Assembly (NCBI RefSeq): GCF_023509035.1
Contig: NZ_CP075583.1
Span: 5,518,001 to 5,582,000 of the forward strand
Direction of reading: 5' to 3'
From: Janthinobacterium lividum
GTDB lineage: Bacteria > Pseudomonadota > Gammaproteobacteria > Burkholderiales > Burkholderiaceae_D
Length of the DNA: 64,000 bases
Part shown: one piece after another, positions 1 through 64,000 of the stretch
How the letters are laid out: each line of letters starts with the position of its first letter
How positions within the stretch are numbered: the stretch's first letter is position 1
Made by a program: the position numbers and the translations under genes
The notes under the pieces: model-generated
Told to the model about the DNA's origin: nothing
Database searches by the model: none
The model's input: the letters and a program-made list of their open reading frames with translations, nothing else

Positions 1-286
1 CGACGCCGTGAAAAACCTGCTGTCGCGCTTCTCCCATAAATCCGGCACCGACGCCGCGCAGTTCGCCGACATCAGCGAGGCAGTGGAGGCACTGGCCGGC
101 CACGTCGTCACCGCCAACGACAACTATGCGGGCGCCATGGTCCGCCTGGAAAAAACCGAAACGGCATTGAAGGCCACGCAGGAAGAGCTGGCCACCTTCA
201 AGGCGCAGATGGACGAGGCGCCAGGCAACGGCCCACGCCGCCCGGCCGCCACCGGCAACGACGGCGCCGTGCAGACCGAGTTTTAA
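1..286 (+). CDS. O: Capsid scaffolding protein gpO, C-terminal part (5' truncated)
   Basis: The frame is open from the first bases of the window, so only the C-terminal ~94 residues are present. The piece is acidic and helical (SEAVEALAGHVV, then a heptad-like stretch around KTETALKATQEELATFKAQM) and ends in a Pro/Gly-rich tail, typical of the scaffold end of P2 gpO. In P2-like phages gpO is an internal scaffold with an N-terminal protease that processes the capsid, scaffold and portal proteins. The major capsid gene follows 47 bp downstream, the usual O-N order. The protease half lies outside the window, so its integrity cannot be judged. Confidence 0.8.
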   Translation, partial: DAVKNLLSRFSHKSGTDAAQFADISEAVEALAGHVVTANDNYAGAMVRLEKTETALKATQEELATFKAQMDEAPGNGPRRPAATGNDGAVQTEF

Positions 287-333
287 GCGCGCGCCATCCA
301 CCAACACCCCATTCAACAACGGAGCACTGAACC

Positions 334-1353
334 ATGAAAAAGCAAACGCGCCAGGTCTTTGGCCAGTATGAAACCCGCCTGGGCCAACTGAATGACACGG
401 ACAACGTGGCCAAGACCTTTAGCGTCACGCCCAGCGTGCAGCAAAAGCTGGAAACGAAGATGCAGGAATCGAGCGAGTTCCTGTCGAAAGTAAACATCAT
501 CGGCGTGACCGAGCAGGAAGGCGAAAAGCTGGGCCTGGGCGTCTCCGGCCCGATTGCCGGTCGCACCAACACCAAAGACAAGGAACGCAAGACGCGCGAC
601 CTGTCCACCCTGGACGGCACCAAGTACCGCTGCGAGCAAACCAACTTCGACACGCATTTGAACTATGCCAAGCTGGACGCCTGGGCCAAGTTCCCCGATT
701 TTCAATCGCGCGTCGCGAATGCCATCCTGACACGCCAGGCGCTGGACCGCATCGTCATCGGCTTCAATGGCGTCAAAGCCATGGCCGACACCGATCTGGA
801 CGCCAATCCGCTGCTGCAGGACGTGAACAAGGGCTGGCTGCAGCACCTGCGCGAGCTGGCGCCCGAACGCGTGCTGGGCCTGGTCGCCAGCGGCATGCCG
901 GGCAAGGTCATCATCGGCGACGTGGACGGCGCCGACTATGCCAACCTCGACGCGGCCGTCACCGATGCCGTCAACCTGCTGGACCCGTGGTATCAGGAAG
1001 ACACCAATCTGGTGGCCATCGTCGGGCGCAAGCTGTTGAACGATAAGTATTTTCCATTGGTCAACACCAAGCAGGCGCCCACGGAAACCCTGGCGGCCGA
1101 CATCATCATCAGCCAGAAACGCATCGGCGGCTTGCCAGCGGCGCGCGTGCCCTTCTTCCCCGATAACGCCATCCTGATTACGCGCTTCGACAATCTGTCG
1201 ATCTACTTCCAGGAAGGCGCGCGCCGCCGCCGCGTGGTGGACGAGCCCAAGCGCGACCGCATCGAGAACTACGAGTCGTCAAACGACGCCTACGTGATCG
1301 AAGACCTGGGCCTGGCCGCGCTGGTGGAAAACATCGAGCTGAAAGACAAGTGA
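334..1353 (+). CDS. N: Major capsid protein gpN
   Basis: A 339-residue protein close to the usual P2 gpN length (~357). It starts MKKQTRQVFGQYETRLGQLN and contains the family-typical stretches around GVSGPIAGRTNT, YRCEQTNFDTHL and PDFQSRVANAI. It forms the icosahedral shell after scaffold-directed assembly and N-terminal cleavage by gpO. The ATG follows a GGAG ribosome site (CGGAGCACTGAACC). The stop codon overlaps the start of the small terminase gene (TGATG), so the two are translationally coupled. Confidence 0.93.
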   Translation: MKKQTRQVFGQYETRLGQLNDTDNVAKTFSVTPSVQQKLETKMQESSEFLSKVNIIGVTEQEGEKLGLGVSGPIAGRTNTKDKERKTRDLSTLDGTKYRCEQTNFDTHLNYAKLDAWAKFPDFQSRVANAILTRQALDRIVIGFNGVKAMADTDLDANPLLQDVNKGWLQHLRELAPERVLGLVASGMPGKVIIGDVDGADYANLDAAVTDAVNLLDPWYQEDTNLVAIVGRKLLNDKYFPLVNTKQAPTETLAADIIISQKRIGGLPAARVPFFPDNAILITRFDNLSIYFQEGARRRRVVDEPKRDRIENYESSNDAYVIEDLGLAALVENIELKDK

Positions 1354-2069
1354 TGGCCAACCAGTCCCCCGCCCTGCGCCACCGCGCGCGCATGCTAGCC
1401 GAGCGCACGGCTGGCGCCGCGCCGCCGCAAGGCGTCACCACCGGCACGGCCTACGACTTGATGCTCTACAAGCTTTCCGATGACCGCCGGCGCTTGAAAG
1501 CCATCCAGTCGGTGGAACGCAAGATCGAGGTCAAGGCGACCTTGCTGCCCGACTATGCGCAGTGGATCGATGGTGTGCTGGCCGGAGGCAAGGGTGCGCA
1601 GGATGACGTCTTCGCCACCTTGCTGGTGTGGCACATCGACACGGGTGAGTACGAGCGCGCCCTGGTCATGGCCTCCTACGCCCTGGAGCACAAATTCACC
1701 CTGCCCGATGGCTACAGCCGCGACATCGCCACCCTGATGCTGGACGAGTTTTCCGAAGGCTATTTGCACGGCAAGCTGGCCGGCGATCCGCAGCACGCGG
1801 CCCAGGTGCTGGGCACCGTCGAGCAGTTGACGGCCACCAGCGACGCCCCCGACCAGGCGCGCGCCAAGCTGCACAAGGCCATCGGCCTGGCCCTGGTCGC
1901 CGTGCTGGATCAGGCCGACGACACGGACATCGCCCCGGCGCTGGTGGCGCAAGCGGAAACGGCTATGGCCCAGCTGAAACGCGCGCGCGCTCTGTCGGAG
2001 TCGTGCGGCGTCAAGAAAGATATGGAACGGCTGGAGCGGCGCATCAAGCGCGCGGCCGGTTCCGCGTAA
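1353..2069 (+). CDS. M: Terminase small (endonuclease) subunit gpM
   Basis: A 238-residue protein starting MANQSPALRHRARMLAERTA, matching the length and helical composition of P2 gpM, the terminase subunit that recognises and cuts cos. The ATG at 1353 overlaps the capsid stop codon (TGATG); an in-frame GTG one codon upstream is possible but less likely. In phages of this type the ATPase subunit gpP lies on the other side of O and N and is therefore outside the window. The C-terminus is basic (MERLERRIKRAAGSA), which suits contact with nucleic acid or partner subunits. Confidence 0.88.
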   Translation: MANQSPALRHRARMLAERTAGAAPPQGVTTGTAYDLMLYKLSDDRRRLKAIQSVERKIEVKATLLPDYAQWIDGVLAGGKGAQDDVFATLLVWHIDTGEYERALVMASYALEHKFTLPDGYSRDIATLMLDEFSEGYLHGKLAGDPQHAAQVLGTVEQLTATSDAPDQARAKLHKAIGLALVAVLDQADDTDIAPALVAQAETAMAQLKRARALSESCGVKKDMERLERRIKRAAGSA

Positions 2070-2163
2070 GAGCATCCCCCGCAGCACGGCGGCACGGGGG
2101 GATTCTGGCTAATTCATTTGCCTGATGAACCCCGTCCACCGCCCCATTTTGAAAGCGCCCCGT

Positions 2164-2667
2164 ATGTCCTTCATGGCCCTGCCCCCGTCCATCCCGCCTG
2201 GCAGCACGACCACGCTGCCAGCACCGGCCACCGGCATCATCGAGAACGACGGCTGGTTTCCCGATATTGCGCTGGCCGATATGCGCGACGCCATGCGCCT
2301 TGACGGCACCGTCACCGACGCGCGCCTGGTGCAAGCCGTGGTCGATGCCATCCTGCAGGTCAACCGCGAGCTGGCCGACTGGCAGGCCAAGCAGGCCGCT
2401 GGCGGCATTGCCGCCCTGGTGGACGTGCCGGCCACGCGCATCAACCGCGAGTCCCGCTTGCTGGCGCAGTACCGGCGCGCCGTCTACAGCACGGCGAAAG
2501 CCGATCTGATCGAGCGTTACCGAGACTACGACAGCACGGCCACGTCCGTCAGCGACAAGAAAAGCATGGAATGGCTGGACGAGGCGCCCGGCGCGCAGCG
2601 GCGCAATGCGCAATGGGCCATCGCGGATATCGTCGGCCGCACGCATCTCACCGTGGAACTGATCTGA
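2164..2667 (+). CDS. L: Head completion/stabilisation protein gpL
   Basis: A 167-residue protein in the position and size range of P2 gpL (169 residues), which stabilises filled heads and forms the head-tail connector. Recognisable segments are NDGWFPDIALADMRDAMRLD, VTDARLVQAVVDAIL and RYRDYDSTATS, the last typical of the family. An in-frame ATG at 2125 would add 13 poorly conserved residues, and neither start has a strong ribosome site. I chose 2164 because the length then fits the family. The stop overlaps the start of gene X (TGATG). Confidence 0.85.
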   Translation: MSFMALPPSIPPGSTTTLPAPATGIIENDGWFPDIALADMRDAMRLDGTVTDARLVQAVVDAILQVNRELADWQAKQAAGGIAALVDVPATRINRESRLLAQYRRAVYSTAKADLIERYRDYDSTATSVSDKKSMEWLDEAPGAQRRNAQWAIADIVGRTHLTVELI

Positions 2668-2876
2668 TGCAGGTGCGCGCGCGGCAGCACGACACGGTGG
2701 ACGCCTTGGTGTGGCGCTACCTGGGCGACGGCGCGGGATACGTCGAGCAAACCCTGGAAATGAATCCCGCACTGGCGCGCCACGGCGCCGTGCTGCCGGC
2801 CGGCTTGGTCGTCACCCTGCCAGAGCCGGCGCCCAGCACGGCCCAAGCCGCAGACATCGTGCAGCTATGGGATTAA
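2667..2876 (+). CDS. X: Tail protein gpX (LysM-like)
   Basis: A 69-residue protein starting MQVRARQHDTVDALVWRYLG, the normal size of P2 gpX (67 residues). The family has a LysM-like fold and takes part in tail assembly at the head-proximal end. The text VEQTLEMNPALARHGAVLPA followed by GLVVTLPEP is the usual family signature. The ATG overlaps the gpL stop (TGATG). An open frame continues upstream inside L but is only the antiparallel-free extension of this frame and has no function. Confidence 0.88.
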   Translation: MQVRARQHDTVDALVWRYLGDGAGYVEQTLEMNPALARHGAVLPAGLVVTLPEPAPSTAQAADIVQLWD

Positions 2877-2940
2877 CGCCCGAATCAACCTTTTTACCCT
2901 TATGAAAAATCTATCTACCCTCTCACCGGAGAATCAAGCA

Positions 2941-3312
2941 ATGTCCGCAGAATCGTTTGGTGGTTTCGCCACCCTGGTCAAACTGTACGGCTTCAAGGCG
3001 GCGCTGGGCATGGTCGGCGCGGCCATGCTCTACATCGTGCTGCCGCCGTTAAATAGCGACGGCACCTTCAACAAGGGCGAATTCGTCGCCCGCCTGGCCT
3101 GCGCGGGCGTGTTCTCGTGCCTGCTGGGCGGCACCGTGTATCAGCTGCTGTGCGCCCAGCTCCCCGCCATCGGCGCCATGGTCAACGCCAGCGCCATCGA
3201 CCTGATCGTGGGCGCGCCCGGCTGGTGGGTATCGCGCGCCGTGGCCCTGTGGTTCCAGCGCCGCAGCGACAAGGACATCGCCGAGCTGGTCAAAGACGCG
3301 AAGGAACACTGA
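2941..3312 (+). CDS. Putative phage holin (membrane protein of the lysis cassette)
   Basis: A 123-residue protein with hydrophobic segments (GMVGAAMLYIVLPPL, then LACAGVFSCLLGGTVYQLL, then a weaker one around SAIDLIVGAPGWWVSRAVAL), consistent with two or three membrane helices and a charged tail (KDIAELVKDAKEH). It lies directly before the endolysin and spanin genes, where P2-like phages keep their holin. I chose the ATG at 2941 because GGAG precedes it by 8 bases; an in-frame ATG at 2902 lacks a ribosome site. The function rests on position and topology. The stop overlaps the endolysin start. Confidence 0.72.
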   Translation: MSAESFGGFATLVKLYGFKAALGMVGAAMLYIVLPPLNSDGTFNKGEFVARLACAGVFSCLLGGTVYQLLCAQLPAIGAMVNASAIDLIVGAPGWWVSRAVALWFQRRSDKDIAELVKDAKEH

Positions 3313-3872
3313 TGGCCACCACGGAAAATCCCCTGATCGCGCGCACCATCGACGCCATCCTGCGCGCCGAAGGCGGCTACGTGAACGACCCGGCCGACAA
3401 GGGCGGCGAAACCAATTACGGCATCACGGTGGCAGTGGCGCGCGCCAACGGCTACACGGGGCCGATGCGCGACCTGCCCGTGACGGTGGCGCGCGCCATC
3501 TACACTGCCCGCTACATCACGGAACCGAAGTTCGACCAGGTGCTGGCCATTCATGCCGGCATCGGCGTCGAAGTGATCGACACGGGCGTGAACATGGGAC
3601 CGCACCGCGCGGCCGAGTTCCTGCAGCGCTGGCTGAACGGTTTTAATGACACCGGCGCGCGCTATCCCGCCCTATTTGTCGATGGCCGCCTGGGCGCGCA
3701 GTCGCTGGGTGCGCTGGCCGCCTTCCTGACATGGCGCGGCCAGGATGGCGCCGCCGTGCTGCTGCGCGCCTTGAACGGCCTGCAGGCAGCGCGCTACCTG
3801 GAAATCACCGAGGCAAACAAGACCCAGCGCCGTTTTCTGTTCGGCTGGATCAAGGAACGGGTGGCCATGTGA
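3312..3872 (+). CDS. Endolysin, glycoside hydrolase 108-type muramidase
   Basis: A 186-residue protein. Near the N-terminus it carries ILRAEGGYVNDPADKGGETN, with the Glu in an E-G-G-Y context that is the catalytic signature of GH108 N-acetylmuramidases, followed by YGITVAVARANGY. The C-terminal half (VDGRLGAQSLGALAAF and related) resembles a peptidoglycan-binding domain. It should cut glycan strands once the holin permeabilises the inner membrane. There is no signal peptide, so export depends on the holin. ATG overlaps the holin stop, and its own stop overlaps the Rz start. Confidence 0.87.
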   Translation: MATTENPLIARTIDAILRAEGGYVNDPADKGGETNYGITVAVARANGYTGPMRDLPVTVARAIYTARYITEPKFDQVLAIHAGIGVEVIDTGVNMGPHRAAEFLQRWLNGFNDTGARYPALFVDGRLGAQSLGALAAFLTWRGQDGAAVLLRALNGLQAARYLEITEANKTQRRFLFGWIKERVAM

Positions 3873-4381
3873 CCGCAACCACCTGGCGCCCGCTGGCCGC
3901 CGCTCTCCTGTGCGGCGCCATCGCAGGCTGGACGGCCCAGGGCTGGCGCAAGGACGCCAGCATCGCCGACCTGCAGCGGGCGGCGGCCACCGACAAGACA
4001 ACTGCCGCCACCGCGCTGGCCCAGGCCACCGCCCGCACGCTCACGCTGGAGCGCGCCGCCGGCGCCGCCCTGGCGCAGCGCACCGACCACCTCAACCAGG
4101 AGCAAACCCATGCGAAAACCGAGCGTGACCGTTTTAACAATGATGTGCGCAGCGGCGCTGTGCGCCTGTCAATCCCCGTTGCCAGCGGCCAGTGCGCCGC
4201 CATTGCAGATACCACCGCTGCCGCAGGCCATCGGCACGAAACGCGTGCCGAACTTGACCCAGCGACTGCGGCTGCTCTTGACGCCATTGCCGGCGACGGC
4301 GACGACGCCGCCCGCCAGCTGAACGCCTGCATCGACGCCTACAACCTAGTGCGAGACACCTACCATGTACAAACCGAATAG
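3869..4381 (+). CDS. Rz-like i-spanin
   Basis: A 170-residue protein starting at GTG 3869, overlapping the endolysin stop. It has an N-terminal signal anchor (PLAAALLCGAIAGWTAQGW) and a long periplasmic helical region rich in Ala, Gln and Glu, the design of lambda Rz and P2 LysB. i-spanins pair with a small outer-membrane lipoprotein and fuse the two membranes in the last lysis step. The partner gene is nested inside this one in the +1 frame (4110-4322). The C-terminal residues overlap the start of gene R. Confidence 0.82.
   Translation: MTATTWRPLAAALLCGAIAGWTAQGWRKDASIADLQRAAATDKTTAATALAQATARTLTLERAAGAALAQRTDHLNQEQTHAKTERDRFNNDVRSGAVRLSIPVASGQCAAIADTTAAAGHRHETRAELDPATAAALDAIAGDGDDAARQLNACIDAYNLVRDTYHVQTE
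4110..4322 (+). CDS. Rz1-like o-spanin lipoprotein, nested inside Rz
   Basis: A 70-residue protein in the +1 frame of Rz, starting MRKPSVTVLTMMCAAALCAC. The signal peptide ends in a lipobox L17-C18-A19-C20, so Cys20 would be lipidated. The short mature part is proline-rich (SPLPAASAPPLQIPPLPQ), as expected for an outer-membrane o-spanin. A strong AGGAG lies 8 bases before the ATG. A gene fully embedded in Rz is the classic lambda and P2 arrangement. Such genes are often missed because they overlap another coding frame. Confidence 0.82.
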   Translation: MRKPSVTVLTMMCAAALCACQSPLPAASAPPLQIPPLPQAIGTKRVPNLTQRLRLLLTPLPATATTPPAS

Positions 4382-4853
4382 CCTGCGCCAGCACCTGGCC
4401 GCCGCCATCCCCGACCTGCAGCGCGACCCCGACCGCCTGCTGGTCTTCGCCGACGAGGGCAACGTGGTGGCATCGGCCACCGCCTCCCTCTCTTTCGAAT
4501 ACCGCTTCAAGCTCAACCTGATCGTGACCGATTACGCGGGCGACGCTGACGCCATCATGGTGGCCCTGATCGCCTGGCTGAAAGTGCATCAGCTCGACTT
4601 GATGGCCAACGAAGAAACGCGCAAGCACGGCATTGCCTTCGAGGTCGATTTCAACAACCATGAAACGGTCGACATTTCCATCAAGCTGGACCTGACCGAG
4701 CGCGTGGCGGTCAAAACTGGCGAAGCTGGCCGCCTCGACATCAAACATCTGGCCGAAATACAGCACATGCCCGCCTACGCGGACGAGTTCTGGAAGCTGT
4801 ATGACGGCGAGACGCTGCTGGCCGAATGGCGCACGCCCGAGGCCACGGCATGA
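4365..4853 (+). CDS. R: Tail completion protein gpR
   Basis: A 162-residue protein starting MYKPNSLRQHLAAAIPDLQR, similar in size and opening to P2 gpR (155 residues). gpR and gpS are needed to finish the tail and make it competent for joining to heads. Family-like segments include YRFKLNLIVTDYAGDADAIM and HGIAFEVDFNNHETVDISIK. It overlaps the end of Rz by 17 bases, and its stop overlaps the start of S (ATGA), giving tight coupling across the lysis-tail boundary. Confidence 0.87.
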   Translation: MYKPNSLRQHLAAAIPDLQRDPDRLLVFADEGNVVASATASLSFEYRFKLNLIVTDYAGDADAIMVALIAWLKVHQLDLMANEETRKHGIAFEVDFNNHETVDISIKLDLTERVAVKTGEAGRLDIKHLAEIQHMPAYADEFWKLYDGETLLAEWRTPEATA

Positions 4854-5317
4854 GCGAGATCCTGCACGCGCTGGAAGCGTGGGCCGGCGCCCTGCTGGCC
4901 AAGCTGCAGCCGGCCCAGCGCCGTGCCATCAATCACAAGGTGGCCATCGACCTGCGCCGCAGCCAGGCGCAGCGCATCAAGGCGCAGCAGGGGCCGGATG
5001 GCGCGGCGTATCCGGCGCGCAAGAAGCGAAAGGAACTCAAGCAGAAGAAGGGGCGTATCAAACGCCAGAGGGTTTCCATGTTCGCCAAGATTCGCACCGC
5101 AAAATACCTCAAGGTGGATGCCGATCCTGGCCAGTTGACTGTCGGCTTTTTGGATAAGGTGATGCACATCGCACGGGTGCATCATGATGGGCTGGCGGAT
5201 AAGGTCAGCAAGAAAGGGCCCAAATATACCTATCCGGCACGACCGCTATTGGGGATTGGAGAAGCGGATAGAACGTTGATCTGCGAATCGTTGCTGCACC
5301 ACTTTGGAAAATTTTGA
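4850..5317 (+). CDS. S: Tail completion protein gpS (phage virion morphogenesis)
   Basis: A 155-residue protein starting MSEILHALEAWAGALLAKLQ, with the typical conserved block GPDGAAYPARKKRK and a C-terminal motif around HHDGLADKVSKKGP followed by YPARPLLGI. These identify the P2 gpS family, which acts with gpR in tail completion. The ATG overlaps the R stop (ATGA). GC content falls sharply just after this gene, marking the edge of an inserted moron before gene V. Confidence 0.9.
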   Translation: MSEILHALEAWAGALLAKLQPAQRRAINHKVAIDLRRSQAQRIKAQQGPDGAAYPARKKRKELKQKKGRIKRQRVSMFAKIRTAKYLKVDADPGQLTVGFLDKVMHIARVHHDGLADKVSKKGPKYTYPARPLLGIGEADRTLICESLLHHFGKF

Positions 5318-5339
5318 AATAGGTATATTCGAACTTCAC

Positions 5340-5357
5340 ATGACAAGCAGTTGTCAT
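5340..5357. promoter_or_regulatory. Palindrome and weak promoter in front of the cyclase-like moron
   Basis: ATGACAA-GCAG-TTGTCAT is a perfect 7-bp-arm inverted repeat at 5340-5357. Its right arm contains a -35-like TTGTCA (5351-5356), followed after 16 bases by ATAAAT (5373-5378). A repressor bound here would cover the -35 box. No U-run follows, so it is not an obvious terminator of S. Gene 5465-6373 starts about 90 bases downstream. Both the promoter and operator readings are inference. Confidence 0.4.
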
Positions 5358-5464
5358 TTGAGTTAAAGTTTCATAAATTTACGCTACCAAAGGAAAACCG
5401 CCCAGCACTTTATGGTAATGCGTAATATTACAATGCAATTTTTTTCTTTATGACAAGGAATCGA

Positions 5465-6373
5465 ATGAAACTGATACAGTGGACGCTATTTATTGACATG
5501 TTGGGATACCGCGACATTAACGGCAGCATAGATTCTGACGATGCGGCGCATGATTTTGTAAATTTCATGGAAAGCAACCAAAAACTTCAAGAACTTACAG
5601 ATGCGCCTAATGTTAAGGAAATGTACAAAAAAGACGAATCATTTGATCTGTATGCGCATTACGAGATCAGCAACTGCTTTATCTCTGATTCTCTAATTAT
5701 CACATACAAGCCCTTAGACACTGCAGAAGCTGACCATGCAGAGAAGCGTCTTATGCACTCAGCGAACGCGCTTTTCATTATAACGATGAGGCTTCAAGCG
5801 TTCATTTTTAAATGTTACCATGAAAGGGGACTCTTCTTGAGGGGAGGGGTGTCGACCAAATATTGCTACGTGAAAGACAGATTCGCGGTCGGAGAGGGGC
5901 TGATCGAAGCTTATCTAGCCGAGAGCTCAATTGCAAAAAATCCTCGCATTGTGCTTCACCCGGAAGTTGAGAAAAATGTGGCTTTAATAGAAAAGATTAA
6001 TTTTTTGAGCGATAAAATGTATGCTGGTCGCGGCATATTGCAACGTGACACAGACGGCAGACTTTTTATCGACCATATTGGGTATGCGATCTCTACGGTT
6101 AACACAAAGATACCGATGATTAAGGATGCTGCTCTGCGCAATCCGGGGAAGCATCTCATTAATCTAGGATTTGTCCAAACTCAAGTTAACAGTCATGCAG
6201 AGCAGATAGAGAAAAAGCTCTTGGAACTAAAAACTCGCATTGAAGTTGCCGGCGACGACAAAACAACCTGCAATGCTCTTGAGGCGGTCATTAAAAAATT
6301 TGTATGGCTTAAGCAATACCATAATGCAAAAATTCAGGAAAATCCTTGGCTTAAAGGCCGCCTGGTCAGCTGA
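5465..6373 (+). CDS. Pycsar-like class III nucleotide cyclase (phage moron)
   Basis: A 302-residue protein. Motifs in order: FIDMLGY with D11; SNCFISDSLIITY with D75; LFLRGGVS with R126-G127-G128; GEGLIEAY (143-150); and NPRIVL (160-164). Class III cyclases use two metal-binding Asp residues. An aspartate in a DxLG(F/Y) strand, a second in SDS, then RGG and an acidic/PRI block is the pattern I know from pyrimidine cyclases of Pycsar defence. The C-terminal part (DTDGRLFIDHIGY, then KKFVWLKQYHNAKI) also matches that group. Substrate cannot be told from sequence. The start at 5465 has AAGGA five bases upstream; an ATG at 5450 lacks one. GC is far below the flanks. No effector gene is adjacent. 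Confidence 0.6.
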   Translation: MKLIQWTLFIDMLGYRDINGSIDSDDAAHDFVNFMESNQKLQELTDAPNVKEMYKKDESFDLYAHYEISNCFISDSLIITYKPLDTAEADHAEKRLMHSANALFIITMRLQAFIFKCYHERGLFLRGGVSTKYCYVKDRFAVGEGLIEAYLAESSIAKNPRIVLHPEVEKNVALIEKINFLSDKMYAGRGILQRDTDGRLFIDHIGYAISTVNTKIPMIKDAALRNPGKHLINLGFVQTQVNSHAEQIEKKLLELKTRIEVAGDDKTTCNALEAVIKKFVWLKQYHNAKIQENPWLKGRLVS

Positions 6374-6563
6374 AATATTAAATTCAGTTTATTGAGATGT
6401 GGATAACTGTATTGGTCTGCACACGAGGGTGGAAGACGCTTCGGGGTGAAAAAGCAAACCTACAGTCATCTGAATCAAATATCAACGACAGCCATAGTCA
6501 CTAAGCCACATATCAACCCGCCCCCGCGTGCATCCGCACGCGGACTTCGGCAACATGCACTGC

Positions 6564-7226
6564 ATGAACGCCGACCTGTCCGACCTCCTCCGCTTGCTGC
6601 AAAACCTGATCCGCCTGGGCACCATCGCCGAGGTCAAAGGGGCCAAGGCGCGCGTGCGGCTTGGGCCGACACTCACCACCGAATGGCTGAAATGGGCCAC
6701 CCGGCGCGCCGGCAGCACGCGCACCTGGTCGGCCCCGACCATCGGCGAACAGGTCATCGTCTTTTCCCCCGGCGGCGACCTGACGCGCGGCATCATCGTG
6801 CCGGCGTTGTACTCGCAGGCATTTGACGCGCCCGAGTCGAGCGACACCATCCACACCACGCACTACCCTGACGGCGCCGTGGTGCAGTACGACCATGCGG
6901 CCCATGCCCTGACAGCCCTACTCCCCGGCGGCACGGCCACCATCACCGCCGACAAGGTCACGTCAAACGCCCCCAGCACCATTTGCACGGGCGACCTGAC
7001 CGTCATGAAAAACCTGATCGTCATGCAATCGGCTACCGTCAACGGCGCCACCACCTTGAACGGCGGCGTGAACGCCAAGGCCGGCGTCGCTGGCGGCGTG
7101 GCCATGGCCGTGCAAGGCACTGTCAAAGCCAGCGAGGACGTGCTGGCCGGCGCCATCAGCCTGGCCAAGCATGCGCACGGCGGCGTCAAAGCCGGCGGCG
7201 ACCAGTCGGGCGGGCCGCAAGTATGA
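6564..7226 (+). CDS. V: Baseplate assembly/spike protein gpV
   Basis: A 220-residue protein. The opening MNADLSDLLRLLQNLIRLGT resembles P2 gpV, and an OB-fold core follows (TEWLKWATRRAGSTRTWSAP, VGEQV-like IGEQVIVFSPGG). The C-terminal beta-helix repeats end in KHAHGGVKAGG, whose HxH is the metal-binding tip of the membrane-piercing spike. ATG 6555 and GTG 6528 are alternative starts; no start has a strong ribosome site. A GC-rich hairpin (6524-6543, arms CCGCGTGC/GCACGCGG) lies just upstream. In P2 a late promoter precedes V, but I could not identify one here. Confidence 0.88.
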   Translation: MNADLSDLLRLLQNLIRLGTIAEVKGAKARVRLGPTLTTEWLKWATRRAGSTRTWSAPTIGEQVIVFSPGGDLTRGIIVPALYSQAFDAPESSDTIHTTHYPDGAVVQYDHAAHALTALLPGGTATITADKVTSNAPSTICTGDLTVMKNLIVMQSATVNGATTLNGGVNAKAGVAGGVAMAVQGTVKASEDVLAGAISLAKHAHGGVKAGGDQSGGPQV

Positions 7227-7567
7227 TGGGCATGCACGCCGCCACCGGGCGCAGCCTGACGGGCTTGGGCCACCTGCGCCAGTCCGTCGCAGACATCATT
7301 ACGACGCCCATCGGTTCGCGCACCCGGCGCCGCCGCTATGGCTCCGAAGTGCCCGAGCTGATCGATCAGCCCCTGAACAGCGCCACGCAGTTGCGCATCT
7401 ATGCCGCCACCGCCTTTGCCCTGCGCCGCTGGGAACCGCGCCTGCAGCTCGCCAGCGTGCAGCTCACGCGCGACACGGGCGGCGCCATCACATTGCTGCT
7501 CGATGGCACGGCCAATGGCCAGGGCATCACGCTTGCCGTCCCTGTCAAGCAAGGAGGCGCGGTATGA
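7223..7567 (+). CDS. W: Baseplate wedge protein gpW
   Basis: A 114-residue protein, the same size as P2 gpW (115). It contains LRQSVADIITTPIGSRTRRR followed by YGSEVPELIDQPLN, the signature of the gpW/T4 gp25-like baseplate wedge family. gpW works with gpJ in forming the baseplate wedges that control sheath contraction. The ATG overlaps the V stop and its stop overlaps the J start, so V-W-J-I-H form one coupled run. Confidence 0.92.
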   Translation: MMGMHAATGRSLTGLGHLRQSVADIITTPIGSRTRRRRYGSEVPELIDQPLNSATQLRIYAATAFALRRWEPRLQLASVQLTRDTGGAITLLLDGTANGQGITLAVPVKQGGAV

Positions 7568-8475
7568 GCACGCCCATCGACCTGACCCAGTTGCCGGCTC
7601 CCAGCGTGGTCGAGGTGCTGAACTTCGAAGCCATCCTGGCCGCACGCAAGGCCCACCTGGTGAGCCTGCTGCCGGAAGCCGAGCGCGCAGCCGTCACGGC
7701 CCTGCTGGAGCTGGAATCGGAGCCGGCCACCAAGCTGCTGGAAGAGAACAGCTACCAAGAAACCATCCTGCGCAACCGCGTCAACGAGGCGGGCAAGGCC
7801 GTCATGCTGGCATTCGCCCTCGATGGCGACCTGGACCAGCTGGGCGCCAACGTCAACGTGGCACGCCTGGTCATCACACCGGCCAATCCGAACGCCCTGC
7901 CGCCCGTGGCCGCCGTCATGGAAGACAACGACGCCTACCGCCTGCGCATCCAGGAAGCGCCGGACGGCCTGTCCGTGGCCGGACCGAAGGCGTCGTATGA
8001 ATTCCACGCGCGCAGCAGTGATGGCCGCGTCAAGGACGCGAGCGCCACCAGCCCCGCGCCGGCCAGCGTCACCGTCACGGTGCTGGCAAACAACGACACA
8101 GGCATCGCCGACGCCGCGCTGCTGGCCATCGTGGCGCGCGCGCTCAACGCTGAGGAAGTGCGCCCCCTAGGCGACCGCCTGACGGTGCAAGCCGCCCAGG
8201 TCATCGACTACCAGATCGAGGCCACCTTGTTTATCGGCGTCGGCCCGGAAGTGCCGATTCTGCTGGACGCCGCGCGCGCCAACGCCGTGCGCGTGTCGCA
8301 GCCGCGCCGCCCGCTGGGCCACAGCATCTATCGATCCGCCTGCAGCGCCGCCGTCCACGTCGAGGGCGTGCGCAAGGTCGTCTTGACCAGCCCGGCGGCG
8401 GATATCGAACTGAACGCCACCCAGGCCGCGCGCTGCACGGCCATCAAGTTGAATGTGGTGGTACTCGATGAATAA
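7564..8475 (+). CDS. J: Baseplate wedge protein gpJ
   Basis: A 303-residue protein matching P2 gpJ (302) in length. It opens MSTPIDLTQLPAPSVVEVLN and holds the family region LEENSYQETILRNRVNEAGK and PLGDRLTVQAAQVIDYQIEA. gpJ-like proteins form the peripheral baseplate wedge and resemble T4 gp6. ATG 7564 overlaps the W stop (ATGA). The end overlaps the start of gene I by 8 bases. Confidence 0.93.
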   Translation: MSTPIDLTQLPAPSVVEVLNFEAILAARKAHLVSLLPEAERAAVTALLELESEPATKLLEENSYQETILRNRVNEAGKAVMLAFALDGDLDQLGANVNVARLVITPANPNALPPVAAVMEDNDAYRLRIQEAPDGLSVAGPKASYEFHARSSDGRVKDASATSPAPASVTVTVLANNDTGIADAALLAIVARALNAEEVRPLGDRLTVQAAQVIDYQIEATLFIGVGPEVPILLDAARANAVRVSQPRRPLGHSIYRSACSAAVHVEGVRKVVLTSPAADIELNATQAARCTAIKLNVVVLDE

Positions 8476-9088
8476 GACCGTGCCCACCTTGCCGCCCAAC
8501 ACCACCGCGCTGGAACGCGCCATTGCCGTGGCCTGCGCCGAGCTGGTCAACGTGCCCGTACCGCTGCGCGACCTGTGGAACGCTGACCGCTGCCCGGTGG
8601 CCCTGCTGCCTTTCCTGGCCTGGGCCTGTTCCGTTGACCGCTGGGATGACACCTGGCCCGAATCGACCAAACGCGGCGCCATCAAGGCGTCCTATTTCAT
8701 CCACAAGCACAAGGGCACGATTGCCGCCGTGCGCCGTGTGGTCGAGTCCCTGGGCTATTTGATCCGCATCAGCGAATGGTGGCAGAGCACGCCACCGGGC
8801 GTGCCGGGCACTTTCCGCCTCGATATCGGCGTGCTGGACTCGGGCATCACGGACGCCATGTTTCAGGAAATGGAACGCCTGATTGCCGACGCCAAGCCCG
8901 TCAGCCGCCACATGACGGGCCTGGCGATTTATCTGGAAAGTCGCGGCAGCATCTACGCGGGCGCTTGTGCGTACCACGGCGACGCCATGACCGTGTATCC
9001 CTGGATCGCGGAAACCATCGAAGTGCGCGGCACGCTGTTGCAGGCCGGCGCATCCCATACCATCGACACCCTGACCATCTATCCATGA
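8468..9088 (+). CDS. I: Tail protein gpI
   Basis: A 206-residue protein with the conserved core LRDLWNADRCPVALLPFLAW followed by WACSVDRWDDTWPESTKR, diagnostic of the P2 gpI family. gpI is a baseplate component that links the wedge to the tail fibre. The chosen ATG at 8468 lies inside the end of J. The stop overlaps the tail fibre start (ATGA). Confidence 0.93.
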   Translation: MNKTVPTLPPNTTALERAIAVACAELVNVPVPLRDLWNADRCPVALLPFLAWACSVDRWDDTWPESTKRGAIKASYFIHKHKGTIAAVRRVVESLGYLIRISEWWQSTPPGVPGTFRLDIGVLDSGITDAMFQEMERLIADAKPVSRHMTGLAIYLESRGSIYAGACAYHGDAMTVYPWIAETIEVRGTLLQAGASHTIDTLTIYP

Positions 9089-10719
9089 GCACATACTTTG
9101 CCATCCTGACCGAAGTGGGCGAGGCCAAGCTGGCCAACGCCATCGCCCTGGGCCAAACCCTGAAACTGAAAAGCCTGGCCGTAGGTGACGGCAACGGCAA
9201 TCTGCCCATGCCTGTACGCACGCAAAAGGCGCTGATGCGCGAAGTGCGCCGCGCGGGCCTGAACCAGCTGAGCATCGACCCGGCCAACGCCAGCCAGATC
9301 ATCGTCGAGCAAGTCTTGCCCGAGGACGTGGGCGGCTGGTGGATACGCGAAATCGGTATCTACGACGAGGCCGGCGACCTGTGCGCGGTGGCCAACTGCC
9401 CGCCCAGCTACAAGCCCTTGATGGCCGAGGGCAGCGGGCGCACGCAAGTGGTGCGCATCGTGCTGATCGTCGCCAGCACGGCCGCCATCGAAATGAGAAT
9501 CGACCCGTCCGTCATCCTGGCCACGCGCAAGTATGTCGATGAGCAGGACATCATCGTGCGCGCCTACAACGATGCGCAACTGGCCAAGCACCTGGCCGCC
9601 GCTGACCCGCACCCGCTGCTGGCCAAGGTCGCCTATGTCGATCAGCAGGACACCAGCGCACGCGCCTATGGCGACCAGCAACTGACCAAGCACCAGGCTG
9701 CTGCCGATCCGCACCCGCTGCTGGCGAAGGTCGCCTATGTCGATCAGCAAGACACCAGCGCACGCGCCTATGGCGACCAGCAACTGGCCAAGCACCAGGA
9801 CGCCGCCGATCCGCATCCGCTGCTGGCAAAAGTCGCCTATGTCGATCAGCAAGACACCAGCGCGCGCGCCTACGGCGACCAACAACTGGCCAAGCACCAG
9901 GCCGCCGCCGACCCGCACCCGCTGCTGGCCAAGGTCGCCTATGTCGATCAGCAGGACACCAGCGCGCGCGCCTATGGCGATCAGCAACTGGCGCAGCACC
10001 AGGCTGCTGCCGACCCGCACCCGCTCCTGGCCAAGGTCGCGTATGTCGATCAGCAGGACGCAAGCGCACGCGCTTACAGCGACCAGCAACTGGCCAAGCA
10101 ATTGGGCAACAAATCCCGGACCATCGGCATTCCCGCCAGCACCACGCTCACGCCGGAAAACACTGGCTGCGTGTTCGTGTTCAATGGCAATAATGTGGCG
10201 GCGGTGCTGCCTCTGTCGTCCGCCGTCCCCAGCGGCGCCGAAATCTCGTTCATGTCGTCCAATGCCTCGGGCTGCAGCATTGCGCGCCAGGGCACCGATA
10301 AGCTGGTCAATGGCAATTCCAATTTTCTGACGTCGATGGCACTGGCCGTGGGCGACACGGCGACCTTTGTGTGCTCAAAAAATGAAGGCTGGTACTTGCG
10401 CGACGGCAGCCTGTCGCTGGCCTACTCGGCCCGCTTTGGCGCGGCGCTGGTCACCCAGGGCTACCAGAAGCTGCCCAGCGGCAAGATCGAACAATGGGGG
10501 CAAGTGTTTTCCGATGCCTCGGGCACCGCCGTCGTCGCGTTTCCGATTGCCTTTCCCACAGCGGCGCACTTTGTCGTGCCCTTGGAAATCAATTCAGGTG
10601 CGGGCTATGCCACGGCCATGCAGATCACGCCTGGCAGTTTCCGCATTAATTTTTGGAACGCCGCCGGCGGCCTGGCGCCTGCCGGCGTGCTGGCCAACTG
10701 GTTTGCCTTGGGGAGTTAA
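9085..10719 (+). CDS. H: Tail fibre protein gpH with 34-residue tandem repeats
   Basis: A 544-residue fibre, shorter than P2 gpH (669). The N-terminus (MSTYFAILTEVGEAKLANAI, then VGDGNG and VGGWWIREIGIYDE) is the baseplate-attachment domain of this family. The shaft (residues ~149-340) consists of five full 34-residue repeats plus a partial sixth with core AYVDQQDTSARAYGDQQL. The C-terminal tip (YQKLPSGKIEQWGQVF) resembles gp53-type receptor-binding tips. The tip sets host range, and the tail fibre assembly gene follows after 2 bases. Confidence 0.9.
   Translation: MSTYFAILTEVGEAKLANAIALGQTLKLKSLAVGDGNGNLPMPVRTQKALMREVRRAGLNQLSIDPANASQIIVEQVLPEDVGGWWIREIGIYDEAGDLCAVANCPPSYKPLMAEGSGRTQVVRIVLIVASTAAIEMRIDPSVILATRKYVDEQDIIVRAYNDAQLAKHLAAADPHPLLAKVAYVDQQDTSARAYGDQQLTKHQAAADPHPLLAKVAYVDQQDTSARAYGDQQLAKHQDAADPHPLLAKVAYVDQQDTSARAYGDQQLAKHQAAADPHPLLAKVAYVDQQDTSARAYGDQQLAQHQAAADPHPLLAKVAYVDQQDASARAYSDQQLAKQLGNKSRTIGIPASTTLTPENTGCVFVFNGNNVAAVLPLSSAVPSGAEISFMSSNASGCSIARQGTDKLVNGNSNFLTSMALAVGDTATFVCSKNEGWYLRDGSLSLAYSARFGAALVTQGYQKLPSGKIEQWGQVFSDASGTAVVAFPIAFPTAAHFVVPLEINSGAGYATAMQITPGSFRINFWNAAGGLAPAGVLANWFALGS
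9529..10104 (+). repeat. Five-and-a-half tandem 102-bp repeats coding the fibre shaft
   Basis: Unit boundaries at 9529, 9631, 9733, 9835, 9937 and 10039; the sixth copy breaks off after about 66 bases. Each unit encodes 34 residues with AYVDQQD, ARAYGDQQL and AADPHPLLAKV. The first unit is the most diverged (KYVDEQDIIVRAYNDAQLAK); the inner four are nearly identical at the DNA level. Near-identity suggests recent expansion or ongoing homogenisation. Confidence 0.93.
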
Positions 10720-10721
10720 CA

Positions 10722-11222
10722 ATGAATAAAGTATTTTCTATCACTACGCGCGCGTTCTACGCCATCGATATGCGTGCGGACTATGAGGCCGCAGGCACCT
10801 GGCCGGCCGATGCCATCGACGTCAGCAGCAATGACGAAGACAAGCTGCGCGCGGCCGTCAGCGCCGGCGCGGGCATCAAGCGCCTGGCATCGGGCAGTTG
10901 GAAAATCACCGCGCCCCCGCCTTTGCCCTTTGCCGTGCTAGCGGCGCCCTACTTGGCCGGCGTGCGCCAGACGCGCGACGCCATCCTCAACCGCCTGGCC
11001 GGCATCGGCTTTGCCGCCATGGCCAATGGCGACGCGGACACGGTGCGCGCCATCACGGTGGCGCGCGCCTGTCTGCTGGACATCACCATCTGCCCGACGG
11101 TCGCCACCGCGCAGGACATGGAAACGCTGCAGGTGGCCGTCAGCGCCGAATACGCGCGCATCGCCGACGCCTTGCCGCAAGAGGCCCGGCGTGCCTTCGA
11201 TGATGCAGGCAACACCCAGTAA
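10722..11222 (+). CDS. G: Tail fibre assembly protein gpG-like
   Basis: A 166-residue protein directly after the fibre gene with a good ribosome site (GGGGAG). The opening MNKVFSITTRAFYAIDMRAD and the internal TWPADAIDVSSNDEDKLRAA follow the pattern of tail fibre assembly chaperones (P2 gpG, lambda Tfa). These proteins help fold or trimerise the fibre tip. The C-terminal part (QTRDAILNRLAGIGF) is the variable region, expected to co-vary with the fibre tip. Function is assigned mainly from position and these features. Confidence 0.78.
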   Translation: MNKVFSITTRAFYAIDMRADYEAAGTWPADAIDVSSNDEDKLRAAVSAGAGIKRLASGSWKITAPPPLPFAVLAAPYLAGVRQTRDAILNRLAGIGFAAMANGDADTVRAITVARACLLDITICPTVATAQDMETLQVAVSAEYARIADALPQEARRAFDDAGNTQ

Positions 11223-11258
11223 CACCCCGACATTCACTACCTACCAGGAGAGCCAGCA

Positions 11259-12434
11259 ATGCCCACCGACTACCACCATGGCGTGCGCGTCATTGAAATC
11301 AACGAGGGTTCGCGCCCCATCCGCACCGTCTCCACCGCCGTGCTGGGCCTGATCGCCACGGCCGACGATGCCGACCCGGCCGCCTTCCCGCTCGACACGC
11401 CCGTGCTCGTCACCAACGTGCTGGCGGCCATGGGCAAGGCCGGTAAGAGCGGCACCTTGTACCGCGCGCTGGAGGCGATTGCCGCCCAGACCAAACCGCT
11501 GACCATCGTTGTGCGCGTGGAGCAAGGCGAGACGGAAGCGGAAACCACCACCAATGTGGTGGGCGGCGTGTCGCCCGATGGCAAGTACCTGGGCGCCCAG
11601 GCGCTGCTGGCCGCGCAAAGCAAGCTTGGCGTGAAACCGCGCATCCTCGGCGCGCCGGGACTGGATACCCAGGCCGTCACCAATGCCCTGGCCAGCGTGG
11701 CACAGCGCCTGCGCGGCTTCGTCTACGCCTCGGCCTATGGCTGCGCCACCGTCACGGCGGCCACCACCTATCGCGGCCAGTTCGGCCAGCGCGAGGTAAT
11801 GATTATCTGGCCGGATTTTGTCAACTGGGATACCGCCACCGATGCCGAGGCCAGTATCTCGGCCGTGGCCTACGCCATGGGCCTGCGCGCCAAAATTGAC
11901 GAGGAAACAGGCTGGCACAAGACGCTGTCCAACGTGGTCGTCAACGGCCCGACCGGCATCACCAAGGATGTGTTTTTCGACCTGCAAGACCCGGCCACCG
12001 ATGCTGGTGCACTCAACGCCAAGGAAGTGACCACCTTGATTAACATGGGCGGTTACCGCTTCTGGGGTTCACGTACCTGCGAGGCGCCGAGTGGCTTCTT
12101 CTATTTCGAAAGCTACACGCGCACGGCCCAGGTGCTGGCCGACACCATCGCCGAGGCGCACTTCGCCTACGTCGATCTGCCCTTGCATCCATCCCTGGTG
12201 CGCGACCTGCTGGAAAGCATCAATGCCAAGTTCCGCGACTTGAAACTGCAGGGCTACATCATCGATGGCCATGCCTGGTATGACGAGCAATACAACGACA
12301 AGACGGCGCTGAAAGACGGCAAGCTGGCCATCGATTACGACTACACGCCCGTGCCGCCGCTGGAAAACCTGAAATTCCAGCAGCGCATCACCGACCGCTA
12401 CCTGGCCGACTTCGCCTCGCGCATCGCCGCGTAA
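11259..12434 (+). CDS. FI: Tail sheath protein gpFI
   Basis: A 391-residue protein, close to P2 FI (396). It starts MPTDYHHGVRVIEINEGSRP and contains TAVLGLIATADDADPAAFPL, the family's N-terminal core, and YGCATVTAATTYRGQFGQRE. The C-terminal domain (PLENLKFQQRITDRYLADFA) is the conserved sheath-sheath contact region. It forms the contractile sheath around the tube. An AGGAG-containing ribosome site precedes the ATG. Confidence 0.95.
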   Translation: MPTDYHHGVRVIEINEGSRPIRTVSTAVLGLIATADDADPAAFPLDTPVLVTNVLAAMGKAGKSGTLYRALEAIAAQTKPLTIVVRVEQGETEAETTTNVVGGVSPDGKYLGAQALLAAQSKLGVKPRILGAPGLDTQAVTNALASVAQRLRGFVYASAYGCATVTAATTYRGQFGQREVMIIWPDFVNWDTATDAEASISAVAYAMGLRAKIDEETGWHKTLSNVVVNGPTGITKDVFFDLQDPATDAGALNAKEVTTLINMGGYRFWGSRTCEAPSGFFYFESYTRTAQVLADTIAEAHFAYVDLPLHPSLVRDLLESINAKFRDLKLQGYIIDGHAWYDEQYNDKTALKDGKLAIDYDYTPVPPLENLKFQQRITDRYLADFASRIAA

Positions 12435-12492
12435 CCGTCCAATCCCCCTCCCGCCCGCGCCTGCGCGGGCGCATTGAAATACTGGAGAAATT

Positions 12493-13002
12493 ATGGGCCT
12501 GCCCCGCAAACTGAAAAACTTCAACCTGTTCCAGAACGGCGTCTCCTTCATGGGCATGGTGCCCGAAGTCACCTTGCCCAAACTCAGCCGCAAGATGGAG
12601 GAATACCGCGCTGGCGGCATGAGCGGCCCCGTGTCCGTGGACTTCGGCAACGAGGCGCTGTCGCTGGAATGGAGCGGCGGCGGCCTGATCGCCGAAGCCC
12701 TGAAACAGTACGGCGCGCACACGCACGGCGCCGTGCAACTGCGCTTTGCCGGCGCCTACCAGGAGGATGATGATGGCACGGTCGCCGCCGTCGAGGTCGT
12801 CGTGCGTGGCCGTTACAAGGAAATCGATATGGGCGGCGCCAAGATGGGCGACGACACCACCCACAAATACACCATGGCCTGCAGCTATTACAAGCTGCTG
12901 ATCGACGGCGCCACCATCATCGAACTGGACTTCATGAGCGGCACCGAGAACTTTGGCGGCGGCGACACGAATGCGGCCATCCGCAAGGCCATCGGCCTGT
13001 AA
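12493..13002 (+). CDS. FII: Tail tube protein gpFII
   Basis: A 169-residue protein similar in size to P2 FII (172). It starts MGLPRKLKNFNLFQNGVSFM and contains VTLPKLSRKMEEYRAGGMSG, the standard FII signature, with the repeated beta-strand pattern of contractile tail tubes. GGAGA precedes the ATG by six bases. A 58-bp spacer separates it from the sheath gene. Confidence 0.95.
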   Translation: MGLPRKLKNFNLFQNGVSFMGMVPEVTLPKLSRKMEEYRAGGMSGPVSVDFGNEALSLEWSGGGLIAEALKQYGAHTHGAVQLRFAGAYQEDDDGTVAAVEVVVRGRYKEIDMGGAKMGDDTTHKYTMACSYYKLLIDGATIIELDFMSGTENFGGGDTNAAIRKAIGL

Positions 13003-13040
13003 CCCCTTTTTATTCACCACCACCCTACTAGGACAACACC

Positions 13041-13348
13041 ATGCACAACGATACCCAAAACAGCGCAGTCATCGAACTGGACGAGCCGATCAAACGCGGC
13101 GACAGCTTCATCACCTCGCTGACCGTGCGCAAGCCCAAGGCCGGCGCCCTGCGCGGCATTTCCTGATCGAGCTGGCCAACCTGAACGTGTCGGCCCTGCA
13201 AATCGTGCTGCCGCGCATCACCGAGCCGACCTTGACCGCGCACGACATCGCCAACATGGACCCGGCCGACCTGCTGGCCGTGGGCGTCGAGGTTGCCAGT
13301 TTTTTGGCGAGCAAAGTAGATCGCCTTTCGGTATCCCCGGCGAAGTAG
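13041..13348 (+). CDS. E: Tail assembly chaperone gpE, reading frame broken by a one-base deletion
   Basis: From the ATG at 13041 (ribosome site AGGA) the frame reads MHNDTQNSAVIELDEPIKRG through KAGALRGIS, then meets TGA at 13164. One frame back the family sequence resumes without loss at 13163: LIELANLNVSALQIVLPRIT to VSPAK, stop at 13348. P2 gpE likewise reads LRG(V)S followed by the KVLPR block. Restoring one C in TTTCCTGA repairs the gene. As written it gives a 41-residue peptide and no E or E+E'. Because several chromosomal genes here have similar lesions, sequence error is as likely as a real mutation. Confidence 0.85.
13300..13306 (+). other. Slippery heptamer T TTT TTG for E/E+E' frameshifting
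   Basis: The heptamer is in phase with the E reading frame (agT TTT TTG gcg). A -1 slip here continues as GEQSRSPFGIPGEVEDAMAD and reaches the E' frame without a stop. P2 uses the same T TTT TTG to make the E+E' extension. E and E+E' act as tail assembly chaperones, like lambda G and GT. Confidence 0.88.
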
Positions 13349-13356
13349 AAGACGCC

Positions 13357-13470
13357 ATGGCCGACATTGCCGGCGTCTTCCACTGGACGCCGGCAGCGAT
13401 GGACGGCTTTACGATTGATGAACTGATGGCCTGGCGCGAACGCGCCAGGCAACGAAGCGGAGCGGAATAG
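13357..13470 (+). CDS. E' segment (P2 GpE family), expressed as -1 frameshift extension of E
   Basis: A 37-residue segment, MADIAGVFHWTPAAMDGFTI then DELMAWRERARQRSGAE, which matches the short P2 GpE (E') family in length and in the FHW and WRERA positions. In P2 it is translated only as the C-terminal part of E+E' and contacts the tape measure protein. The tape measure ATG follows directly at 13471. Its ATG may or may not be used independently. Confidence 0.85.
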   Translation: MADIAGVFHWTPAAMDGFTIDELMAWRERARQRSGAE

Positions 13471-16341
13471 ATGGCTGGTCGGGATTTGAAACTACAGGTT
13501 GTATTTGCGGCACTGGACAAGATCACCGGCCCGCTGAAAAAGATCATGGGCGGCTCCAGCGATACGGCCAAGGCGCTAAAAGCGACCAGCGACCGCCTGC
13601 GCGACCTCAACGCCCAGCAAAAAAACATCAGCAAATTCCGTGAGCTGCACGGCGGCCTGGACGCCACCCGCACCAAGCTGGAAGCGGCCCAGCAGAAGGT
13701 GGCCAGCCTGGCCACCAAGATGAAGCAGGCGGAGGCACCCACGCGCGCCATGACGCGTGAGTTTAACGCCGCCACCAAAGCGGCCGGCGCCTTGAAGACG
13801 GCCGGCCAGCAGCAGGCCCAGCAACTGCAGGTCATGCGCGAGCGACTGGCGGGCGCCGGCATCGGCACCAAAGACCTGGCCAACCACGAGCGCACCTTGC
13901 GCCGCGAAATCGAGGCCACCAACAAAACCATGACGCTGCAGCAGCAGAAGCTGGCCAATGCGGCCGCCAAGCAGCAGCGCGTCACCAACGCCACCCAACA
14001 CGCCGACAAGCTGCGCAGCAAGGCGGGCAACATTGCCATGGCGGGCGCTGGCGCGACAGCAGCCGGCGCGGTCATGGCTATGCCCATCGCCAAGGGGCTG
14101 CACGAGGCGAAGCACTACCAGCTGGAAAAGGCCCGCGTCAATGCATTGGGCCTGGGGCCGAAAACCAGCCAGCAGGCGATCCAGTTCGCCCAGAACATGA
14201 AAACCTATGGCACCAGCCAGAACGAAAACCTGGAACTGGTGCGCGACGCGATGTCGATCTTTGGCGATCTGCACCACGCGGAAATGGTCGCGCCCACCCT
14301 GGCCAAGATGAAGTTTGCCAACACGGCATTCTTCGGCAAGGAATCTGGCGAAGAGAACGAGCGCATTTTCATGGATTTGCTCAAAGTCATCGAGCAGCGC
14401 GGCGGTACGGCCAGCTCGGAGAAATTCCACGACCAGGCCAACATGATGCAAAAAGTCATCACGGCAACGGGCGGGCGCGTGGGGCCGACGGAATGGCTGA
14501 ACTTCATCAAGACGGGCGGCATCGCCGCCAAGATCATGGACGACAAGCAGTTCTATTACCAGATGGAACCGCTGGTGCAGGAAGTCGGCGGCCACCGCGC
14601 CGGCACGGCCCTGATGTCTGGCTATACGAACTTGTACCAGGGGCGCACCACTAAACGCGCCGTCAGCAACATGGAAAAACTAGGGCTGATTAAAGATCGT
14701 GGTCAGGTCAAGCACGACACGGTTGCGCAATCTGCCACCCTTGGCCCCGGTGCCCTGCTGGGCAGTGACATTTTCCGACGCAGCCAATTTGAATGGCTGG
14801 AGCAGGTGCTGTTGCCACAACTGGAAAAGAAAGGCATCACTGATCCCAAGCAAATCGAGGACACCATCGGCAGTTTGTTTTCAAACCGCACGGCCGGCAA
14901 CCAGTTTCTGGACATGTTCCGCCAGCGCATCCAGATGCACAAGAACGCCAAGCTAAACGAAGGCGCGTATGACATCGAGCAGATTTATGACCTGGGCAAG
15001 CAGCAGGCCGGCGGCGCTGAACTGGAGGCGACAGCCAGACTGGCCAACCTGAAACTGACCATGGGCGAAAAAATCCTGCCGCTGTACGCGCAGGGACTGG
15101 AAATGGCGATCAGCGCCATTACGCGCCTGAATGCCTTCATGGAGCGCAACCCGACCGTGGCCAAGGTCATGATCGCCGGCTTTGCCGTGCTGGCTGGACT
15201 GCTGCTGGTGCTCGGCCCGCTGATGCTGGGCATTGCCGCCCTGATTGGCCCGTATGCCATGCTGCACGTCATGTTCGCCAAGATGGGCGTGACGGGCGGC
15301 GTGCTCACGCCCATCTTGCGCAACCTGGGCGGCGCCTTCATGTGGGCCGGGCGTGCCGTGTTGTGGCTGGGCCGTGCCTTCATGCTCAACCCGATTGGCC
15401 TGGCCATCACTGTCATCGCCGGCGCCGCCTACCTGATCTATAAGTACTGGGAGCCGATCAAGGGTTTCTTTACTGGCATCTGGTCGCACGTCAAAACGGC
15501 GTTTGCCGGCGGCATTGGCGGCGTCAGCGCCTTGATCGCCAACTGGTCGCCGCTGGGCCTCTTCTATCGCGCCTTCGCGGGCGTGCTGGGCTGGTTCGGT
15601 ATCGCACTGCCGGCCAAGTTCACTGACTTCGGCGCCAGCATCCTGCAGCGCATCATCGCATCCTGGGCGCCCATTTCCGCCTTCTTTACCGACATCTGGT
15701 CGCGCCTGCGCACAGTCTGTGCCGGCGGCATGGGCAGTATCACGGCCCTGATTATCAACTGGTCACCCGTTGGCGTGTTTTACCAGGCCTTCGCGGGCGT
15801 CATGAGCTGGTTCGGCATCAAGCTGCCGGCCCAGTTCACCGAGTTCGGCGCCAATATCCTGCGCGGCCTGGTCAACGGCATCACAGGTTCCATGGGCGCC
15901 GTAAAGGACGCCATCAGCAATGCCGGTTCCAGCACCATTGCCTGGTTCAAGGAAAAGCTGGGCATCCACAGCCCGAGCCGCGTGTTTGCCCAGCTCGGCG
16001 ACTACACCATGCAAGGCCTGGCCGTGGGCCTGGACCGCAGCGAGGGCGCGCCGATTGCCAAGGTATCGGGCCTGGCGCAGCGCCTGACGCAGTTGGGCGC
16101 CGGCATCGCCATCGGCACGGCAACCACCCTGCCCGCCAGCGCCTTCGACATGCGCGCCCCGCTGTCCCAGGGCGGGTTCGGCTCCGGCATGACCATTCAG
16201 GGCGACAAGATCGAAATCACCATCCAGGCGCAAGCCGATTCCGATCCGCAGGCCATCGCGCGCGCCGTGTATGCGGCCATGGAACAACGCGACCGCGAAA
16301 AGGCGGCGCGCATCCGCTCATCCCTGCGCGACCACGATTAA
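13471..16341 (+). CDS. T: Tail tape measure protein gpT
   Basis: A 956-residue protein starting MAGRDLKLQVVFAALDKITG. Residues ~30-190 are a long Ala/Gln/Lys-rich coiled coil. A hydrophobic region follows (FAVLAGLLLVLGPLMLGIAA), then two copies of a ~73-residue block recognisable by NWSPLGLFYRAFAGV (near residue 690) and NWSPVGVFYQAFAGV (near 763). The C-terminus (EKLGIHSPSRVFAQLGDYTM) is a common tape measure motif. Length sets tail length, and the protein is ejected ahead of DNA. P2 gpT is 815 residues, so this tail may be longer. Confidence 0.93.
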   Translation: MAGRDLKLQVVFAALDKITGPLKKIMGGSSDTAKALKATSDRLRDLNAQQKNISKFRELHGGLDATRTKLEAAQQKVASLATKMKQAEAPTRAMTREFNAATKAAGALKTAGQQQAQQLQVMRERLAGAGIGTKDLANHERTLRREIEATNKTMTLQQQKLANAAAKQQRVTNATQHADKLRSKAGNIAMAGAGATAAGAVMAMPIAKGLHEAKHYQLEKARVNALGLGPKTSQQAIQFAQNMKTYGTSQNENLELVRDAMSIFGDLHHAEMVAPTLAKMKFANTAFFGKESGEENERIFMDLLKVIEQRGGTASSEKFHDQANMMQKVITATGGRVGPTEWLNFIKTGGIAAKIMDDKQFYYQMEPLVQEVGGHRAGTALMSGYTNLYQGRTTKRAVSNMEKLGLIKDRGQVKHDTVAQSATLGPGALLGSDIFRRSQFEWLEQVLLPQLEKKGITDPKQIEDTIGSLFSNRTAGNQFLDMFRQRIQMHKNAKLNEGAYDIEQIYDLGKQQAGGAELEATARLANLKLTMGEKILPLYAQGLEMAISAITRLNAFMERNPTVAKVMIAGFAVLAGLLLVLGPLMLGIAALIGPYAMLHVMFAKMGVTGGVLTPILRNLGGAFMWAGRAVLWLGRAFMLNPIGLAITVIAGAAYLIYKYWEPIKGFFTGIWSHVKTAFAGGIGGVSALIANWSPLGLFYRAFAGVLGWFGIALPAKFTDFGASILQRIIASWAPISAFFTDIWSRLRTVCAGGMGSITALIINWSPVGVFYQAFAGVMSWFGIKLPAQFTEFGANILRGLVNGITGSMGAVKDAISNAGSSTIAWFKEKLGIHSPSRVFAQLGDYTMQGLAVGLDRSEGAPIAKVSGLAQRLTQLGAGIAIGTATTLPASAFDMRAPLSQGGFGSGMTIQGDKIEITIQAQADSDPQAIARAVYAAMEQRDREKAARIRSSLRDHD

Positions 16342-16356
16342 AAAAGAAAGCACACC

Positions 16357-16965
16357 ATGATGATGATTTTAGGCATGTTCGTCTTCAGCCTGCCCACGCT
16401 GGCGTATCACGAGCTGCAGCGACAAACGGAATGGAAGCACGCCAGCACGGCCCGCGTGGGCTTGCGCGACGCGCACCAATACGTGGGGCCCGGCGACGAC
16501 ACCATCACCCTATCGGGCTGGGTGGCACCGGAACTGACCGGCTCCCTGTATTCGCTCGATGCGCTGCGCATGATGGCCGACACCGGTAAATCGTGGATTC
16601 TGATCCAGGGCACGGGCCGCATTCTCGGCTCCTACCGCATTACCAGCATGACGGAAGGCCGCACCATCCTGGACGGCAGCGGTGGCGCGCGCCGCGTCGA
16701 ATTCTCAATTGCGCTCAAGCGCGACGACGACGGCGTGCTGGCCATGGTGGGCCTGGGCGACATCGGCGACCTGAAAAACATGCTCAGCATCGACGGCATG
16801 ACCAGCAGCATTGCCGGCGCGGCCAGGAATGCCGTAGGCAGCGTGGTGGGCAATGTGGTCGGCGGCATCACCTCAAAATACGGCGGCGTGGTCAGCGAGA
16901 TGAAAGACAAGATCGGCAGCAGCATCAGCGGCGCCATCGGCAGCGCGGCGGACAAGTTCAAATGA
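16357..16965 (+). CDS. U: Tail terminator-like protein gpU
   Basis: A 202-residue protein starting MMMILGMFVFSLPTLAYHEL, very close to the start of P2 gpU, followed by YVGPGDDTITLSGWVAPELT, the core family motif. The C-terminal ~50 residues are Gly/Ser/Ala-rich (SIAGAARNAVGSVVGNVVGG) and longer than in P2 (159 residues). gpU is needed for tail completion. The stop overlaps the D start (ATGA). Confidence 0.9.
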   Translation: MMMILGMFVFSLPTLAYHELQRQTEWKHASTARVGLRDAHQYVGPGDDTITLSGWVAPELTGSLYSLDALRMMADTGKSWILIQGTGRILGSYRITSMTEGRTILDGSGGARRVEFSIALKRDDDGVLAMVGLGDIGDLKNMLSIDGMTSSIAGAARNAVGSVVGNVVGGITSKYGGVVSEMKDKIGSSISGAIGSAADKFK

Positions 16966-18233
16966 GCGAGCACATCCCCGCTTTCAAGGTCAGCATCGAG
17001 GACAAGGATTTGACGGCCATCGTGTCGCCGCGGCTGATTAATCTGACCTTGACCCTGTGCCGTGGCGACGAGAGTGACCAGCTCGATATTGCACTGGATG
17101 ACAGCGACGGCAAGCTGGCCCTGCCGCCGCGCGGCGCGCAGATCGCCCTGGCGCTGGGCTGGCAAGCGTCCGGCCTGGTGGACATGGGGAAGTTCACCGT
17201 GGACGAGGTGGAGCACAGCGGCGCGCCCGACACCATCACCCTGCGCGCCAGGTCGGCCAACCTGATCGACACGTTCAAACAGCAGCAGGAGCACAGCTTT
17301 CACAAGACCACCCTGGGTGCCATCATCGAGGCCATCGCCTTTCGCAACGAGCTGGCGTCGGGCGTGTCGGCGCGCCTGCGCGATACCGCCGTCGAGCACG
17401 TCGACCAGACCCACGAAAGCGATGCGTCCTTCCTGCGCCGGCTGGGCAGGAAATACGACGCGGTGGCCACCATCAAGAATGACACTTTGCTCTTCATTCC
17501 CATCAACCAGAGCCGCACCGCCAGCGGCAAGGCGCTGCCCGTCATCCCCATCACGCGCGCCCTGGGCGACGGCCACCGCTACCACAGCGCCGAAAGCGAC
17601 GCCTACACGGGCGTGCGCGCCTTCTGGCATGACGAGCGCTACGCGCGCCGCCGCAGCGTGGTGGCGGGCGTGCCCGGCAATAGCAAGCGCCTGCGCACCA
17701 CCTTCGCCAACGAAACGGACGCGCGCGCGGCGGCCGTGGCCGAATGGCAGCGTATCCTGCGCGGCCTGGCCACCTTTGAAATGAGCCTAGCCCTGGGCAA
17801 CCCGGCCGTGTTCCCGCAATCGCCCGTCACCGTGACAGGATTCAAGCCCGAGATCGACGCGACCGAATGGCTATCGGTCAAGGTCACGCACAGCCTGGGC
17901 GGCTGCGGCTTTACCACGCGGGTGGAATTTGAAACGAAGACGGAAGCGGTCGAGGCAGAACGCGAGGACGAGAAAGACCCGGACGAAGGAATCACGGGCG
18001 TGGTGGCCAAGTGGAAGGACGTGGCGAGGAAAAAGAAACAGACAGGCCAGGAAAGGGCGGGATCAGCGGGTAATCTCAAAACGTTAGAGCACCTCTATAC
18101 GACCAAGCAGAATGCAGAAAGCGCCGTCAAAAAGGCATGGAACCACATTGTGGAAGTACGAGATATCATCCGCGAAAACAGCGAGGAGCCTTGGAAACCT
18201 CCGCAAATAGCAGTCGGCGTAGAAGGAGCATGA
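16962..18233 (+). CDS. D: Late control protein gpD (tail hub)
   Basis: A 423-residue protein. Family motifs include LTLCRGDESDQLDIALDDSD, ADTGKF-like VDMGKFTVDEVEHSGAPDTI, and the C-terminal LSVKVTHSLGGCGFTTRVEF. gpD forms the baseplate hub with V and T, resembling T4 gp27. The final segment (LKTLEHLYTTKQNAESAVKK) is the usual C-terminal tail of long gpD proteins. This is the last structural gene; GC content drops directly afterwards, where the minus-strand array begins. Confidence 0.93.
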   Translation: MSEHIPAFKVSIEDKDLTAIVSPRLINLTLTLCRGDESDQLDIALDDSDGKLALPPRGAQIALALGWQASGLVDMGKFTVDEVEHSGAPDTITLRARSANLIDTFKQQQEHSFHKTTLGAIIEAIAFRNELASGVSARLRDTAVEHVDQTHESDASFLRRLGRKYDAVATIKNDTLLFIPINQSRTASGKALPVIPITRALGDGHRYHSAESDAYTGVRAFWHDERYARRRSVVAGVPGNSKRLRTTFANETDARAAAVAEWQRILRGLATFEMSLALGNPAVFPQSPVTVTGFKPEIDATEWLSVKVTHSLGGCGFTTRVEFETKTEAVEAEREDEKDPDEGITGVVAKWKDVARKKKQTGQERAGSAGNLKTLEHLYTTKQNAESAVKKAWNHIVEVRDIIRENSEEPWKPPQIAVGVEGA

Positions 18234-18244
18234 CCGCGCGCCAA

Positions 18245-18493
18245 TTACATCCGCTCAGCGACTACTTTCATCCATACAGTCCACGATTGATAAATTCCCA
18301 TATGGAAAACTCTTATTTGAACATACCAATCCAAATCTTTACTACTGCAATTAGAGAAGAAATAAAACCAATACAAACCAAAAAAAAACCCAAAAGAATC
18401 CGACAAATATTTCATAACAAAAAAACCCAACACACCCAGAAAAACCCCTAAAAAACCAATCTTATTTCCGCTATTTTTTCTCTCATTCACCAT
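18245..18493 (-). CDS. Possible small membrane protein at the distal end of the array
   Basis: An 82-residue minus-strand frame starting MVNERKNSGNKIGFLGVFLG, with two hydrophobic stretches (GFLGVFLGVLGFFVM and FGFFFGLYWFYFF). AAGGG lies 9 bases before the ATG. The region is AT-rich with long A-runs on the plus strand, so the Phe/Leu content partly reflects base composition. In favour: it has the same strand and spacing as the other array genes, and its stop falls at a second copy of the 'ATTACATCCGCTCAGCG' segment. An opposing plus-strand frame (Lys/Asn/Pro-rich) is less convincing. Unrecognised; may be non-coding. Confidence 0.35.
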   Translation of the reverse strand: MVNERKNSGNKIGFLGVFLGVLGFFVMKYLSDSFGFFFGLYWFYFFSNCSSKDLDWYVQIRVFHMGIYQSWTVWMKVVAERM

Positions 18494-18659
18494 AATGCAG
18501 ACCCTTACGAAAAATACTATCAATTCCTAAAAAATTTTTAACTATTCTACGAATGGAAAGTTCCAGAATGTCGTATTACCGGACCTGACACCGAAGCTGT
18601 TAGTGGGCGCCATTACATCCGCTCAGCGGCTGCTTTCGCCCCATTGCGGACATTGATAC

Positions 18660-19064
18660 TTAAATTTTATGAGTGTTCGAACGGTCGTCCAGTTCATTGT
18701 TCCGTACAACTGGACGAACGAGATAGGCTGTAATGCCGACGGTAAGGCCAGCAGCGATTGCACCTAGCGCTGTGCGAGTCGGCGCATCCAGAAACATTAT
18801 GTAGGGCACACCGCACCCGGCAATACAGGTGGCCAGCAGCAGCAGAGAATCATATTTGCGCAAGAGTATGAGCAATGGCAGGCCCACCAGTGCCAAACCC
18901 GCAAATGACATCGGAACAGCGAGTAGTACGGAAAAAAGAAGTCCGACCCCGACATCAGACGCGATACCTGCATCGGAGCTTCCGATACCTGCCAATGTGA
19001 CTGCTGGGATACTCGACAGCGGCGCCAAAAACAAGGATTTCATAGGGAAGGGTTTGATCTTCAT
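18660..19064 (-). CDS. Putative polytopic membrane protein of unknown function
   Basis: A 134-residue protein starting MKIKPFPMKSLFLAPLSSIP. Four hydrophobic segments can be seen: LFLAPLSSIPAVTLAGI, GVGLLFSVLLAVPMSFAGLALVGL, LLLLATCIAGCGVPYIMFL and ALGAIAAGLTVGITAYLV. A good AGGAAG precedes the ATG by 4 bases. The frame stays open upstream, but those codons belong to the repeat copy at 19084-19125. No family recognised. In an array of small accessory genes, an immunity or membrane-sensor role is possible but unsupported. Confidence 0.6.
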   Translation of the reverse strand: MKIKPFPMKSLFLAPLSSIPAVTLAGIGSSDAGIASDVGVGLLFSVLLAVPMSFAGLALVGLPLLILLRKYDSLLLLATCIAGCGVPYIMFLDAPTRTALGAIAAGLTVGITAYLVRPVVRNNELDDRSNTHKI

Positions 19065-19130
19065 GGGTCTTCCTGTGGTTTTTTGTCTGCTTCTGGCCGG
19101 TTGCCGTCCTTGGCAGGTTTCAGCCAAGAC

Positions 19131-19457
19131 TCAACTACCCGAAGCTCTGATGGCCATAGGCTCCGGCCAGGTTAGTACCGGAGTAAAATCGAACTTCCAA
19201 ACGTCGACTTCGAACGGCAAACCACTTTCGTCGAGGTTCAGAATCGCCGAAACCAAGACGCCGTCAGTATCTTCAAATTCACATGCAGCAATAGTTGCAC
19301 CATATCGCCTGGCATTAGCTTCGGAAGCAAATTTCAAAGACCCCATTCCGCCGTCATCCATCGAACTGACCAACAGCTCAGCTGGATTTTCCAAGCGTCC
19401 TGAAGCGCGAAACAAGAAATCGATAACCGGCAGTTCATGTGGATAAATTAGTCTCAT
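19131..19457 (-). CDS. Small soluble protein resembling the DUF6984 group
   Basis: A 108-residue protein. The middle reads SMDDGGMGSLKFASEANARR, then DTDGVLVSAILNLDESGLPF and VDVWKFDFTPVLTWP. The DGGMGSL, DxDGV and WKxDFxP elements are what I recall of DUF6984, a domain of unknown function common among small accessory and immunity-like genes; this is recall, not a search. Its stop lies 6 bases from a repeat copy, and another copy lies 23 bases upstream of its ATG, so it is a complete gene-plus-repeat unit. Confidence 0.65.
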   Translation of the reverse strand: MRLIYPHELPVIDFLFRASGRLENPAELLVSSMDDGGMGSLKFASEANARRYGATIAACEFEDTDGVLVSAILNLDESGLPFEVDVWKFDFTPVLTWPEPMAIRASGS

Positions 19458-19591
19458 AGCATCACGTAGAAATATTCAGCGGCCGCTCTTGGCCGGATGC
19501 CGTCGTTGGCTGCTTGCGCCCCAAAACGGTCACTCGTGTTTGCCTGGGGCGGCGTCAGTTAGAAGCATGTTTGGCAAGTCGGGGCGATCAT

Positions 19592-20059
19592 CTAATTGAA
19601 CCCTGGACAGGCATGACTGTCCCCTATTCTTTGACTCCGCTTTAACGATTCTTTAGCAATCGCCTCTCGCAGCATACCAAGTTGAGCTCGGAGAAATTGA
19701 TCTATTATGCCTTCCATAGAATCACTTTTTGTAAGGTAAAACAGCGTAGAACTTGACGAAACCAATCGGCAAATCCCTGCGAAACCTAGAGCATCCATCT
19801 CAACAGGGTCGAGATTCAAAGTGATAAGAGTGACAGTTTGCTCCCGAATTGCCTTAAGCACTCTGCGACTTGTATCGATATCCGCGTTGCGAGTTGACTC
19901 GAAATAAAGGTTGATAAGCCCCCCGGTGGTCGCTGCGACTGCCGAGGCGGTTGAAACACTACGAGCTGCTTCTGATCTCTGCTCCAATGCATAGCATGAA
20001 GTGAATCCCACGACCGCGCCCAGTATTGCCGTTGCGACTAGTTTTTTATTCGTAATCAT
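19592..20059 (-). CDS. Membrane-anchored protein of unknown function
   Basis: A 155-residue protein starting MITNKKLVATAILGAVVGFT with one N-terminal hydrophobic segment that is either a signal peptide or an anchor. The Cys at the end (FTSC) does not fit a lipobox well. The remainder is mixed helix (EATRRVLKA-like TSRRVLKAIREQTVTLITLN). The frame continues upstream into the repeat copy at 20098-20148, which I exclude. The ribosome site is weak. No family recognised. Confidence 0.55.
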   Translation of the reverse strand: MITNKKLVATAILGAVVGFTSCYALEQRSEAARSVSTASAVAATTGGLINLYFESTRNADIDTSRRVLKAIREQTVTLITLNLDPVEMDALGFAGICRLVSSSSTLFYLTKSDSMEGIIDQFLRAQLGMLREAIAKESLKRSQRIGDSHACPGFN

Positions 20060-20097
20060 GAGTTTATTAAAATTTCCGAGGGCATACCGTTTGCAAC

Positions 20098-20148
20098 GGC
20101 GGCTTCTGGCTGACGTCCGTCGTTGGCAGGTTCCGCCCCAAAGCGGCC
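20098..20148 (-). repeat. Well-conserved copy of the 51-bp array repeat
   Basis: A full-length copy with both outer arms, GGCGGCTT and AAGCGGCC, and the conserved centre CGTCGTTGGCAGG. It lies 20 bases after the stop of the gene at 20169-20570 and 38 bases before the start of the gene at 19592-20059. Confidence 0.85.
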
Positions 20149-20168
20149 GGTCAGCCACAGGGTCAAAT

Positions 20169-20570
20169 TTACGACAGGTCCACTTCGACTGAGTACTGAT
20201 GGGAGCACGAGGCGCTCAAGAATTCATTCCATGCAACCACCGCTTGACGGAATTCCGTCAAGCTGAAAAGACCATCTGCCGTGGCTTCATCCTCAATTAA
20301 AATGGTAACTTGCGCACCTTGATCGGTAAAATTTACTTCGGTGTCGTTAAGCCCGAATGCCGTTTCTTTCGACTGCCCAGCTTGGACTGCATCCAGCAGT
20401 GCGAGAGCGTTCGCACAATCTTCCGGGGCGTGCATTGTCATGAAAAGAGCCGAGCAGAGATATCGATCATAGCGGTCACCGCCCTCAACAACACAAGTTG
20501 GAAACTGATGCCAGACCTGCCCGATGATGGGGTGCATGCCGCCATCCATACACTTGAATATTAAGATCAT
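20169..20570 (-). CDS. Small acidic soluble protein of unknown function
   Basis: A 133-residue protein starting MILIFKCMDGGMHPIIGQVW. Two later in-frame ATGs (20549, 20537) are alternative starts, none with a clear ribosome site. It is acidic and has no membrane segment (NDTEVNFTDQGAQVTILIED). Size, acidity and isolation between repeats are typical of immunity proteins, but I recognise no family. The repeat at 20652-20702 lies 81 bases upstream. Confidence 0.55.
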   Translation of the reverse strand: MILIFKCMDGGMHPIIGQVWHQFPTCVVEGGDRYDRYLCSALFMTMHAPEDCANALALLDAVQAGQSKETAFGLNDTEVNFTDQGAQVTILIEDEATADGLFSLTEFRQAVVAWNEFLSASCSHQYSVEVDLS

Positions 20571-20742
20571 CTGTTGTACTGAGAATGTTTTTTCGTGACT
20601 TTTTTGATGGGACGTCTACTTTCAGTCGGGAGTTCTTGCCCGCTACCCTGACGGCAGCTTTTGGCCGATTGCCGTCATCGACAGACTCCGTGCTAAAGCA
20701 AACGCTTTGAATGAAAAAGATCAAAACCCACCACTGAGGAAT

Positions 20743-21120
20743 TCAGATGCTTAAATCCAGGCGACTGATTTCGAAATCGACGTGACCGACGCATAATGCA
20801 CCCATGTCGATAAAAAATCCTTGTACCTCGACCAGACCGTCCCCGTGATCGAGTACACGCCCCCGCCCACGATACGCGTAATGACCGGTACGTTCAATCC
20901 ACTCCGTAGACAATGCCTCTTTTTCGCTTTCTGGCCAGTCAGTCAGGTACGTGGCGTGGACATCTGCATCCAGAACCGATAAGCGATTTTCGATAACGTC
21001 GCCTGCTGTTAAGCTGCAAGGATGACAAAACACGACGAGTTCACCTTGCTCGCTGCGCAGAGTAACTGACGCGGCTTCTTCATCTGGCGGATCGACCAAA
21101 ACTACAGTGAGCTTGTCCAT
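20743..21120 (-). CDS. Small acidic soluble protein of unknown function
   Basis: A 125-residue protein starting MDKLTVVLVDPPDEEAASVT. Strongly acidic, predicted mainly beta, with segments GRVLDHGDGLVEVQGFFIDM and GHVDFEISRLDLSI. AAGG lies 11 bases before the ATG. It is flanked by repeat copies at 20652-20702 and 21163-21266. No family recognised; the profile suits an immunity or anti-toxin-like protein, which is only a guess. Confidence 0.6.
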   Translation of the reverse strand: MDKLTVVLVDPPDEEAASVTLRSEQGELVVFCHPCSLTAGDVIENRLSVLDADVHATYLTDWPESEKEALSTEWIERTGHYAYRGRGRVLDHGDGLVEVQGFFIDMGALCVGHVDFEISRLDLSI

Positions 21121-21275
21121 TTTTCAGGTTACCTTGTATATTTTAAGGATGAGATAGAAGGAAGGCCGCTTCTGGCCGAACCCGGCCGCTCGCCTCAGCA
21201 TATCAGATTGCCAAACGGAAAATTCCTTAGGCTCGCTCGATAGGCTGCATCCGCCCCAAAGCAGACGTGATCGCG

Positions 21276-21677
21276 TCACCACCATTTGCCGAACTGGTTG
21301 AGCGCTGAATACAGCGCAAGCATTGACCCGGCATTGATCTTCAGACGAATTGCGATGCAGTCGCCATCTTGTGACTGCCTTTCCGAACGAGGATTGATCG
21401 TTAGATACTCCTGAGATGAATGCCGTTCGAAGTGAAGTACTGGGTACTCGCTCATGTCATTCAGTCCTGCGTCACGGCCGTCACGGAGTTCACTTTCGAA
21501 TTGAATGAGGGCTTCGTACTCAAACCAACGGTGCTCGGCAGTCCAGTTGCAACTCTGGCTTCCACTTGAATACTCAACTTCAAGCCGGACCTGGACGCCA
21601 ATATCTATCGGGTCTACTTCTGCAAACCAAAGCTGGAACTTGAGTGGTCCTTCAGCGAAAGCTACGTCGGCAGCCAT
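21276..21677 (-). CDS. Small soluble protein of unknown function
   Basis: A 133-residue protein starting MAADVAFAEGPLKFQLWFAE, with a good AGGA six bases before the ATG. Beta-rich and acidic (VRLEVEYSSGSQSCNWTAEH), ending LYSALNQFGKWW. Flanked by repeat copies at 21163-21266 and 21720-21770. The general pattern recalls WapI-type and similar immunity proteins, but I cannot assign it. Confidence 0.62.
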   Translation of the reverse strand: MAADVAFAEGPLKFQLWFAEVDPIDIGVQVRLEVEYSSGSQSCNWTAEHRWFEYEALIQFESELRDGRDAGLNDMSEYPVLHFERHSSQEYLTINPRSERQSQDGDCIAIRLKINAGSMLALYSALNQFGKWW

Positions 21678-21719
21678 CTGAATCCTTTCTTGGGTGTGCT
21701 AATCTCGGGCTATCGCAGT

Positions 21720-21770
21720 GGCCGCCTCTGGCCGGTTGCCGTCGTTGGCAGGTTACGCCCCATAGCGGAC
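21720..21770 (-). repeat. Well-conserved copy of the 51-bp array repeat
   Basis: A full-length copy, exactly 51 bp, between the stop of the gene at 21775 and the start of the gene at 21677. The copies at 22123-22173 and 19481-19531 have the same length. Confidence 0.85.
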
Positions 21771-21774
21771 AGCC

Positions 21775-22074
21775 CTAATTCGTGTCAAACGCCAACTCTT
21801 CGAAGTCTTGGAGTAAATGTGCACCGCAAATAGCTTCACCACTCTGATAGGCCTTGAGAGAATCATCCAATATTCGCTGTAGCGCTTGCATCTTTTCTGC
21901 TGCGACAGTCCCAACCAAATATTTCAAGCCTTGATGCAGCTCTTCGAATGCAGTTGCCAAGTTCATTTGTTCTTCTGGGTGTAGAAAATCAAATTCGCGA
22001 AATTTATTCGGTGCGCTAACTATTACAACAGATAGAAAATTTAAATAGTCCTGGGAGTTATTTATTCGTTTCAT
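21775..22074 (-). CDS. Small helical protein of unknown function
   Basis: A 99-residue protein starting MKRINNSQDYLNFLSVVIVS. Mostly helical: HPEEQMNLATAFEELHQGLK and EKMQALQRILDDSLKAYQSG. The open frame extends upstream through the repeat copy at 22123-22173, which I exclude because the same residues appear upstream of other array genes. The ribosome site is weak. The stop is 4 bases from the next repeat copy. No family recognised. Confidence 0.55.
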   Translation of the reverse strand: MKRINNSQDYLNFLSVVIVSAPNKFREFDFLHPEEQMNLATAFEELHQGLKYLVGTVAAEKMQALQRILDDSLKAYQSGEAICGAHLLQDFEELAFDTN

Positions 22075-22181
22075 TTTTTTGTTCGTATAGTTGTACCAAG
22101 TAAGACGTGTCCAGCGTCCAGAGGCTGCTTCTGGCCGGTTGCCGTCATTGGCAGGTTCCGCCCCATTGCGGACGTTGGCCA

Positions 22182-22640
22182 CTATTGAGGATCATCGTGT
22201 ATATGCCACGATTTAGCCTGAGATACATAGGTTAGAAACGGGTTTTGCTCGCAATTTTCAGGGGTGATGTCCGCAGGAAGTTCTAGAGTCTCAGCCAGGT
22301 TTTCGACGAATGACAGGACTTGCTCATGCTGCAAGAGTCCAGTAACTTCCTTCGGTGAGATATCGAGTTCTAACTGCTCGGGGATGAAGAAATGACAGCA
22401 GATTACAACCGGGCCATCCAACAGAATCGACAACAAATGCGAACCTTCACGATTCGCCAGAACGCTGCGCGATCCCGGAAATGGCAGCGCAGCCCCAGCA
22501 AAGCTGTACGTGCATTCGTATTGGTTGAGCAGTCGGTCGAAGCGATCCCAGTGGATAGCTTCAGTATTCCGCACGTAGACGTCTCGAAGCGATCCATCTC
22601 GTTGCCATAGTCCTGCTATATCGTTGAAGTTCGGTCTCAT
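22182..22640 (-). CDS. Soluble protein of unknown function
   Basis: A 152-residue protein starting MRPNFNDIAGLWQRDGSLRD. The N-terminal half (GLWQRDGSLRDVYVRNTEAI) looks like a small beta domain, and the middle carries LLSILLDGPVVICCHFFIPE. I think similar proteins occur among unassigned immunity-like genes but cannot name the family. This is the one array gene not preceded by a repeat copy: the next gene ends 8 bases upstream, so the two probably form one unit. Confidence 0.6.
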   Translation of the reverse strand: MRPNFNDIAGLWQRDGSLRDVYVRNTEAIHWDRFDRLLNQYECTYSFAGAALPFPGSRSVLANREGSHLLSILLDGPVVICCHFFIPEQLELDISPKEVTGLLQHEQVLSFVENLAETLELPADITPENCEQNPFLTYVSQAKSWHIHDDPQ

Positions 22641-22648
22641 GCTGGCCG

Positions 22649-22954
22649 CTAGCTGTCGAGTTGGTCCAAAAATTCAATACCACCTAAACGGTAGCCTTTT
22701 AGGATATCGAGGACTACTGTTCCGAATATCTCATGCTCAATCAAAATATTACTCTCGAATTGCCACAAAGAGCCTTGCTCGTTCGGTCTCGCGCGAGAGA
22801 CATAGCGCACATAAGCCGTACTTTCCCATTGTCCATCGCTACAGTTCTCCAGCGCGGCAGGCAGCCACTCGAACTCAGCGGCTTGCATTTTCACTGCGTC
22901 GTTCAACATCCGGGGATGAAAGCCAATAATGCGGCCAACCCTAATTTTACTCAT
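22649..22954 (-). CDS. Small protein of unknown function
   Basis: A 101-residue protein starting MSKIRVGRIIGFHPRMLNDA. Acidic, with EFEWLPAALENCSDGQWEST and a C-terminal VVLDILKGYRLGGIEFLDQL. A GGA-containing ribosome site precedes the ATG. The frame stays open upstream through the repeat copy at 22981-23038. No family recognised. Confidence 0.58.
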   Translation of the reverse strand: MSKIRVGRIIGFHPRMLNDAVKMQAAEFEWLPAALENCSDGQWESTAYVRYVSRARPNEQGSLWQFESNILIEHEIFGTVVLDILKGYRLGGIEFLDQLDS

Positions 22955-23064
22955 GCAATATTCCAGATTGATGTTCAAGCGTCGGCTCCTGGCCGGTTGC
23001 CGACGTTCATGCGCGGCAGCTTCCGCCCCGAAGCAGACGGTGGTCCACATGCATCGATTGAATT

Positions 23065-23517
23065 TCACCTTGAAATACCCAACCAGATTGGGATCATTGC
23101 AGCGTCATGGCCAGTGAGTCCGCTGACCCCATCGACAAGATACAAATTTGGACAGGTTGAATCGAAATATTCTTCTATGTCGTCCAAAATTATGTAAGGT
23201 TCGTCGGTAACTTCGTTCTCAACCAACCACGACTCAATCTCTTGTTGACGGATACCGGGTACATAGTCAGTCGTACTTTCCATGATTGGAGTAACGCCTA
23301 TGAAACGATTAGAGAAGTGCTCACCTCCATGACCTTTCAATAGTTCCACCAATTGTGCCAAAGAAAATTGCTCACGCCAGGTTGATGTGATGACTACAGA
23401 AATCTCAGGAATTTTTTCCAAGATTGTCCATAGTGATGGAGTCGCTGAAAAATGACTGCTGGTCGACGTCATCGGAAATGGATGGAGTACACCATCAAAG
23501 TCTAAGAAAAGTATCAT
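23065..23517 (-). CDS. HAD-superfamily protein (HAD_SAK-like)
   Basis: A 150-residue protein starting MILFLDFDGVLHPFPMTSTS. The DxDG nucleophile motif (D7, D9) is followed by ISVVITSTWRE (HAD motif II) and by IILDDIEEYF, the acidic metal-binding motif III. The LDFDGVLHP / TSTWR / LDD combination is typical of small HAD domains grouped with the Swiss Army Knife RNA-repair set. It is probably a phosphatase or phosphotransferase, substrate unknown. It is the array gene nearest the repressor on the same strand, and a half repeat lies 29 bases upstream. Confidence 0.7.
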   Translation of the reverse strand: MILFLDFDGVLHPFPMTSTSSHFSATPSLWTILEKIPEISVVITSTWREQFSLAQLVELLKGHGGEHFSNRFIGVTPIMESTTDYVPGIRQQEIESWLVENEVTDEPYIILDDIEEYFDSTCPNLYLVDGVSGLTGHDAAMIPIWLGISR

Positions 23518-23685
23518 TCTGTGGTCACTAAGTTGAAAGGCAGACTGTCTGCTCTTGGCCGAATCCAGCCGAAGTTGCTCAGACGTTGACTTTACGACAC
23601 CTTCACGCATCAGATCGGTATGCGTAGTATGCAGACAAAACAAGCAGCAATTACAATAAGCATAAGAAGGTGAATCAGTTGCAGA

Positions 23686-24129
23686 CTATTTTTCCTTTTT
23701 TCGTCCGCTACCGGCCACATTAAAAGTCTGCGGCCCAATGATATTCCCCACGAAATTTTGCCCAATCTTGCCGTGGGTTTCAACGTGCGGAGTATTTCCT
23801 GCGGAAGATGTTGGGGGCGTTGGCATGCGCATGCCGCCAATCATTCCAAGAACACCAGCTCGTCCACGTGCATCTAGGTTCCGGAAACCAGAAACTAACT
23901 CGCTTTCATCTGCACTAAGTACAGCAGCTAAAACGCTGCCTGTCATCACATACCAAACGTCTACGCCAATTTCTAACAGCGCGCAGAGGTAGACAGCATC
24001 GGGAGAGCGCTCATCTTTTTCATACGAAATTTGAGCGCGTTTTTTGACCCCGCCGACCGCTGCGAAGTCATCTTGATTCATGCCCAAACGTTGACGCTCT
24101 TGCTTTAATCTTTCACCAAACATGCTCAT
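23686..24129 (-). CDS. Phage repressor, Xre/HTH type
   Basis: A 147-residue protein. The N-terminal HTH reads MFGERLKQERQRLGMNQDDF then VKKRAQISYEKDERSPDAVY, a Cro/CI-type fold. The C-terminal half (NTPHVETHGKIGQNFVGNII) lacks the Ser/Lys dyad of self-cleaving repressors, so it is probably a P2 C-like, non-SOS-cleaved repressor. GTG 24135, ATG 24129 and ATG 24123 are alternative starts. It diverges from the early genes across a 79-bp interval with an operator-like palindrome. The whole array lies downstream on the same strand and could be co-expressed in the lysogen. Confidence 0.82.
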   Translation of the reverse strand: MSMFGERLKQERQRLGMNQDDFAAVGGVKKRAQISYEKDERSPDAVYLCALLEIGVDVWYVMTGSVLAAVLSADESELVSGFRNLDARGRAGVLGMIGGMRMPTPPTSSAGNTPHVETHGKIGQNFVGNIIGPQTFNVAGSGRKKEK

Positions 24130-24144
24130 ACTCACATCTTTTTC

Positions 24145-24173
24145 TTGACTAGTGCGTTTTTGGACACTATAGT
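24145..24173 (+). promoter_or_regulatory. Early promoter with operator-like palindrome in its spacer
   Basis: TTGACT (24145-24150), a 17-bp spacer and TATAGT (24168-24173) make a near-consensus sigma-70 promoter firing towards the early genes. The palindrome TAGTG-N10-CACTA (24150-24169) fills the spacer. A repressor bound there would block the promoter, so this is the probable lysis-lysogeny switch. Confidence 0.7.
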
Positions 24174-24208
24174 TACGCCATCCTGTAGCGATTACACATC
24201 ATAACATT

Positions 24209-24412
24209 ATGAAAAACGTATCCAAAATCGGACGCACTCCCAAGGGCGCCACGTCGCAGCCTTTGGGTGTCCGCCTGGCACCTGACGAAGTGCTAGAAGT
24301 TGAAGATTTCGCGTCAGAGCAGCAACGATCCCGTGCCTGGTTTCTCCGTTTCCTGATCCTGCGCGGCCTCGCCGACTACAAGCGCGAACTCGCTTCCAAA
24401 TCCATTCACTAA
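24209..24412 (+). CDS. Small early protein, possibly ribbon-helix-helix
   Basis: A 67-residue protein starting MKNVSKIGRTPKGATSQPLG, first gene after the early promoter. The pattern PLGVRLAPDEVLEVEDFASE followed by RSRAWFLRFLILRGLADY suggests a strand and two helices, as in ribbon-helix-helix DNA-binding proteins. By position it may act as a Cox/Cro-like antagonist of the repressor, but this is inference from location and fold impression only. Confidence 0.6.
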   Translation: MKNVSKIGRTPKGATSQPLGVRLAPDEVLEVEDFASEQQRSRAWFLRFLILRGLADYKRELASKSIH

Positions 24413-24422
24413 GGACAACGTC

Positions 24423-24626
24423 ATGTACCCCGATGCAAAACGTATCCGCAGCCACCGCGTCATGCTGCGCCTGGACGATTACGAGCACCAACTTGTTTCC
24501 TCGATCGCCAACTACCAGGGCGAAGAGCTTGCGGTGCTGGTGCGCCAGATCGTGATGCGTGAAGCCTTGGCCGTGATCGCCTTGGATGACGCCACCATCG
24601 ACAGCGTACAGCGTCGCAGCGTTTAA
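24423..24626 (+). CDS. Small early protein, possibly ribbon-helix-helix
   Basis: A 67-residue protein starting MYPDAKRIRSHRVMLRLDDY, 10 bases after the previous gene with an AGGA site. HRVMLRLDDYEHQLVSSIAN then ELAVLVRQIVMREALAVIAL again gives a strand-helix-helix pattern like RHH domains. Two RHH-like genes in series at the early promoter suggest paired regulators. No specific family recognised. Confidence 0.58.
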   Translation: MYPDAKRIRSHRVMLRLDDYEHQLVSSIANYQGEELAVLVRQIVMREALAVIALDDATIDSVQRRSV

Positions 24627-24663
24627 ACCGAGTCACTTTTGAGCAACTCTAAAGTTACAGAAA

Positions 24664-24852
24664 ATGCCAGACCATCAAATTAACCTCAATGACGAAGAGC
24701 GCGCGGTGCTGGAACTCGTGCGCCAACGCCAGGGGCTGGCAAGTATCGATCAGGCGGCTGAATGGCTCGTCAAGTCGCGCTTACGCATACAGTCGAAAAA
24801 CATGACGGGTCGCGGTCGCGCCCTGTACCAAGTGGAAAGAAAGCTGAAATGA
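24664..24852 (+). CDS. Small early protein of unknown function
   Basis: A 62-residue protein starting MPDHQINLNDEERAVLELVR. Helical (RQGLASIDQAAEWLVKSRLR) with a basic C-terminus, again compatible with DNA binding. Its stop overlaps the start of the Ogr/Delta gene (ATGA), suggesting coupling with late gene activation. Confidence 0.6.
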   Translation: MPDHQINLNDEERAVLELVRQRQGLASIDQAAEWLVKSRLRIQSKNMTGRGRALYQVERKLK

Positions 24853-25112
24853 GAGTCATCGGCCTGCCCTGCCCGCATTGCGAATACACCGTCCGCGCCG
24901 TCAAGAGCCGCACGATGTCCGCCATGTTCAAGGAAATCACCTACATGTGCCAGAACCCCGAATGCGGACACTCCTTCGTGGCAGGCCTGGAAGTGCTGCG
25001 CACCCTCTCGCTGTCCGCCATGCCCAAGGCCGATATCCGCATCCCGATGTCCCGGCATGCGCGCACGGCAGCCACCAGCCAGCTGGCCCTGGACCTGACG
25101 GCGGGCTGCTGA
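24849..25112 (+). CDS. ogr: Late transcription activator, Ogr/Delta family
   Basis: An 87-residue protein. Zinc ligands C8-P-H-C11 and C34-N4-C39 give the C-X2-C-X22-C-X4-C pattern of P2 Ogr and P4 Delta (72 and 166 residues). The block after the first pair (VRAVKSRTMSAMFKEITYMC) is the usual DNA/RNA polymerase contact region. Ogr activates the late promoters of head, tail and lysis genes. In P2 it lies next to D; here it is in the early operon on the other side of the repressor. Confidence 0.9.
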   Translation: MRVIGLPCPHCEYTVRAVKSRTMSAMFKEITYMCQNPECGHSFVAGLEVLRTLSLSAMPKADIRIPMSRHARTAATSQLALDLTAGC

Positions 25113-25231
25113 TGACTATCCCGATCCTCGCGCCGCCGTAGCCCGGCCGCCGTAACTCCCCCTTTTGCTGTGCCCTGCAGCGCTCCCTTTTGAGCGTGCG
25201 GGATTCGCTCAACCTGAAATAAGGAAAACCG

Positions 25232-25633
25232 ATGGAAAACACGCTGCACGCCACCCGTCATGCCGACAAATCCATGGCATCAAGCACGATCCGCCCGACC
25301 TTGCAAAATTGTATTGTCCCCGTGGCGCCGACGTGTTTTCTGCTGCAAGCCAGCGCGGGTACCTGCATCGCGGCGCTGACCGCCCGCATCCATGAGATTG
25401 CAAAGACCTATCACGCCTACGGCGCCACCAATCTGACCTTCATCGTCAGCGATGCGCAAGCACTGGAGCGTGACGGCTTTTTCGCACCAGCCAAGCAGCG
25501 CGCCCTGGTCGGCAAGCTGCCTATCGAGGTGAACTACATTTTCGCCAACGAAGCGGGTTCCCGGCACTGCTGCGGCGCATCGCACACGCTCCCGTACTGG
25601 GCAGAACATTTTCTCAAGGCAGGGGCACGCTGA
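25232..25633 (+). CDS. Phage protein of unknown function
   Basis: A 133-residue protein starting MENTLHATRHADKSMASSTI with a good AAGGAAA site. The core is helical (TCIAALTARIHEIAKTYHAY), and Cys-Cys and His residues near the C-terminus (SRHCCGASHTLPYWAEHFLK) could bind metal. It lies in the early region between ogr and the replication gene. The 119 bases before it hold no gene. Not recognised. Confidence 0.55.
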   Translation: MENTLHATRHADKSMASSTIRPTLQNCIVPVAPTCFLLQASAGTCIAALTARIHEIAKTYHAYGATNLTFIVSDAQALERDGFFAPAKQRALVGKLPIEVNYIFANEAGSRHCCGASHTLPYWAEHFLKAGAR

Positions 25634-25731
25634 TGCTGCGCCTGGCTAAAACCTGCGGCATCTGGCTGCTGTCGCTGCTGATCGTCATTGCCCCCGGCGT
25701 GCTGCGGGCCATTGGCTTCATCAAGGACTGA
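25633..25731 (+). CDS. 32-residue single-pass membrane peptide
   Basis: Starts at ATG 25633, overlapping the previous stop (TGATG), and ends at TGA 25731, 3 bases before the next gene. The sequence MLRLAKTCGIWLLSLLIVIA continues into a short basic tail. One membrane helix is evident. Tight packing between two genes supports its being translated. Function unknown. Confidence 0.5.
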   Translation: MLRLAKTCGIWLLSLLIVIAPGVLRAIGFIKD

Positions 25732-25734
25732 AGT

Positions 25735-26088
25735 ATGCCGGCGTCCCTTATCGACAATCACCTGTCCTTCCAGCCTGCCGCCGAGATTCTGGCCGCGCGC
25801 GACAAGGATATGCCGACGCCACCAGGCGCCGGGCATGCACTGGCCGCCATCGCCGAAGCCAAGGCCCAGCTGCGCAGCATCAAGCCGCGCAACCTGGCGC
25901 CCTTCATGGCCCAGGCCTGGGGATTGTCGCCGCGTGGCGCGCGCCGCTCCGTGTTGATCGCTGCCGGCCTGGACGCCGACCGCTGGGAATCGCCCATCCA
26001 CTCCTTTACCGAAGAAGAGCGCATCGAGCTGCGCGCCGCCACCTCCGCCGCTATCCGTGTGTACGAAAGACTGTTGAATGCAATCTAA
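25735..26088 (+). CDS. Phage protein of unknown function preceding the replication gene
   Basis: A 117-residue protein starting MPASLIDNHLSFQPAAEILA; AAGGA lies 9 bases before the ATG. Helical, with RNLAPFMAQAWGLSPRGARR suggesting a DNA-binding surface. It overlaps the start of gene A by 11 bases. Its position is similar to that of P2 orf genes upstream of A, but I recognise no family. Confidence 0.58.
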   Translation: MPASLIDNHLSFQPAAEILAARDKDMPTPPGAGHALAAIAEAKAQLRSIKPRNLAPFMAQAWGLSPRGARRSVLIAAGLDADRWESPIHSFTEEERIELRAATSAAIRVYERLLNAI

Positions 26089-27916
26089 ACAAATCCTGCT
26101 GCCTGCACCGCAGCGTCACGAAGCCTTCTTGCGATCCGCCCAGTTCGCGCCCGAGCTGGCCCGCATCCCCTACAAATGGCGCAACCGTGTCATCACGGCC
26201 GCCCTGGCCAAGATGGCCTGGTCGTCGTGGTACAAAATTTACGAGTCCATCGCCACCGGCTTTGTACGCGAGTTCGCCGAGCAGTACGTGCCGGCCGGCG
26301 TCGACCTCTCGCAAAGCGATGCCGACATCGTGGCCACCGCCGAGCGTGCGGCGGCTGGCGTGGTCAAGGCGCTCTGGTCGGCAACGTCGGAAGCGCACGC
26401 CCTGCAGATCATGGCGGACGAATGCACCTCTTACGGCATCAAGCTGCCCGAGTTCGACGAGCAGGCCGACACCATCGCCCGCCTGGTGGACGCCCGCTGG
26501 TGGCGCCGTCAGTTGCGCAAGCGCGTCAAGCGCGCCTTTGAAGCTGGCAATATCCGCCTGGGATACGTGAACTATCGCGGCGAACCCTATGCCAGCAATG
26601 ACGCTGTGCTGTCGCGCCTGGCGCAAAACCGCCGCAACGCGGCAGCGCTGGCGGCCACCCTGGTGCAGAACGAGAACGGCCAGCAATTCAGCATCGCCGA
26701 GCTGGCCGAGAAAACGACCTCGAATAAAGCCATCCGGCGCGGCGAACTGATGTTGCGCATCAACGGCTTTGAGCAGATCGCCCGCGAATGCGGCGACCAG
26801 GGCATTTTCATCACCTGGACGTGCCCATCGCGCTTCCACGCCATGCAGCACAGCGGCAAGCCAAACGACAAGTTCGACGGCTCCACGCCACGCGAGGCGA
26901 ATGCCTACCTGGGCAAGATGACGTCGCTGTGCCGCTCCGCGCTGGCGCGCCGGGGCATCGGCCTGTACGGCTTCCGCATCGCCGAGCCGCATCACGATGG
27001 CTGTCCGCATTGGCATCTGCTGCTGTTCGTGCGCCCCACCGCGAAATACAAGACGGCCCACCTGCAGGACGTGGCCGGCCGCGCCATCCGCATCATGAAG
27101 CGCTACGCCTGGCGCGTGGACCGTGGCGAACCGGGCGCCTTCGCGCGCCGCCTGGACGTGAAACGCATCGACTGGGCCAAGGGCAGCGCCGCCGGCTACA
27201 TCGCCAAGTACGTGGCCAAGAACATCGACGGCGTGGCCGAGCACAAGACGAAAGAAGGCTATGTCGTTACGGCCGACACCGAAGGCGATGTCGAGCTGAC
27301 GCCATCGGCGCGCGTCGAGTCCTGGGCCGCTTGCTGGGGCATCCGTCAATTCCAGCAATGGGGCGGCGCGCCCGTCACCGTCTGGCGCGAACTGCGCCGC
27401 ATCGAGGAAAGCATGGTCAATGAAGCGCCGGCCGCCATGCGCCGCGCCTGGAATGCCGTGCAAAAGATCGACGGCGAAAAGCGCGCCTGCTGGGCCGAAT
27501 ACCTGCGCGCCCAGGGCGGCGCCCTGGTGCCGCGCAAGGAACTGGTCGTCACCCTGGCCAAGGACGAAAAGACCGTCATCGGCCGCTACGGCGAAACGCT
27601 GCGCACCACGCCCTACGGCGTGCGCTGCAGCGACCTAATCGGTGTGGTCTTCAAGTCCGTGCGCCATACGTGGACGCCGGTACAGGCCACAGGCGGGCGC
27701 GCGGTGGCTGTTGGGGTTGCCGTTCCTCGGACTCGTGTAAATAACTGTACGCACCCCGACCGCCCTGCCCCGGCCACGCCGCCGGCGGCGCCCATGCCCA
27801 ATCTGTCCGACGAGGCAAAAACAGCGCTGATTGCCGCCTGGGCGGCCGTCAACGCCTGCCCCTGGCCCCGGCTGATCGTTCCCGACAATCCACCCCATGA
27901 AGGAAATGGCACATGA
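26078..27916 (+). CDS. A: Replication initiator endonuclease gpA (HUH family)
   Basis: A 612-residue protein. The HUH metal motif is H311-W-H313 in HHDGCPHWHLLLFVRP. The catalytic tyrosine pair is Y374-IAK-Y378 in AAGYIAKYVAKNIDG, the YxxxY arrangement of P2 gpA. gpA nicks the origin and drives rolling-circle replication. The N-terminal ~300 residues are helical, as in P2 A (761 residues), with a shorter C-terminus here. In P2 the origin lies within the A gene. The end overlaps the next small gene (ATGA). Confidence 0.93.
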   Translation: MQSKQILLPAPQRHEAFLRSAQFAPELARIPYKWRNRVITAALAKMAWSSWYKIYESIATGFVREFAEQYVPAGVDLSQSDADIVATAERAAAGVVKALWSATSEAHALQIMADECTSYGIKLPEFDEQADTIARLVDARWWRRQLRKRVKRAFEAGNIRLGYVNYRGEPYASNDAVLSRLAQNRRNAAALAATLVQNENGQQFSIAELAEKTTSNKAIRRGELMLRINGFEQIARECGDQGIFITWTCPSRFHAMQHSGKPNDKFDGSTPREANAYLGKMTSLCRSALARRGIGLYGFRIAEPHHDGCPHWHLLLFVRPTAKYKTAHLQDVAGRAIRIMKRYAWRVDRGEPGAFARRLDVKRIDWAKGSAAGYIAKYVAKNIDGVAEHKTKEGYVVTADTEGDVELTPSARVESWAACWGIRQFQQWGGAPVTVWRELRRIEESMVNEAPAAMRRAWNAVQKIDGEKRACWAEYLRAQGGALVPRKELVVTLAKDEKTVIGRYGETLRTTPYGVRCSDLIGVVFKSVRHTWTPVQATGGRAVAVGVAVPRTRVNNCTHPDRPAPATPPAAPMPNLSDEAKTALIAAWAAVNACPWPRLIVPDNPPHEGNGT

Positions 27917-28065
27917 GCACCTATGCCGTGATCGTTCGCACGCAAACCGAACGCTTTGAATACGCCGCGATTGCCGCTTCCAGCGGCGACGCGATCCAGG
28001 CCGCCCTCGACCACTTCGGCGTGTGCGGCGTTACAGCCAAACTGAAAGGAGCACCGCAATGCTGA
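27913..28065 (+). CDS. 50-residue protein of unknown function
   Basis: Starts at ATG 27913 overlapping the A stop: MSTYAVIVRTQTERFEYAAI to GVTAKLKGAPQC. A beta-alpha pattern and no membrane segment. The last 24 bases of coding sequence (28042-28065) are repeated exactly at 28338-28361 at the end of the next gene. This suggests the next gene was inserted by duplication of this junction. Confidence 0.5.
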   Translation: MSTYAVIVRTQTERFEYAAIAASSGDAIQAALDHFGVCGVTAKLKGAPQC

Positions 28066-28424
28066 ACACCCTGACCAATTCGCCGCAGCAAATCGCCCTG
28101 GGCGACCGCGTTACGTTCGATACCGACGTTGGCGACCAGACACGGATCGCCAACGAACTACGGGTTTTGCACGAAAAGCGGCGTATTGCACTGGACCACA
28201 AGGACGACCTCTTAGAGCAAATGGTGACCCAGCTTTGTGGAATACGGAAAACTGGCGTGTTCCAGGCAGATGTATCTGCCGCACATGCAGACCTCCTTGA
28301 AATCGACGCCACCTTGAATATTCTGTACGCCAAAAAGCTGAAAGGAGCACCGCAATGCTGACCACCATGACCGATTCACCGCGGCAAGTCGCCCTGGGCG
28401 ACCGCGTGACATTCGATACCGACG
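28042..28424 (+). repeat. Pair of 87-bp direct repeats (28042-28128 and 28338-28424)
   Basis: The two copies have equal length. The first 24 bases are identical (CTGAAAGGAGCACCGCAATG and on); the rest differ at scattered, mostly synonymous positions. Each covers the end of one gene, the overlapping stop-start and the first ~24 codons of the next. Confidence 0.8.
28059..28361 (+). CDS. Hybrid small protein sharing its ends with neighbours
   Basis: A 100-residue protein. The first ~26 residues (MLNTLTNSPQQIALGDRVTF DTD) nearly match the start of the next gene, and the last (KKLKGAPQC) matches the end of the previous one. The middle (RIANELRVLHEKRRIALDHK) is a separate helical segment with no counterpart. 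It overlaps both neighbours by a few bases. It looks like a helical module inserted between two copies of an 87-bp direct repeat. Function unknown. Confidence 0.6.
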   Translation: MLNTLTNSPQQIALGDRVTFDTDVGDQTRIANELRVLHEKRRIALDHKDDLLEQMVTQLCGIRKTGVFQADVSAAHADLLEIDATLNILYAKKLKGAPQC

Positions 28425-28594
28425 AAGGCTACCAGGCCGGCACCGTCAACGACCTGCGCCGCGACGTCGGCAATGGCGAGCTGCATGCCTGGGTCGAGCT
28501 GGACCACCAATGGCCCGGCATGTTCCGAGCTGTGCCGCTGGGTGCCATCGAGGCGATCAAGAAAGCATCGGCCGCCCTGGGGTACCAGCCATGA
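28355..28594 (+). CDS. Small protein of unknown function
   Basis: A 79-residue protein starting MLTTMTDSPRQVALGDRVTF, overlapping the previous stop. Beta-rich: YQAGTVNDLRRDVGNGELHA, then WVELDHQWPGMFRAVPLGAI, resembling a small SH3-like barrel. Similar proteins are common in P2-like phages of this bacterial group, but I know of no assigned role. The 89 bases after it hold no convincing gene. Confidence 0.62.
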   Translation: MLTTMTDSPRQVALGDRVTFDTDEGYQAGTVNDLRRDVGNGELHAWVELDHQWPGMFRAVPLGAIEAIKKASAALGYQP

Positions 28595-28683
28595 CAGCGG
28601 CACACCCTATGCATGCCCTGGCGGCCTAGTTCGTGCGCGTCAATTCCATCTTCAAGACCATGCCCCTAGCCTGAGGAAGCACC

Positions 28684-28887
28684 ATGACAAACGCAATTTA
28701 TTACAAAACATTCAAACTTTCCATGTGCGCCTACGTCGGTATCGACATGGCATTGCGCGTCGCCATTGCGCAATCGAAAGAGCGCCTGAAATACATGCCG
28801 TTGGGCGACGACAACGCTGCAGGTCGCAATTATGAGGTCCAGCAGCTGAATAATCTGCTGCTGGCCCAAAAGGAATTTACGGCATGA
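28684..28887 (+). CDS. Small protein of unknown function
   Basis: A 67-residue protein starting MTNAIYYKTFKLSMCAYVGI, with a GGAAG site before the ATG. Helical, with KERLKYMPLGDDNAAGRNYE in the middle. It is the last plus-strand gene before a low-GC minus-strand insert. Not recognised. Confidence 0.55.
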   Translation: MTNAIYYKTFKLSMCAYVGIDMALRVAIAQSKERLKYMPLGDDNAAGRNYEVQQLNNLLLAQKEFTA

Positions 28888-28898
28888 AGCCGGCACAA

Positions 28899-29228
28899 CT
28901 AGTCCCAAAGGATGACGTCAAGCATTTCGCCAACCTGCGGACGATGTTCGGGCAGGCCGTAGATGCAGTTGAATCTCGGATGATCGTAGATCGCCAGGTC
29001 ACGCAGTCCGATGGACTCAAGAAAATCATATGCCTTGGCAATTTCGCTAACACCTGCGCCATCTATAGCCCTGTACACGGTATTAACGTCGTCGCGACGA
29101 AGCAGGATGCCGACGCGACGGGGGGCATCGGGAAAGTCATGCTCGCTGGTTTCGCAGGTAGCCAGCCAGTCCACGATCTTGGTGTCAAATTCAGGCGCAG
29201 AGTAGGTGCTATTCACGATTGTTTCCAT
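28899..29228 (-). CDS. Minus-strand accessory protein of unknown function
   Basis: A 109-residue protein starting METIVNSTYSAPEFDTKIVD. Acidic, with a plausible alpha/beta composition (RRVGILLRRDDVNTVYRAID, then GLRDLAIYDHPRFNCIYGLP). GGAA precedes the ATG by about 10 bases. A plus-strand frame covers the same DNA (28884-29333), but its product has a less protein-like composition. A lone, lower-GC, opposite-strand gene in the early operon is typical of a moron. Function unknown. Confidence 0.5.
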   Translation of the reverse strand: METIVNSTYSAPEFDTKIVDWLATCETSEHDFPDAPRRVGILLRRDDVNTVYRAIDGAGVSEIAKAYDFLESIGLRDLAIYDHPRFNCIYGLPEHRPQVGEMLDVILWD

Positions 29229-29356
29229 ATGATCAATTCCATTGTGGTTGTAGGAATTACTATTTTATCAGGATTGCAACAAAACCCACCCGAGTGGCAA
29301 AAGCGGCGCAGTCGTCTACCCGACTGCGTTTGAACAGCCAAGAAGGACTATTAAAA

Positions 29357-29524
29357 ATGGACCAATACAAAGAATTCTGCCGGCTGCGCGACTACCGCAA
29401 GCCTGGCGCCGAAGTGCCGCACCACACTGAGGCGGAAGCGTTCGCACTGGCGGCGCAAAACAAAGCCCGCCATGCAGAGCCAGCTCAGCGTAAGAAAAAC
29501 CCCACCACGAAAGGAATCAAATAA
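29357..29524 (+). CDS. 55-residue phage protein of unknown function
   Basis: Starts MDQYKEFCRLRDYRKPGAEV with AGGA upstream (AGAAGGACTATTAAAAATG). Highly charged, ending in a basic tail (RKKNPTTKGIK). The stop overlaps the excisionase start (TAATG), suggesting coupled expression. A GC-rich hairpin (29307-29328, CGCAGTCG/CGACTGCG) lies in front of it. Confidence 0.55.
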   Translation: MDQYKEFCRLRDYRKPGAEVPHHTEAEAFALAAQNKARHAEPAQRKKNPTTKGIK

Positions 29525-29703
29525 TGAACGAAGACCGAATTATTTACCGCCAGGACTTATACAAAATGCTGGGCGTCACTTCGGAGACGCTGCGCAGATG
29601 GGTGAAGGAGAACAAACTGCCGCCGGCGGACGTTGCCATAACGCAGCGCACCCTGGGATGGCGCCTTTCAACGCTCCAATCCGCTGGGATCAGGCTTCTC
29701 TAG
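29524..29703 (+). CDS. AlpA/MerR-like small DNA-binding protein, probable excisionase
   Basis: 59 residues: MNEDRIIYRQDLYKMLGVTS then ETLRRWVKENKLPPADVAIT. The pattern R-x-D-L-x-x-M-L-G-V-T-x-x-T-L-R-R-W is the winged HTH of AlpA-type regulators and excisionases, which bend att DNA and favour excision. Its 3' end overlaps the convergent integrase gene by 36 bases, so transcription of one opposes the other. Confidence 0.72.
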   Translation: MNEDRIIYRQDLYKMLGVTSETLRRWVKENKLPPADVAITQRTLGWRLSTLQSAGIRLL

Positions 29704-30846
29704 CAGCCAGTCAGCGAAGGCCTGAAGCATCACCCGGCGCTGCTTCAGGTACTCCGCGGAGTTGTAGACCCCGCGCACGCCGCCGTCCTTGTGCGCGAGC
29801 TGCACCTCGACGTGGTCCGAGTTGTATTCGTGCTCGTTGGCCCAGGTGGAACCGACCTTGCGCCAGCCGTGGCCGGTCATCTTGCCCTTGAAGCCGATAC
29901 GGTGAATGAGGTAAAGAATCGCGTTTTCACTCATGGGGCGGCTGCCGCCCCGGTCGTTCGGGAAAACGTAGATGCTGCCCCGCGAGCGCAGCTTCATTTC
30001 AGCCAGCAGATCCAGTGCCTGGGAAGACAGCGGCACCAGGTGCTCGCGGCCCTTCTTCATGCGCTTGCCCGGTATCCGCCAAACATCGCCCTCCACTTCC
30101 GCCCAGGTCATGCGCCGTAGCTCGTCAGTACGCGTCCACGTCAACGCCAGCAGCTTGCAGGCCAGCACAGACTGAATTTCATCTTCCAGATCCAGGCGCT
30201 CCATGAACGGATGCACCTCGGCCAATGTCAGGGCGGCGAACCCTTCGCGCGGCTTGCGGGAAAAGGCGACCTTCGAATTGATGTTCGATGCGGGGTTCTC
30301 TTCACAGTGGCCGTGCTGGATGGACCAGTCAAGAACCTGCCCTACCCACATGCGCACGCGCCGGACGTACACGGACAGGCCGGCGGCATCCATCGGACGC
30401 AGCGCGGCCATTAAGTCTTCCTTGGTAATTTCACGCACAGTTTTCGCGCCCAGCGTCGGCGAGACGTACATAGCCAACGCGCGCAATGCATTTGCCTTGT
30501 AGCCGGCGCTGATGTCCGTGCGCCCGGCCCAGTAGGTATCGATTGCCGCATCAAGGGCAATGGATGGGCTCGTCTTGCGCTTGGGCTTGAGGTCTTCCCC
30601 GTCGATCAGCTTCAAACGCAAAGCGTCGCGACGGTCGCGGGCTTCCTTGAGGCCGATAAGCGGATACGGGCCAATCACGGCAGTTTGCTGCTTGCCCTGG
30701 TCGTTGCGATAGGCCATGCGCCAAACCTTGTTTCCACTTGGCAGGACTGCCAGCATCAGGCCGTGACCATCGAAGAGCTTGCGCAGCTTGCCATCGTTTG
30801 GCGTGGCACGGCGGCAGTCTGCGTCGGTAAGCGTATTGATGGCCAT
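29668..30846 (-). CDS. int: Tyrosine recombinase/integrase, P4 type
   Basis: A 392-residue protein with the usual layout of P4-type integrases: an N-terminal DUF4102-like arm-binding domain (GLMLAVLPSGNKVWRMAYRN, IGPYPLIGLKEARDRRD), a SAM-like core-binding domain and the catalytic domain. Catalytic residues: R239 (TRTDELRR), H326-G-W-R329, H352 (LAHK) and Y361 (GVYNSAEY). It inserts the phage at the neighbouring tRNA-Ser. I start at ATG 30846 because the family begins here; upstream codons cover the att region. Confidence 0.94.
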   Translation of the reverse strand: MAINTLTDADCRRATPNDGKLRKLFDGHGLMLAVLPSGNKVWRMAYRNDQGKQQTAVIGPYPLIGLKEARDRRDALRLKLIDGEDLKPKRKTSPSIALDAAIDTYWAGRTDISAGYKANALRALAMYVSPTLGAKTVREITKEDLMAALRPMDAAGLSVYVRRVRMWVGQVLDWSIQHGHCEENPASNINSKVAFSRKPREGFAALTLAEVHPFMERLDLEDEIQSVLACKLLALTWTRTDELRRMTWAEVEGDVWRIPGKRMKKGREHLVPLSSQALDLLAEMKLRSRGSIYVFPNDRGGSRPMSENAILYLIHRIGFKGKMTGHGWRKVGSTWANEHEYNSDHVEVQLAHKDGGVRGVYNSAEYLKQRRVMLQAFADWLLEKPDPSGLER

Positions 30847-30855
30847 GCGATATCC

Positions 30856-30894
30856 TGTAGGTACGGTTTTGAGAAAAACCGCATCATACCTACA
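30856..30894. promoter_or_regulatory. 39-bp inverted repeat in front of int
   Basis: TGTAGGTA (30856-30863) pairs with TACCTACA (30887-30894), and inside it CGGTTTT (30864-30870) pairs with AAAACCG (30875-30881). It ends 10 bases before the int start. It may be an autoregulatory operator or an arm/excisionase site. It is on the attachment-site side of int. Confidence 0.5.
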
Positions 30895-31040
30895 ATTGCG
30901 CCTACGCGTCATTCTGCGAGAGGGTTTTTGGATACCTCCGAATCTGCGATTCGAAAGGCGGAAAATCAAGCTAAGTCGTTGATTTTCAATGAAATTCGGT
31001 TGAATATAGGTTGAGTATACTCACGAATTTTTTATGTACT

Positions 31041-31085
31041 TGGCGGAAGCGGTGAGATTCGAACTCACGAACAGTGTAACCCGTC
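31041..31085. other. Inferred prophage attachment site in the 3' end of tRNA-Ser
   Basis: The integrase starts 195 bp away and the tRNA 3' end points into the prophage, the standard layout for P4-type integrases. The crossover core should be a direct repeat of part of this 3' end. The partner copy would lie beyond the left edge of the window, so its exact extent cannot be fixed. Confidence 0.5.
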
Positions 31086-31130
31086 GCTAGTTTTCAAGAC
31101 TAGTGCCTTCAACCACTCGGCCACGCTTCC
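31041..31130 (-). tRNA. tRNA-Ser(UGA)
   Basis: On the minus strand it reads GGAAGCGTGGCCGAGTGG at the 5' end and CGCTTCCGCCA at the 3' end, with a 7-bp acceptor stem, encoded CCA, T-loop GTTCGAATC and anticodon loop CTTGAAA (anticodon TGA). The long variable arm fits a serine tRNA. The 3' end faces the prophage. Confidence 0.95.
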
Positions 31131-31223
31131 TGATGGCAGCATTATACATAAAGGTCAGTGGCTTACCAATGGCTAGAACCGTCGCGGCTCTTTCCACTGA
31201 CAGGAAGAGCTTGCACGCCTGGA

Positions 31224-33278
31224 CTACAAACCCCAGTTTTCCCGCAGCGCCTTCTCGAACTCTCCCGCCGGCAACGGCCGCGAGAACAAGTAACCCTGCA
31301 CTTCGTCACAGCCTGAACTCTTCAGGAAGGCCAGTTGCTCCGCCGTTTCCACGCCTTCCGCAATCACCTTGTGGTGCAGCTGCTGGGCGATGCTGATGAT
31401 GGTGCTGGCGATGGCGCAGTCGCTGGCGTCTGTCGGGATGCCGGTGGTGAAAGAACGGTCGATCTTTAAGGTGTCGATGGGGAAGCGTTTTAAATAGGAC
31501 AAGCTTGAATAGCCGGTGCCGAAATCGTCCAGCGACAGGGCCACGCCCAGCGCCGTGATGCGGTCCATGATGCCGATCACGCGCTCGATGTTGTGCATCA
31601 AGGTGCTTTCCGTGATTTCCAGTTCCAGCCAGGCTGCTTCCAGGCCGTAGCGGGCCAGGGTCGCCGCCACCCTGGCGGGCAGGGCTGCCGTGAATTCGCG
31701 CGCGGACACGTTGACGGCCAGGCGGATCGGCGGCAGGCCGGCCAGTTTCCACGCTTGCGCCTGGGCGCAGGCCGCTTCCAGTACCCATTCGCCCACTTGC
31801 ACCACCAGGCCCGTCGATTCGGCCAGGGGGATGAATTCGGCGGGCGGGATCATGCCGTGCTGCGGGTGGTGCCAGCGCACCAGCGCTTCGGCGCCGATGA
31901 TGCGGCCGCTGCCCAGCGCGTATTTCGGCTGGTAATGCAGCAGCAGTTGCTGTTCCGACAGGGCCTGGCGCAAGCCTGTTTCCAGGCGCATGCGTGCCTG
32001 CATGCCCAGGTTCATGTCCTGACTATAGAAGGCCACGCTTTCCGCTTCGCCGCCGCTGTCCTGCTTGGCCCGGTACATGGCGATGTCGGCCAGGCGCAGC
32101 AGGGTTTCCGCGTCCTGCCCGTCTTGCGGATAGACGCTGATGCCGATGCTGGCGCCCACGCGCAAGTCATGGCCTTCGATCAGGAACGGTTCCACCAGGG
32201 AAGCGAGCAGCTTTTGCGCCACCATGCTGGCCTCGAAATGCTGGCCGATGTCGAACAGGCCAACGGCGAACTCGTCGCCGCCCAGGCGCGCCACCAGGTC
32301 CTGGTCGCGCAAGGCATGGCGGAAACGCAGCGAGACTTGCCGCAGCAATTCGTCGCCTATGCGCCGGCCCAGGGTGTCGTTGATCAGCTTAAAACGGTTC
32401 AGGTCGATGAACAGCACGCAGCCGAGCATCTTGCTGCGCTGCGCCACGCTCAGGGCTTGGTCGACCAGCTTGGCCAGCAAGGTGCGATTCGGCAAGCTGG
32501 TCAGCGGGTCGTAATACGCCAGGTGGTGCAAGCGCTCTTCGGCCAGCTTGCGTTCCGTAATGTCCGTCAGGTAGGCGATGAGTCCGATGGGCTTGTCGTC
32601 CAGGTCTTGCAGCGGCGACAACGACAGGCTGGCCCAGAAGATCTCGCCTGACTTCTTTCGGCGGCGCACCTCCATCAGGCGTCCTCCCTGTTCCAGGAAG
32701 GCGTCGTGGAAACCCGTGTCTTCGTCGTCGTACAGGAACAGGATGTTGCGCCCTACGGCTTCCACCGAAGTGTAGCCGAACAGGCGCTCGGCGCCCTTGT
32801 TCCAGCTCGTGATGTAGCCCGTCAAGTCCATCGTCAGCACGGATTCGTGCAACTGGTCGAGGATTTGCGTCTGCTGCGCCAGCAAGGCTTCGACTTGCGC
32901 GTAGGCATGGGTCGAGCGTTGCGCCAGCGAATGCACTTGCAAGACGCCTGCCGTCAACGATGCCAGGCTGGCCAGGTGGCGGCGGTCGGCGTCGCTGTAC
33001 AGACTGCGTCCCGCCACGCTGTAATGACCGAAGCAGTGGCCGTCAAAATTGATTTCCTGCAGCAAGGCAGGCGTATCGAGGGGAAACGGTGCGGGCGACG
33101 CAGTTGACGTGGCGCCATCGGCGCTGGCCGCGGGCAGGAACTGGCCATGCGGGCTGGCCATCACGGCGCTGGCGATACGGCCCAGCTCAGCTACCAGCGC
33201 GGGGCCGCGCAAACGCACGACGGCATCGCACAGGGCGGCACTGTTACCAAGGAAATCCGACACCGGAAGCAGGGTCAT
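31224..33278 (-). CDS. Cyclic-di-GMP protein, GAF-like/PAS/GGDEF/EAL
   Basis: A 684-residue protein. The N-terminal ~180 residues resemble a GAF domain, followed by a PAS domain ([20 protein letters not shown] through [11 protein letters not shown]). The GGDEF domain has an intact [12 protein letters not shown], and the EAL domain has [11 protein letters not shown] and the later [10 protein letters not shown]. Both halves could be active, so net synthesis or breakdown of c-di-GMP cannot be told. The start at 33278 comes 1 base after the stop of the HDOD gene, so the two form an operon. An in-frame ATG upstream overlaps the HDOD gene and is unlikely. Confidence 0.9.
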
Positions 33279-33279
33279 G

Positions 33280-34452
33280 CTAGAAGTTCCGGCTGACCTG
33301 GATGGCCCATTGGTGGGCCTGCAGCAGACTGCGCCAATAAGTTTCTCCATCGATGCCGGCGCGGCGCAAACCGCCGGACGCCGGCGTGGTGCTTTCGACC
33401 AGCGCCAGCAAGGTGCCCAGCTCTCCATTGCGTTCGAGCAAGGCGGCGCTCACTTCGGGCGCCAGGTTCAGGGTGGCGATGATGTCTGCCATCGGCATGC
33501 CCAGCAAGACGTCGAGCAGGGAAAACACGCCGGCCATGAAAGCCAGGTCTTGCGCGTCGCGGTCACCGCCGCGCAACTGGCACAGCGCTTCCATCTGCGC
33601 CGCGCGTACGGCCGCCAGCGGCAGCAGCGCGTGGATCTTGCCGTCATCTTGCTGGCGCGCGTACAACAGCAGTTGCAGCCAGCGCTGCAGCTGGCGCCGG
33701 CCCAGCAAGGTAATGGCCTGGCTGAAGCTGGTAATGGGCGCCGTGAAACCGAAGGCGGCTGAATTGACCAGTTTTAACAAATGATAGCTGAGCGATGGGT
33801 CTTGCTTGAGCGGCACTTCCAGCTCGTTCGCGTCGGCATCGCGGGCAAGCAAGCCCAGCAGCGCCAGCAGGCGGCGCCGCGACGTGGCGTCTTCCGGCTC
33901 GCTTTGCTGGCGCGCATGGTGCAGGGCGTAATCGCCGGCAAACCAGCTCACGCCGAGTTCTTGCAATGCGGCAAACTGCCCGGCGTCGACGATGTTGTAG
34001 GCCAGGTGCGGCCCCGCCAAGGGCAGCAGCTGATGCAGGGCCGGGCGTGCCCCGGCCGCGTCAAAGCTCAGCGCGCGCGCGTCGACCTGCGCCGCCGCCA
34101 CGGGACCGGCATCCGCGCCATCGAGAAGGATACGGTAGCCGGCGTCGCGCCATTGCCGGCATTTTTTCTGGATCTGCTTGTCGCCGGCAAGATGAGCCGG
34201 CAAACGGAAGATGGTGCGTTGCGGCGCCAGTTGCGCCAGCACGGCCTCGTCCACGCCATGCGGGTCGGCCAGGGGAATGATGCAGTCGAGCGGCGCCAGG
34301 AAGGCATACGCATCGGCAGCGGCCAGCACCGCCAGCAACGGCGCCGTCGAGGCCTGCGGTACTTGCAAGGTGACAGCGACCCACTCGTTATGAGCATTGG
34401 CAACTGCTTGTAATCCCACCAACGGAAACAGGTTTGATTCAGACGCTGACAT
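33280..34452 (-). CDS. EAL-like/HDOD signalling protein (YuxH type)
   Basis: A 390-residue protein starting [20 protein letters not shown]. The N-terminal half has a degenerate EAL-like fold without an EAL motif. The C-terminal half is an HDOD domain ([40 protein letters not shown]). Such proteins are usually non-catalytic adaptors in c-di-GMP or stress signalling. It lies directly upstream of the GGDEF/EAL gene. A longer frame starts at 34548, but the family start is at 34452. Confidence 0.85.
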
Positions 34453-34669
34453 CGGTATCTCAGTGTGGGTAGGGCGCCATAGTAAATAAACTGACCAGCC
34501 TTGGCAACCCTGGCCCGACAAGGATGCCATTTCGACAGCAAGAATCATTCTATCCGAATCTCACCCAGGAAACAGTTTAATTTTGGCAATAAATGTTCAA
34601 AAAAACATTCCCCCGGGAGACCCGCCTGTCATGCGGGTTTGACAAAGACACGGCGCCGCGCACGCCTTG

Positions 34670-35299
34670 TCAGGCGCTGCCGCCATGCGCGTGCTCGACC
34701 GCGTATTTGATCAATTCAGCCTGCCCTTCGATGCCCAGCTTGCGCTTGATGTTCAGGCGGTGCGTCTCTACCGTGCGCACACTCAGGTCCAGTACGCGGG
34801 CGATCTGCTTGTTCGACTGGCCCGCCGCGATGTGCTGCAGCACCTGCTGCTCGCGCGTGGTGAGGAAGGAATCGTGGACTTGCGGGCGCGACAGTTGCCG
34901 CGCCAGGGCCGCGCTGTAATAGATGCCGCCGGACATCACCGTCTCGATGGCGAAGACGATATCTTTCCCTGGAGCATCCTTGAGCACATAGCCGCGCGCG
35001 CCCGCAGCGATGGCTTGCGACACGTATTCGAGCTTGTCGTGCATGGACAGTATCAGCACGGCAATCTCTGGAAACGCCTGCTTGAACAGCGCGGTTGCTT
35101 CAATCCCATTCGTGCCGCGCATATTGATATCCATCAGCACGAGATCCACCTGGTGCGCGCGCGCCTGGGCCAGGGCTTCGTCGGCGCCGCCCGCCTCGGC
35201 CACCACGTCGAAATGCGCCACCGCTTCCAGGCGCGCGCGCAAGCCGTCGCGTACGAGGGGATGGTCGTCCACCAGCAGGATGTTGATCTTTTCGGTCAT
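34670..35299 (-). CDS. NarL/FixJ-type response regulator
   Basis: A 209-residue protein. Receiver domain with D11-D12 and phospho-acceptor D57 (VLMDINMRGTNGIEA), then a LuxR-type HTH (LTTREQQVLQHIAAGQSNKQ, VRTVETHRLNIKRKLG). Its ATG overlaps the stop of the kinase gene (ATGA), so the pair is one operon and very probably cognate. It is divergent from the cstA-like transporter, the likely target. Confidence 0.94.
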   Translation of the reverse strand: MTEKINILLVDDHPLVRDGLRARLEAVAHFDVVAEAGGADEALAQARAHQVDLVLMDINMRGTNGIEATALFKQAFPEIAVLILSMHDKLEYVSQAIAAGARGYVLKDAPGKDIVFAIETVMSGGIYYSAALARQLSRPQVHDSFLTTREQQVLQHIAAGQSNKQIARVLDLSVRTVETHRLNIKRKLGIEGQAELIKYAVEHAHGGSA

Positions 35300-36684
35300 G
35301 TCTGTGTATTTATCAGTGTGTGGGGAGGAAGGCCAAGTCGCGCCAGCACCAGGGTGCCGGCCGGAGACGAGGTGATGTGCAGGCTGCCGCCGATGGCTTC
35401 CATGCGTTCCGTCATGTTGCGCAAGCCGATGCCGCGCTGCGGATGCAGGGCGATGCCGTTGAAGTCGAAGCCGCCGCCATTATCCTGGATGCGCAATTCG
35501 ACCGCCTTGCCCGCCTCGTGCAGGCTCACTTCCACGCCGCTGGCGTGGGCATGGCGCTCGCAATTGGTCAGCGCTTCCTGGGCGATGCGAAACAGCACGG
35601 TATTCACCATGTCGGGCAAGCCCTCGCCCGCCGCCACCGGGCTGGCCGTGAAACTGGCTTGCGCGCTGCTGCTGTCGTTAAACTCATGCACGAGGTGGTC
35701 GAGCGCGGCGGCCAGGCCCAGGTCATCGAGGATGGCCGGGCGCAGGTTGTGCGAAATGCGCCGCACCTCGCCCAGCACCTTGTTCAGTTGCTCGGCGGCC
35801 CGCTCGAAAGTAGCTGGCGCCTTTTCTTTTTGCTCGGCATTGCCGCCCAGGCGCGCGATGCCCGCCTCGATCTGCAGCTTGATCGACACCAGCCACTGGC
35901 TGATGCCGTCATGCAAGTCGCGCGACAGGCGCGCCCGCTCTTCTTCCTGCGATTCGACGACCCGCTGCGCCAGCACTTTCAGCTTGGCGTCGGCCACGCG
36001 CAATTCGCGCAGGTTCAGCACCAGGCCGCAGGCGGCCACCAGCAGGGAGCCGAGGATGGCGATGGCGGCGATCAGTTCCATGGTCGAGCGGATATTGCGC
36101 GACTGCTGGGCGTCGACCTTGGCCAGCGCCTGGTCCACGTCATCCATATAAATACCCGTACCCATCATCCAGCCCCATTCCGGCATCAAAATCACATAGC
36201 CGAGCTTGGGCGCGGACTTGTTCGTCGACGGCTTGATCCAGTTGTAACGCTCGAAGCCGCCGCCGCTCTTCGCCCGCTGCATCAGGCGCTGGATGGTCAG
36301 ATTGCCGTCGGCGTCGCGCAACTCCCACAGATTCTGCCCCACCAGTTCGGGCTGGCGCGGATGCATCAGCGACTTGCCCTGCAAATCATAGATGAAGAAA
36401 TAACCATCGTCGCCATAGCTGAGAGCGGACAGGATGCGCTTGGCCTCCTCTTGCGTGGCGGCATCCTTGCGTCCCGACTGGTATAGGGAAGCGATGGAAT
36501 GGCTGGCCAGGGTCACGTAATGCTTGAGTTCGGCTTCCTTGCTGGCCAAATACGCTTGCTGGATGGTGGCGCGCTGTTGCTCGGCCAGGGTAATGGCCTG
36601 GTGCCGCACGGCAAATGCGATGGCGCACAGGGCGAGTATGAGCGGCGTAAGGGCCAGGAAGATGACTTTCTGTCTGAGTTTCAT
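35296..36684 (-). CDS. Cache-domain sensor histidine kinase (NarX/HisKA_3 type)
   Basis: A 462-residue protein. TM1 (VIFLALTPLILALCAIAFAV), then a periplasmic single-Cache domain (YGDDGYFFIYDLQGKSLMHP, a motif of sCache sensors for small organic acids), TM2 (LIAAIAILGSLLVAACGLVL), HisKA_3 with the phospho-His in RLSRDLHDGISQWL, and HATPase (EALTNCERHAHASG, GIGLRNMTERME). Small-carboxylate sensing by such Cache domains, plus the divergent CstA-family transporter, suggests sensing of pyruvate or a related acid. That is inference. Confidence 0.92.
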   Translation of the reverse strand: MKLRQKVIFLALTPLILALCAIAFAVRHQAITLAEQQRATIQQAYLASKEAELKHYVTLASHSIASLYQSGRKDAATQEEAKRILSALSYGDDGYFFIYDLQGKSLMHPRQPELVGQNLWELRDADGNLTIQRLMQRAKSGGGFERYNWIKPSTNKSAPKLGYVILMPEWGWMMGTGIYMDDVDQALAKVDAQQSRNIRSTMELIAAIAILGSLLVAACGLVLNLRELRVADAKLKVLAQRVVESQEEERARLSRDLHDGISQWLVSIKLQIEAGIARLGGNAEQKEKAPATFERAAEQLNKVLGEVRRISHNLRPAILDDLGLAAALDHLVHEFNDSSSAQASFTASPVAAGEGLPDMVNTVLFRIAQEALTNCERHAHASGVEVSLHEAGKAVELRIQDNGGGFDFNGIALHPQRGIGLRNMTERMEAIGGSLHITSSPAGTLVLARLGLPPHTLINTQT

Positions 36685-36753
36685 GGCCTGGCGCTCCGGC
36701 GGCGTCGATGCTGGTGGGAATGCGTGATTTTACGTCGCGGCGCCGCGATAGCT

Positions 36754-36785
36754 CTGCGTAGTAATACTGAGCGTTACTGCGTAGT
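36754..36785. promoter_or_regulatory. Direct repeats CTGCGTAGT, candidate regulator site
   Basis: CTGCGTAGT occurs at 36754-36762 and 36777-36785, start-to-start distance 23 bp (about two helical turns), within the 246-bp interval between the divergent kinase and transporter genes. An inverted AGTAA/TTACT lies between. Duplicated sites in a divergent control region suit binding by the NarL-type regulator encoded next door. Confidence 0.4.
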
Positions 36786-36930
36786 CGTGCGCTTGCGGCA
36801 ATTATACGATTCCTGAATACTCGCCATAAGCTGCAGATACACCAAAAAGTAACACCCAAACTGGCGACGACCAGGCTCGGCAGCACACATCATCGCACGG
36901 CACAGCGCCCGTCAAATCTCTGGAGGAAGC

Positions 36931-38991
36931 ATGAACCGCATTTTCAAACAGCTCGGCTGGGCAGCGCTTGCGCTGGCAGGCGCCGGGTCCCTGGGCGTTG
37001 TCGCCCTGCAACGTGGCGAACCGATCAGCGCGATCTGGATCGTCATCGCCGCCGTCTGCGTCTACCTGATCGCCTACCGTTTCTACAGCCTGTTCATTGC
37101 CGACAAGGTGCTGGGCCTGGACGCGCGCCGCATGACGCCCGCCTTCAAGCACAACGATGGCCTGGACCACGTGCCGACCAACAAATATGTGCTGTTCGGC
37201 CACCATTTCGCGGCGATTGCCGGCGCCGGCCCCCTGGTCGGCCCCGTGCTGGCCGCGCAGATGGGCTATTTGCCCGGCATGCTGTGGATACTGGCGGGTG
37301 TCGTGTTTGCGGGCGCCGTGCAGGATTTCATCGTGCTGTTCATTTCCATGCGCCGCGATGGCCGCTCCTTGGGCGACCTGATCAAGGCTGAACTGGGCGA
37401 GATTCCCGGCATGATCGCCTTGCTCGGCTGCTTCATGATCATGGTCATCATCCTGGCCGTGCTGGCCTTGATCGTCGTCAAGGCGCTGACCGGTTCCCCA
37501 TGGGGCAGCTTCACCGTGATGGCGACAATTCCCATCGCCCTGTTCATGGGCGTGTACTCGCGCTTCATCCGCGTGGGCCGCATCGGCGAAATCTCCATCA
37601 TCGGCTTTGTCTTGCTGATGCTGGCCATCATCGGCGGCCAGTACGTGCAGGAACACGCGGTGCTGGGCCCGATGTTCACGTTCACGGGCACGGAATTGAC
37701 GTGGATGCTGATCGGCTACGGCTTCATCGCTTCGGTCCTGCCCGTGTGGCTGCTGCTGGCGCCGCGCGACTACCTGTCGACTTTCTTGAAAATCGGCACC
37801 ATCCTGGGCCTGGCCATCGGCATCATCGTCGTCGCGCCTTACCTGAAAATGCCGGCCATGACCAAGTTCATCGACGGCTCCGGCCCCGTCTGGTCGGGCA
37901 ATCTGTTCCCCTTCCTGTTCATTACGATTGCCTGCGGCGCCGTCTCCGGCTTCCACGCGCTGATTTCCTCGGGCACCACACCGAAGATGATTGAAAACGA
38001 AAGCCATGCCCGCTTCATCGGCTATGGCGCCATGCTGATGGAATCGTTCGTCGCCATCATGGCCCTGGTGGCCGCCTCGACCATCGAGCCAGGCATCTAT
38101 TTCGCCATGAACAGCCCGGCCGCCCTGATCGGCACCACAGCCGAGTCCGCCGCACAGGCGATCTCGCAATGGGGCTTCTACGTGACGCCGGAAATGCTGA
38201 CGCAGACGGCCAAGGACGTTGGCGAGCACAGCATCATCTCGCGCGCCGGCGGCGCACCGACCCTGGCGGTCGGCATGGCGCAGATTCTCTCCGGCGCCAT
38301 CGGCGGCAAGGCCATGATGGCCTTCTGGTACCACTTCGCCATCCTGTTTGAAGCGCTGTTCATCCTGACGGCCGTCGATGCGGGCACGCGTGCCGGCCGC
38401 TTCATGCTGCAAGACTTGCTGGGCAGCTTCGTGCCAGCGCTGAAACAGACGGAAAACGTCATCGCCAACCTGCTGGCCACGGGCCTGTGCGTGGCGGCCT
38501 GGGGCTACTTCCTGTACCAGGGCGTGGTCGACCCATTGGGCGGCATCAACACCTTGTGGCCGCTGTTCGGCATCGCCAACCAGATGCTGGCGGCGATTGC
38601 GCTGATCCTCGGCACCTGCGTGCTGTTCAAAATGAAAAAGGGCCAGTATGCGTGGGTGACCATCACGCCGACCATCTGGCTGCTGCTGTGCACACTGACG
38701 GCCGGCTGGCAAAAGATTTTCGACGCCAATCCGCGCGTCGGCTTCCTGGCGCATGCGAAGAAATATTCGGCGGCACTCGATGAAGGCACCCTGCTGGCGC
38801 CGGCCAAATCGGTAGCGCAGATGCAGCAAATCATTTTCAACGATTACCTCGACGCGGGCCTGGCCGCCTTCTTCGTCATCGTCGTGATCAGCGTGCTGTT
38901 CTTCGGCATCCGCACCATCCTGAAGGCGCGCGCCGACAGCCGTCCAAGCACCAAGGAAACGCCGTTCCAGGCCATGCCCACGGTGCAATGA
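36931..38991 (+). CDS. cstA: CstA-family carbon starvation/pyruvate transporter
   Basis: A 686-residue membrane protein with many transmembrane segments. Family motifs: HFAAIAGAGPLVGPVLAAQM, AGVVFAGAVQDFIVLFISMR and ISSGTTPKMIENESHARFIG. E. coli homologues CstA (701) and BtsT (716) import pyruvate and possibly peptides. A strong GGAGG site precedes the ATG by 5 bases. The YbdD/YjiX partner overlaps the end (ATGA), as in E. coli. Substrate is inferred from the family; either CstA or BtsT could be the closer match. Confidence 0.93.
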   Translation: MNRIFKQLGWAALALAGAGSLGVVALQRGEPISAIWIVIAAVCVYLIAYRFYSLFIADKVLGLDARRMTPAFKHNDGLDHVPTNKYVLFGHHFAAIAGAGPLVGPVLAAQMGYLPGMLWILAGVVFAGAVQDFIVLFISMRRDGRSLGDLIKAELGEIPGMIALLGCFMIMVIILAVLALIVVKALTGSPWGSFTVMATIPIALFMGVYSRFIRVGRIGEISIIGFVLLMLAIIGGQYVQEHAVLGPMFTFTGTELTWMLIGYGFIASVLPVWLLLAPRDYLSTFLKIGTILGLAIGIIVVAPYLKMPAMTKFIDGSGPVWSGNLFPFLFITIACGAVSGFHALISSGTTPKMIENESHARFIGYGAMLMESFVAIMALVAASTIEPGIYFAMNSPAALIGTTAESAAQAISQWGFYVTPEMLTQTAKDVGEHSIISRAGGAPTLAVGMAQILSGAIGGKAMMAFWYHFAILFEALFILTAVDAGTRAGRFMLQDLLGSFVPALKQTENVIANLLATGLCVAAWGYFLYQGVVDPLGGINTLWPLFGIANQMLAAIALILGTCVLFKMKKGQYAWVTITPTIWLLLCTLTAGWQKIFDANPRVGFLAHAKKYSAALDEGTLLAPAKSVAQMQQIIFNDYLDAGLAAFFVIVVISVLFFGIRTILKARADSRPSTKETPFQAMPTVQ

Positions 38992-39191
38992 TGATAGACG
39001 AAATCATCAAGGCTGGACGGTATCTGGGGCAAAGCATGCGACTCATGTGCGGCTTGCCCGAGTACGACACCTACGTGGCGCACCGGGAAGTGACCCATCC
39101 CGGCGAGCCGATGATGACGTATGAAGAGTTCTTCCGCGAACGGCAGGAAGCCCGCTATGGCGGCGCTGGAAAACGTGGTGGTTGTTGTTAG
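38988..39191 (+). CDS. YbdD/YjiX family small protein
   Basis: A 67-residue protein with YLGQSMRLMCGLPEYDTYVA then HREVTHPGEPMMTYEEFFRE, the recognisable DUF466 sequence. It always follows CstA-family transporters and is thought to be needed for their function. The ATG overlaps the cstA stop; a second ATG is at 38991. The C-terminus ends CC after a Gly/Arg-rich tail. Confidence 0.93.
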   Translation: MMIDEIIKAGRYLGQSMRLMCGLPEYDTYVAHREVTHPGEPMMTYEEFFRERQEARYGGAGKRGGCC

Positions 39192-39200
39192 CGTAAATGC

Positions 39201-39229
39201 TGAGGTCAGACCCACCGGGTCTGACCTCA
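39201..39229 (+). terminator. Hairpin after cstA-ybdD
   Basis: TGAGGTCAGACCC-ACC-GGGTCTGACCTCA is a perfect 13-bp stem 9 bases after the ybdD stop. It is followed by TTGTTGCGTTGTTTT, a loose T-rich tail. It probably ends the operon, although the same GGTCAGACC core occurs elsewhere (50459-50522), so it may also be a dispersed repeat. Confidence 0.55.
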
Positions 39230-39375
39230 TTGTTGCGTTGTTTTACCTCTCCGTAAGTTCCCCTCCCCTCTCCTCCCTTAGACCCACATCAACATCGGGG
39301 TGTGTCTTCGCGTCTATATTTTTCCAATAGGCATTAAAAAACAGTCAACTGGCCGACCGGAGGAGCGCCGCAACC

Positions 39376-42214
39376 ATGTTCAATTTCCAACGCTCCAGCA
39401 TCAGCCAGAAGCTGACCATGATTTCGGTGCTGTCGTCGGGCTGCGCGCTGCTGCTGGTGTTCGTGGCGTTTGCGCTGACGTCCGTGCTCAGCCACAAGAA
39501 TGATGAAGGCAAGCAATTGCTGTCCCTGGCGGGGGTGATCGGTGCCGCCAGCGCGGCGCCCTTGCTGGTGGGTAAATCGGCACAGCCGCAGGCGGAACAG
39601 GTGCTGGCCGCGCTGGCCGCGCGCGACGAGGTGGCCCAGGCGGCCCTGTTCGACCGGGGTGGGCGCCTGTTCGCCCTGTACCGCGCGCCGCAGCACGCGG
39701 ACGGCCTGGCGGCGCCGGAAGACATGGACCCGGCCCTGCTGGCCGACATGGCCGTGCAGCCCGTCACGCAAGGCGCGGGCACGACCCTGTCGCCGGCCAT
39801 GCGCTTGTACCGTCCCGTCTACCGGCCAGGCGAGCCACAACAGATCATCGGCGCCGTGCTGATCGAGGCCGACCTGAACCACATGTGGCGCGACATCGGC
39901 CACCATGTGGGCGCCATCGGCGGCGCCACCGTGCTGTCCTTCCTGATCGCCGTCTTTCTCGCGCGGCGCTTTAAAAGCGTGATCGCCGAACCGATCACCA
40001 AGCTGATCGATACGGCGCAAAAAGTGTCGAGCAGCCAGACCTACAGCCACCGCATCGCGCACCAGCGCAGCGATGAGCTGGGTGTGCTGATCGACAGTTT
40101 TAACGACATGCTGGCGCAGATCGACAGCCGCGACAGCACCCTGGCCAATTACCGCGACCAGCTCGAGCGCCAGGTGGGCGTGCGCACGGCGCAGCTGGAA
40201 AAGGCCAAGGATGCGGCCGAGGCAGCCAGCCAGGCGAAAAGCGCCTTCCTCGCTACCATGAGCCATGAAATCCGCACGCCCATGAATGGCGTACTGGGCA
40301 TGACGGAGCTGCTGCTGGCCAGTCCTTTGAGCCCGCAGCAGCGACACTACACGAGCATGGTGCAGCGCTCGGGACAGAATTTGCTGGTGATCATCAACGA
40401 CATCCTCGACTTTTCCAAGATCGAGGCAGGCAAGCTGAGCGTGGAATACATCCGCTTCAATTTCCGCGAGCTGCTCGACGATATAGAACACGTGTTCGCG
40501 CCGCAGGCGGAAGCGAAAAATATCAGCCTGGAATTCGACATCGCGTATGACATTCCCATCGCCATCTGCGGCGACCCCAACCGTTTGCGCCAGATCATCG
40601 TCAATCTGCTGGGCAATGCCATCAAGTTCACGGAAACGGGCAAGGTCACCGTGAAAGTGGCAGTGTGCAGCGAGGATGCGCCCAGCGTGGGCTTGCGCTT
40701 CGAGGTGCACGACACGGGCATCGGCGTATCAAACGAGGCGCAGACGCGCATCTTCGAATCGTTCTCGCAGGCGGATGGCTCGACCACGCGCAAGCACGGC
40801 GGCACGGGCCTGGGACTGACGATCTCGAAACAGCTGGTGGAGCTGATGGGCGGCACTATCGGCGTCGATAATGCTTTAACGCAAGGATCGATCTTCTGGT
40901 TCGAAGTAAATTTCGATAAGCGGCGGGTCGACAGCGATGACCCGTCCTTCAACCTGAAAACCACGCGAGGGTTACGCGCCTTGATCGTCGACCACACACC
41001 CGCCACGCGCGCCGTGCTGGAGCGGCAACTGGCCAGCTGGCACATCGTCAGCGACAGCGCCGGCACGGCCAGCGACTGCCTGGGCAAGCTGCGCGCGGCC
41101 GCCCAGGCGGGCACACCGTATGGCGTGGCCATGCTCGACATGGAATTGCCACGCACCAGCGGCCTGGCCCTGGCCGCCACCATCAAGAGCGATCCACTGC
41201 TGGCCGACCTCAAATTACTGCTGCTGAGCACGGAACAGGCGGCGGCCGACCCCGTGCAGCGGCGCGAGGCCGGCGTGGCCTTCCAGCTGATCAAGCCAGC
41301 CCGCGAATGCGACCTGTTCGATTGCATCGTCACGCCGCCGCGCGCCAGCGACAGCCTGCGCATCCATCCGCCGCACGCAGCGCGGCAGTGGGCCGGCGCC
41401 AGCGCCGCCGCGTGCTGCTGGCCGAGGACAATCCCGTCAACGTGGAAGTGGCGCTGGCCATGCTCGACAGCCTGGGCCTGGACGTGGTCTGCGCGCGCAA
41501 CGGCGAAGAAGCCTTGCAGGCGGCGCAGGCCGAGGATTTCGATTTGATCCTGATGGATTGTCAGATGCCCGTGATGGATGGCTTTGCCGCCACGGCGGAA
41601 ATCCGCCGCCATGAACAGCAGTGCGGCCACGCGCGCGTGCTGCCCATCGTCGCCATCACAGCCAATGCGCTGCAGGGCGACCGCGAAGCATGCCTGGCGG
41701 CCGGCATGGACGATTACCTGAGCAAACCATTCACGCAGCAAGACCTGGGCCATACGATCGCGCGCTGGATCACCCTGCCGCGCGCGGCCAGCGTGCACCA
41801 CAGCGAACTGCAGGAGGCATCGCCGGAGGTGCCGCCGCCGGCGCCCGCCCCCCAGCGGGCCAGCCGCTGAACCGGCAGGCGCTGGAAAATATCCGCGCCC
41901 TGTCGCGCGCCGATGGCGATGCGCTGCTCGAGCGGGTCATCCTCGCTTTCACCAGCGAAACACCGCGCCAACTGGCGGCCATGCGCGTAGCGATTGCCGG
42001 CGCGGATGCGGAAGCGCTGCGCAAGGTGGCGCACAGTCTCAAGTCCGGCAGCGCCAACGTGGGCGCAGATGGCCTGGCGCAGCTGTGCAAGGAAATGGAA
42101 AAACTGGGCCGCGCCGGCAGCACCGAGGGCGCAGCTCCCCTGCTGCTGCAGATGCAACAAGCCTTCCAGGCCGTACGCGAATCGCTGAACGCCATCCTCG
42201 TGAAGGAACACTGA
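39376..42214 (+). CDS. BarA-like hybrid histidine kinase (HK-REC-REC-Hpt), frame broken twice
   Basis: N-terminal TM and periplasmic CHASE8-like sensor, second TM ([16 protein letters not shown]), HAMP, HisKA ([20 protein letters not shown]), HATPase ([30 protein letters not shown]), a receiver with a weakened acidic pocket ([18 protein letters not shown]), a complete receiver ([25 protein letters not shown]) and an Hpt domain ([14 protein letters not shown]). One-base losses in two inter-domain linkers, in 41345-41402 and at the C-run 41848-41853, put the last two domains in successive -1 frames. If repaired it would be ~946 residues. Sequence error is likely. Confidence 0.82.
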
Positions 42215-42215
42215 C

Positions 42216-44375
42216 ATGACAGCGCCCCTCTCCCTTTCCCGCGGCCTGGTGCTGGTGGCCGACGACGATCCCGTAATGCGATTGCTGATGCGGCAAATGC
42301 TCACGCAAGTGGGCCTGGACGTGATCGAGGCCGAAGACGGCGTGCAGGCCTTGGCCAGCTACAAGCACAGCGGCCCGGACCTGGTCATGCTCGACGTCGA
42401 CATGCCGGCCATGGACGGCTTTGCCGTGTGCCGAGAAATCCGCCATCAGGAAGTGGGTGGCACGGTGCCCATCATCATGGTAACGGGCGACGACGAGCTG
42501 GAAGCGGTCACGCGCGCCTACGAGGTGGGCGCCACGGATTTCATTTCCAAGCCCATCAACTGGCCCATCCTGGGCCACCGCGCACTGTATGTGCTGCGCG
42601 CCAGCGACGCCATCGCCCGTTTGCGCATCGCCGACGCACACAACCGCGCCGTGCTGGCCGCCATCCCCGACACCTTCTTTCGCCTGAACCGCGAAGGCTT
42701 TTATCTCGACTACGAACAGGGGCACGACGCCAGCGCCGGTTTTTCCCTCAGCGACTGCGTGGGCAGCCATATCCGTGACGTGCTGCCACCCGAAATCGCC
42801 GCGCGCCTGCTCGACAAGGCGCACACCGTGCTGGCCACGCAGCATATCGGCTCGGTCGACTACACACTCACGCATGAAGACAGCACGCGCCATTTCGAGG
42901 CGCGCCTGGTGGCCACGGGGGCAGACGAAGTGCTGGGCCTGGTGCGCGACATCAGCGAGCGCAAGCGCACGGAAGAGCAGATCCGCCGCCTCGCCTACTG
43001 CGACAGCCTGACGGGCATCCCCAACCGGCAAGCGTTCCTGGAAACCCTGGAACGTGAACTGCTGCGCTCGAAAGAGCACGACAAGAAATTCGCCGTGCTG
43101 TTCATGGACCTCGATGCCTTCAAGCGCATCAACGACACCCTGGGCCACGACGTGGGCGACCATTTGCTCAAGGTGGTGTCCGAGCGCCTGCGCGAAACCA
43201 TCCGCCCCAGCGACCTGGTACTGCGCGCCGAACACGAGTTTGAGGCCGCCTCCGGCGGCAGCAACCTGGCGCGCCTGGGCGGCGACGAATTCACGATCTT
43301 GATCCCCGACCTGGAACGGGTGGAAGATGCGCTCAACGTGGCGCACAGGGTCAAGGAAGCCATGCGCCGGCCTTTCATGATCGAGGGACACGAGATTTTT
43401 GTGACGGCCAGCATCGGCATCTCTCTGTATCCGGAAGATGGCGAGGACTGCAACTCGCTGCTCAAATATGCGGACACGGCCATGTATCACGCGAAGAACT
43501 GCGGCAAGAACAACGCCAAGCTGTACAGCTCTTCGCTGACGATGGAAATCATGAGCCACGTCAAGATGGAAGTGGGGCTACGCAAAGCCTTGCAGAACAA
43601 CGAGCTGTACCTGCTGTACCAGCCGCAGATCGACGTGCCCAGCACGCAGATCGTCGGCGTGGAAGCGCTGGTGCGCTGGCGCCACCCGGAACGGGGCATC
43701 ATTTCGCCCACGGAATTCATCCCACTGGCCGAAGAGACGGGGCTGATCGTGCCCATCGGCGAATGGGTGCTGCGCACGGCGTGCAATCAGGCCAAGGCTT
43801 GGCAAAGCGATGGCGGACGGGCCATCCGCATGGCAGTCAACCTGTCGGCCAAGCAATTCAAGGATGAAAACCTGATGCAGATCGTGCTCTCGGCCCTGGC
43901 CGACACGGGCCTCGATGCGCGCCTGCTGGAACTGGAATTGACGGAGGGCACCTTGATGGACGATGCGCGCGCCACCATGGTGACCCTGGAGCAATTGCGC
44001 AGCATCGGCGTGTACCTGTCGATCGACGACTTCGGCACGGGCTATTCGTCGATGAACTACCTGAAACGCTTCGACGTGCGGGCCTTGAAAATCGACAGGA
44101 GTTTTATCGCCGGCTTGCCGCAGGATACGGAAAACGCGGCCATCACGCGCGCCATCATCGCCATGGCGCATGGCTTGAAAATGGTGGTGGTGGCCGAGGG
44201 CGTGGAGACGGACGAGCAGTTGCTGATGCTGGAAGAATACGGCTGCGACATGGCGCAGGGATACTTCCTGGGCCACCCTTCACCGCACGACACAATCACG
44301 GCAATGCTGGCCAGGCAGACGGGGCAACTGGTCAGCCTGGAAACTAGAGCACTTCGAAGGCAAGGATTTGCGTGA
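42216..44375 (+). CDS. Response regulator with PAS, GGDEF and EAL domains
   Basis: A 719-residue protein. Receiver ([15 protein letters not shown], phospho-Asp in [14 protein letters not shown]), a PAS domain ([20 protein letters not shown] through [13 protein letters not shown]), GGDEF ([12 protein letters not shown], with extra residues before it: [12 protein letters not shown]) and EAL ([24 protein letters not shown]). It starts 1 base after the hybrid kinase stop, so the Hpt domain probably phosphorylates this receiver, linking the kinase to c-di-GMP turnover. Its end overlaps the convergent lipoprotein gene by 32 bases. Confidence 0.92.
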
Positions 44376-45486
44376 CTTGCTGAGCGTTGAAATTGTCGTC
44401 GGAAATCATCACCAGGCTGCGACGGCCGTTTTCCAGGCGCGGCCCCCAGCTGATGCCTTCGATATTGTCGATCCTGGCCAGACCGATCTTTTCCATATCC
44501 AGCAACAATCGCTTGCGCGCAGGCACATAGCTGGCGCCCGCCAGCGCCGGGATGGACTGGATATCGGTGGCGCCATCCGTTTCCATCGAGTATATGCGCA
44601 CGTGGTTCGTATATACGCCATCGGCGTGTTCCACGCCGGCCCGCTCCACCACCAGCAGCTGGTGATCGTTCACGGCGAGGATTTCCGACACGCCATTGTC
44701 CGCTTCGCGCCCAGGCGCGGGCCGCGACGCCACCGGCTCGATAGCATACGCGTACTGGCGCAGTACCTTGCCCGCGCGGTCCAAACGTGTGATGCGCACC
44801 ACGGAGCCAATCTCGGGCGTGGCCAGCGGGCCATCCTGGTACAAGGCCGCTTCCATGCCCAGCCACAAGCTCTTGCCATCCGAGGAAAACGACAGCGCTT
44901 CAAAGCTCATGTTGTTGCGCGAGCCAATTTCTTCCTTCGAGACCTTGAACATGGCAGGTGTGGGCAAGGTGGCCAGAAATTTTCCCTCGCTATCCGCGTG
45001 GCGCACGAAAGGATGCAAGCCCACCTTGCGGTTGCCTTCGCTGCCATACCACAGGCTGCCATCCTGCGGATCGACGCGGATGGTTTCGATGTCGGGCACC
45101 TGATCCCCCTTATCCAGCTTTGCATGCGCCAGATTCGGGTAGCGGCTGCCATCGGGTTGGGTAAAGAAATGCACGCTGGCCAGAGTCACGCCCGTAAACG
45201 CCTTGCTGTCATAGTGGAGAGCGGCGCGGTAGAAACGGGCCGGATTGATTTCCGAACGGTCATCGCTTTCCATCACCCAGCTATTGTTGGCCGCATCGTA
45301 ATCGATGCCGGACAAGCCGCCCACTGTGGTGCCCTCGAACGCCTGCTTGAGCGCGATGCGCTGTTCGCCGATCAGGCGCAGGCCGGCAATCGGCGCGTCG
45401 TGGGGGAAGCTGGCACAGGCGGAAAGGACGATGGCGGCGGACGCCAGGGCAAGCGCGGCGCGCACGCTGCGGAACAGTTGAGGCAT
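44344..45486 (-). CDS. Phytase-like esterase lipoprotein
   Basis: A 380-residue protein with a lipoprotein signal ([15 protein letters not shown]; lipidated Cys in LSAC). The body follows the pattern of the esterase-like phytase family, a beta-propeller: [60 protein letters not shown]. Enzymatic activity and substrate are unproven for most members. I use ATG 45486 rather than TTG 45498. It is convergent with the GGDEF/EAL gene. Confidence 0.87.
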
Positions 45487-45519
45487 GATCGGTATCAAAT
45501 AAGTCGGCAGGAGCGTGGC

Positions 45520-46737
45520 TTACACCACGCCATCGGTCTTGAGCCGCGCGATGGCGGCCGCATCATAGCCCAGCGACGCCAGCACTTCGTCGTTGTGCTG
45601 TCCCAGGGTGGGCCCCAACCACTGGGTCTTGCCCGGCGTGGCAGACAGTTTCGGGCTGATGGCGGGCAATTTGACGGGCGTGCCGTCAGGGAAATGGTGT
45701 TGTTCAAACATATCGCGGGCGAGAAATTGCGGATCGCTCATCATGTCGCGCACGGAGTAAATTTTCCCGGACGGCACGTCGGCCGCCTTCAGCACGGCCA
45801 GCGCGCTGTCTATCGTGTGCGTGGCGCACCAGGCGCCGATGGCGTCGTCGATTTCCTGCGTGCGCGCCACCCGGCCATCGTTGCGCGCCAGTTGCGGGTC
45901 GCCCGCCATGTCGATGCGGCCCATGGCCAGCATCAGGCGCTTGAAGATGGCGTCGCCGTTGCCTGCGATGACGATGTTTTCGCCGTCACCCGTCGTGTAG
46001 GTATTCGAGGGTACGATGCCGGGCAGCGAACCGCCCGTGCGCTCGCGCACCACGCCTGCCTGGTCGTATTCGGGCACCAGCGATTCCATGAGGTTGAACA
46101 CGGATTCGTACAGGGCCACGTCGACCATCTGGCCTTCGCCGGCAACCGCACCACCCGTCACGTCGCGGTGGCGCAAGGCCATCATGGCGCCGATCACGCC
46201 ATGCAGGGCCGCCACCGAGTCGCCAATCGACACGCCGACCCGTACGGGCGGACGGTCGGCAAAGCCGGACACATAGCGCAAACCGCCCATGGATTCGCCG
46301 ATGGCGCCGAAGCCGGGCAAGTCCTTCATCGGCCCCGTCTGCCCAAAGCCGGACAGGCGCACCATGATGAGGGAGGGTTTGATCTGGTTGAGCTGCTCAT
46401 AGCCGAGGTCCCACTTTTCCAGCACGCCGGGGCGGTAGTTCTCGATGATGATGTCCGCTTCCAGGGCCAACTGGCGGGCGATGGCCCGGCCTTCCGGCGA
46501 CTTCAGGTTCAAGGTCAGACTTTTCTTGTTGCGCGCCTGCACCGACCACCACAAGGAGGTGCCATCCTTCAGCACGCGCCAGGTACGGATGGGGTCGCCG
46601 CCATCGGGCGACTCGATCTTGATCACGTCGGCGCCGAATTCGGCCAGCATGCGGGCACAGAACGGCCCCGCGATCAGGGTGCCCAGTTCAAGGACTTTGA
46701 TGCCCGCCAAAGGACCTGCCGACGTTTTTTCTTGCAT
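45520..46737 (-). CDS. CaiB/BaiF family CoA-transferase
   Basis: A 405-residue protein starting MQEKTSAGPLAGIKVLELGT. Family III CoA-transferase signature: IAGPFCARMLAEFGADVIKI, NYRPGVLEKWDLGYEQL, GDSVAALHGVIGAMMAL with the catalytic Asp probably in SIGDS. It transfers CoA between carboxylic acids such as formyl-, succinyl- or other acyl-CoAs; the substrate cannot be told. It lies 3 bases downstream of recR on the same strand. Confidence 0.92.
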   Translation of the reverse strand: MQEKTSAGPLAGIKVLELGTLIAGPFCARMLAEFGADVIKIESPDGGDPIRTWRVLKDGTSLWWSVQARNKKSLTLNLKSPEGRAIARQLALEADIIIENYRPGVLEKWDLGYEQLNQIKPSLIMVRLSGFGQTGPMKDLPGFGAIGESMGGLRYVSGFADRPPVRVGVSIGDSVAALHGVIGAMMALRHRDVTGGAVAGEGQMVDVALYESVFNLMESLVPEYDQAGVVRERTGGSLPGIVPSNTYTTGDGENIVIAGNGDAIFKRLMLAMGRIDMAGDPQLARNDGRVARTQEIDDAIGAWCATHTIDSALAVLKAADVPSGKIYSVRDMMSDPQFLARDMFEQHHFPDGTPVKLPAISPKLSATPGKTQWLGPTLGQHNDEVLASLGYDAAAIARLKTDGVV

Positions 46738-46740
46738 GAT

Positions 46741-47331
46741 TTAGGTTGCCCTGCGGTCGAGCATCGCGCGGGCAATCGTGCCCGCGTCGACGTATTCCAG
46801 TTCGCCGCCCACGGGCACGCCGCGGGCCAGGCGGCTCACGCGCAAGCCCCGCGCCTTCAGCATTTCGCTGATGTAATGGGCGGTCGCTTCGCCTTCATTC
46901 GTGAAATTGGTGGCCAGCACCACTTCGCCGACCACGCCGTCGTTGGCACGGTTCAGCAATTTTTCGAGGTGGATATCTTTCGGGCCGATGCCGTCCAGCG
47001 GAGAGAGTCGCCCCATGAGCACGAAATACAGGCCCTTGTAGGTGAGCGTTTGCTCGATCATCAGCTGGTCGGCGGGCGTTTCCACCACGCACAGCAAGCG
47101 CTTGTCGCGCTCTTCGTCGAGACAGGTCTCGCACACTTCGTGTTCGGTAAAGGTATTGCACAGGCCGCAGTGATGCACGGCATCGACGGCCTGGAACAGG
47201 GCGCGCGACAGCATGGCCGCGCCTTCCCTATCGTGCTGCAACAAATGAAATGCCATCCGCTGCGCCGACTTGGGGCCGACGCCGGGCAGGCGCCGCAGCG
47301 CCTCGGTCAGAAATTCAAGCGACTTGGACAT
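46741..47331 (-). CDS. recR: Recombination mediator RecR
   Basis: A 196-residue protein of standard length. N-terminal HhH ([20 protein letters not shown]), a four-Cys zinc finger ([17 protein letters not shown]), a Toprim domain ([16 protein letters not shown]) and a C-terminal Walker B-like end ([20 protein letters not shown]). RecR acts with RecF and RecO to load RecA. It lies downstream of ybaB and dnaX, the conserved dnaX-ybaB-recR order. Confidence 0.96.
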
Positions 47332-47378
47332 GGATCAACCCTGCCCCGTGCCATGGATCGAGCGCATGCGGTATGGCA

Positions 47379-47705
47379 TCAGAATGGCATTTTGAAGCCG
47401 GCTGGCAAGTTCATGCCGCCAGTCAAGCCTGCCATTTTTTCCGCGGACGTCGCTTCCGCCTTGCGCACGGCGTCGTTGAAGGCGGCGGCCACCAGGTCTT
47501 CCAGCATGTCCTTGTCGTCAGCCAGCAGCGACGGGTCGATAGAAACGCGCTTGACGTCGTTCTTGCACGTCATGACGATTTTCACGAGGCCGGCGCCGGA
47601 CTGGCCTTCCACTTCCACCAGCGCCAGTTGTTCCTGGGCCTTTTTCATGTTGTCTTGCATTGCTTGCGCCTGCTTCATCAGGCCAGCCAGTTGATTTTTC
47701 ATCAT
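47379..47705 (-). CDS. YbaB/EbfC nucleoid-associated protein
   Basis: A 108-residue protein starting [20 protein letters not shown] with the family's central [20 protein letters not shown]. YbaB/EbfC proteins are dimeric DNA binders of the nucleoid. The C-terminus ([18 protein letters not shown]) is the usual Gly/Met/Pro tail. Located between dnaX and recR. Confidence 0.95.
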
Positions 47706-47746
47706 GAGAATGCTCCGTTCAATTCAGTTTGTGAGTGTGTTAATCA

Positions 47747-50069
47747 TCAATGCAGGGTCGGCGCGGCAGAGCCGGCCGGTGCAGGGGTAATCGTTCCCGG
47801 CACGACAAAAGCGTCGAATGCACGCTTCATGTCGAGCACGAAGGGATCGCTTGCGATGGTTTCTTCCGCTTGCAGTTGGCACGCCTCGCGGTGGGCCTGC
47901 GCTTCCGCGCTGGCCGTATACCAGACAGCGCCCAGTTCCGTATCGACATTGACCTTGCGGCCGAAGCGTTCGGTGAGCACGGCCGCCAGTTTTTCCACGT
48001 TGGCCGGACTGCGCCACGTGTCGATCGGCACGCGCAGGCGGAACGTGGTGCTGTGACCGTCGTGCAGGCATTCGATCAGCTCGGCCTGCACGGCCAATTG
48101 CTGGGCTATGCCGCGCAAGGGCAGCACGGCGGCGACGGCCGGCCAGTTGCCGTCCCAGTCCAGGCCCGGCACGGGCGTGATCACATACGGCCCGCTGGGC
48201 GCGGCTTGCTTGGCGGCACGCTGCGGCATGACGACGGCGGCTTGCTCGTTGCTCTGTGCGGCTGGCGCCGACACGGCAGCCGAAGCACTGTCGTCGGAAA
48301 ATTCGGTGACCCACGGCGGCAGGTCGTCATCCGGCTGCGCTTGCGGTGGCGGAGCGGCAGGACGCGCCTGCTGCACGGGCGCAGCAGCGGCCACCGGTGC
48401 TTCCATCACGGCCACGGGCGGCGCATCGTCCCACGGCGCAGGCGTTTTCGCGGCGGCAGGCGGTGGCGGAGCTGCCTGGACCGCTGCCGCCGGGGCGGGT
48501 GCTGCGGCGACAGGTGCCGGTGCCGGCGCGGCCGGCTTGGGCGCCGACGACGGTGCCGACGGCGCGCTGCCAGGACGGCCTTTCGAGGCGGCGCGGGCCG
48601 CTTCCAGCGCCGCATTGATGGCGGCGCGGGCGGAACTGATCGGGGCGCCCGATGCTGCAGGGACGGCCGCAGCTGGAGCAGGAACAGCCGCTGGCGCCGC
48701 CGCTGGTGCCGCTGGTGCCGGCGCCGGTGCAGCGGCGGGTGCTGGTGCCGGTGCGCGTGGCGGCGGCGCTTCGCTGCGCGCCATGCTGGCGGCAGCGGCG
48801 GCGACGACGGCGGGCGGTGTCACGGCTGCATGGCTGGCCACGCTGTTCGTGGCGGCGCGGGCTGCCGGAACGGACACCCCTGCCGCGGGCGCGCGCGGCG
48901 GCCACGGCAGCGGGACGGTTGCCCGTTGCAGCGGCTGGTACCGCCGCCGGCACGCCATCGGCGCCGCCTATGCCGGGCCGAAAGGCCAGCATGCGCAGCA
49001 AGGTCATGGTGAAACCCGCGTATTCGTCGGGCGCCAGGCCCAGTTCATTGCGGCCATGCACGGCGATCTGGTAAAACAGCTGCACTTCTTCCGCGTCAAA
49101 CGCGCCAGCCAAACGCACGATGTCCGCGTATTCGGGCAAATCCTGCGGCAAGGCGGCGGGCACGGTTTGCGCCAGCGCAATGCGGTGCAGCAAGGTGCCC
49201 AGATCTTGCAGGGCGCCGTTGTAGGACAGGCTACGCGAAGCCATCTCGTCGGCCACGGCCAGCAAGTCGGCACCATCCTGCTGCGCCAGCGCGTCGAGCA
49301 GGCGCACCAGGTACGACTGGTCGAGCGCGCCCAGCATGCCTTGCACGGCGTCGAGGGTGACTTCGCCGGCCGCGTAGGCGATGGCCTGGTCCGTCAGCGA
49401 CAGCGCGTCGCGCATGGAACCGTGGGCGCCCTGGGCCAGCAGGCGCAAGGCCGGCTGTTCGAAGGCGATGCCCTCCTGCCCCAGGATATTGTCCAGGTGG
49501 CTGATGATATGGCCGGGTGGCATCTGCTTGAGGTTGAACTGCAGGCAGCGCGACAGCACGGTCACGGGAATCTTTTGCGGATCCGTCGTGGCCAGGATGA
49601 ACTTGACGTGCTCGGGCGGTTCTTCCAGCGTTTTCAGCATGGAATTGAACGCGTGGTTCGTCAGCATGTGCACCTCATCGATCATATAGACCTTGAAGCG
49701 CGCATTGCTTGGCGCGTAGACCGCTTGTTCCAGCAGCTGCGCCATTTCATCGACGCCGCGGTTCGATGCCGCATCCATCTCTATATAGTCGACAAAGCGT
49801 CCCGCATCAATTGCCGTGCACGCTTCGCACACGCCGCAAGGCTGGGCCGTGATGCCGCCCGTGCCATCGGGGCCGATGCAATTGAGCGACTTGGCCAGGA
49901 TGCGCGACAGGGTCGTCTTGCCGACGCCGCGCGTGCCCGTGAACAGGTAGGCGTGATGCAATCGGCCGCTGTGCAAGGCATGCGTGAGCGCGCGCACGAC
50001 GTGCTCCTGGCCGACGAGCGTCTCGAAATTCTTGGGGCGGTATTTACGGGCGAGGACTTGATAGGACAT
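47747..50069 (-). CDS. dnaX: DNA polymerase III subunit gamma/tau, frame shifted in the linker
   Basis: The N-terminal clamp-loader ATPase is intact: Walker A G45-TRGVGKT-T52, zinc Cys64, 78, 81 and 84, and domain III. The frame then enters an Arg-rich nonsense sequence to 48327. The real Ala/Pro-rich linker and tau tail (through 47747, VLDMKRAFDAFVVPGTITPA) continue in another frame that needs one extra base removed at roughly 48893-48945, GC-rich and CG-repetitive. No A AAA AAG slippery site is visible, so this is unlike E. coli programmed shifting and more like a sequence error. Confidence 0.88.
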
Positions 50070-50254
50070 GCTGAGATTTTACCATGCGATTTTGCGGGTG
50101 ATCCTGCGCGGCGGGCGCAAGCCTCATGGCCGGGCCAGGTCAAACTTGGCAAACGCGGCAAAGCAGCAATTGTATAACATGGCCACGTAGAAACAGGGAA
50201 AACACGGCAAGCCCGGCAATGCTGCGGGTCGGCAAGAAAATGTGGCCGTAAAAG

Positions 50255-50279
50255 CAAAAAAGCTGCCCATGGCAGCTTG
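50255..50279 (-). terminator. Terminator of the SRP RNA gene
   Basis: AAGCTGCC (50260-50267) and GGCAGCTT (50271-50278) form an 8-bp stem with loop CAT. On the minus strand it is followed by a T-run, coming from the A-run at 50256-50260. It ends the SRP RNA transcript before dnaX. Confidence 0.75.
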
Positions 50280-50311
50280 ATTGGTGATCCTGATAAAACA
50301 TTCCCGAAGGA

Positions 50312-50408
50312 GGCGAGCCTGATCTGCGGCACTCATGGTTAATAGCCGTGGCTGCTTCGTTCCCGACCTGACCAGGTTAGCCATGCCACGATGCGCAGGG
50401 GCCCGCCG
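50312..50408 (-). ncRNA. ffs: Signal recognition particle RNA (small bacterial type)
   Basis: The minus strand contains GTCAGGTCGGGAACGAAGCA followed by GCC, the conserved SRP RNA domain IV apical loop with the GGAA-type tetraloop and internal loop. Ends GGCGGGCC...CTCGCC pair to close the hairpin. A perfect -10 box TATAAT (plus-strand 50415-50420) lies 6 bases upstream. It sits directly upstream of dnaX. End positions are approximate by a few bases. Confidence 0.88.
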
Positions 50409-50458
50409 GGGACAATTATAACCGACCTGCGCAAGATTGGGGAAGCAAGCTGAAATCC

Positions 50459-50522
50459 GGGGTCAGACCCCCGGTCGAGTTGGCAATGACCTTGGTGTTA
50501 GCGGTGTTGAGGGTCTGACCCC
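50459..50522. repeat. Inverted GGGGTCAGACCC / GGGTCTGACCCC element
   Basis: A 12-bp perfect inverted repeat (50459-50470 and 50511-50522) with a 40-base loop, between the SRP RNA promoter and the ubiD end. It shares the GGTCAGACC/GGTCTGACC core with the hairpin at 39201-39229, so it is probably a dispersed palindromic element. Confidence 0.6.
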
Positions 50523-50529
50523 AGCCGCC

Positions 50530-52014
50530 CTACAAGCCCAGTTCCTGCCAGATGCCATCCACCTTGGCCTTCACTTCCGGCGTCATGGCGATCGTCGTAC
50601 CCCACTCGCGCGTCGTTTCACCCGGCCATTTATTCGTCGCGTCGATGCCCATCTTGCTGCCAAGACCACTGACCGGCGAGGCGAAGTCCAGGTAATCGAT
50701 CGGCGTGTTGTCGACCAGGGTGGTGTCGCGGATGGGATCGACCCGCGTGGTGATGGCCCAGATGACCTCTTTCCAGTCGCGGATATTCACGTCTTCGTCG
50801 ACCACCACGATGAACTTGGTATACATGAACTGGCGCAAGAAGCTCCACACGCCGAACATCACGCGCTTGGCGTGGCCCGCGTACTGCTTCTTGATCTGCA
50901 CCACGGCCATGCGGTAGCTGCAGCCTTCGGGCGGCAGATAGAAATCCGTGATTTCGCTGAACTGCTTTTGCAACAGCGGCACAAACACTTCGTTCAGGGC
51001 CAGGCCCAGCACGGCCGGCTCGTCCGGCGGTTTGCCGGTATACGTGGAGTGGTAAATCGGGTCGCGGCGCATGGTGATGCGGTCAATGGTAAAACACGGG
51101 GAAACTGTCCTGCTCATTATAGTAGCCCGTGTGGTCGCCATACGGCCCTTCCAGCGCGTGCTCATAGCCGCTCGGATGGTTTTCGTCCGGATAGATATGG
51201 CCTTCGAGCACGATTTCAGCCGAGGCGGGCACGCGCAGCTCGCTGGCGATGGCTTTCACCAGCTCCGTGCGGCTGCCGCGCAGCAAGCCGGCGAACTGGT
51301 ATTCGGACAGGCTGTCCGGCACGGGCGTGACTGCCCCTAATATAGTAGCGGGATCGGCACCGAGCGCGACGGCGATCGGATACGGCTTGCCCTTGCTTTG
51401 AATCGCATGCTCGCGGAAGTCCAGCGCCCCGCCGCGGTGCGCCAGCCAGCGCATGATGACCTTATTGCGTCCCAGCACTTGCTGACGGTAGATGCCCAGG
51501 TTTTGCCGCTTCTTGTTCGGGCCCTTGGTGATCACCAGGCCCCAGGTGATCAGGGGGCGATATCGCCGGGCCAGCAATGCTGGATCGGCAGGCGCGCCAG
51601 GTCCACGTCATTGCCTTCCCAGACGATTTCCTGGCACTTCGCGCCGCGCAACTCTTTCGGCGACATGTCCCACACGGATTTCACCAGCGAACCGAGGCCC
51701 AGCAGATCCTTGAAATCCTTCGGCGGCTCCGGTTCCTTCAGGCGCGCCAGCACATGGCCGATCTTGCGCAACTCGCTGACATCTTCCGCCCCCATGCCCA
51801 GCGCCACGCGGCGCGTCGTACCGAACAGATTGCCCAGCACCGGCATGTCGTATCCCGTCGGATTGTTGAACAGCAAGGCCGGTCCGCCTGCGCGCAAGGT
51901 GCGGTCGCAAACTTCCGTCATCTCCAAAATCGGTGAAATGGGGGTCGAAATGGGCTTAAGTTCACCCATTTGTTGCAGTTGAGAAATAAAATCTCGTAAA
52001 TCTGAATATTTCAT
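50530..52014 (-). CDS. ubiD: UbiD decarboxylase (3-octaprenyl-4-hydroxybenzoate), frame broken twice
   Basis: Three consecutive frames together make a full-length UbiD of about 494 residues: [20 protein letters not shown] to [13 protein letters not shown]; then [20 protein letters not shown] to DSFPVF; then [20 protein letters not shown] to DGIWQELGL. Junctions match E. coli UbiD residue for residue. The first break is a G-run (51553-51557, one G short); the second is an A-run (51091-51094, one A extra). The reaction is prFMN-dependent decarboxylation in ubiquinone synthesis. An intact gene is very likely in the organism. Confidence 0.9.
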
Positions 52015-52493
52015 GTGTTTTTAATTTTTTTTGACGTCAGACGCCGTTGCTGAAGGATCTATGCCAAGTAATTGATTTTATTGGCTTTTGGCACAATGCA
52101 AGACAAAAAGTAAGACATAAAAGTAATAAAGAAACGATTCGTTAGTATTGACTTGATATAAAACGGCTTCTACAATTCGCCCAACTTGAAAGAGCACGCC
52201 GGCCCAGAGCTTGATTTTAGCGTTTCTCTTTCATTCACGGAGTCGGGGCTCCACATGACATTTTAAGGAGTGTTTTCAAAAGGCGTCTGCCTTACCCCCG
52301 GTAAAAGTTGTATTGCGACTGATCCAATACCAAAAACGGGACCGATCAGCTCAAGCAAGCAATGACGGCGTTTCTCGCACGCATCCATACGCGGCGGAAA
52401 CGATGATATTTCTGATGCACGGCATTGGCAGTACCCACAACACCGCGAAACCGCGGAGGGACTGCCTGTTGACGCGACATTTCGGGGAACTCT
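52015..52493. other. Intergenic region between divergent ubiD and transglycosylase genes
   Basis: 479 bp without a convincing gene. The left 140 bp (52015-52160) are AT-rich and probably hold divergent promoters. The right part has lower coding potential in all frames, including a 79-codon minus frame at 52263-52502 whose product looks random. I found no riboswitch motif or strong hairpin. Confidence 0.5.
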
Positions 52494-53410
52494 ATGACTC
52501 ATCGTAGCACTGAAGCAGCATTACCTGCTTCAACCGTGGCTGGTCAGCCAGCGTTGGCGCGTTTGCGCGCCCGCGCACAAGCCATTTCGGCCCGTGGCGT
52601 ATTGACTACGGCACAACACACACTGACAGTCTTCGGCATTTCCGCCCTGGCACTGATCGCCCTGCTGATGTTCCGCCCGGATCTGGGCAAGCAACTGACG
52701 CACAGCCTGTTCCCGCTGCCGATGGCAGAAGCGCAAGCCGTTGAAGCGCCGGCCCTGTCGGCACTGATGGAAGCGCCTGCGTCCGTGCAAACGGCCGCAG
52801 CCAACGAGGCACCGCTGAGCAAGGAAGAAAAAGCCTTGCTGGGAACGCAAAAGCAGCAGCAATGGGTCACCAACTGGCTCTCAAGCGCTACCGCGTGGCC
52901 AACGACGCGACCAATATGCTCGTGTCGACGGCTTACCTGACGGCCCGCGAAATCAAGCTGGACCCGCTGCTGATCCTGGCCGTGATGGCCATCGAATCGG
53001 GCTTGAACCCGTTCGCGGAAAGCCCCGTCGGCGCACAAGGCTTGATGCAGGTCATGTCGAAAGTGCACCATGAGCGCTTCCAGGAAATGGGCGGCGTGCA
53101 AGCAGCCCTGAACCCCGTCGCCAACATCCGCGTCGGCTCCCTGATCCTGAAAGACTACGTCACGCGTGGCGGTTCCGTCGAAGCGGGCTTGAAAACCTAC
53201 GTGGGCGCCGCCAACTTCGCCACCGACTCGGGCTACGGCTCGCGCGTGCTGGCCGAATACCGCCGTCTGAAACAAGTGTCGGCCGGCCAGCGCGTGCCGA
53301 CCACGACGCCGGTGATGGCATCGAACACGCCAGCGCCAGCCAAGGCGCCGGCAGCGGAAAGCGGCATCACCATCAAAGTGCTGCCCCACAACGAGATCGC
53401 CGGCCTGTGA
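52494..53410 (+). CDS. Lytic transglycosylase (SLT domain), frame broken once
   Basis: The first part has a signal anchor (VFGISALALIALLMFRPDLG) and reads to QQQWVTNWLS. The SLT domain continues one frame back as KRYRVANDATNMLVSTAYLT, with the catalytic Glu in VMAIESGLNPFAES and the GAQGLMQVMSKVHHE motif. Adding one A at 52883-52884 (CTCAAG to CTCAAAG) restores a ~305-residue protein. It cleaves peptidoglycan glycan strands, anchored in the inner membrane facing the periplasm. Likely a sequence error. Confidence 0.85.
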
Positions 53411-53455
53411 CCCTTTAAAAGCCCTCACAGGGGCATCCAAAAAGCACCACCCAAT

Positions 53456-53492
53456 AAAAAAGCCACCGCACGCAAGTGCCGGTGGCTTTTTT
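53456..53492. terminator. Bidirectional terminator between the transglycosylase and nusB
   Basis: AAAAAAGCCACCG (53456-53468) and CGGTGGCTTTTTT (53480-53492) are perfectly complementary, with an 11-base loop. The A-run and T-run on both sides serve the two convergent genes. Confidence 0.92.
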
Positions 53493-53531
53493 ATTGCCCT
53501 GCGGCGGCAGCCGCAGGAACTACTTTGTATA

Positions 53532-54002
53532 TTACTTGCGCTTATTGGCGTTGACTTCTTCCTCGCGGAATTTCACTGCCAGCTTGTCCAGCACGCCGTT
53601 CACATACTTGTGGCCATCGATACCGCCAAACGACTTGGCCAGCTCGACCGCTTCGTTGATGACGACGCGGTACGGGATTTCCATGTTGTTCTTCAGCTCG
53701 AATGCGCCGATCAGCAGGATGCCATGTTCGATGGGCGACAGTTCCGCGATGTTGCGGTCGATCAAGGGTGCCATGCTGTCGCGCAGCGCCAGCGAATCCT
53801 TGATGGTGCCGTACAGCAGCACCGTGAAATGATCGCCATCGGCCTTGTCGAAACCATGCGCGGCGCGAATATTGTTCACGACGGTGGTCGCGTCCTCATT
53901 GTTCAGCAGCCACTGGTACAAGCCCTGCAGCGCAAACTCGCGCGCGCGGTGACGCGGCGTGCGGTTTTTGCTGGGATTGGCAAGCAAATTTTTCTCAGTC
54001 AT
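53532..54002 (-). CDS. nusB: Transcription antitermination factor NusB
   Basis: A 156-residue protein. NusB signature: RHRAREFALQGLYQWLLNNE, and the C-terminal block VVINEAVELAKSFGGIDGHK followed by YVNGVLDKLA. NusB pairs with NusE (S10) on boxA RNA to prevent early termination in rRNA operons. It follows ribH, the common ribH-nusB order. Confidence 0.96.
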   Translation of the reverse strand: MTEKNLLANPSKNRTPRHRAREFALQGLYQWLLNNEDATTVVNNIRAAHGFDKADGDHFTVLLYGTIKDSLALRDSMAPLIDRNIAELSPIEHGILLIGAFELKNNMEIPYRVVINEAVELAKSFGGIDGHKYVNGVLDKLAVKFREEEVNANKRK

Positions 54003-54093
54003 GATTGTTACCTGTTCTTAAATACGTATGTACTGCAAATAGTGACGAATACCGCGGCGCGCTGTTGGACAGCACGCTGCGGCGCAAGCACGA

Positions 54094-54579
54094 TTAATCC
54101 TCGTCTGTGTCTTGCAACTCTTCCAGCGCTTGCGCCAGATTGGCCATTTCCACTGCCACGCGTGCCGCTTCGGCTCCCTTGACCAGCATGCGCACTTCCG
54201 CCTGCTCGTCGTTTTCGGTCGTCAACACTGCGTTGGCGATCGGGATGCCGTAATCGAGACCGACGCGCGTGATGCCAGCGCCCGATTCGTTCGATACCAG
54301 CTCGAAGTGGTAGGTTTCACCGCGAATCACGGCGCCCAGTGCGATCAGGGCGTCGAATTGCTCGGTTTCTGCCATTTTTTGCAAAATCAGTGGGATTTCC
54401 AGGGCGCCCGGCACGGTCACGTGCAGGATATCTTCATCGGCCACGCCCAGCTTGCTCAACTCTTCCAGGCATGCCGACAGCAAGCCACCACCGACGATTT
54501 CATTGAATCGTGCCTGGACGATACCGACGCGCAAACCTTCGCCGGCAAAATTGGTTTCGTATGTTCCTACGGTCATCAT
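54094..54579 (-). CDS. ribH: 6,7-dimethyl-8-ribityllumazine synthase (RibH)
   Basis: A 161-residue protein. Motifs: [37 protein letters not shown], and [20 protein letters not shown] with the catalytic His in TYHFE. It condenses the pyrimidine from RibD with the butanone phosphate from RibB. ATG 54579 and 54576 are adjacent alternative starts. The operon continues from ribB and into nusB. Confidence 0.96.
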
Positions 54580-54638
54580 ATGCCTCTTTATAAGTGGTCA
54601 GCGGCGGCGCCGTGCGCCAGGCCGCTGAAGGTGATTAA

Positions 54639-55754
54639 TTACTGCTGGCCTGGATGGCACTGAAAACCTGTGACTTCCAGGTCGAAACCGACCATCGACG
54701 GCATCTTGCGTGGGCTGGCCAGCAATTGCATCTTGCTCACGCCCAGGTCGCGCAAAATTTGCGCGCCTATGCCGTAGCTGCGCAAGTCCATGCTGGCGGC
54801 GCGGCCTTTCGGCTTGGCTTGCGGCGTATCGAGCGCGGCGAACTGGGCAAACAGCTCGCTCGACGTCTCGCCACAGTTCAGCAAGACCATCACGCCCCGC
54901 TCGGACTGCTTGATGGCGGCCATCGAGGCAGCCACCGTCCACGAGTGGGTGGTCGCTTCGCTTTCCAGCACGTCCAGCAAGGAAACAGGCTGATGCACGC
55001 GCACCAGTGCTTCCAGGCCGGGGGCCAGGTCGCCATGCACGAGGGCCAGGTGGGCCGACGCGCTGGGCTTGTCGCGGAAAGCGATCAAGCGGAATTCGCC
55101 GTGCGCCGTGTGCAGGGTGCGCTCGGCAACGCGCTCGACCAGCGATTCCGTCTGGCTGCGGTAATGGATCAGGTCGGCAATCGTGCCGATTTTCAGGCCA
55201 TGCTGCTCGGCAAACACCAGCAAGTCCGGCAGGCGCGCCATGGTGCCGTCGTCCTTCATGATTTCGCAAATCACGGACGCGGGCGTCAGGCCGGCCATGG
55301 CCGTCAGGTCGCAACCGGCTTCCGTATGGCCTGCGCGCATCAGCACGCCGCCTTTTTGCGCTTTCAGGGGGAAGATATGGCCAGGCTGGACGATATCGCT
55401 GGGCTGCGTGCCCTTGGCCACGGCCACTTGGATGGTCTTGGCGCGGTCGGCGGCGGAAATGCCCGTCGTCACGCCTTCGGCCGCTTCGATGGAAACAGTA
55501 AAGTTGGTGCCGTAGGCCGTGCCGTTGCGCGAGGTCATCATCGACAGGTTCAGCTCGTCGCAACGCTCTTCCGTCAGGGTCAGGCAGACCAGACCACGCG
55601 CATGCGTGATCATGAAATTGATGGCTTCAGGCGTCACGAAATCGGCGGCAAGCACCAGATCGCCTTCATTTTCCCGGTCTTCTTCATCGACCAGTATCAC
55701 CATGCGGCCGGCGCGTAATTCAGCGACGATCTCTTCGGTGCTGGATATTGACAT
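54639..55754 (-). CDS. ribB: 3,4-dihydroxy-2-butanone-4-phosphate synthase with degenerate RibA half
   Basis: A 371-residue protein of RibBA layout. The DHBP synthase half is complete: [20 protein letters not shown] (metal/substrate acidic residues), [37 protein letters not shown]. In the C-terminal half the GTP cyclohydrolase II zinc-site CxxxDxxxxxRCxC region is replaced by [20 protein letters not shown] with no cysteines, and only the [20 protein letters not shown] part is well kept. So it should make the four-carbon unit but not hydrolyse GTP; a separate ribA should exist elsewhere. Start at ATG 55754. Confidence 0.93.
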
Positions 55755-55770
55755 TATTCATCCTCTGAAG

Positions 55771-55888
55771 ACGCCTGGCAAAACCTGCTGCGCGTCGGTA
55801 TAGGCGGCCTGCGATGCTCACCGTACCTTCGTACGGTTGCGCTTCTCAGCCACCTCTTCCTTCCGCTCGCGACGGTTTTGCCAGGCGT
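55771..55888. promoter_or_regulatory. Structured leader in front of ribB: 118-bp inverted-repeat element
   Basis: ACGCCTGGCAAAACC (55771-55785) and GGTTTTGCCAGGCGT (55874-55888) are perfectly complementary 15-bp arms. Inside is a hairpin with stem ACCGTAC/GTACGGT closing a CTTC loop, and further complementary pieces (GGCGG/CCACC-like). It ends 17 bases from the ribB ATG, so it would form the 5' leader of the rib transcript. I do not see the conserved FMN riboswitch core. Role unknown; a leader regulator or a mobile palindromic element are both possible. Confidence 0.5.
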
Positions 55889-56189
55889 TGTTAATGAAAC
55901 TAAAAACTGAAACTGAATCTGAAACATCAAGCGCGAATATTCCGCGGATTTCCGGGAATTTTCTTATAACCTGCTATTTTAAAGGATTTGGCGCTTGCAG
56001 ACCTGAAATAAGACAGCTTTGCGGCAAGGATGCCGCAAGCGGCCCCACAACACGCCGATTCCATGATCCAGCCCAAACGGCGGCGGCAAAACGCGCGCCG
56101 CCAGCCTTGCAAAGAGCATAAGATCAGCCAGTCACCGCTACGGCGCTGACACCCCCACTCGCAATGACACCCCACACAGGAGCGGCAAT
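55889..56189. other. Intergenic region upstream of osmC
   Basis: 301 bp between the ribB leader and osmC. The first ~90 bp are AT-rich and likely hold promoters for both directions. No gene or strong structure is visible; the frames present are short and atypical in composition. Confidence 0.45.
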
Positions 56190-56615
56190 ATGAAAACCAA
56201 CGGATCGGCCATCTGGTCAGGCGGCATCAAGGACGGCAAGGGCGCCATCAGCACGCGCAGCGGCGCCTTGCAGGAATATCCCTACGGCTTTGCCAGCCGC
56301 TTCGAAGGCAAACCGGGCACGAATCCCGAGGAACTGATCGGCGCCGCCCACGCGGGTTGCTTCACCATGGCCCTGTCGCTGATCCTTGGCGAAGCGGGCC
56401 TGACGGCGGAAAAGATGGAAACGACGGCCGAAGTGACCCTCGACAAGGTCGACGACGGCTTTGCCATCACGGCCGTCCACTTGATACTGAAAGCGAAGAT
56501 ACCGGGCTCCGACCAGGCGACATTCGAGGCATTGACGGCCAAGGCCAAGGCCGGCTGCCCCGTGTCGAAGTTGCTTAAAGCCAACATTACCCTGGATGCC
56601 AGCCTGCTGCCCTAA
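56190..56615 (+). CDS. osmC: OsmC-family peroxiredoxin
   Basis: A 141-residue protein, the usual OsmC length. Two catalytic cysteines: C57 in IGAAHAGCFTMALS and C123 in AKAGCPVSKLLK, the resolving pair of OsmC/Ohr enzymes. It reduces organic hydroperoxides. An AGGAGCGGCAAT ribosome site precedes the ATG. Its stop overlaps the stop of the convergent gene at 56612. Confidence 0.92.
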   Translation: MKTNGSAIWSGGIKDGKGAISTRSGALQEYPYGFASRFEGKPGTNPEELIGAAHAGCFTMALSLILGEAGLTAEKMETTAEVTLDKVDDGFAITAVHLILKAKIPGSDQATFEALTAKAKAGCPVSKLLKANITLDASLLP

Positions 56616-57976
56616 ATTTTTGTCACAGGCTTGACGGGTTCCACGGCGGCGACAGGCGCCACCAGCGGCAGGCGCGAGTCGCTGGCCGGCAATGGCCGGT
56701 TCATCAAGCCGGGATTCAAGGCTGCATTGTTCAGGTTATACGCGGCAATGGCTGCCGCCACGGACGGGTCTTGCGATGATGGCGGCCGCACGGCCATGCC
56801 GGCGTTTTGCGCGGCCAGCTCTTGCGCCTGTGCATTTTGCCGGGCCAACTGGGCTTGCCCTGTCGCCAGGCCAGCATCGGCTTGTCCCTGCGCTGCGCGT
56901 GCCAGCGACTGCGCCCGGTCACTGGCCGCCTGGGCCGCCATTTGCGCGTCGCTGGCGGCCAGTTGCGCCCGCGCCGCGTCGTCCGCCGCTGCTTGGGCCT
57001 GCTGCTGTAATCCCTGCAGCTGCACTTGCCCCTGGCGCAGTTCCTCCACCCGTGCAGCTTCCTGCTGCTGCGCCTGCTGATCGGTATTGATGCGCTGATT
57101 GTCCATACGCTGCGTCTGCAGCAATTGCGCAGCATCGGCGGCCGCTTGCGCCTGCACCTGTGGCTGCGGCCGCAGCTCCTGCAAGTCCAGCGTCAGTTCT
57201 TCCGTTTCCAGTTGCTGCTGCAGCTCTAGTTGCCGTTGTGCAATAGCGGCCGTTTGCGGCGGCGCCTCGTCGACGGCCTGCGGCTGCGCGGCTTGCGCGG
57301 CGCTGGCCGGCAGTGCTTCGCCCGTCAAATCCGCTTCGGCAACGGCCGCCAGCGGCACGCCCTGCTGCTGGGCCAGCACGGCGCCCACCTGCGCCAGCAC
57401 GTCCGTTCCCTGTTGCAAGGCGTCCAGAGTGGCCTTGCTGTCGGCCGCATACGCGGCCTGCAAAGTTGCCGGGTCGACCTCTTCCTTGCGCAAGTCGATG
57501 CCGATGCGGGCCAGCTGCGCTTGCGTAAGCAGGTTGCCGTCCTGCGCCAGCGCGGCCGCCGCATCCGTCGTGCCATCGCCCGACAGCAAATCGTAGCGCT
57601 GCGCCAGGCTGCCCGGCGTGTCGCCAGCCGTGGCCAGCTGGCTGGCATCGATGCCGCTCGTTTGCAGCTGGGCGAACGATTCCGTCAGCTGCCGCGCCAG
57701 CGCCAGCAAGTCGTCATTGACATTCACGGGGGTATTCACCGCCCTGGCCTCGTCCGTGGCGCCCTGCAAGGCCAGCAGTTGCCGGCGCGACAAAGCTACG
57801 CCGGACAGGAACTGGCCCAGCGGGGAGATGTCGACCTGGGTCGAGGACAGGGTAGCAAGGGCCGCCGCCGCGCTGGAAGCCGGCACGGACAGCGCTGGCG
57901 CCAGCGGCGCAGTCTCGCCCACGCGGAACGTGGCCGGGATGGCATTGGGCACAGTTGCGCGCGAAATCGGGTCCAT
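56612..57976 (-). CDS. Ala/Gln-rich coiled-coil protein of unknown function
   Basis: A 454-residue protein starting MDPISRATVPNAIPATFRVG. The N-terminal ~130 residues look globular (TQVDISPLGQFLSGVALSRR). Residues ~235-400 are extremely Ala/Gln-rich with heptads (ALQGLQQQAQAAADDAARA-like), predicting a long coiled coil. No signal peptide or recognised domain. The opening TQVDISPLGQFL is reminiscent of proteins associated with flagella or surface structures, but I would not assign it. It lies between osmC and ribE. Confidence 0.72.
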   Translation of the reverse strand: MDPISRATVPNAIPATFRVGETAPLAPALSVPASSAAAALATLSSTQVDISPLGQFLSGVALSRRQLLALQGATDEARAVNTPVNVNDDLLALARQLTESFAQLQTSGIDASQLATAGDTPGSLAQRYDLLSGDGTTDAAAALAQDGNLLTQAQLARIGIDLRKEEVDPATLQAAYAADSKATLDALQQGTDVLAQVGAVLAQQQGVPLAAVAEADLTGEALPASAAQAAQPQAVDEAPPQTAAIAQRQLELQQQLETEELTLDLQELRPQPQVQAQAAADAAQLLQTQRMDNQRINTDQQAQQQEAARVEELRQGQVQLQGLQQQAQAAADDAARAQLAASDAQMAAQAASDRAQSLARAAQGQADAGLATGQAQLARQNAQAQELAAQNAGMAVRPPSSQDPSVAAAIAAYNLNNAALNPGLMNRPLPASDSRLPLVAPVAAVEPVKPVTKI

Positions 57977-58087
57977 GGCTAGCCTCCATTGCGGAAAGCT
58001 TCATAGTATGCGCGTCTGAAAGAAAAGCAACACACGCTTGGCAAGGCGGAGGCTGTGTTGCTGTGTTCTTATTGCTGTGTTCTTATC

Positions 58088-58723
58088 TCAGGCGGCAGCC
58101 TTGTCCAGCGACAGCATGCGCTCGACATAGCGGGCGATCAAGTCAATTTCCAGGTTGACCTTGCCATCGACCGTCAAGTGTTTCAAGGTCGTCATGGCGA
58201 TCGTGTGCGGAATCAGGTTGATCGAGAAGCGGCAGCCGTTGACGGCGCCCGCGCCCAGGTCTTCCACGCGGTTGACGGTCAGGGACACGCCATTGACGAC
58301 GACGGAACCTTTGAAAGCCAGATATTTCGCCAGCTCGTGCGGCGCCTCGATCACCAGTTCCCACGATTCGCCCACGGCTTCGAACTTGCGCACGATGCCC
58401 AGGCCGTCGACGTGGCCGGACACCAGGTGGCCGCCCAGGCGCTCGGCCAGGGTCAGGGCTTTTTCCAGGTTCACTTCCGTGGTGGTATCGAGGCCCACGG
58501 TGCAATTGAGGCTTTCGCGCGAGACATCGACGGCAAAGCCCGTGTCCGATTTTTCCACCACCGTCATGCAGGCGCCATTGATGGCGATCGAATCGCCCAG
58601 GGCCACATCGGCCAGCGGCAAGCCGCCCGCATGGATGTTCAGGCGCACGCCGGCATCGAGGCCGCCGTCGAGTGCTTGCACGGTTTCAATCTTGCCGATG
58701 GCGGCAACAATTCCTGTAAACAT
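58088..58723 (-). CDS. ribE: Riboflavin synthase alpha chain
   Basis: A 211-residue protein with two lumazine-binding barrels. It starts MFTGIVAAIGKIETVQALDG, then GDSIAINGACMTVVEKSDTG and in the second barrel GSVVVNGVSLTVNRVEDLGA. The conserved GHLVSGHVDGLG active-site motif is present. It dismutates two lumazine molecules to riboflavin. It follows ribD on the same strand, 28 bases apart. Confidence 0.96.
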   Translation of the reverse strand: MFTGIVAAIGKIETVQALDGGLDAGVRLNIHAGGLPLADVALGDSIAINGACMTVVEKSDTGFAVDVSRESLNCTVGLDTTTEVNLEKALTLAERLGGHLVSGHVDGLGIVRKFEAVGESWELVIEAPHELAKYLAFKGSVVVNGVSLTVNRVEDLGAGAVNGCRFSINLIPHTIAMTTLKHLTVDGKVNLEIDLIARYVERMLSLDKAAA

Positions 58724-58751
58724 GAACTAACCCTATAAAAGTGTGAAAGTA

Positions 58752-59852
58752 TTAATTGCGCTGGGCGAATCTTGCAAGGATACGCAAATCTTCGCCCACT
58801 TGCTGAACCTGGTGAAATTGCAAAGTGCGTTGCTGCTTGATATCCGTCAAGGCGGGCAAGGCAAACATGCCTTGCGCATCGCCCAGCAAGGTGGGCGCCA
58901 GGTAGACCAGCAGTTCGTCGACGCAGCCTTCGCGGATCAGCGAGCCGTTCAGTTTGGAACCGGCCTCGACGTGGACTTCATTGCATTGCCGGCGTCCCAG
59001 TTCCAGCATCAGCGCGGCCAGGTCGACCTTGCCGGCCGCGTTCGGCAACATGATAACTTCCGCGCCCAGGGCGCGCAGTTGCGCCTCCTTTTCCGGGTTG
59101 GCAACTGCCGCCACGATCCACGTGCCGCCGCCCTGCAAGATGCGCGCGTCGAGACTGATGTCGAGCCGGCTGTCGACGACGATGCGGCGCGGCTGGCGCG
59201 GCGTCTCGACGGCGCGCACGTTCAGTTGCGGGTCGTCCGCCTTGACCGTGCCGATGCCCGTCAGGATGGCGCAGGCGCGCGCGCGCCAGGCATGGCCGTC
59301 GGCGCGCGCTTGCGGCCCCGTGATCCACTGGCTCTGGCCATTGTGCAAGGCCGTCATGCCGTCCAGGCTGGCCGCCGTTTTCAGGCGCACCCACGGCTTG
59401 CCGCGCTGCATGCGCGAGAAAAAGCCGATATTCATTTCATACGCTTCCTCGGCCAACACGCCCGTGGTCACGGCGATGCCGGCCGCTTGCAGCTTGGCCA
59501 GCCCCTGCCCCGCCACCAGCGGGTTCGGATCCGTCATGGCGGCCACGACGCGTCCCAGCCCCGCGCGCACGAGCGCATCGGAACAGGGCGGCGTGCGGCC
59601 ATGATGGTTGCACGGTTCCAGGGTCACGTAAGCCGTGGCGCCGCGCACGTCGTTGCCGCGCGCCGCCGCATTGGCCAGCGCCTGCACTTCGGCATGATCC
59701 TGCCCGGCCGCCTGCGTTACGCCGGCGCCGATCACCTGGCCATCCCTGACAATCACGCAGCCGATGCGGGGATTGGGCGAGGTCGTGTACAAACCGCGCG
59801 CCGCCCATTCCAGCGCCAGGCGCATGCCATCGATATCGTTGAGTATTTCCAC
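58752..59852 (-). CDS. ribD: Bifunctional deaminase/reductase RibD
   Basis: A 366-residue protein, the E. coli length. The N-terminal deaminase has the zinc site HAE (DHAEVQALANAA) and LEPCNHHGRTPPCSDALVRA. The C-terminal reductase has LKTAASLDGMTALHNGQSQW and HVEAGSKLNGSLIREGCVDE. I start at GTG 59852 because it gives the family length; an ATG lies 9 codons later, and further upstream codons look unrelated. Part of riboflavin synthesis with ribE, ribB and ribH. Confidence 0.94.
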   Translation of the reverse strand: MEILNDIDGMRLALEWAARGLYTTSPNPRIGCVIVRDGQVIGAGVTQAAGQDHAEVQALANAAARGNDVRGATAYVTLEPCNHHGRTPPCSDALVRAGLGRVVAAMTDPNPLVAGQGLAKLQAAGIAVTTGVLAEEAYEMNIGFFSRMQRGKPWVRLKTAASLDGMTALHNGQSQWITGPQARADGHAWRARACAILTGIGTVKADDPQLNVRAVETPRQPRRIVVDSRLDISLDARILQGGGTWIVAAVANPEKEAQLRALGAEVIMLPNAAGKVDLAALMLELGRRQCNEVHVEAGSKLNGSLIREGCVDELLVYLAPTLLGDAQGMFALPALTDIKQQRTLQFHQVQQVGEDLRILARFAQRN

Positions 59853-59887
59853 GGGCTTCTTTGATAGTGAGTGATAGGTAAGTCGGG

Positions 59888-60469
59888 TTACGAACTGTCG
59901 GCCACGCCACTGCAATTGGCCGCTTGCTGCTGCGGATCGCACACGCGCACCCGCCCCAGCATGTTGATTTTAATATGGCGCACCTGCTTTCCCAAAGCCA
60001 GGGACAAGGTACCCCAGCGCGCCGCCAGGCTATTGGTGGCGCTGCAACTGCGTCCTGCGCCATTGTAGGCGATATAAAACGGCGCCGTGGCCGATGAAAA
60101 CGCGAACTGGGCCGTGATGCCAGTCGGCAGCGGCCCCTGGCGAAACAGCAATTCATCATCGCCATCGAACGCCAGGTTGGCATTGCGGTCAATAAAGACC
60201 AGCCAGCCCGTGCTCCAGTCCGTGCCACCGGGCCCGGCCGGCATCAGCAGCACGCGCTGTCCGCGCGCCATCGCCTGCGCCCGCGTCAATTCGATGGCCG
60301 AGAACAAGTCCGTCGCCGCCACGCGTACCTGCTGGCGCGCCAGCACGTGCTGCAAACCTGGCATGGCAGCGGCCGCCAGCAGCGCGGCCATCGCCAGCAC
60401 GGCCAGCAATTCGAGCATGGTGTGCCCGAAGGTGTGCCCGGTCCACGACGGCCGCTTGCGCGTGCTCAT
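59888..60469 (-). CDS. GspH/FimT-type minor pseudopilin
   Basis: A 193-residue protein with a prepilin leader: GHTMLELLAVLAMAALLAAA, with the Glu at +5 after the processing site (GHT|MLELL). The remainder follows FimT/GspH proteins (ATDLFSAIELTRAQAMARGQ, GWLVFIDRNANLAFDGDD), and the C-terminal cysteines probably pair. It is a minor pilin of the type IV pilus. Stop-to-start distance to the upstream pilE-like gene is only 3 bases. Confidence 0.9.
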   Translation of the reverse strand: MSTRKRPSWTGHTFGHTMLELLAVLAMAALLAAAAMPGLQHVLARQQVRVAATDLFSAIELTRAQAMARGQRVLLMPAGPGGTDWSTGWLVFIDRNANLAFDGDDELLFRQGPLPTGITAQFAFSSATAPFYIAYNGAGRSCSATNSLAARWGTLSLALGKQVRHIKINMLGRVRVCDPQQQAANCSGVADSS

Positions 60470-60472
60470 GGC

Positions 60473-60973
60473 TTAGGGCCAGCAATGGCTGGCGGGGCCG
60501 CTGCTGCCGCGCTGGCCCGTGCTGTTCAAGGACAGGACACCGCAATCGGCATCCTGGAACTGCGCATCGACCTTGGACGTGCCCGGCATGGCCCGCAACA
60601 ACACGCATTGCCCGATCGTCAAGCCAGGACAGGCAAGCGCCTCGATTTCATACGCACTGCTGGCCGCGCTGGCAGCCGGCCCGTCGCCGGACCACCACGG
60701 AAACTGCTGCGCCTGTGCCGCTGGCGAGGCCGAGGAAAATGCCAGATAGTGATTGTTTTGCGAATAATAACGCTCCTGCTGCTGCATCAGCCGCAGCAGG
60801 GCCGCCTGCCCCTGCACCCGCTTGGCGCGCACGACATGGCCGTGATAAGCGGGCACGGCCAACGCCAGCAGCAAGCTCATGATCGCCAACGCGGACAGCA
60901 GTTCGATCAGGCTGAAGCCTAAGCGGCCGCCACCGTTTGCAGCGGACCGGTTCCGCCTTGCCAGCGCACCCAT
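60473..60973 (-). CDS. Type IV pilin, PilE-like minor pilin
   Basis: A 166-residue protein with leader MGALARRNRSAANGGGRLG and processed start FSLIELLSALAIMSLLLALA, the standard prepilin with Glu at +5. The globular part has AALLRLMQQQERYYSQNNHY, typical of PilE-type proteins, and the C-terminal Cys pair (ACPGL, DADCGVL). An in-frame ATG 27 codons upstream exists but would give an improbable leader, so I chose 60973. Co-operonic with fimT and pilY1. Confidence 0.87.
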   Translation of the reverse strand: MGALARRNRSAANGGGRLGFSLIELLSALAIMSLLLALAVPAYHGHVVRAKRVQGQAALLRLMQQQERYYSQNNHYLAFSSASPAAQAQQFPWWSGDGPAASAASSAYEIEALACPGLTIGQCVLLRAMPGTSKVDAQFQDADCGVLSLNSTGQRGSSGPASHCWP

Positions 60974-61062
60974 GCGACGTCCCTCCTCTGCAAAAAGCGC
61001 CTGCCGATGCGATGTGCCGGCCTTCGCGTCTTTGACTTTCGGCACGCCAGCCATGTCGGCAC

Positions 61063-64000
61063 CTATTTCTTCTTGGCCGCCTCATGCAATTCGCGCCAGT
61101 TCGCCACTTCGCGCCAGCTGAGGCGCCGGGCCGGCAGCGGTGCGCTGACGACCTTGAGCCCAGCCCCGCTGGCCGCGCCGGGCAAGCCAGGCTGCAGCAC
61201 GGCCAGTTCCTTGCGCCCCTCGGCCCGCCCTGCCGCCGTCGCGGCGCCCACCGTGCTGTTCAGTTCCAGCGCCAGCGGCGGCGCGCGCACCAAGCCATCG
61301 AACAAACGTCCTGTCTGCGCGCCCGCCTGCACGACACCGGTGCCATCGGCGGCAAAGCCGCTCAGCACATCGAGCACGTACAGCCGCGTGACCGGCTTGG
61401 CGCAAGGGTCGCGCCCCGGCAGGACGGTATTGAACAGCACCTTGCCGGCGGCCAGCACGGGACTGCTGACGCTGCGTTCGCCTGTCTGCGCGGTATTGAG
61501 AAAATCGAGGTACCAGCCGCGCATGGCGTCGCTGCCCGTGTAGCGCAGCTCGGCGCCATCGACGCGCACGCCGCCCACCGCCTGGCCCAGGCTGCGCTGC
61601 TCCAGGTCGGCCCGGCTGCGCGTGGGGGATGACTCCCGCACATCGTCGTGCACGGCGTAAAACGACTGTGACAGGAAGGCGGCGGGCCAGGTATCGGCCG
61701 CTTCGACCAGCTTGCCCGTACCGAACAGCAGCACATAGCCGCCACCGGGCGCATACGCCACGTTCAGCTGCTGCGTCACGGGCTGGCGCTGGCCCTGCGC
61801 ATCACGCGCAACAAAGACGAGCTTGCGTCCCTGGCCATCCTTCCATGGCGATCCGCCAGCCATGTCGAGACGCCAGATGTTGCCCTGCAAATCGCCCGCA
61901 TACAGATACGCCAGCGCACCGTCGGCACCCGACACCACGGCGGGCGGGCCCAGCGCCTGGGGCATGGCGCCCGCATCCCCATCGCTTTCATGGCCACCGC
62001 CGCCGCTGGCCACGGGCACCCTGAGCCGGAAGTAATTACTTCCCAACACCCAGGGCGTGCCGGGCGCCTTGTCCAGCGCCAGCAGGAAAATCGCGGCCGC
62101 CGATGCGGGCACCGTCGTGTCTTTACCATCGTTCACATGGTTGTTGTAGCCACTGGCGACGATGGCAAAATCGCGATAGGCCGGCACGCCCTCCTTGCCG
62201 TCCATGTTGACGCGGGCAAAGGATGGTGGCGCGCGCACGTTGCCCATGAGCTTGTCGTCGCGGTCGCTAAACTCCCACAGCGCCCCGTCTTGCGCGAAAC
62301 GCGCCGGATCGGTGATATCGAGCGCAAACACGCCTTGCGCCCCACCGCCCATGCCCGACACCAGCACCGTCTTCCAATGTCCCAACGCCAGCACTTCCGC
62401 CGTAGCCGCAGCGCCGTCGAGCAGAGGGCCGGGGCTGTAGTGAGTGCTCGCAGCGGCTGGCGCAAGGTGCAGCAACGCTTGCGGCAGATAGGCAAACACT
62501 TCGCTGCCCGTGCGTGCATCAAACGCATGCAGCAAACCATCGTTGGCACCCAGGTACAGCATTTTTCGCCGCTGCAGCAGCGCCTGGCGGTGCAAGCCAT
62601 AGGCGGCACCCGGCAAGCCCAGCCCCGGCGCGCCCACGTACAGCAGATTGCCATGCGGCGCCGCGGCCAGGCTGCCCGCGCGGTGCCGCAGGAAGCCGCC
62701 TGGCTGGCCCACCTCGTGCGTGCGCTGGCCCAGCAGATACTCCAGGCGCGCCTCGCCCCGGCCATCGCCGCCGTCGAATGCGTCCCGCTGCGCTGCGTCG
62801 AGACGGTTCCAGGCCAGCGGCATCAGGCTGCCCTGGGCGTCGAGCGTGTAGACGGGACGCAAGGACGCGGGCGCGCCATCCGGCACGGGCTTATCCTGGC
62901 CGCCAGCGCGCCACCATGGCTTGCCTGGAAGCAGTGCGCCATCGGCGCCCACGGCAAACGCGGTGCGCGACAAGGTCATGCTGCCGTCGGCCAGGCGCAT
63001 CTGCGTCTGAAACCAGTATGCCTCTTCCGCGCCGCTGGCCAGCGCCATCAGGGCCGGCCCGGCCAGCATCGCCGGCAAGCTGCCCTTGTCGGCGGCCGCA
63101 AAGGCCGCGCGCAATCCCGCGATCAGGGCGGCCGGATCGCTGCCCGGCAGGTAATGGGCGGGCCAGCGGCCGTCAACACTCCATTCCTCCAGCGCGTTAC
63201 CCGTCGCGCTCTTGTAAGGATTGGCGTCGCCGTTCGCATCGAGAAAGCCGCCATATTTGGCCGCCAGTAACAAGGGGGTGGCGGCGGGCACGCCGGCCGG
63301 GTCGCCCTGGCGCAAGTCGCCCGCATAGTGCTCGACCTTTGCAACGCCATCGTTCTTGGCGCCGGGACGCAGGGCTTTCACATGCGACCAGTACGCGAGC
63401 CCTGCCGCATGGTAGCTGGCGCCGCCCGCCCCCTCGGCCAGCAGTTCCAGCGCCGCCAGTTCGGGCCGGGGCGCGGGATTGCCCTGCGCACCGCCGCTTT
63501 CCAGGCTGCCCACCGCATGCGTCCAGGCCATCGCGTCAAATGACGGCGGCGCAAAGCCATCGACAGCGCGGGCACGGTCACCGTTTGATGCGGGAGTCGC
63601 CGGGACATTGCCGGGCACGTAGCGGTCGCCCGCCATGCCCGCATCGCCGAGACTGACGACGATGTGGCGCTGGCAGGCGGCCGTTTGCGGGTCGCTCCAT
63701 TGGGTCACGACCGGCAAGCCCTCGTCGATGGCAGGCGGGGCCGTGACCGGCACCACCACGGTGCTCGCTTGCCTTCCCTGCAGGTAGCGCAGCGATTCGT
63801 ACAGCAATTCAGCCAGCGGCGCCGCCCTGGCGTACGCGCCGGGATGCCCGGCGTTGCTGCGGCCCAGGCCATTGATGTAAGCGGTCACCCCGCCGCCAGG
63901 GCTTGCATCTTTGGCCGCGCCTTGGACTACGTACACGCCAGTGGCGGGATTCCACTCGACGTCGGCATTGTCTTGCGGCATATAGTCGGGCGCCGCCCAG
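61063..64000 (-). CDS. PilY1-like pilus assembly protein, C-terminal part (5' truncated at window edge)
   Basis: The frame stays open to the window end, so the N-terminal part is missing; at least 978 residues are seen. A beta-propeller is visible: LYLGANDGLLHAFDARTGSE, YLYAGDLQGNIWRLDMAGGS, LFGTGKLVEAADTWPA, with the acidic calcium-binding loops of PilY1 repeats. It sits at the end of a minor pilin operon, as pilY1 does elsewhere. It caps or promotes type IV pilus extension and contributes to adhesion. Whether a von Willebrand A domain precedes it cannot be seen. Confidence 0.88.
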   Translation of the reverse strand, partial: WAAPDYMPQDNADVEWNPATGVYVVQGAAKDASPGGGVTAYINGLGRSNAGHPGAYARAAPLAELLYESLRYLQGRQASTVVVPVTAPPAIDEGLPVVTQWSDPQTAACQRHIVVSLGDAGMAGDRYVPGNVPATPASNGDRARAVDGFAPPSFDAMAWTHAVGSLESGGAQGNPAPRPELAALELLAEGAGGASYHAAGLAYWSHVKALRPGAKNDGVAKVEHYAGDLRQGDPAGVPAATPLLLAAKYGGFLDANGDANPYKSATGNALEEWSVDGRWPAHYLPGSDPAALIAGLRAAFAAADKGSLPAMLAGPALMALASGAEEAYWFQTQMRLADGSMTLSRTAFAVGADGALLPGKPWWRAGGQDKPVPDGAPASLRPVYTLDAQGSLMPLAWNRLDAAQRDAFDGGDGRGEARLEYLLGQRTHEVGQPGGFLRHRAGSLAAAPHGNLLYVGAPGLGLPGAAYGLHRQALLQRRKMLYLGANDGLLHAFDARTGSEVFAYLPQALLHLAPAAASTHYSPGPLLDGAAATAEVLALGHWKTVLVSGMGGGAQGVFALDITDPARFAQDGALWEFSDRDDKLMGNVRAPPSFARVNMDGKEGVPAYRDFAIVASGYNNHVNDGKDTTVPASAAAIFLLALDKAPGTPWVLGSNYFRLRVPVASGGGGHESDGDAGAMPQALGPPAVVSGADGALAYLYAGDLQGNIWRLDMAGGSPWKDGQGRKLVFVARDAQGQRQPVTQQLNVAYAPGGGYVLLFGTGKLVEAADTWPAAFLSQSFYAVHDDVRESSPTRSRADLEQRSLGQAVGGVRVDGAELRYTGSDAMRGWYLDFLNTAQTGERSVSSPVLAAGKVLFNTVLPGRDPCAKPVTRLYVLDVLSGFAADGTGVVQAGAQTGRLFDGLVRAPPLALELNSTVGAATAAGRAEGRKELAVLQPGLPGAASGAGLKVVSAPLPARRLSWREVANWRELHEAAKKK

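Follow-up and report, generated by a model that had tools for sequence, protein, structure and literature searches.

An array of small genes in a Janthinobacterium prophage resembles integron gene capture, with no sign of the integron enzyme

Ten co-oriented small genes at 18660-23517 on the minus strand of the window, the 64,000-nucleotide stretch of Janthinobacterium lividum DNA analysed here, are cassettes within a P2-like Janthinobacterium prophage. The arrangement resembles gene capture by integrons, the textbook means by which bacteria collect single genes as cassettes; matching genes occur singly in other species, and there is no sign of the integron enzyme. The array probably represents a cassette system found commonly in Janthinobacterium, with a related form in other genera of the family, in which a candidate trans-acting enzyme would move the units at short arms. 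Cassette mobility is well supported, and we infer a trans-acting recombinase that would move single-gene cassettes at the arms. The first-pass annotation had recognised a cassette-like array of co-oriented small genes at this position, which is real and larger than first described. The coordinates of its features are shown in Table 1.

Layout of the array and anatomy of the repeat

The array has a GC content of 0.498, compared with 0.615-0.637 in its flanks. Comparison with sister prophages places its ends at 23561 and 18270, close to the 23570 and 18245 given by the first-pass annotation. Homology of the flank with three sister prophages stops at 18269; at the other end the flank (...CAACTTCGGCTGGATT) is followed at the R-arm junction by CGGCCA in both the window and L176, and by CGTCCA instead in L173. 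The right array boundary of the window is common to all of three IMG/VR prophages and the left boundary also to two of them, and the cassettes lying between differ.

The 51-bp repeat previously reported between the genes is confirmed as a repeat, but it is a composite, in which an L-arm (GTCCGCTTTGGGGC) follows one gene, an R-arm (CGGCCAGAAGCGGAC) precedes the next, and a spacer lies between the two arms. Repeat profiles run with nhmmer detect eight complete or almost complete minus-strand copies between 19084 and 23040, the long copy at 21160-21268 with an E value of 7e-28 and the other seven with 1e-9 to 1.8e-17, as well as a pair of weakly scoring half copies, one at 18628-18654 (E 0.012) and the other at 23543-23571 (E 0.072). 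The long copy is a ~107-bp version with unchanged arms, and its site class, with a 74-nt spacer, is also found in other genomes. Spacers scored in the window array are 22, 29 or 74 nt long. Arm spacings are quantised (exactly 22 nt in 72 of 116 and 72-74 nt in 12 of 116), and the long spacers contain a conserved TATGCT-containing block. The gene-repeat-gene order described earlier holds in general, but no repeat lies between genes 8 and 9, and these two therefore constitute one shared unit. These comparisons show units joined head to tail and all pointing the same way, with spacers of few length classes, between fixed boundaries.

Pairing of the repeat ends, also proposed earlier, holds at the level of the consensus: the arms are complementary, slid controls pair far less, and the R-arm and L-arm are terminal inverted repeats. 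It does not extend to covariation between the L- and R-arms within one copy, which is not beyond that of shuffles (paired 72.1% vs 71.6%; in a second count within the same copy 5.98 of 9 vs 5.83, with 141 of 2000 shuffles attaining the observed value). Nor do the two arms that bound one cassette covary (6.0 of 9 vs 6.03 when shuffled). A structured RNA was considered and rejected, since neither the window array nor one plasmid array has an Rfam match and the arms show no covariation beyond shuffles.

The arms could alternatively be expression signals, with a promoter or operator before the gene, a hairpin after it, and illegitimate movement; they would then be retained because a gene with its own signals functions at any location. 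In 128 of 135 intervals between repeats the longest ORF follows the sense orientation of the repeat; the median interior is 501 bp and the median ORF 136 aa. The start codon usually lies shortly 3' of the R-arm and the stop codon shortly 5' of the L-arm, and this placement is consistent with such signals, as is the conserved block in the long spacers. However, the distance from the repeat to the start codon varies widely, and the window array contains seven sigma-70-like sites where 6.1 are expected and five terminator-like ones where 5.6 are expected. This explanation also leaves the shared boundaries of the sister prophages, with their different contents, unaccounted for, and we consider it very unlikely.

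Table 1. Features of the cassette array and its flanks, in coordinates of the window.
Feature	Coordinates	Strand	Basis
HTH repressor-like gene, array flank	23686..24135	-	PF01381 and phage transcription-regulation PHROGs
R-arm of first cassette, left array boundary	23547..23561	-	CGGCCAAGAGCAGAC
Cassette gene 10, HAD_SAK_2 protein, 150 aa	23065..23517	-	Pfam PF18143, E 2.5e-22
Site: L-arm, 29-nt spacer, R-arm	22977..23040	-	nhmmer and arms
Cassette gene 9, 101 aa	22649..22954	-	ORF translated
Cassette gene 8, 152 aa, without known family	22182..22640	-	G013 match
Site near consensus: L-arm, 22-nt spacer, R-arm	22119..22176	-	nhmmer, 1.8e-17
Cassette gene 7, 99 aa, no Pfam match	21775..22074	-	ORF
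Site: L-arm, 22-nt spacer, R-arm	21716..21772	-	nhmmer
Cassette gene 6, 133 aa	21276..21677	-	DNA matches in other genomes
Long-class site: L-arm, 74-nt spacer, R-arm	21160..21268	-	profile A2, E 7e-28
Cassette gene 5, 125 aa, no Pfam match	20743..21120	-	DNA matches
Site, L-arm degenerate	20650..20705	-	nhmmer
Cassette gene 4, 133 aa, no Pfam match above cut-off	20169..20570	-	ORF
Site: L-arm, 22-nt spacer, R-arm	20094..20152	-	nhmmer
Cassette gene 3, 155 aa, no Pfam match above cut-off	19592..20059	-	ORF
Site: L-arm, 22-nt spacer, R-arm	19476..19534	-	nhmmer
Cassette gene 2, DUF6984, 108 aa	19131..19457	-	PF22480, E 2.3e-26
Site, L-arm degenerate	19084..19130	-	nhmmer
Cassette gene 1, 134 aa, no Pfam match	18660..19064	-	DNA matches
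L-arm of last well-formed cassette	18638..18651	-	GTCCGCAATGGGGC
Last unit, AT-rich (GC 0.345), reaching prophage flank	18270..18611	-	GC and flank homology
P2-like tail protein gpD, array flank	16593..18233	+	Pfam PF05954, phrog_52

Distribution and exchange of cassettes between genomes

The repeat occurs in 31 of 40 genomes of the genus (that of the window included), often in arrays, on plasmids and in other prophages as well, and the arrays occupy several sites per genome. Among 24 stretches of one chromosomal locus, at least a weak half repeat is present in 15 and none in nine, and several arrays terminate at the same place. Enrichment of the R-arm extends to other genera of the family, one related genus having R-arms with no recognisable L-arm. 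The repeat consensus has no match in the Phages collection, and no published description of the repeat was found among the matches listed in a search of titles and abstract openings. The first-pass annotation would have been refuted by a repeat absent elsewhere while gene order stays fixed, or by repeats spread evenly along the chromosome without gene linkage; both outcomes were looked for and neither was found, as the repeat occurs in those 31 genomes with shared genes in no fixed order, and its copies cluster with co-oriented genes.

We compared 40 pairs of homologous cassettes (≥85% identity, 27 clusters), with the members of each pair from different genomes. Neither the scored upstream neighbour nor the scored downstream neighbour is shared in any of the 40. 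The alignment runs from arm to arm in 33 pairs, and in these the upstream match edge falls at or within the R-arm 17 times, within the spacer 13 times and past the spacer three times, one of the last continuing for at least 400 bp, the length examined. Downstream, in the 15 pairs with both L-arms, the edge is at or in the L-arm in seven, in the spacer in eight and in none further away. Seven of the 40 pairs show no arm-to-arm alignment, and some matches break inside genes. Mean identity is 50.5% just before the R-arm and 84.5% just past it (random pairs 45.2% and 36.1%), and 96.0% just before the L-arm and 60.0% just after it (random pairs 34.5% and 55.9%). The arms themselves are as alike in random pairs as in homologous pairs, and breakpoints are resolved no finer than the arms (~15 bp each). 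The downstream spacer class is alike in three of the 15 pairs and unlike in 12, six of the latter against an unclassified side, and because it differs the DNA common to both members of a pair at the 3' junction is often scarcely longer than the 14-bp arm. Near-identical cassettes can also carry different L-arm letters (c63 vs c70 and c129).

To within ~15 bp per arm, these alignments delimit the usual mobile unit as an R-arm, a short leader, one gene and an L-arm; in the aligned genomes matching cassettes sit beside unlike neighbours, and copies of one cassette are often followed by different spacers. Earlier expectations that gene content between repeats would vary among relatives, and that exchange would be modular at the repeats, are both supported, the first by the unshared neighbours and the other cassettes of the sister prophages, the second by match edges at or within the arms with the spacer often left behind.

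Among the cassettes of the window, the DNA of gene 1 matches two genomes at 97.3% each (18636-19114 vs G019 and 18628-19106 vs G005) and that of gene 2 (19085-19495) matches G007 at 98.5%. Gene 5 DNA (20658-21161) matches G014 at 91.7% and G005 at 82%; its relatives in G033 and G008 are weaker (74-76%), with no repeat within the stretch fetched. Gene 6 DNA (21247-21738) matches G025, G014 and G032 at 94.7%, 93% and 91%, respectively. The match of gene 8 DNA (22159-22644) to G013, at 88.7%, stops 4 bp ahead of the start codon, where there is no arm, and DNA in the gene 9 region (22761-22995) matches G012 at 87%. On a J. lividum plasmid a block of two genes plus part of the upstream spacer is duplicated with 96.8% identity, ending no more than 4 bp from an L-arm and followed by different sequence. 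The junctions read show no evident target-site duplication, nor did a clean empty site come to light in a prophage. Several observations weigh against strict movement of single units at the arms: these two absences, the missing covariation between the arms of one cassette, the differing L-arm letters of near-identical cassettes, the pairs that do not align from arm to arm, the breaks inside genes, the matches that run past the spacer, the relatives of genes 5 and 8 that lack a repeat or arm, the related genus with R-arms only, and the two-gene extent of the plasmid duplication.

Ordinary RecA-dependent homologous recombination, either after natural transformation or between prophages, might use the intergenic repeats as patches of homology with no dedicated enzyme. 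Because the 22-nt spacer and the arms are well conserved, crossovers inside the repeats would mimic edges at the arms, and edges within the spacer (13 of 40 upstream, 8 of 15 downstream), the three pairs with like downstream spacer class and the lack of a recombinase among our findings all fit such a process. However, long recombination tracts should often bring neighbours, yet no pair shares a scored neighbour; the copies of the repeat differ from each other at many positions, and the 12 pairs with unlike downstream spacer class (six against an unclassified side), where shared 3' DNA often extends little beyond the arm, also argue against it. We regard RecA-dependent exchange as unlikely, and favour movement of the units at the arms by a candidate enzyme acting in trans.

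Recombinase searches and comparison with known systems

Neither inside the arrays nor next to them did a recombinase gene turn up, and the moving enzyme is therefore hypothetical. Tyrosine recombinases were not seen in 10 flank proteins scanned, nor in the cassette families (best 25 of 63; 16 of 16 in a second table), and only IS-type transposase domains were met in the flank proteins and the cassette family tables. A conserved neighbouring recombinase was rejected, as the ten representatives of recurrent flank clusters are, bar one IS30-type transposase, of other kinds (LysR, MFS, MCP, DUF4153 (weak), glyoxalase, nitronate monooxygenase and three without family). A Y1 (RAYT) transposase is a less favoured candidate for the mover, there being no linkage to the repeat and no arm within 2 mismatches at any of 30 PF01797 loci fetched, a set outside which the ~242-aa copies listed for most genomes fall.

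A degenerate integron would be a drifted attC cluster without an integrase, mobilised by an integron integrase from elsewhere. Like integron arrays, those described here have compact, mostly single-gene units in one orientation and in varying combinations, imperfect palindromic sites of comparable size, and acetyltransferases among an integron-like cargo of GNAT and APH proteins (attC size and cargo as given in PMC7370490). The earlier statement that no integron-type integrase is present extends to the genus: TIGR02249 is over cut-off in 0 of 40 genomes, whereas 71 of the 185 genomes sampled across the class exceed it when searched in the same way. The attC site of an integron, with core boxes RYYYAAC and GTTRRRY, moves together with its cassette. 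Here, in contrast, the spacer often differs between copies of one cassette, array sites number several per genome, and no core pair occurs in 62 sites, a count made with these consensus boxes without a positive control and in which random 82-mers also gave 0 of 2000. The 128 of 135 conforming intervals agree with one-gene cassettes, though at least one unit in the window has two genes. A degenerate integron is accordingly a highly improbable source of these arrays.

Passenger genes between inverted repeats, in MITE-like elements and mobile insertion cassettes, are moved in trans. The present cassettes similarly have a gene within short inverted ends and no transposase of their own, but differ in their head-to-tail stacking, single orientation and few spacer lengths, with no target duplication evident at the junctions read and no related autonomous element noticed in passing. 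The recombinase-associated acquired interbacterial defence (rAID) arrays of Bacteroidales share co-oriented short genes, conserved intergenic motifs, some immunity proteins and a GC content below that of the host. According to PMC12247911, however, rAID arrays come with a predicted tyrosine recombinase and genes called below 41% GC, whereas here no tyrosine recombinase was seen (10 flank proteins, listed cassette families), the host phylum is another, the named cargo is broader than orphan immunity genes and array GC is 0.498. Vibrio cholerae also has rows of orphan T6SS immunity genes, downstream of T6SS clusters (PMC5361080); the cassettes here carry genes of several kinds, with no effector gene noticed in passing.

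In the mechanism that we favour, a site-specific recombinase or transposase encoded elsewhere would recognise the inverted arms, excise or copy one cassette, and insert it where arm and spacer meet, whether in an array or in an anchor site of a phage or the chromosome. Vehicles and landing sites would be provided by prophages, plasmids and hotspots, and the arrays would act as exchangeable stores of accessory genes, including bacterial immunity proteins and acetyltransferases. We give even chances to the broader proposal of a capture system unrelated to integrons, kept in several genera of the family and carried by prophages and plasmids, in which a putative enzyme acts at the inverted arm pair (or at the R-arm alone) and conserved non-coding spacers are separate modules of the machinery. 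If true, a second cassette route without an integron integrase would make gene-by-gene exchange commoner than integron searches show, and would account for the way small, unrelated genes accumulate in rows within prophages and chromosomal hotspots. The arms would then offer a defined DNA target for hunting a new recombinase, and the system a testable model for the origin of orphan immunity gene collections.

Cargo of the cassettes

The idea that these are immunity or defence genes is partly supported, because the named cargo is mixed and includes acetyltransferases, immunity proteins and proteins of no known function. Among 127 cassette-interval proteins, at least three match the T6SS immunity protein Tdi1 and at least four a GNAT acetyltransferase family (best 25 of 63 families). 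PADLOC assigns five families, each to at most two of the 127; defence island was rejected as a general label on this ground, and immunity or defence is not established for the class. The cassette genes of the window have no immunity-type match. Gene 6 has 34 homologous proteins and an AF2 model with pLDDT 70; gene 8 has 106, its own included and Massilia and Pseudomonas syringae named among them, is present in 7 of 245 family genomes (again with its own) and has an AF2 model with pLDDT 95. Neither model has a PDB match at E≤0.001. There is one SUKH-3 match, in L007, and the products of plasmid L177 include Tdi1 and CDI immunity.

The array and its site

The window lies in a 6.26-Mb single-contig genome and contains a P2-like prophage with an array of ten minus-strand ORFs of 99–155 aa each. 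On one side of the array are the tail sheath, tape measure, gpU and gpD, and on the other are a repressor-like HTH gene and replication gene A; the GC content is 0.498 in the array versus 0.615–0.637 in the flanks. A profile search finds eight full or nearly full repeat copies, with two weak half copies at the array ends, which confirms the gene-repeat order described in the first-pass annotation.

In the consensus site an L-arm (GTCCGCTTTGGGGC), usually just past a stop codon, is followed by a spacer and then by an R-arm (CGGCCAGAAGCGGAC), usually some 20–60 nt upstream of a start codon. Matrix scoring of 63 stretches, at a threshold set low and admitting chance pairs, gave 116 arm pairs, of which 72 have a spacer of exactly 22 nt, 12 a spacer of 72–74 nt, and four a spacer of 29 nt. 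The long site class has its own conserved middle. In the 135 intervals of 150–2000 bp between repeats (43 stretches), the interior has a median of 501 bp and the ORF a median of 136 aa, and the longest ORF runs in the sense of the repeat in 128 and against it in seven.

A 385-bp non-coding element (74–82% identity) occupies spacer positions of many arrays. It shows no Rfam match and no conserved open frame, and two-sided changes are seen in only 3 of its 73 predicted pairs. A conserved block ending in TATGCT, with a promoter-like look, is common to long spacers (including that of the window) and a 67-bp R-to-R module; a sigma-70 scan of the window gives no match there.

Covariation of the arms is absent within a cassette and not clear within a site. 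This fits better with two binding sites of one protein than with a co-evolving folded hairpin; a conserved hairpin would pass this test too.

Positions of array features in the window and in other fetched stretches (L), and relatives of window genes in compared genomes (G)
Feature	Position	Details
Window	C1:5518001-5582000	
Ten minus-strand ORFs	window 18660-23517	genes 1 to 10
Eight full or nearly full repeats	window 19084-23040	
Long-class site	window 21160-21268	~107 bp, same arms, 74-nt spacer
End of right-flank matches	window 18269	L173, L175, L176
385-bp element	L177:8355-8740, 4691-5060, 5062-5432, 9793-10181	also in L021, L178, L072, L050, L055, L051, L048
APH(3')-I family aminoglycoside phosphotransferase gene	L056:6878-7690	G012; lone cassette between R-arm and L-arm
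Gene 1 relatives		G019, G005 (97%)
Gene 2 relative		G007 (98.5%)
Gene 5 relatives		G014 (91.7%), G005 (82%)
Gene 6 relatives		G025, G032, G014 (91-95%)
Gene 8 relative		G013 (88.7%)
Gene 9 relative		G012 (87%)

Single cassettes in other genomes

The window array was compared with 40 genus genomes (its own included), and 33 matched at E≤0.001; outside its own genome the long matches are single cassettes. Among 40 cassette pairs from different genomes with at least 85% identity (62 units, 27 clusters), none has a common neighbour either upstream or downstream, array ends and unclustered neighbours being entered as not shared. The absence of common neighbours and the single-cassette matches strongly support the earlier claim of a modular cassette array. 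Gene 8 is present in 7 of 245 family genomes (four genera, its own genome included) and has close homologues on record for Massilia and Pseudomonas syringae; cassette genes are therefore patchily distributed across genera.

When the 40 pairs are aligned one at a time, each with a sequence context of 400 bp, 33 match arm to arm. The upstream edge lies at the R-arm or inside it in 17 of these, in the spacer in 13, and past the spacer in three, one of which continues to the edge of the context; the downstream edge is at or in the L-arm in seven and in the spacer in eight of the 15 pairs with an L-arm at the end of both units. In 5-base blocks, identity is 50.5% before the R-arm (random pairs 45.2%) and 84.5% past it (36.1%), and 96.0% before the L-arm (34.5%) and 60.0% after it (55.9%); the averages are thus far over the random-pair level inside the arms and at that level outside them. 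Because the arms of random pairs are equally alike (94.6% and 95.4% in outer blocks), the match edge is resolvable only to the arm. The spacer class 3' of the L-arm is unlike in 12 of 15 pairs, six of these against an unclassified side.

Plasmid p356839 of J. lividum EIF2 has a two-gene block present twice (96.8% identical), with its 3' edge at most 4 bp from the L-arm and its upstream edge within a long spacer; one copy is followed by a compact hairpin and the other by a 22-nt spacer. There are departures from this pattern: seven of the 40 pairs have no arm-to-arm alignment, some matches break within genes, the G013 match to gene 8 stops 4 bp short of the start codon with no arm there, and gene 5 relatives in genomes G033 and G008 have no repeat in the stretch fetched.

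Array boundaries and range of the arms

The core pattern is found in IMG/VR in six stretches on five contigs. Three of the contigs (L173, L175 and L176, the first and last from one genome, judging by names) are of the window's prophage type, with flanks about 82–94% identical. The DNA between the shared flanks is 5292 bp in the window and 4892, 2046 and 3810 bp in L173, L175 and L176, respectively, the left end of L175 being defined by the stop of its flank match; among the matches listed (at most six each), those to the window array are repeats. The left junction, ...GGCTGGATT|CG, is common to the window, L173 and L176, and not to L175. The right flank starts GAAAGNAGNCGCTGA in the window, L175 and L176 and is altered in L173; the arm preceding it is degenerate in the window and L175. 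A prophage in genome G038 has the window's left flank without an R-arm.

At a chromosomal esterase locus, 15 of 24 stretches (one only 1261 bp long) have at least half a repeat, some weak, and nine have none. Several arrays there place the last L-arm at one position, with the conserved right flank next. In stretches L087–L106 this flank has a sequence resembling the 22-nt spacer (AACTGCCAACGACAGCAAGAAC), which is possibly an anchor site. By our reading of flank gene clusters, several fetched arrays group into at least four recurrent hotspots.

The exact core pattern occurs in 12 stretches of an 84,980-species collection, all from Janthinobacterium (Oxalobacteraceae per NCBI). Among plasmid records just two match, both J. 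lividum. A 62-position site model matches in 31 of 40 genus genomes; with stricter filters on 300 order genomes it returned only the window's own, other genus members being absent among the matches listed. The range of the R-arm is broader. Its pattern CGGCCARNAGCGGNC gives, by hand sums of table rows, 147 matches in 13 genus genomes versus 18 for the reversed control, 146 versus 29 in family genus g3 (12 genomes), and 122 versus 35 in g356 (11 genomes), with a small or nil excess in other genera such as g342, g341 and g327. Three g356 genomes have mostly co-oriented small-gene arrays with R-arms between genes and no recognisable L-arm. In G846 (L192 and L202), of a family genus other than Janthinobacterium, a long small-gene array has R-arms between genes; 36 proteins from it and sister loci include APH, GNAT, NUDIX, UDG and Mrr domains (Pfam). 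Of 398 phylum genomes, 72 have the compact hairpin CCGCTTTCGGCCARAAGCGGNC at ≤2 mismatches, against about 20 for the reversed control by hand count.

Mobility and cargo

The reported absence of an integron-type integrase is borne out, with none of the 40 genus genomes over the cut-off in a search that passes 71 of 185 of the class. The attC core pair is found at none of 62 sites, in a scan run without a positive control, and none of 30 fetched Y1 transposase loci, a set without the commonest type of ∼242 aa, has an arm. Scans of flanks and cassettes give, among the matches listed, IS-type transposases as the only mobility enzymes. We infer that the cassettes are moved by a putative enzyme that works on the arms in trans; the main rival to such a dedicated enzyme is RecA exchange. 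The cassette array functions like integrons and Bacteroidales rAID arrays, but tested defining features of both are not found in it.

The 127 cassette-interval proteins match 63 Pfam families, and among the 25 listed none has more than four members: GNAT acetyltransferase has four, T6SS immunity Tdi1 three, ankyrin and lysozyme inhibitor LprI two each, and several DUFs appear. Only genes 2 (DUF6984) and 10 (HAD_SAK_2) of the window have a family over the cut-off. The suggestion of defence or immunity cargo holds in part, with Tdi1 and, among annotated products of the plasmid arrays, Tdi1 immunity, CDI immunity and SMI1/KNR4 in its favour, and the mixed families and only five PADLOC families against it. 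NCBIfam identifies IS30 transposases in two intervals and, within a G012 cassette, an APH(3')-I phosphotransferase.
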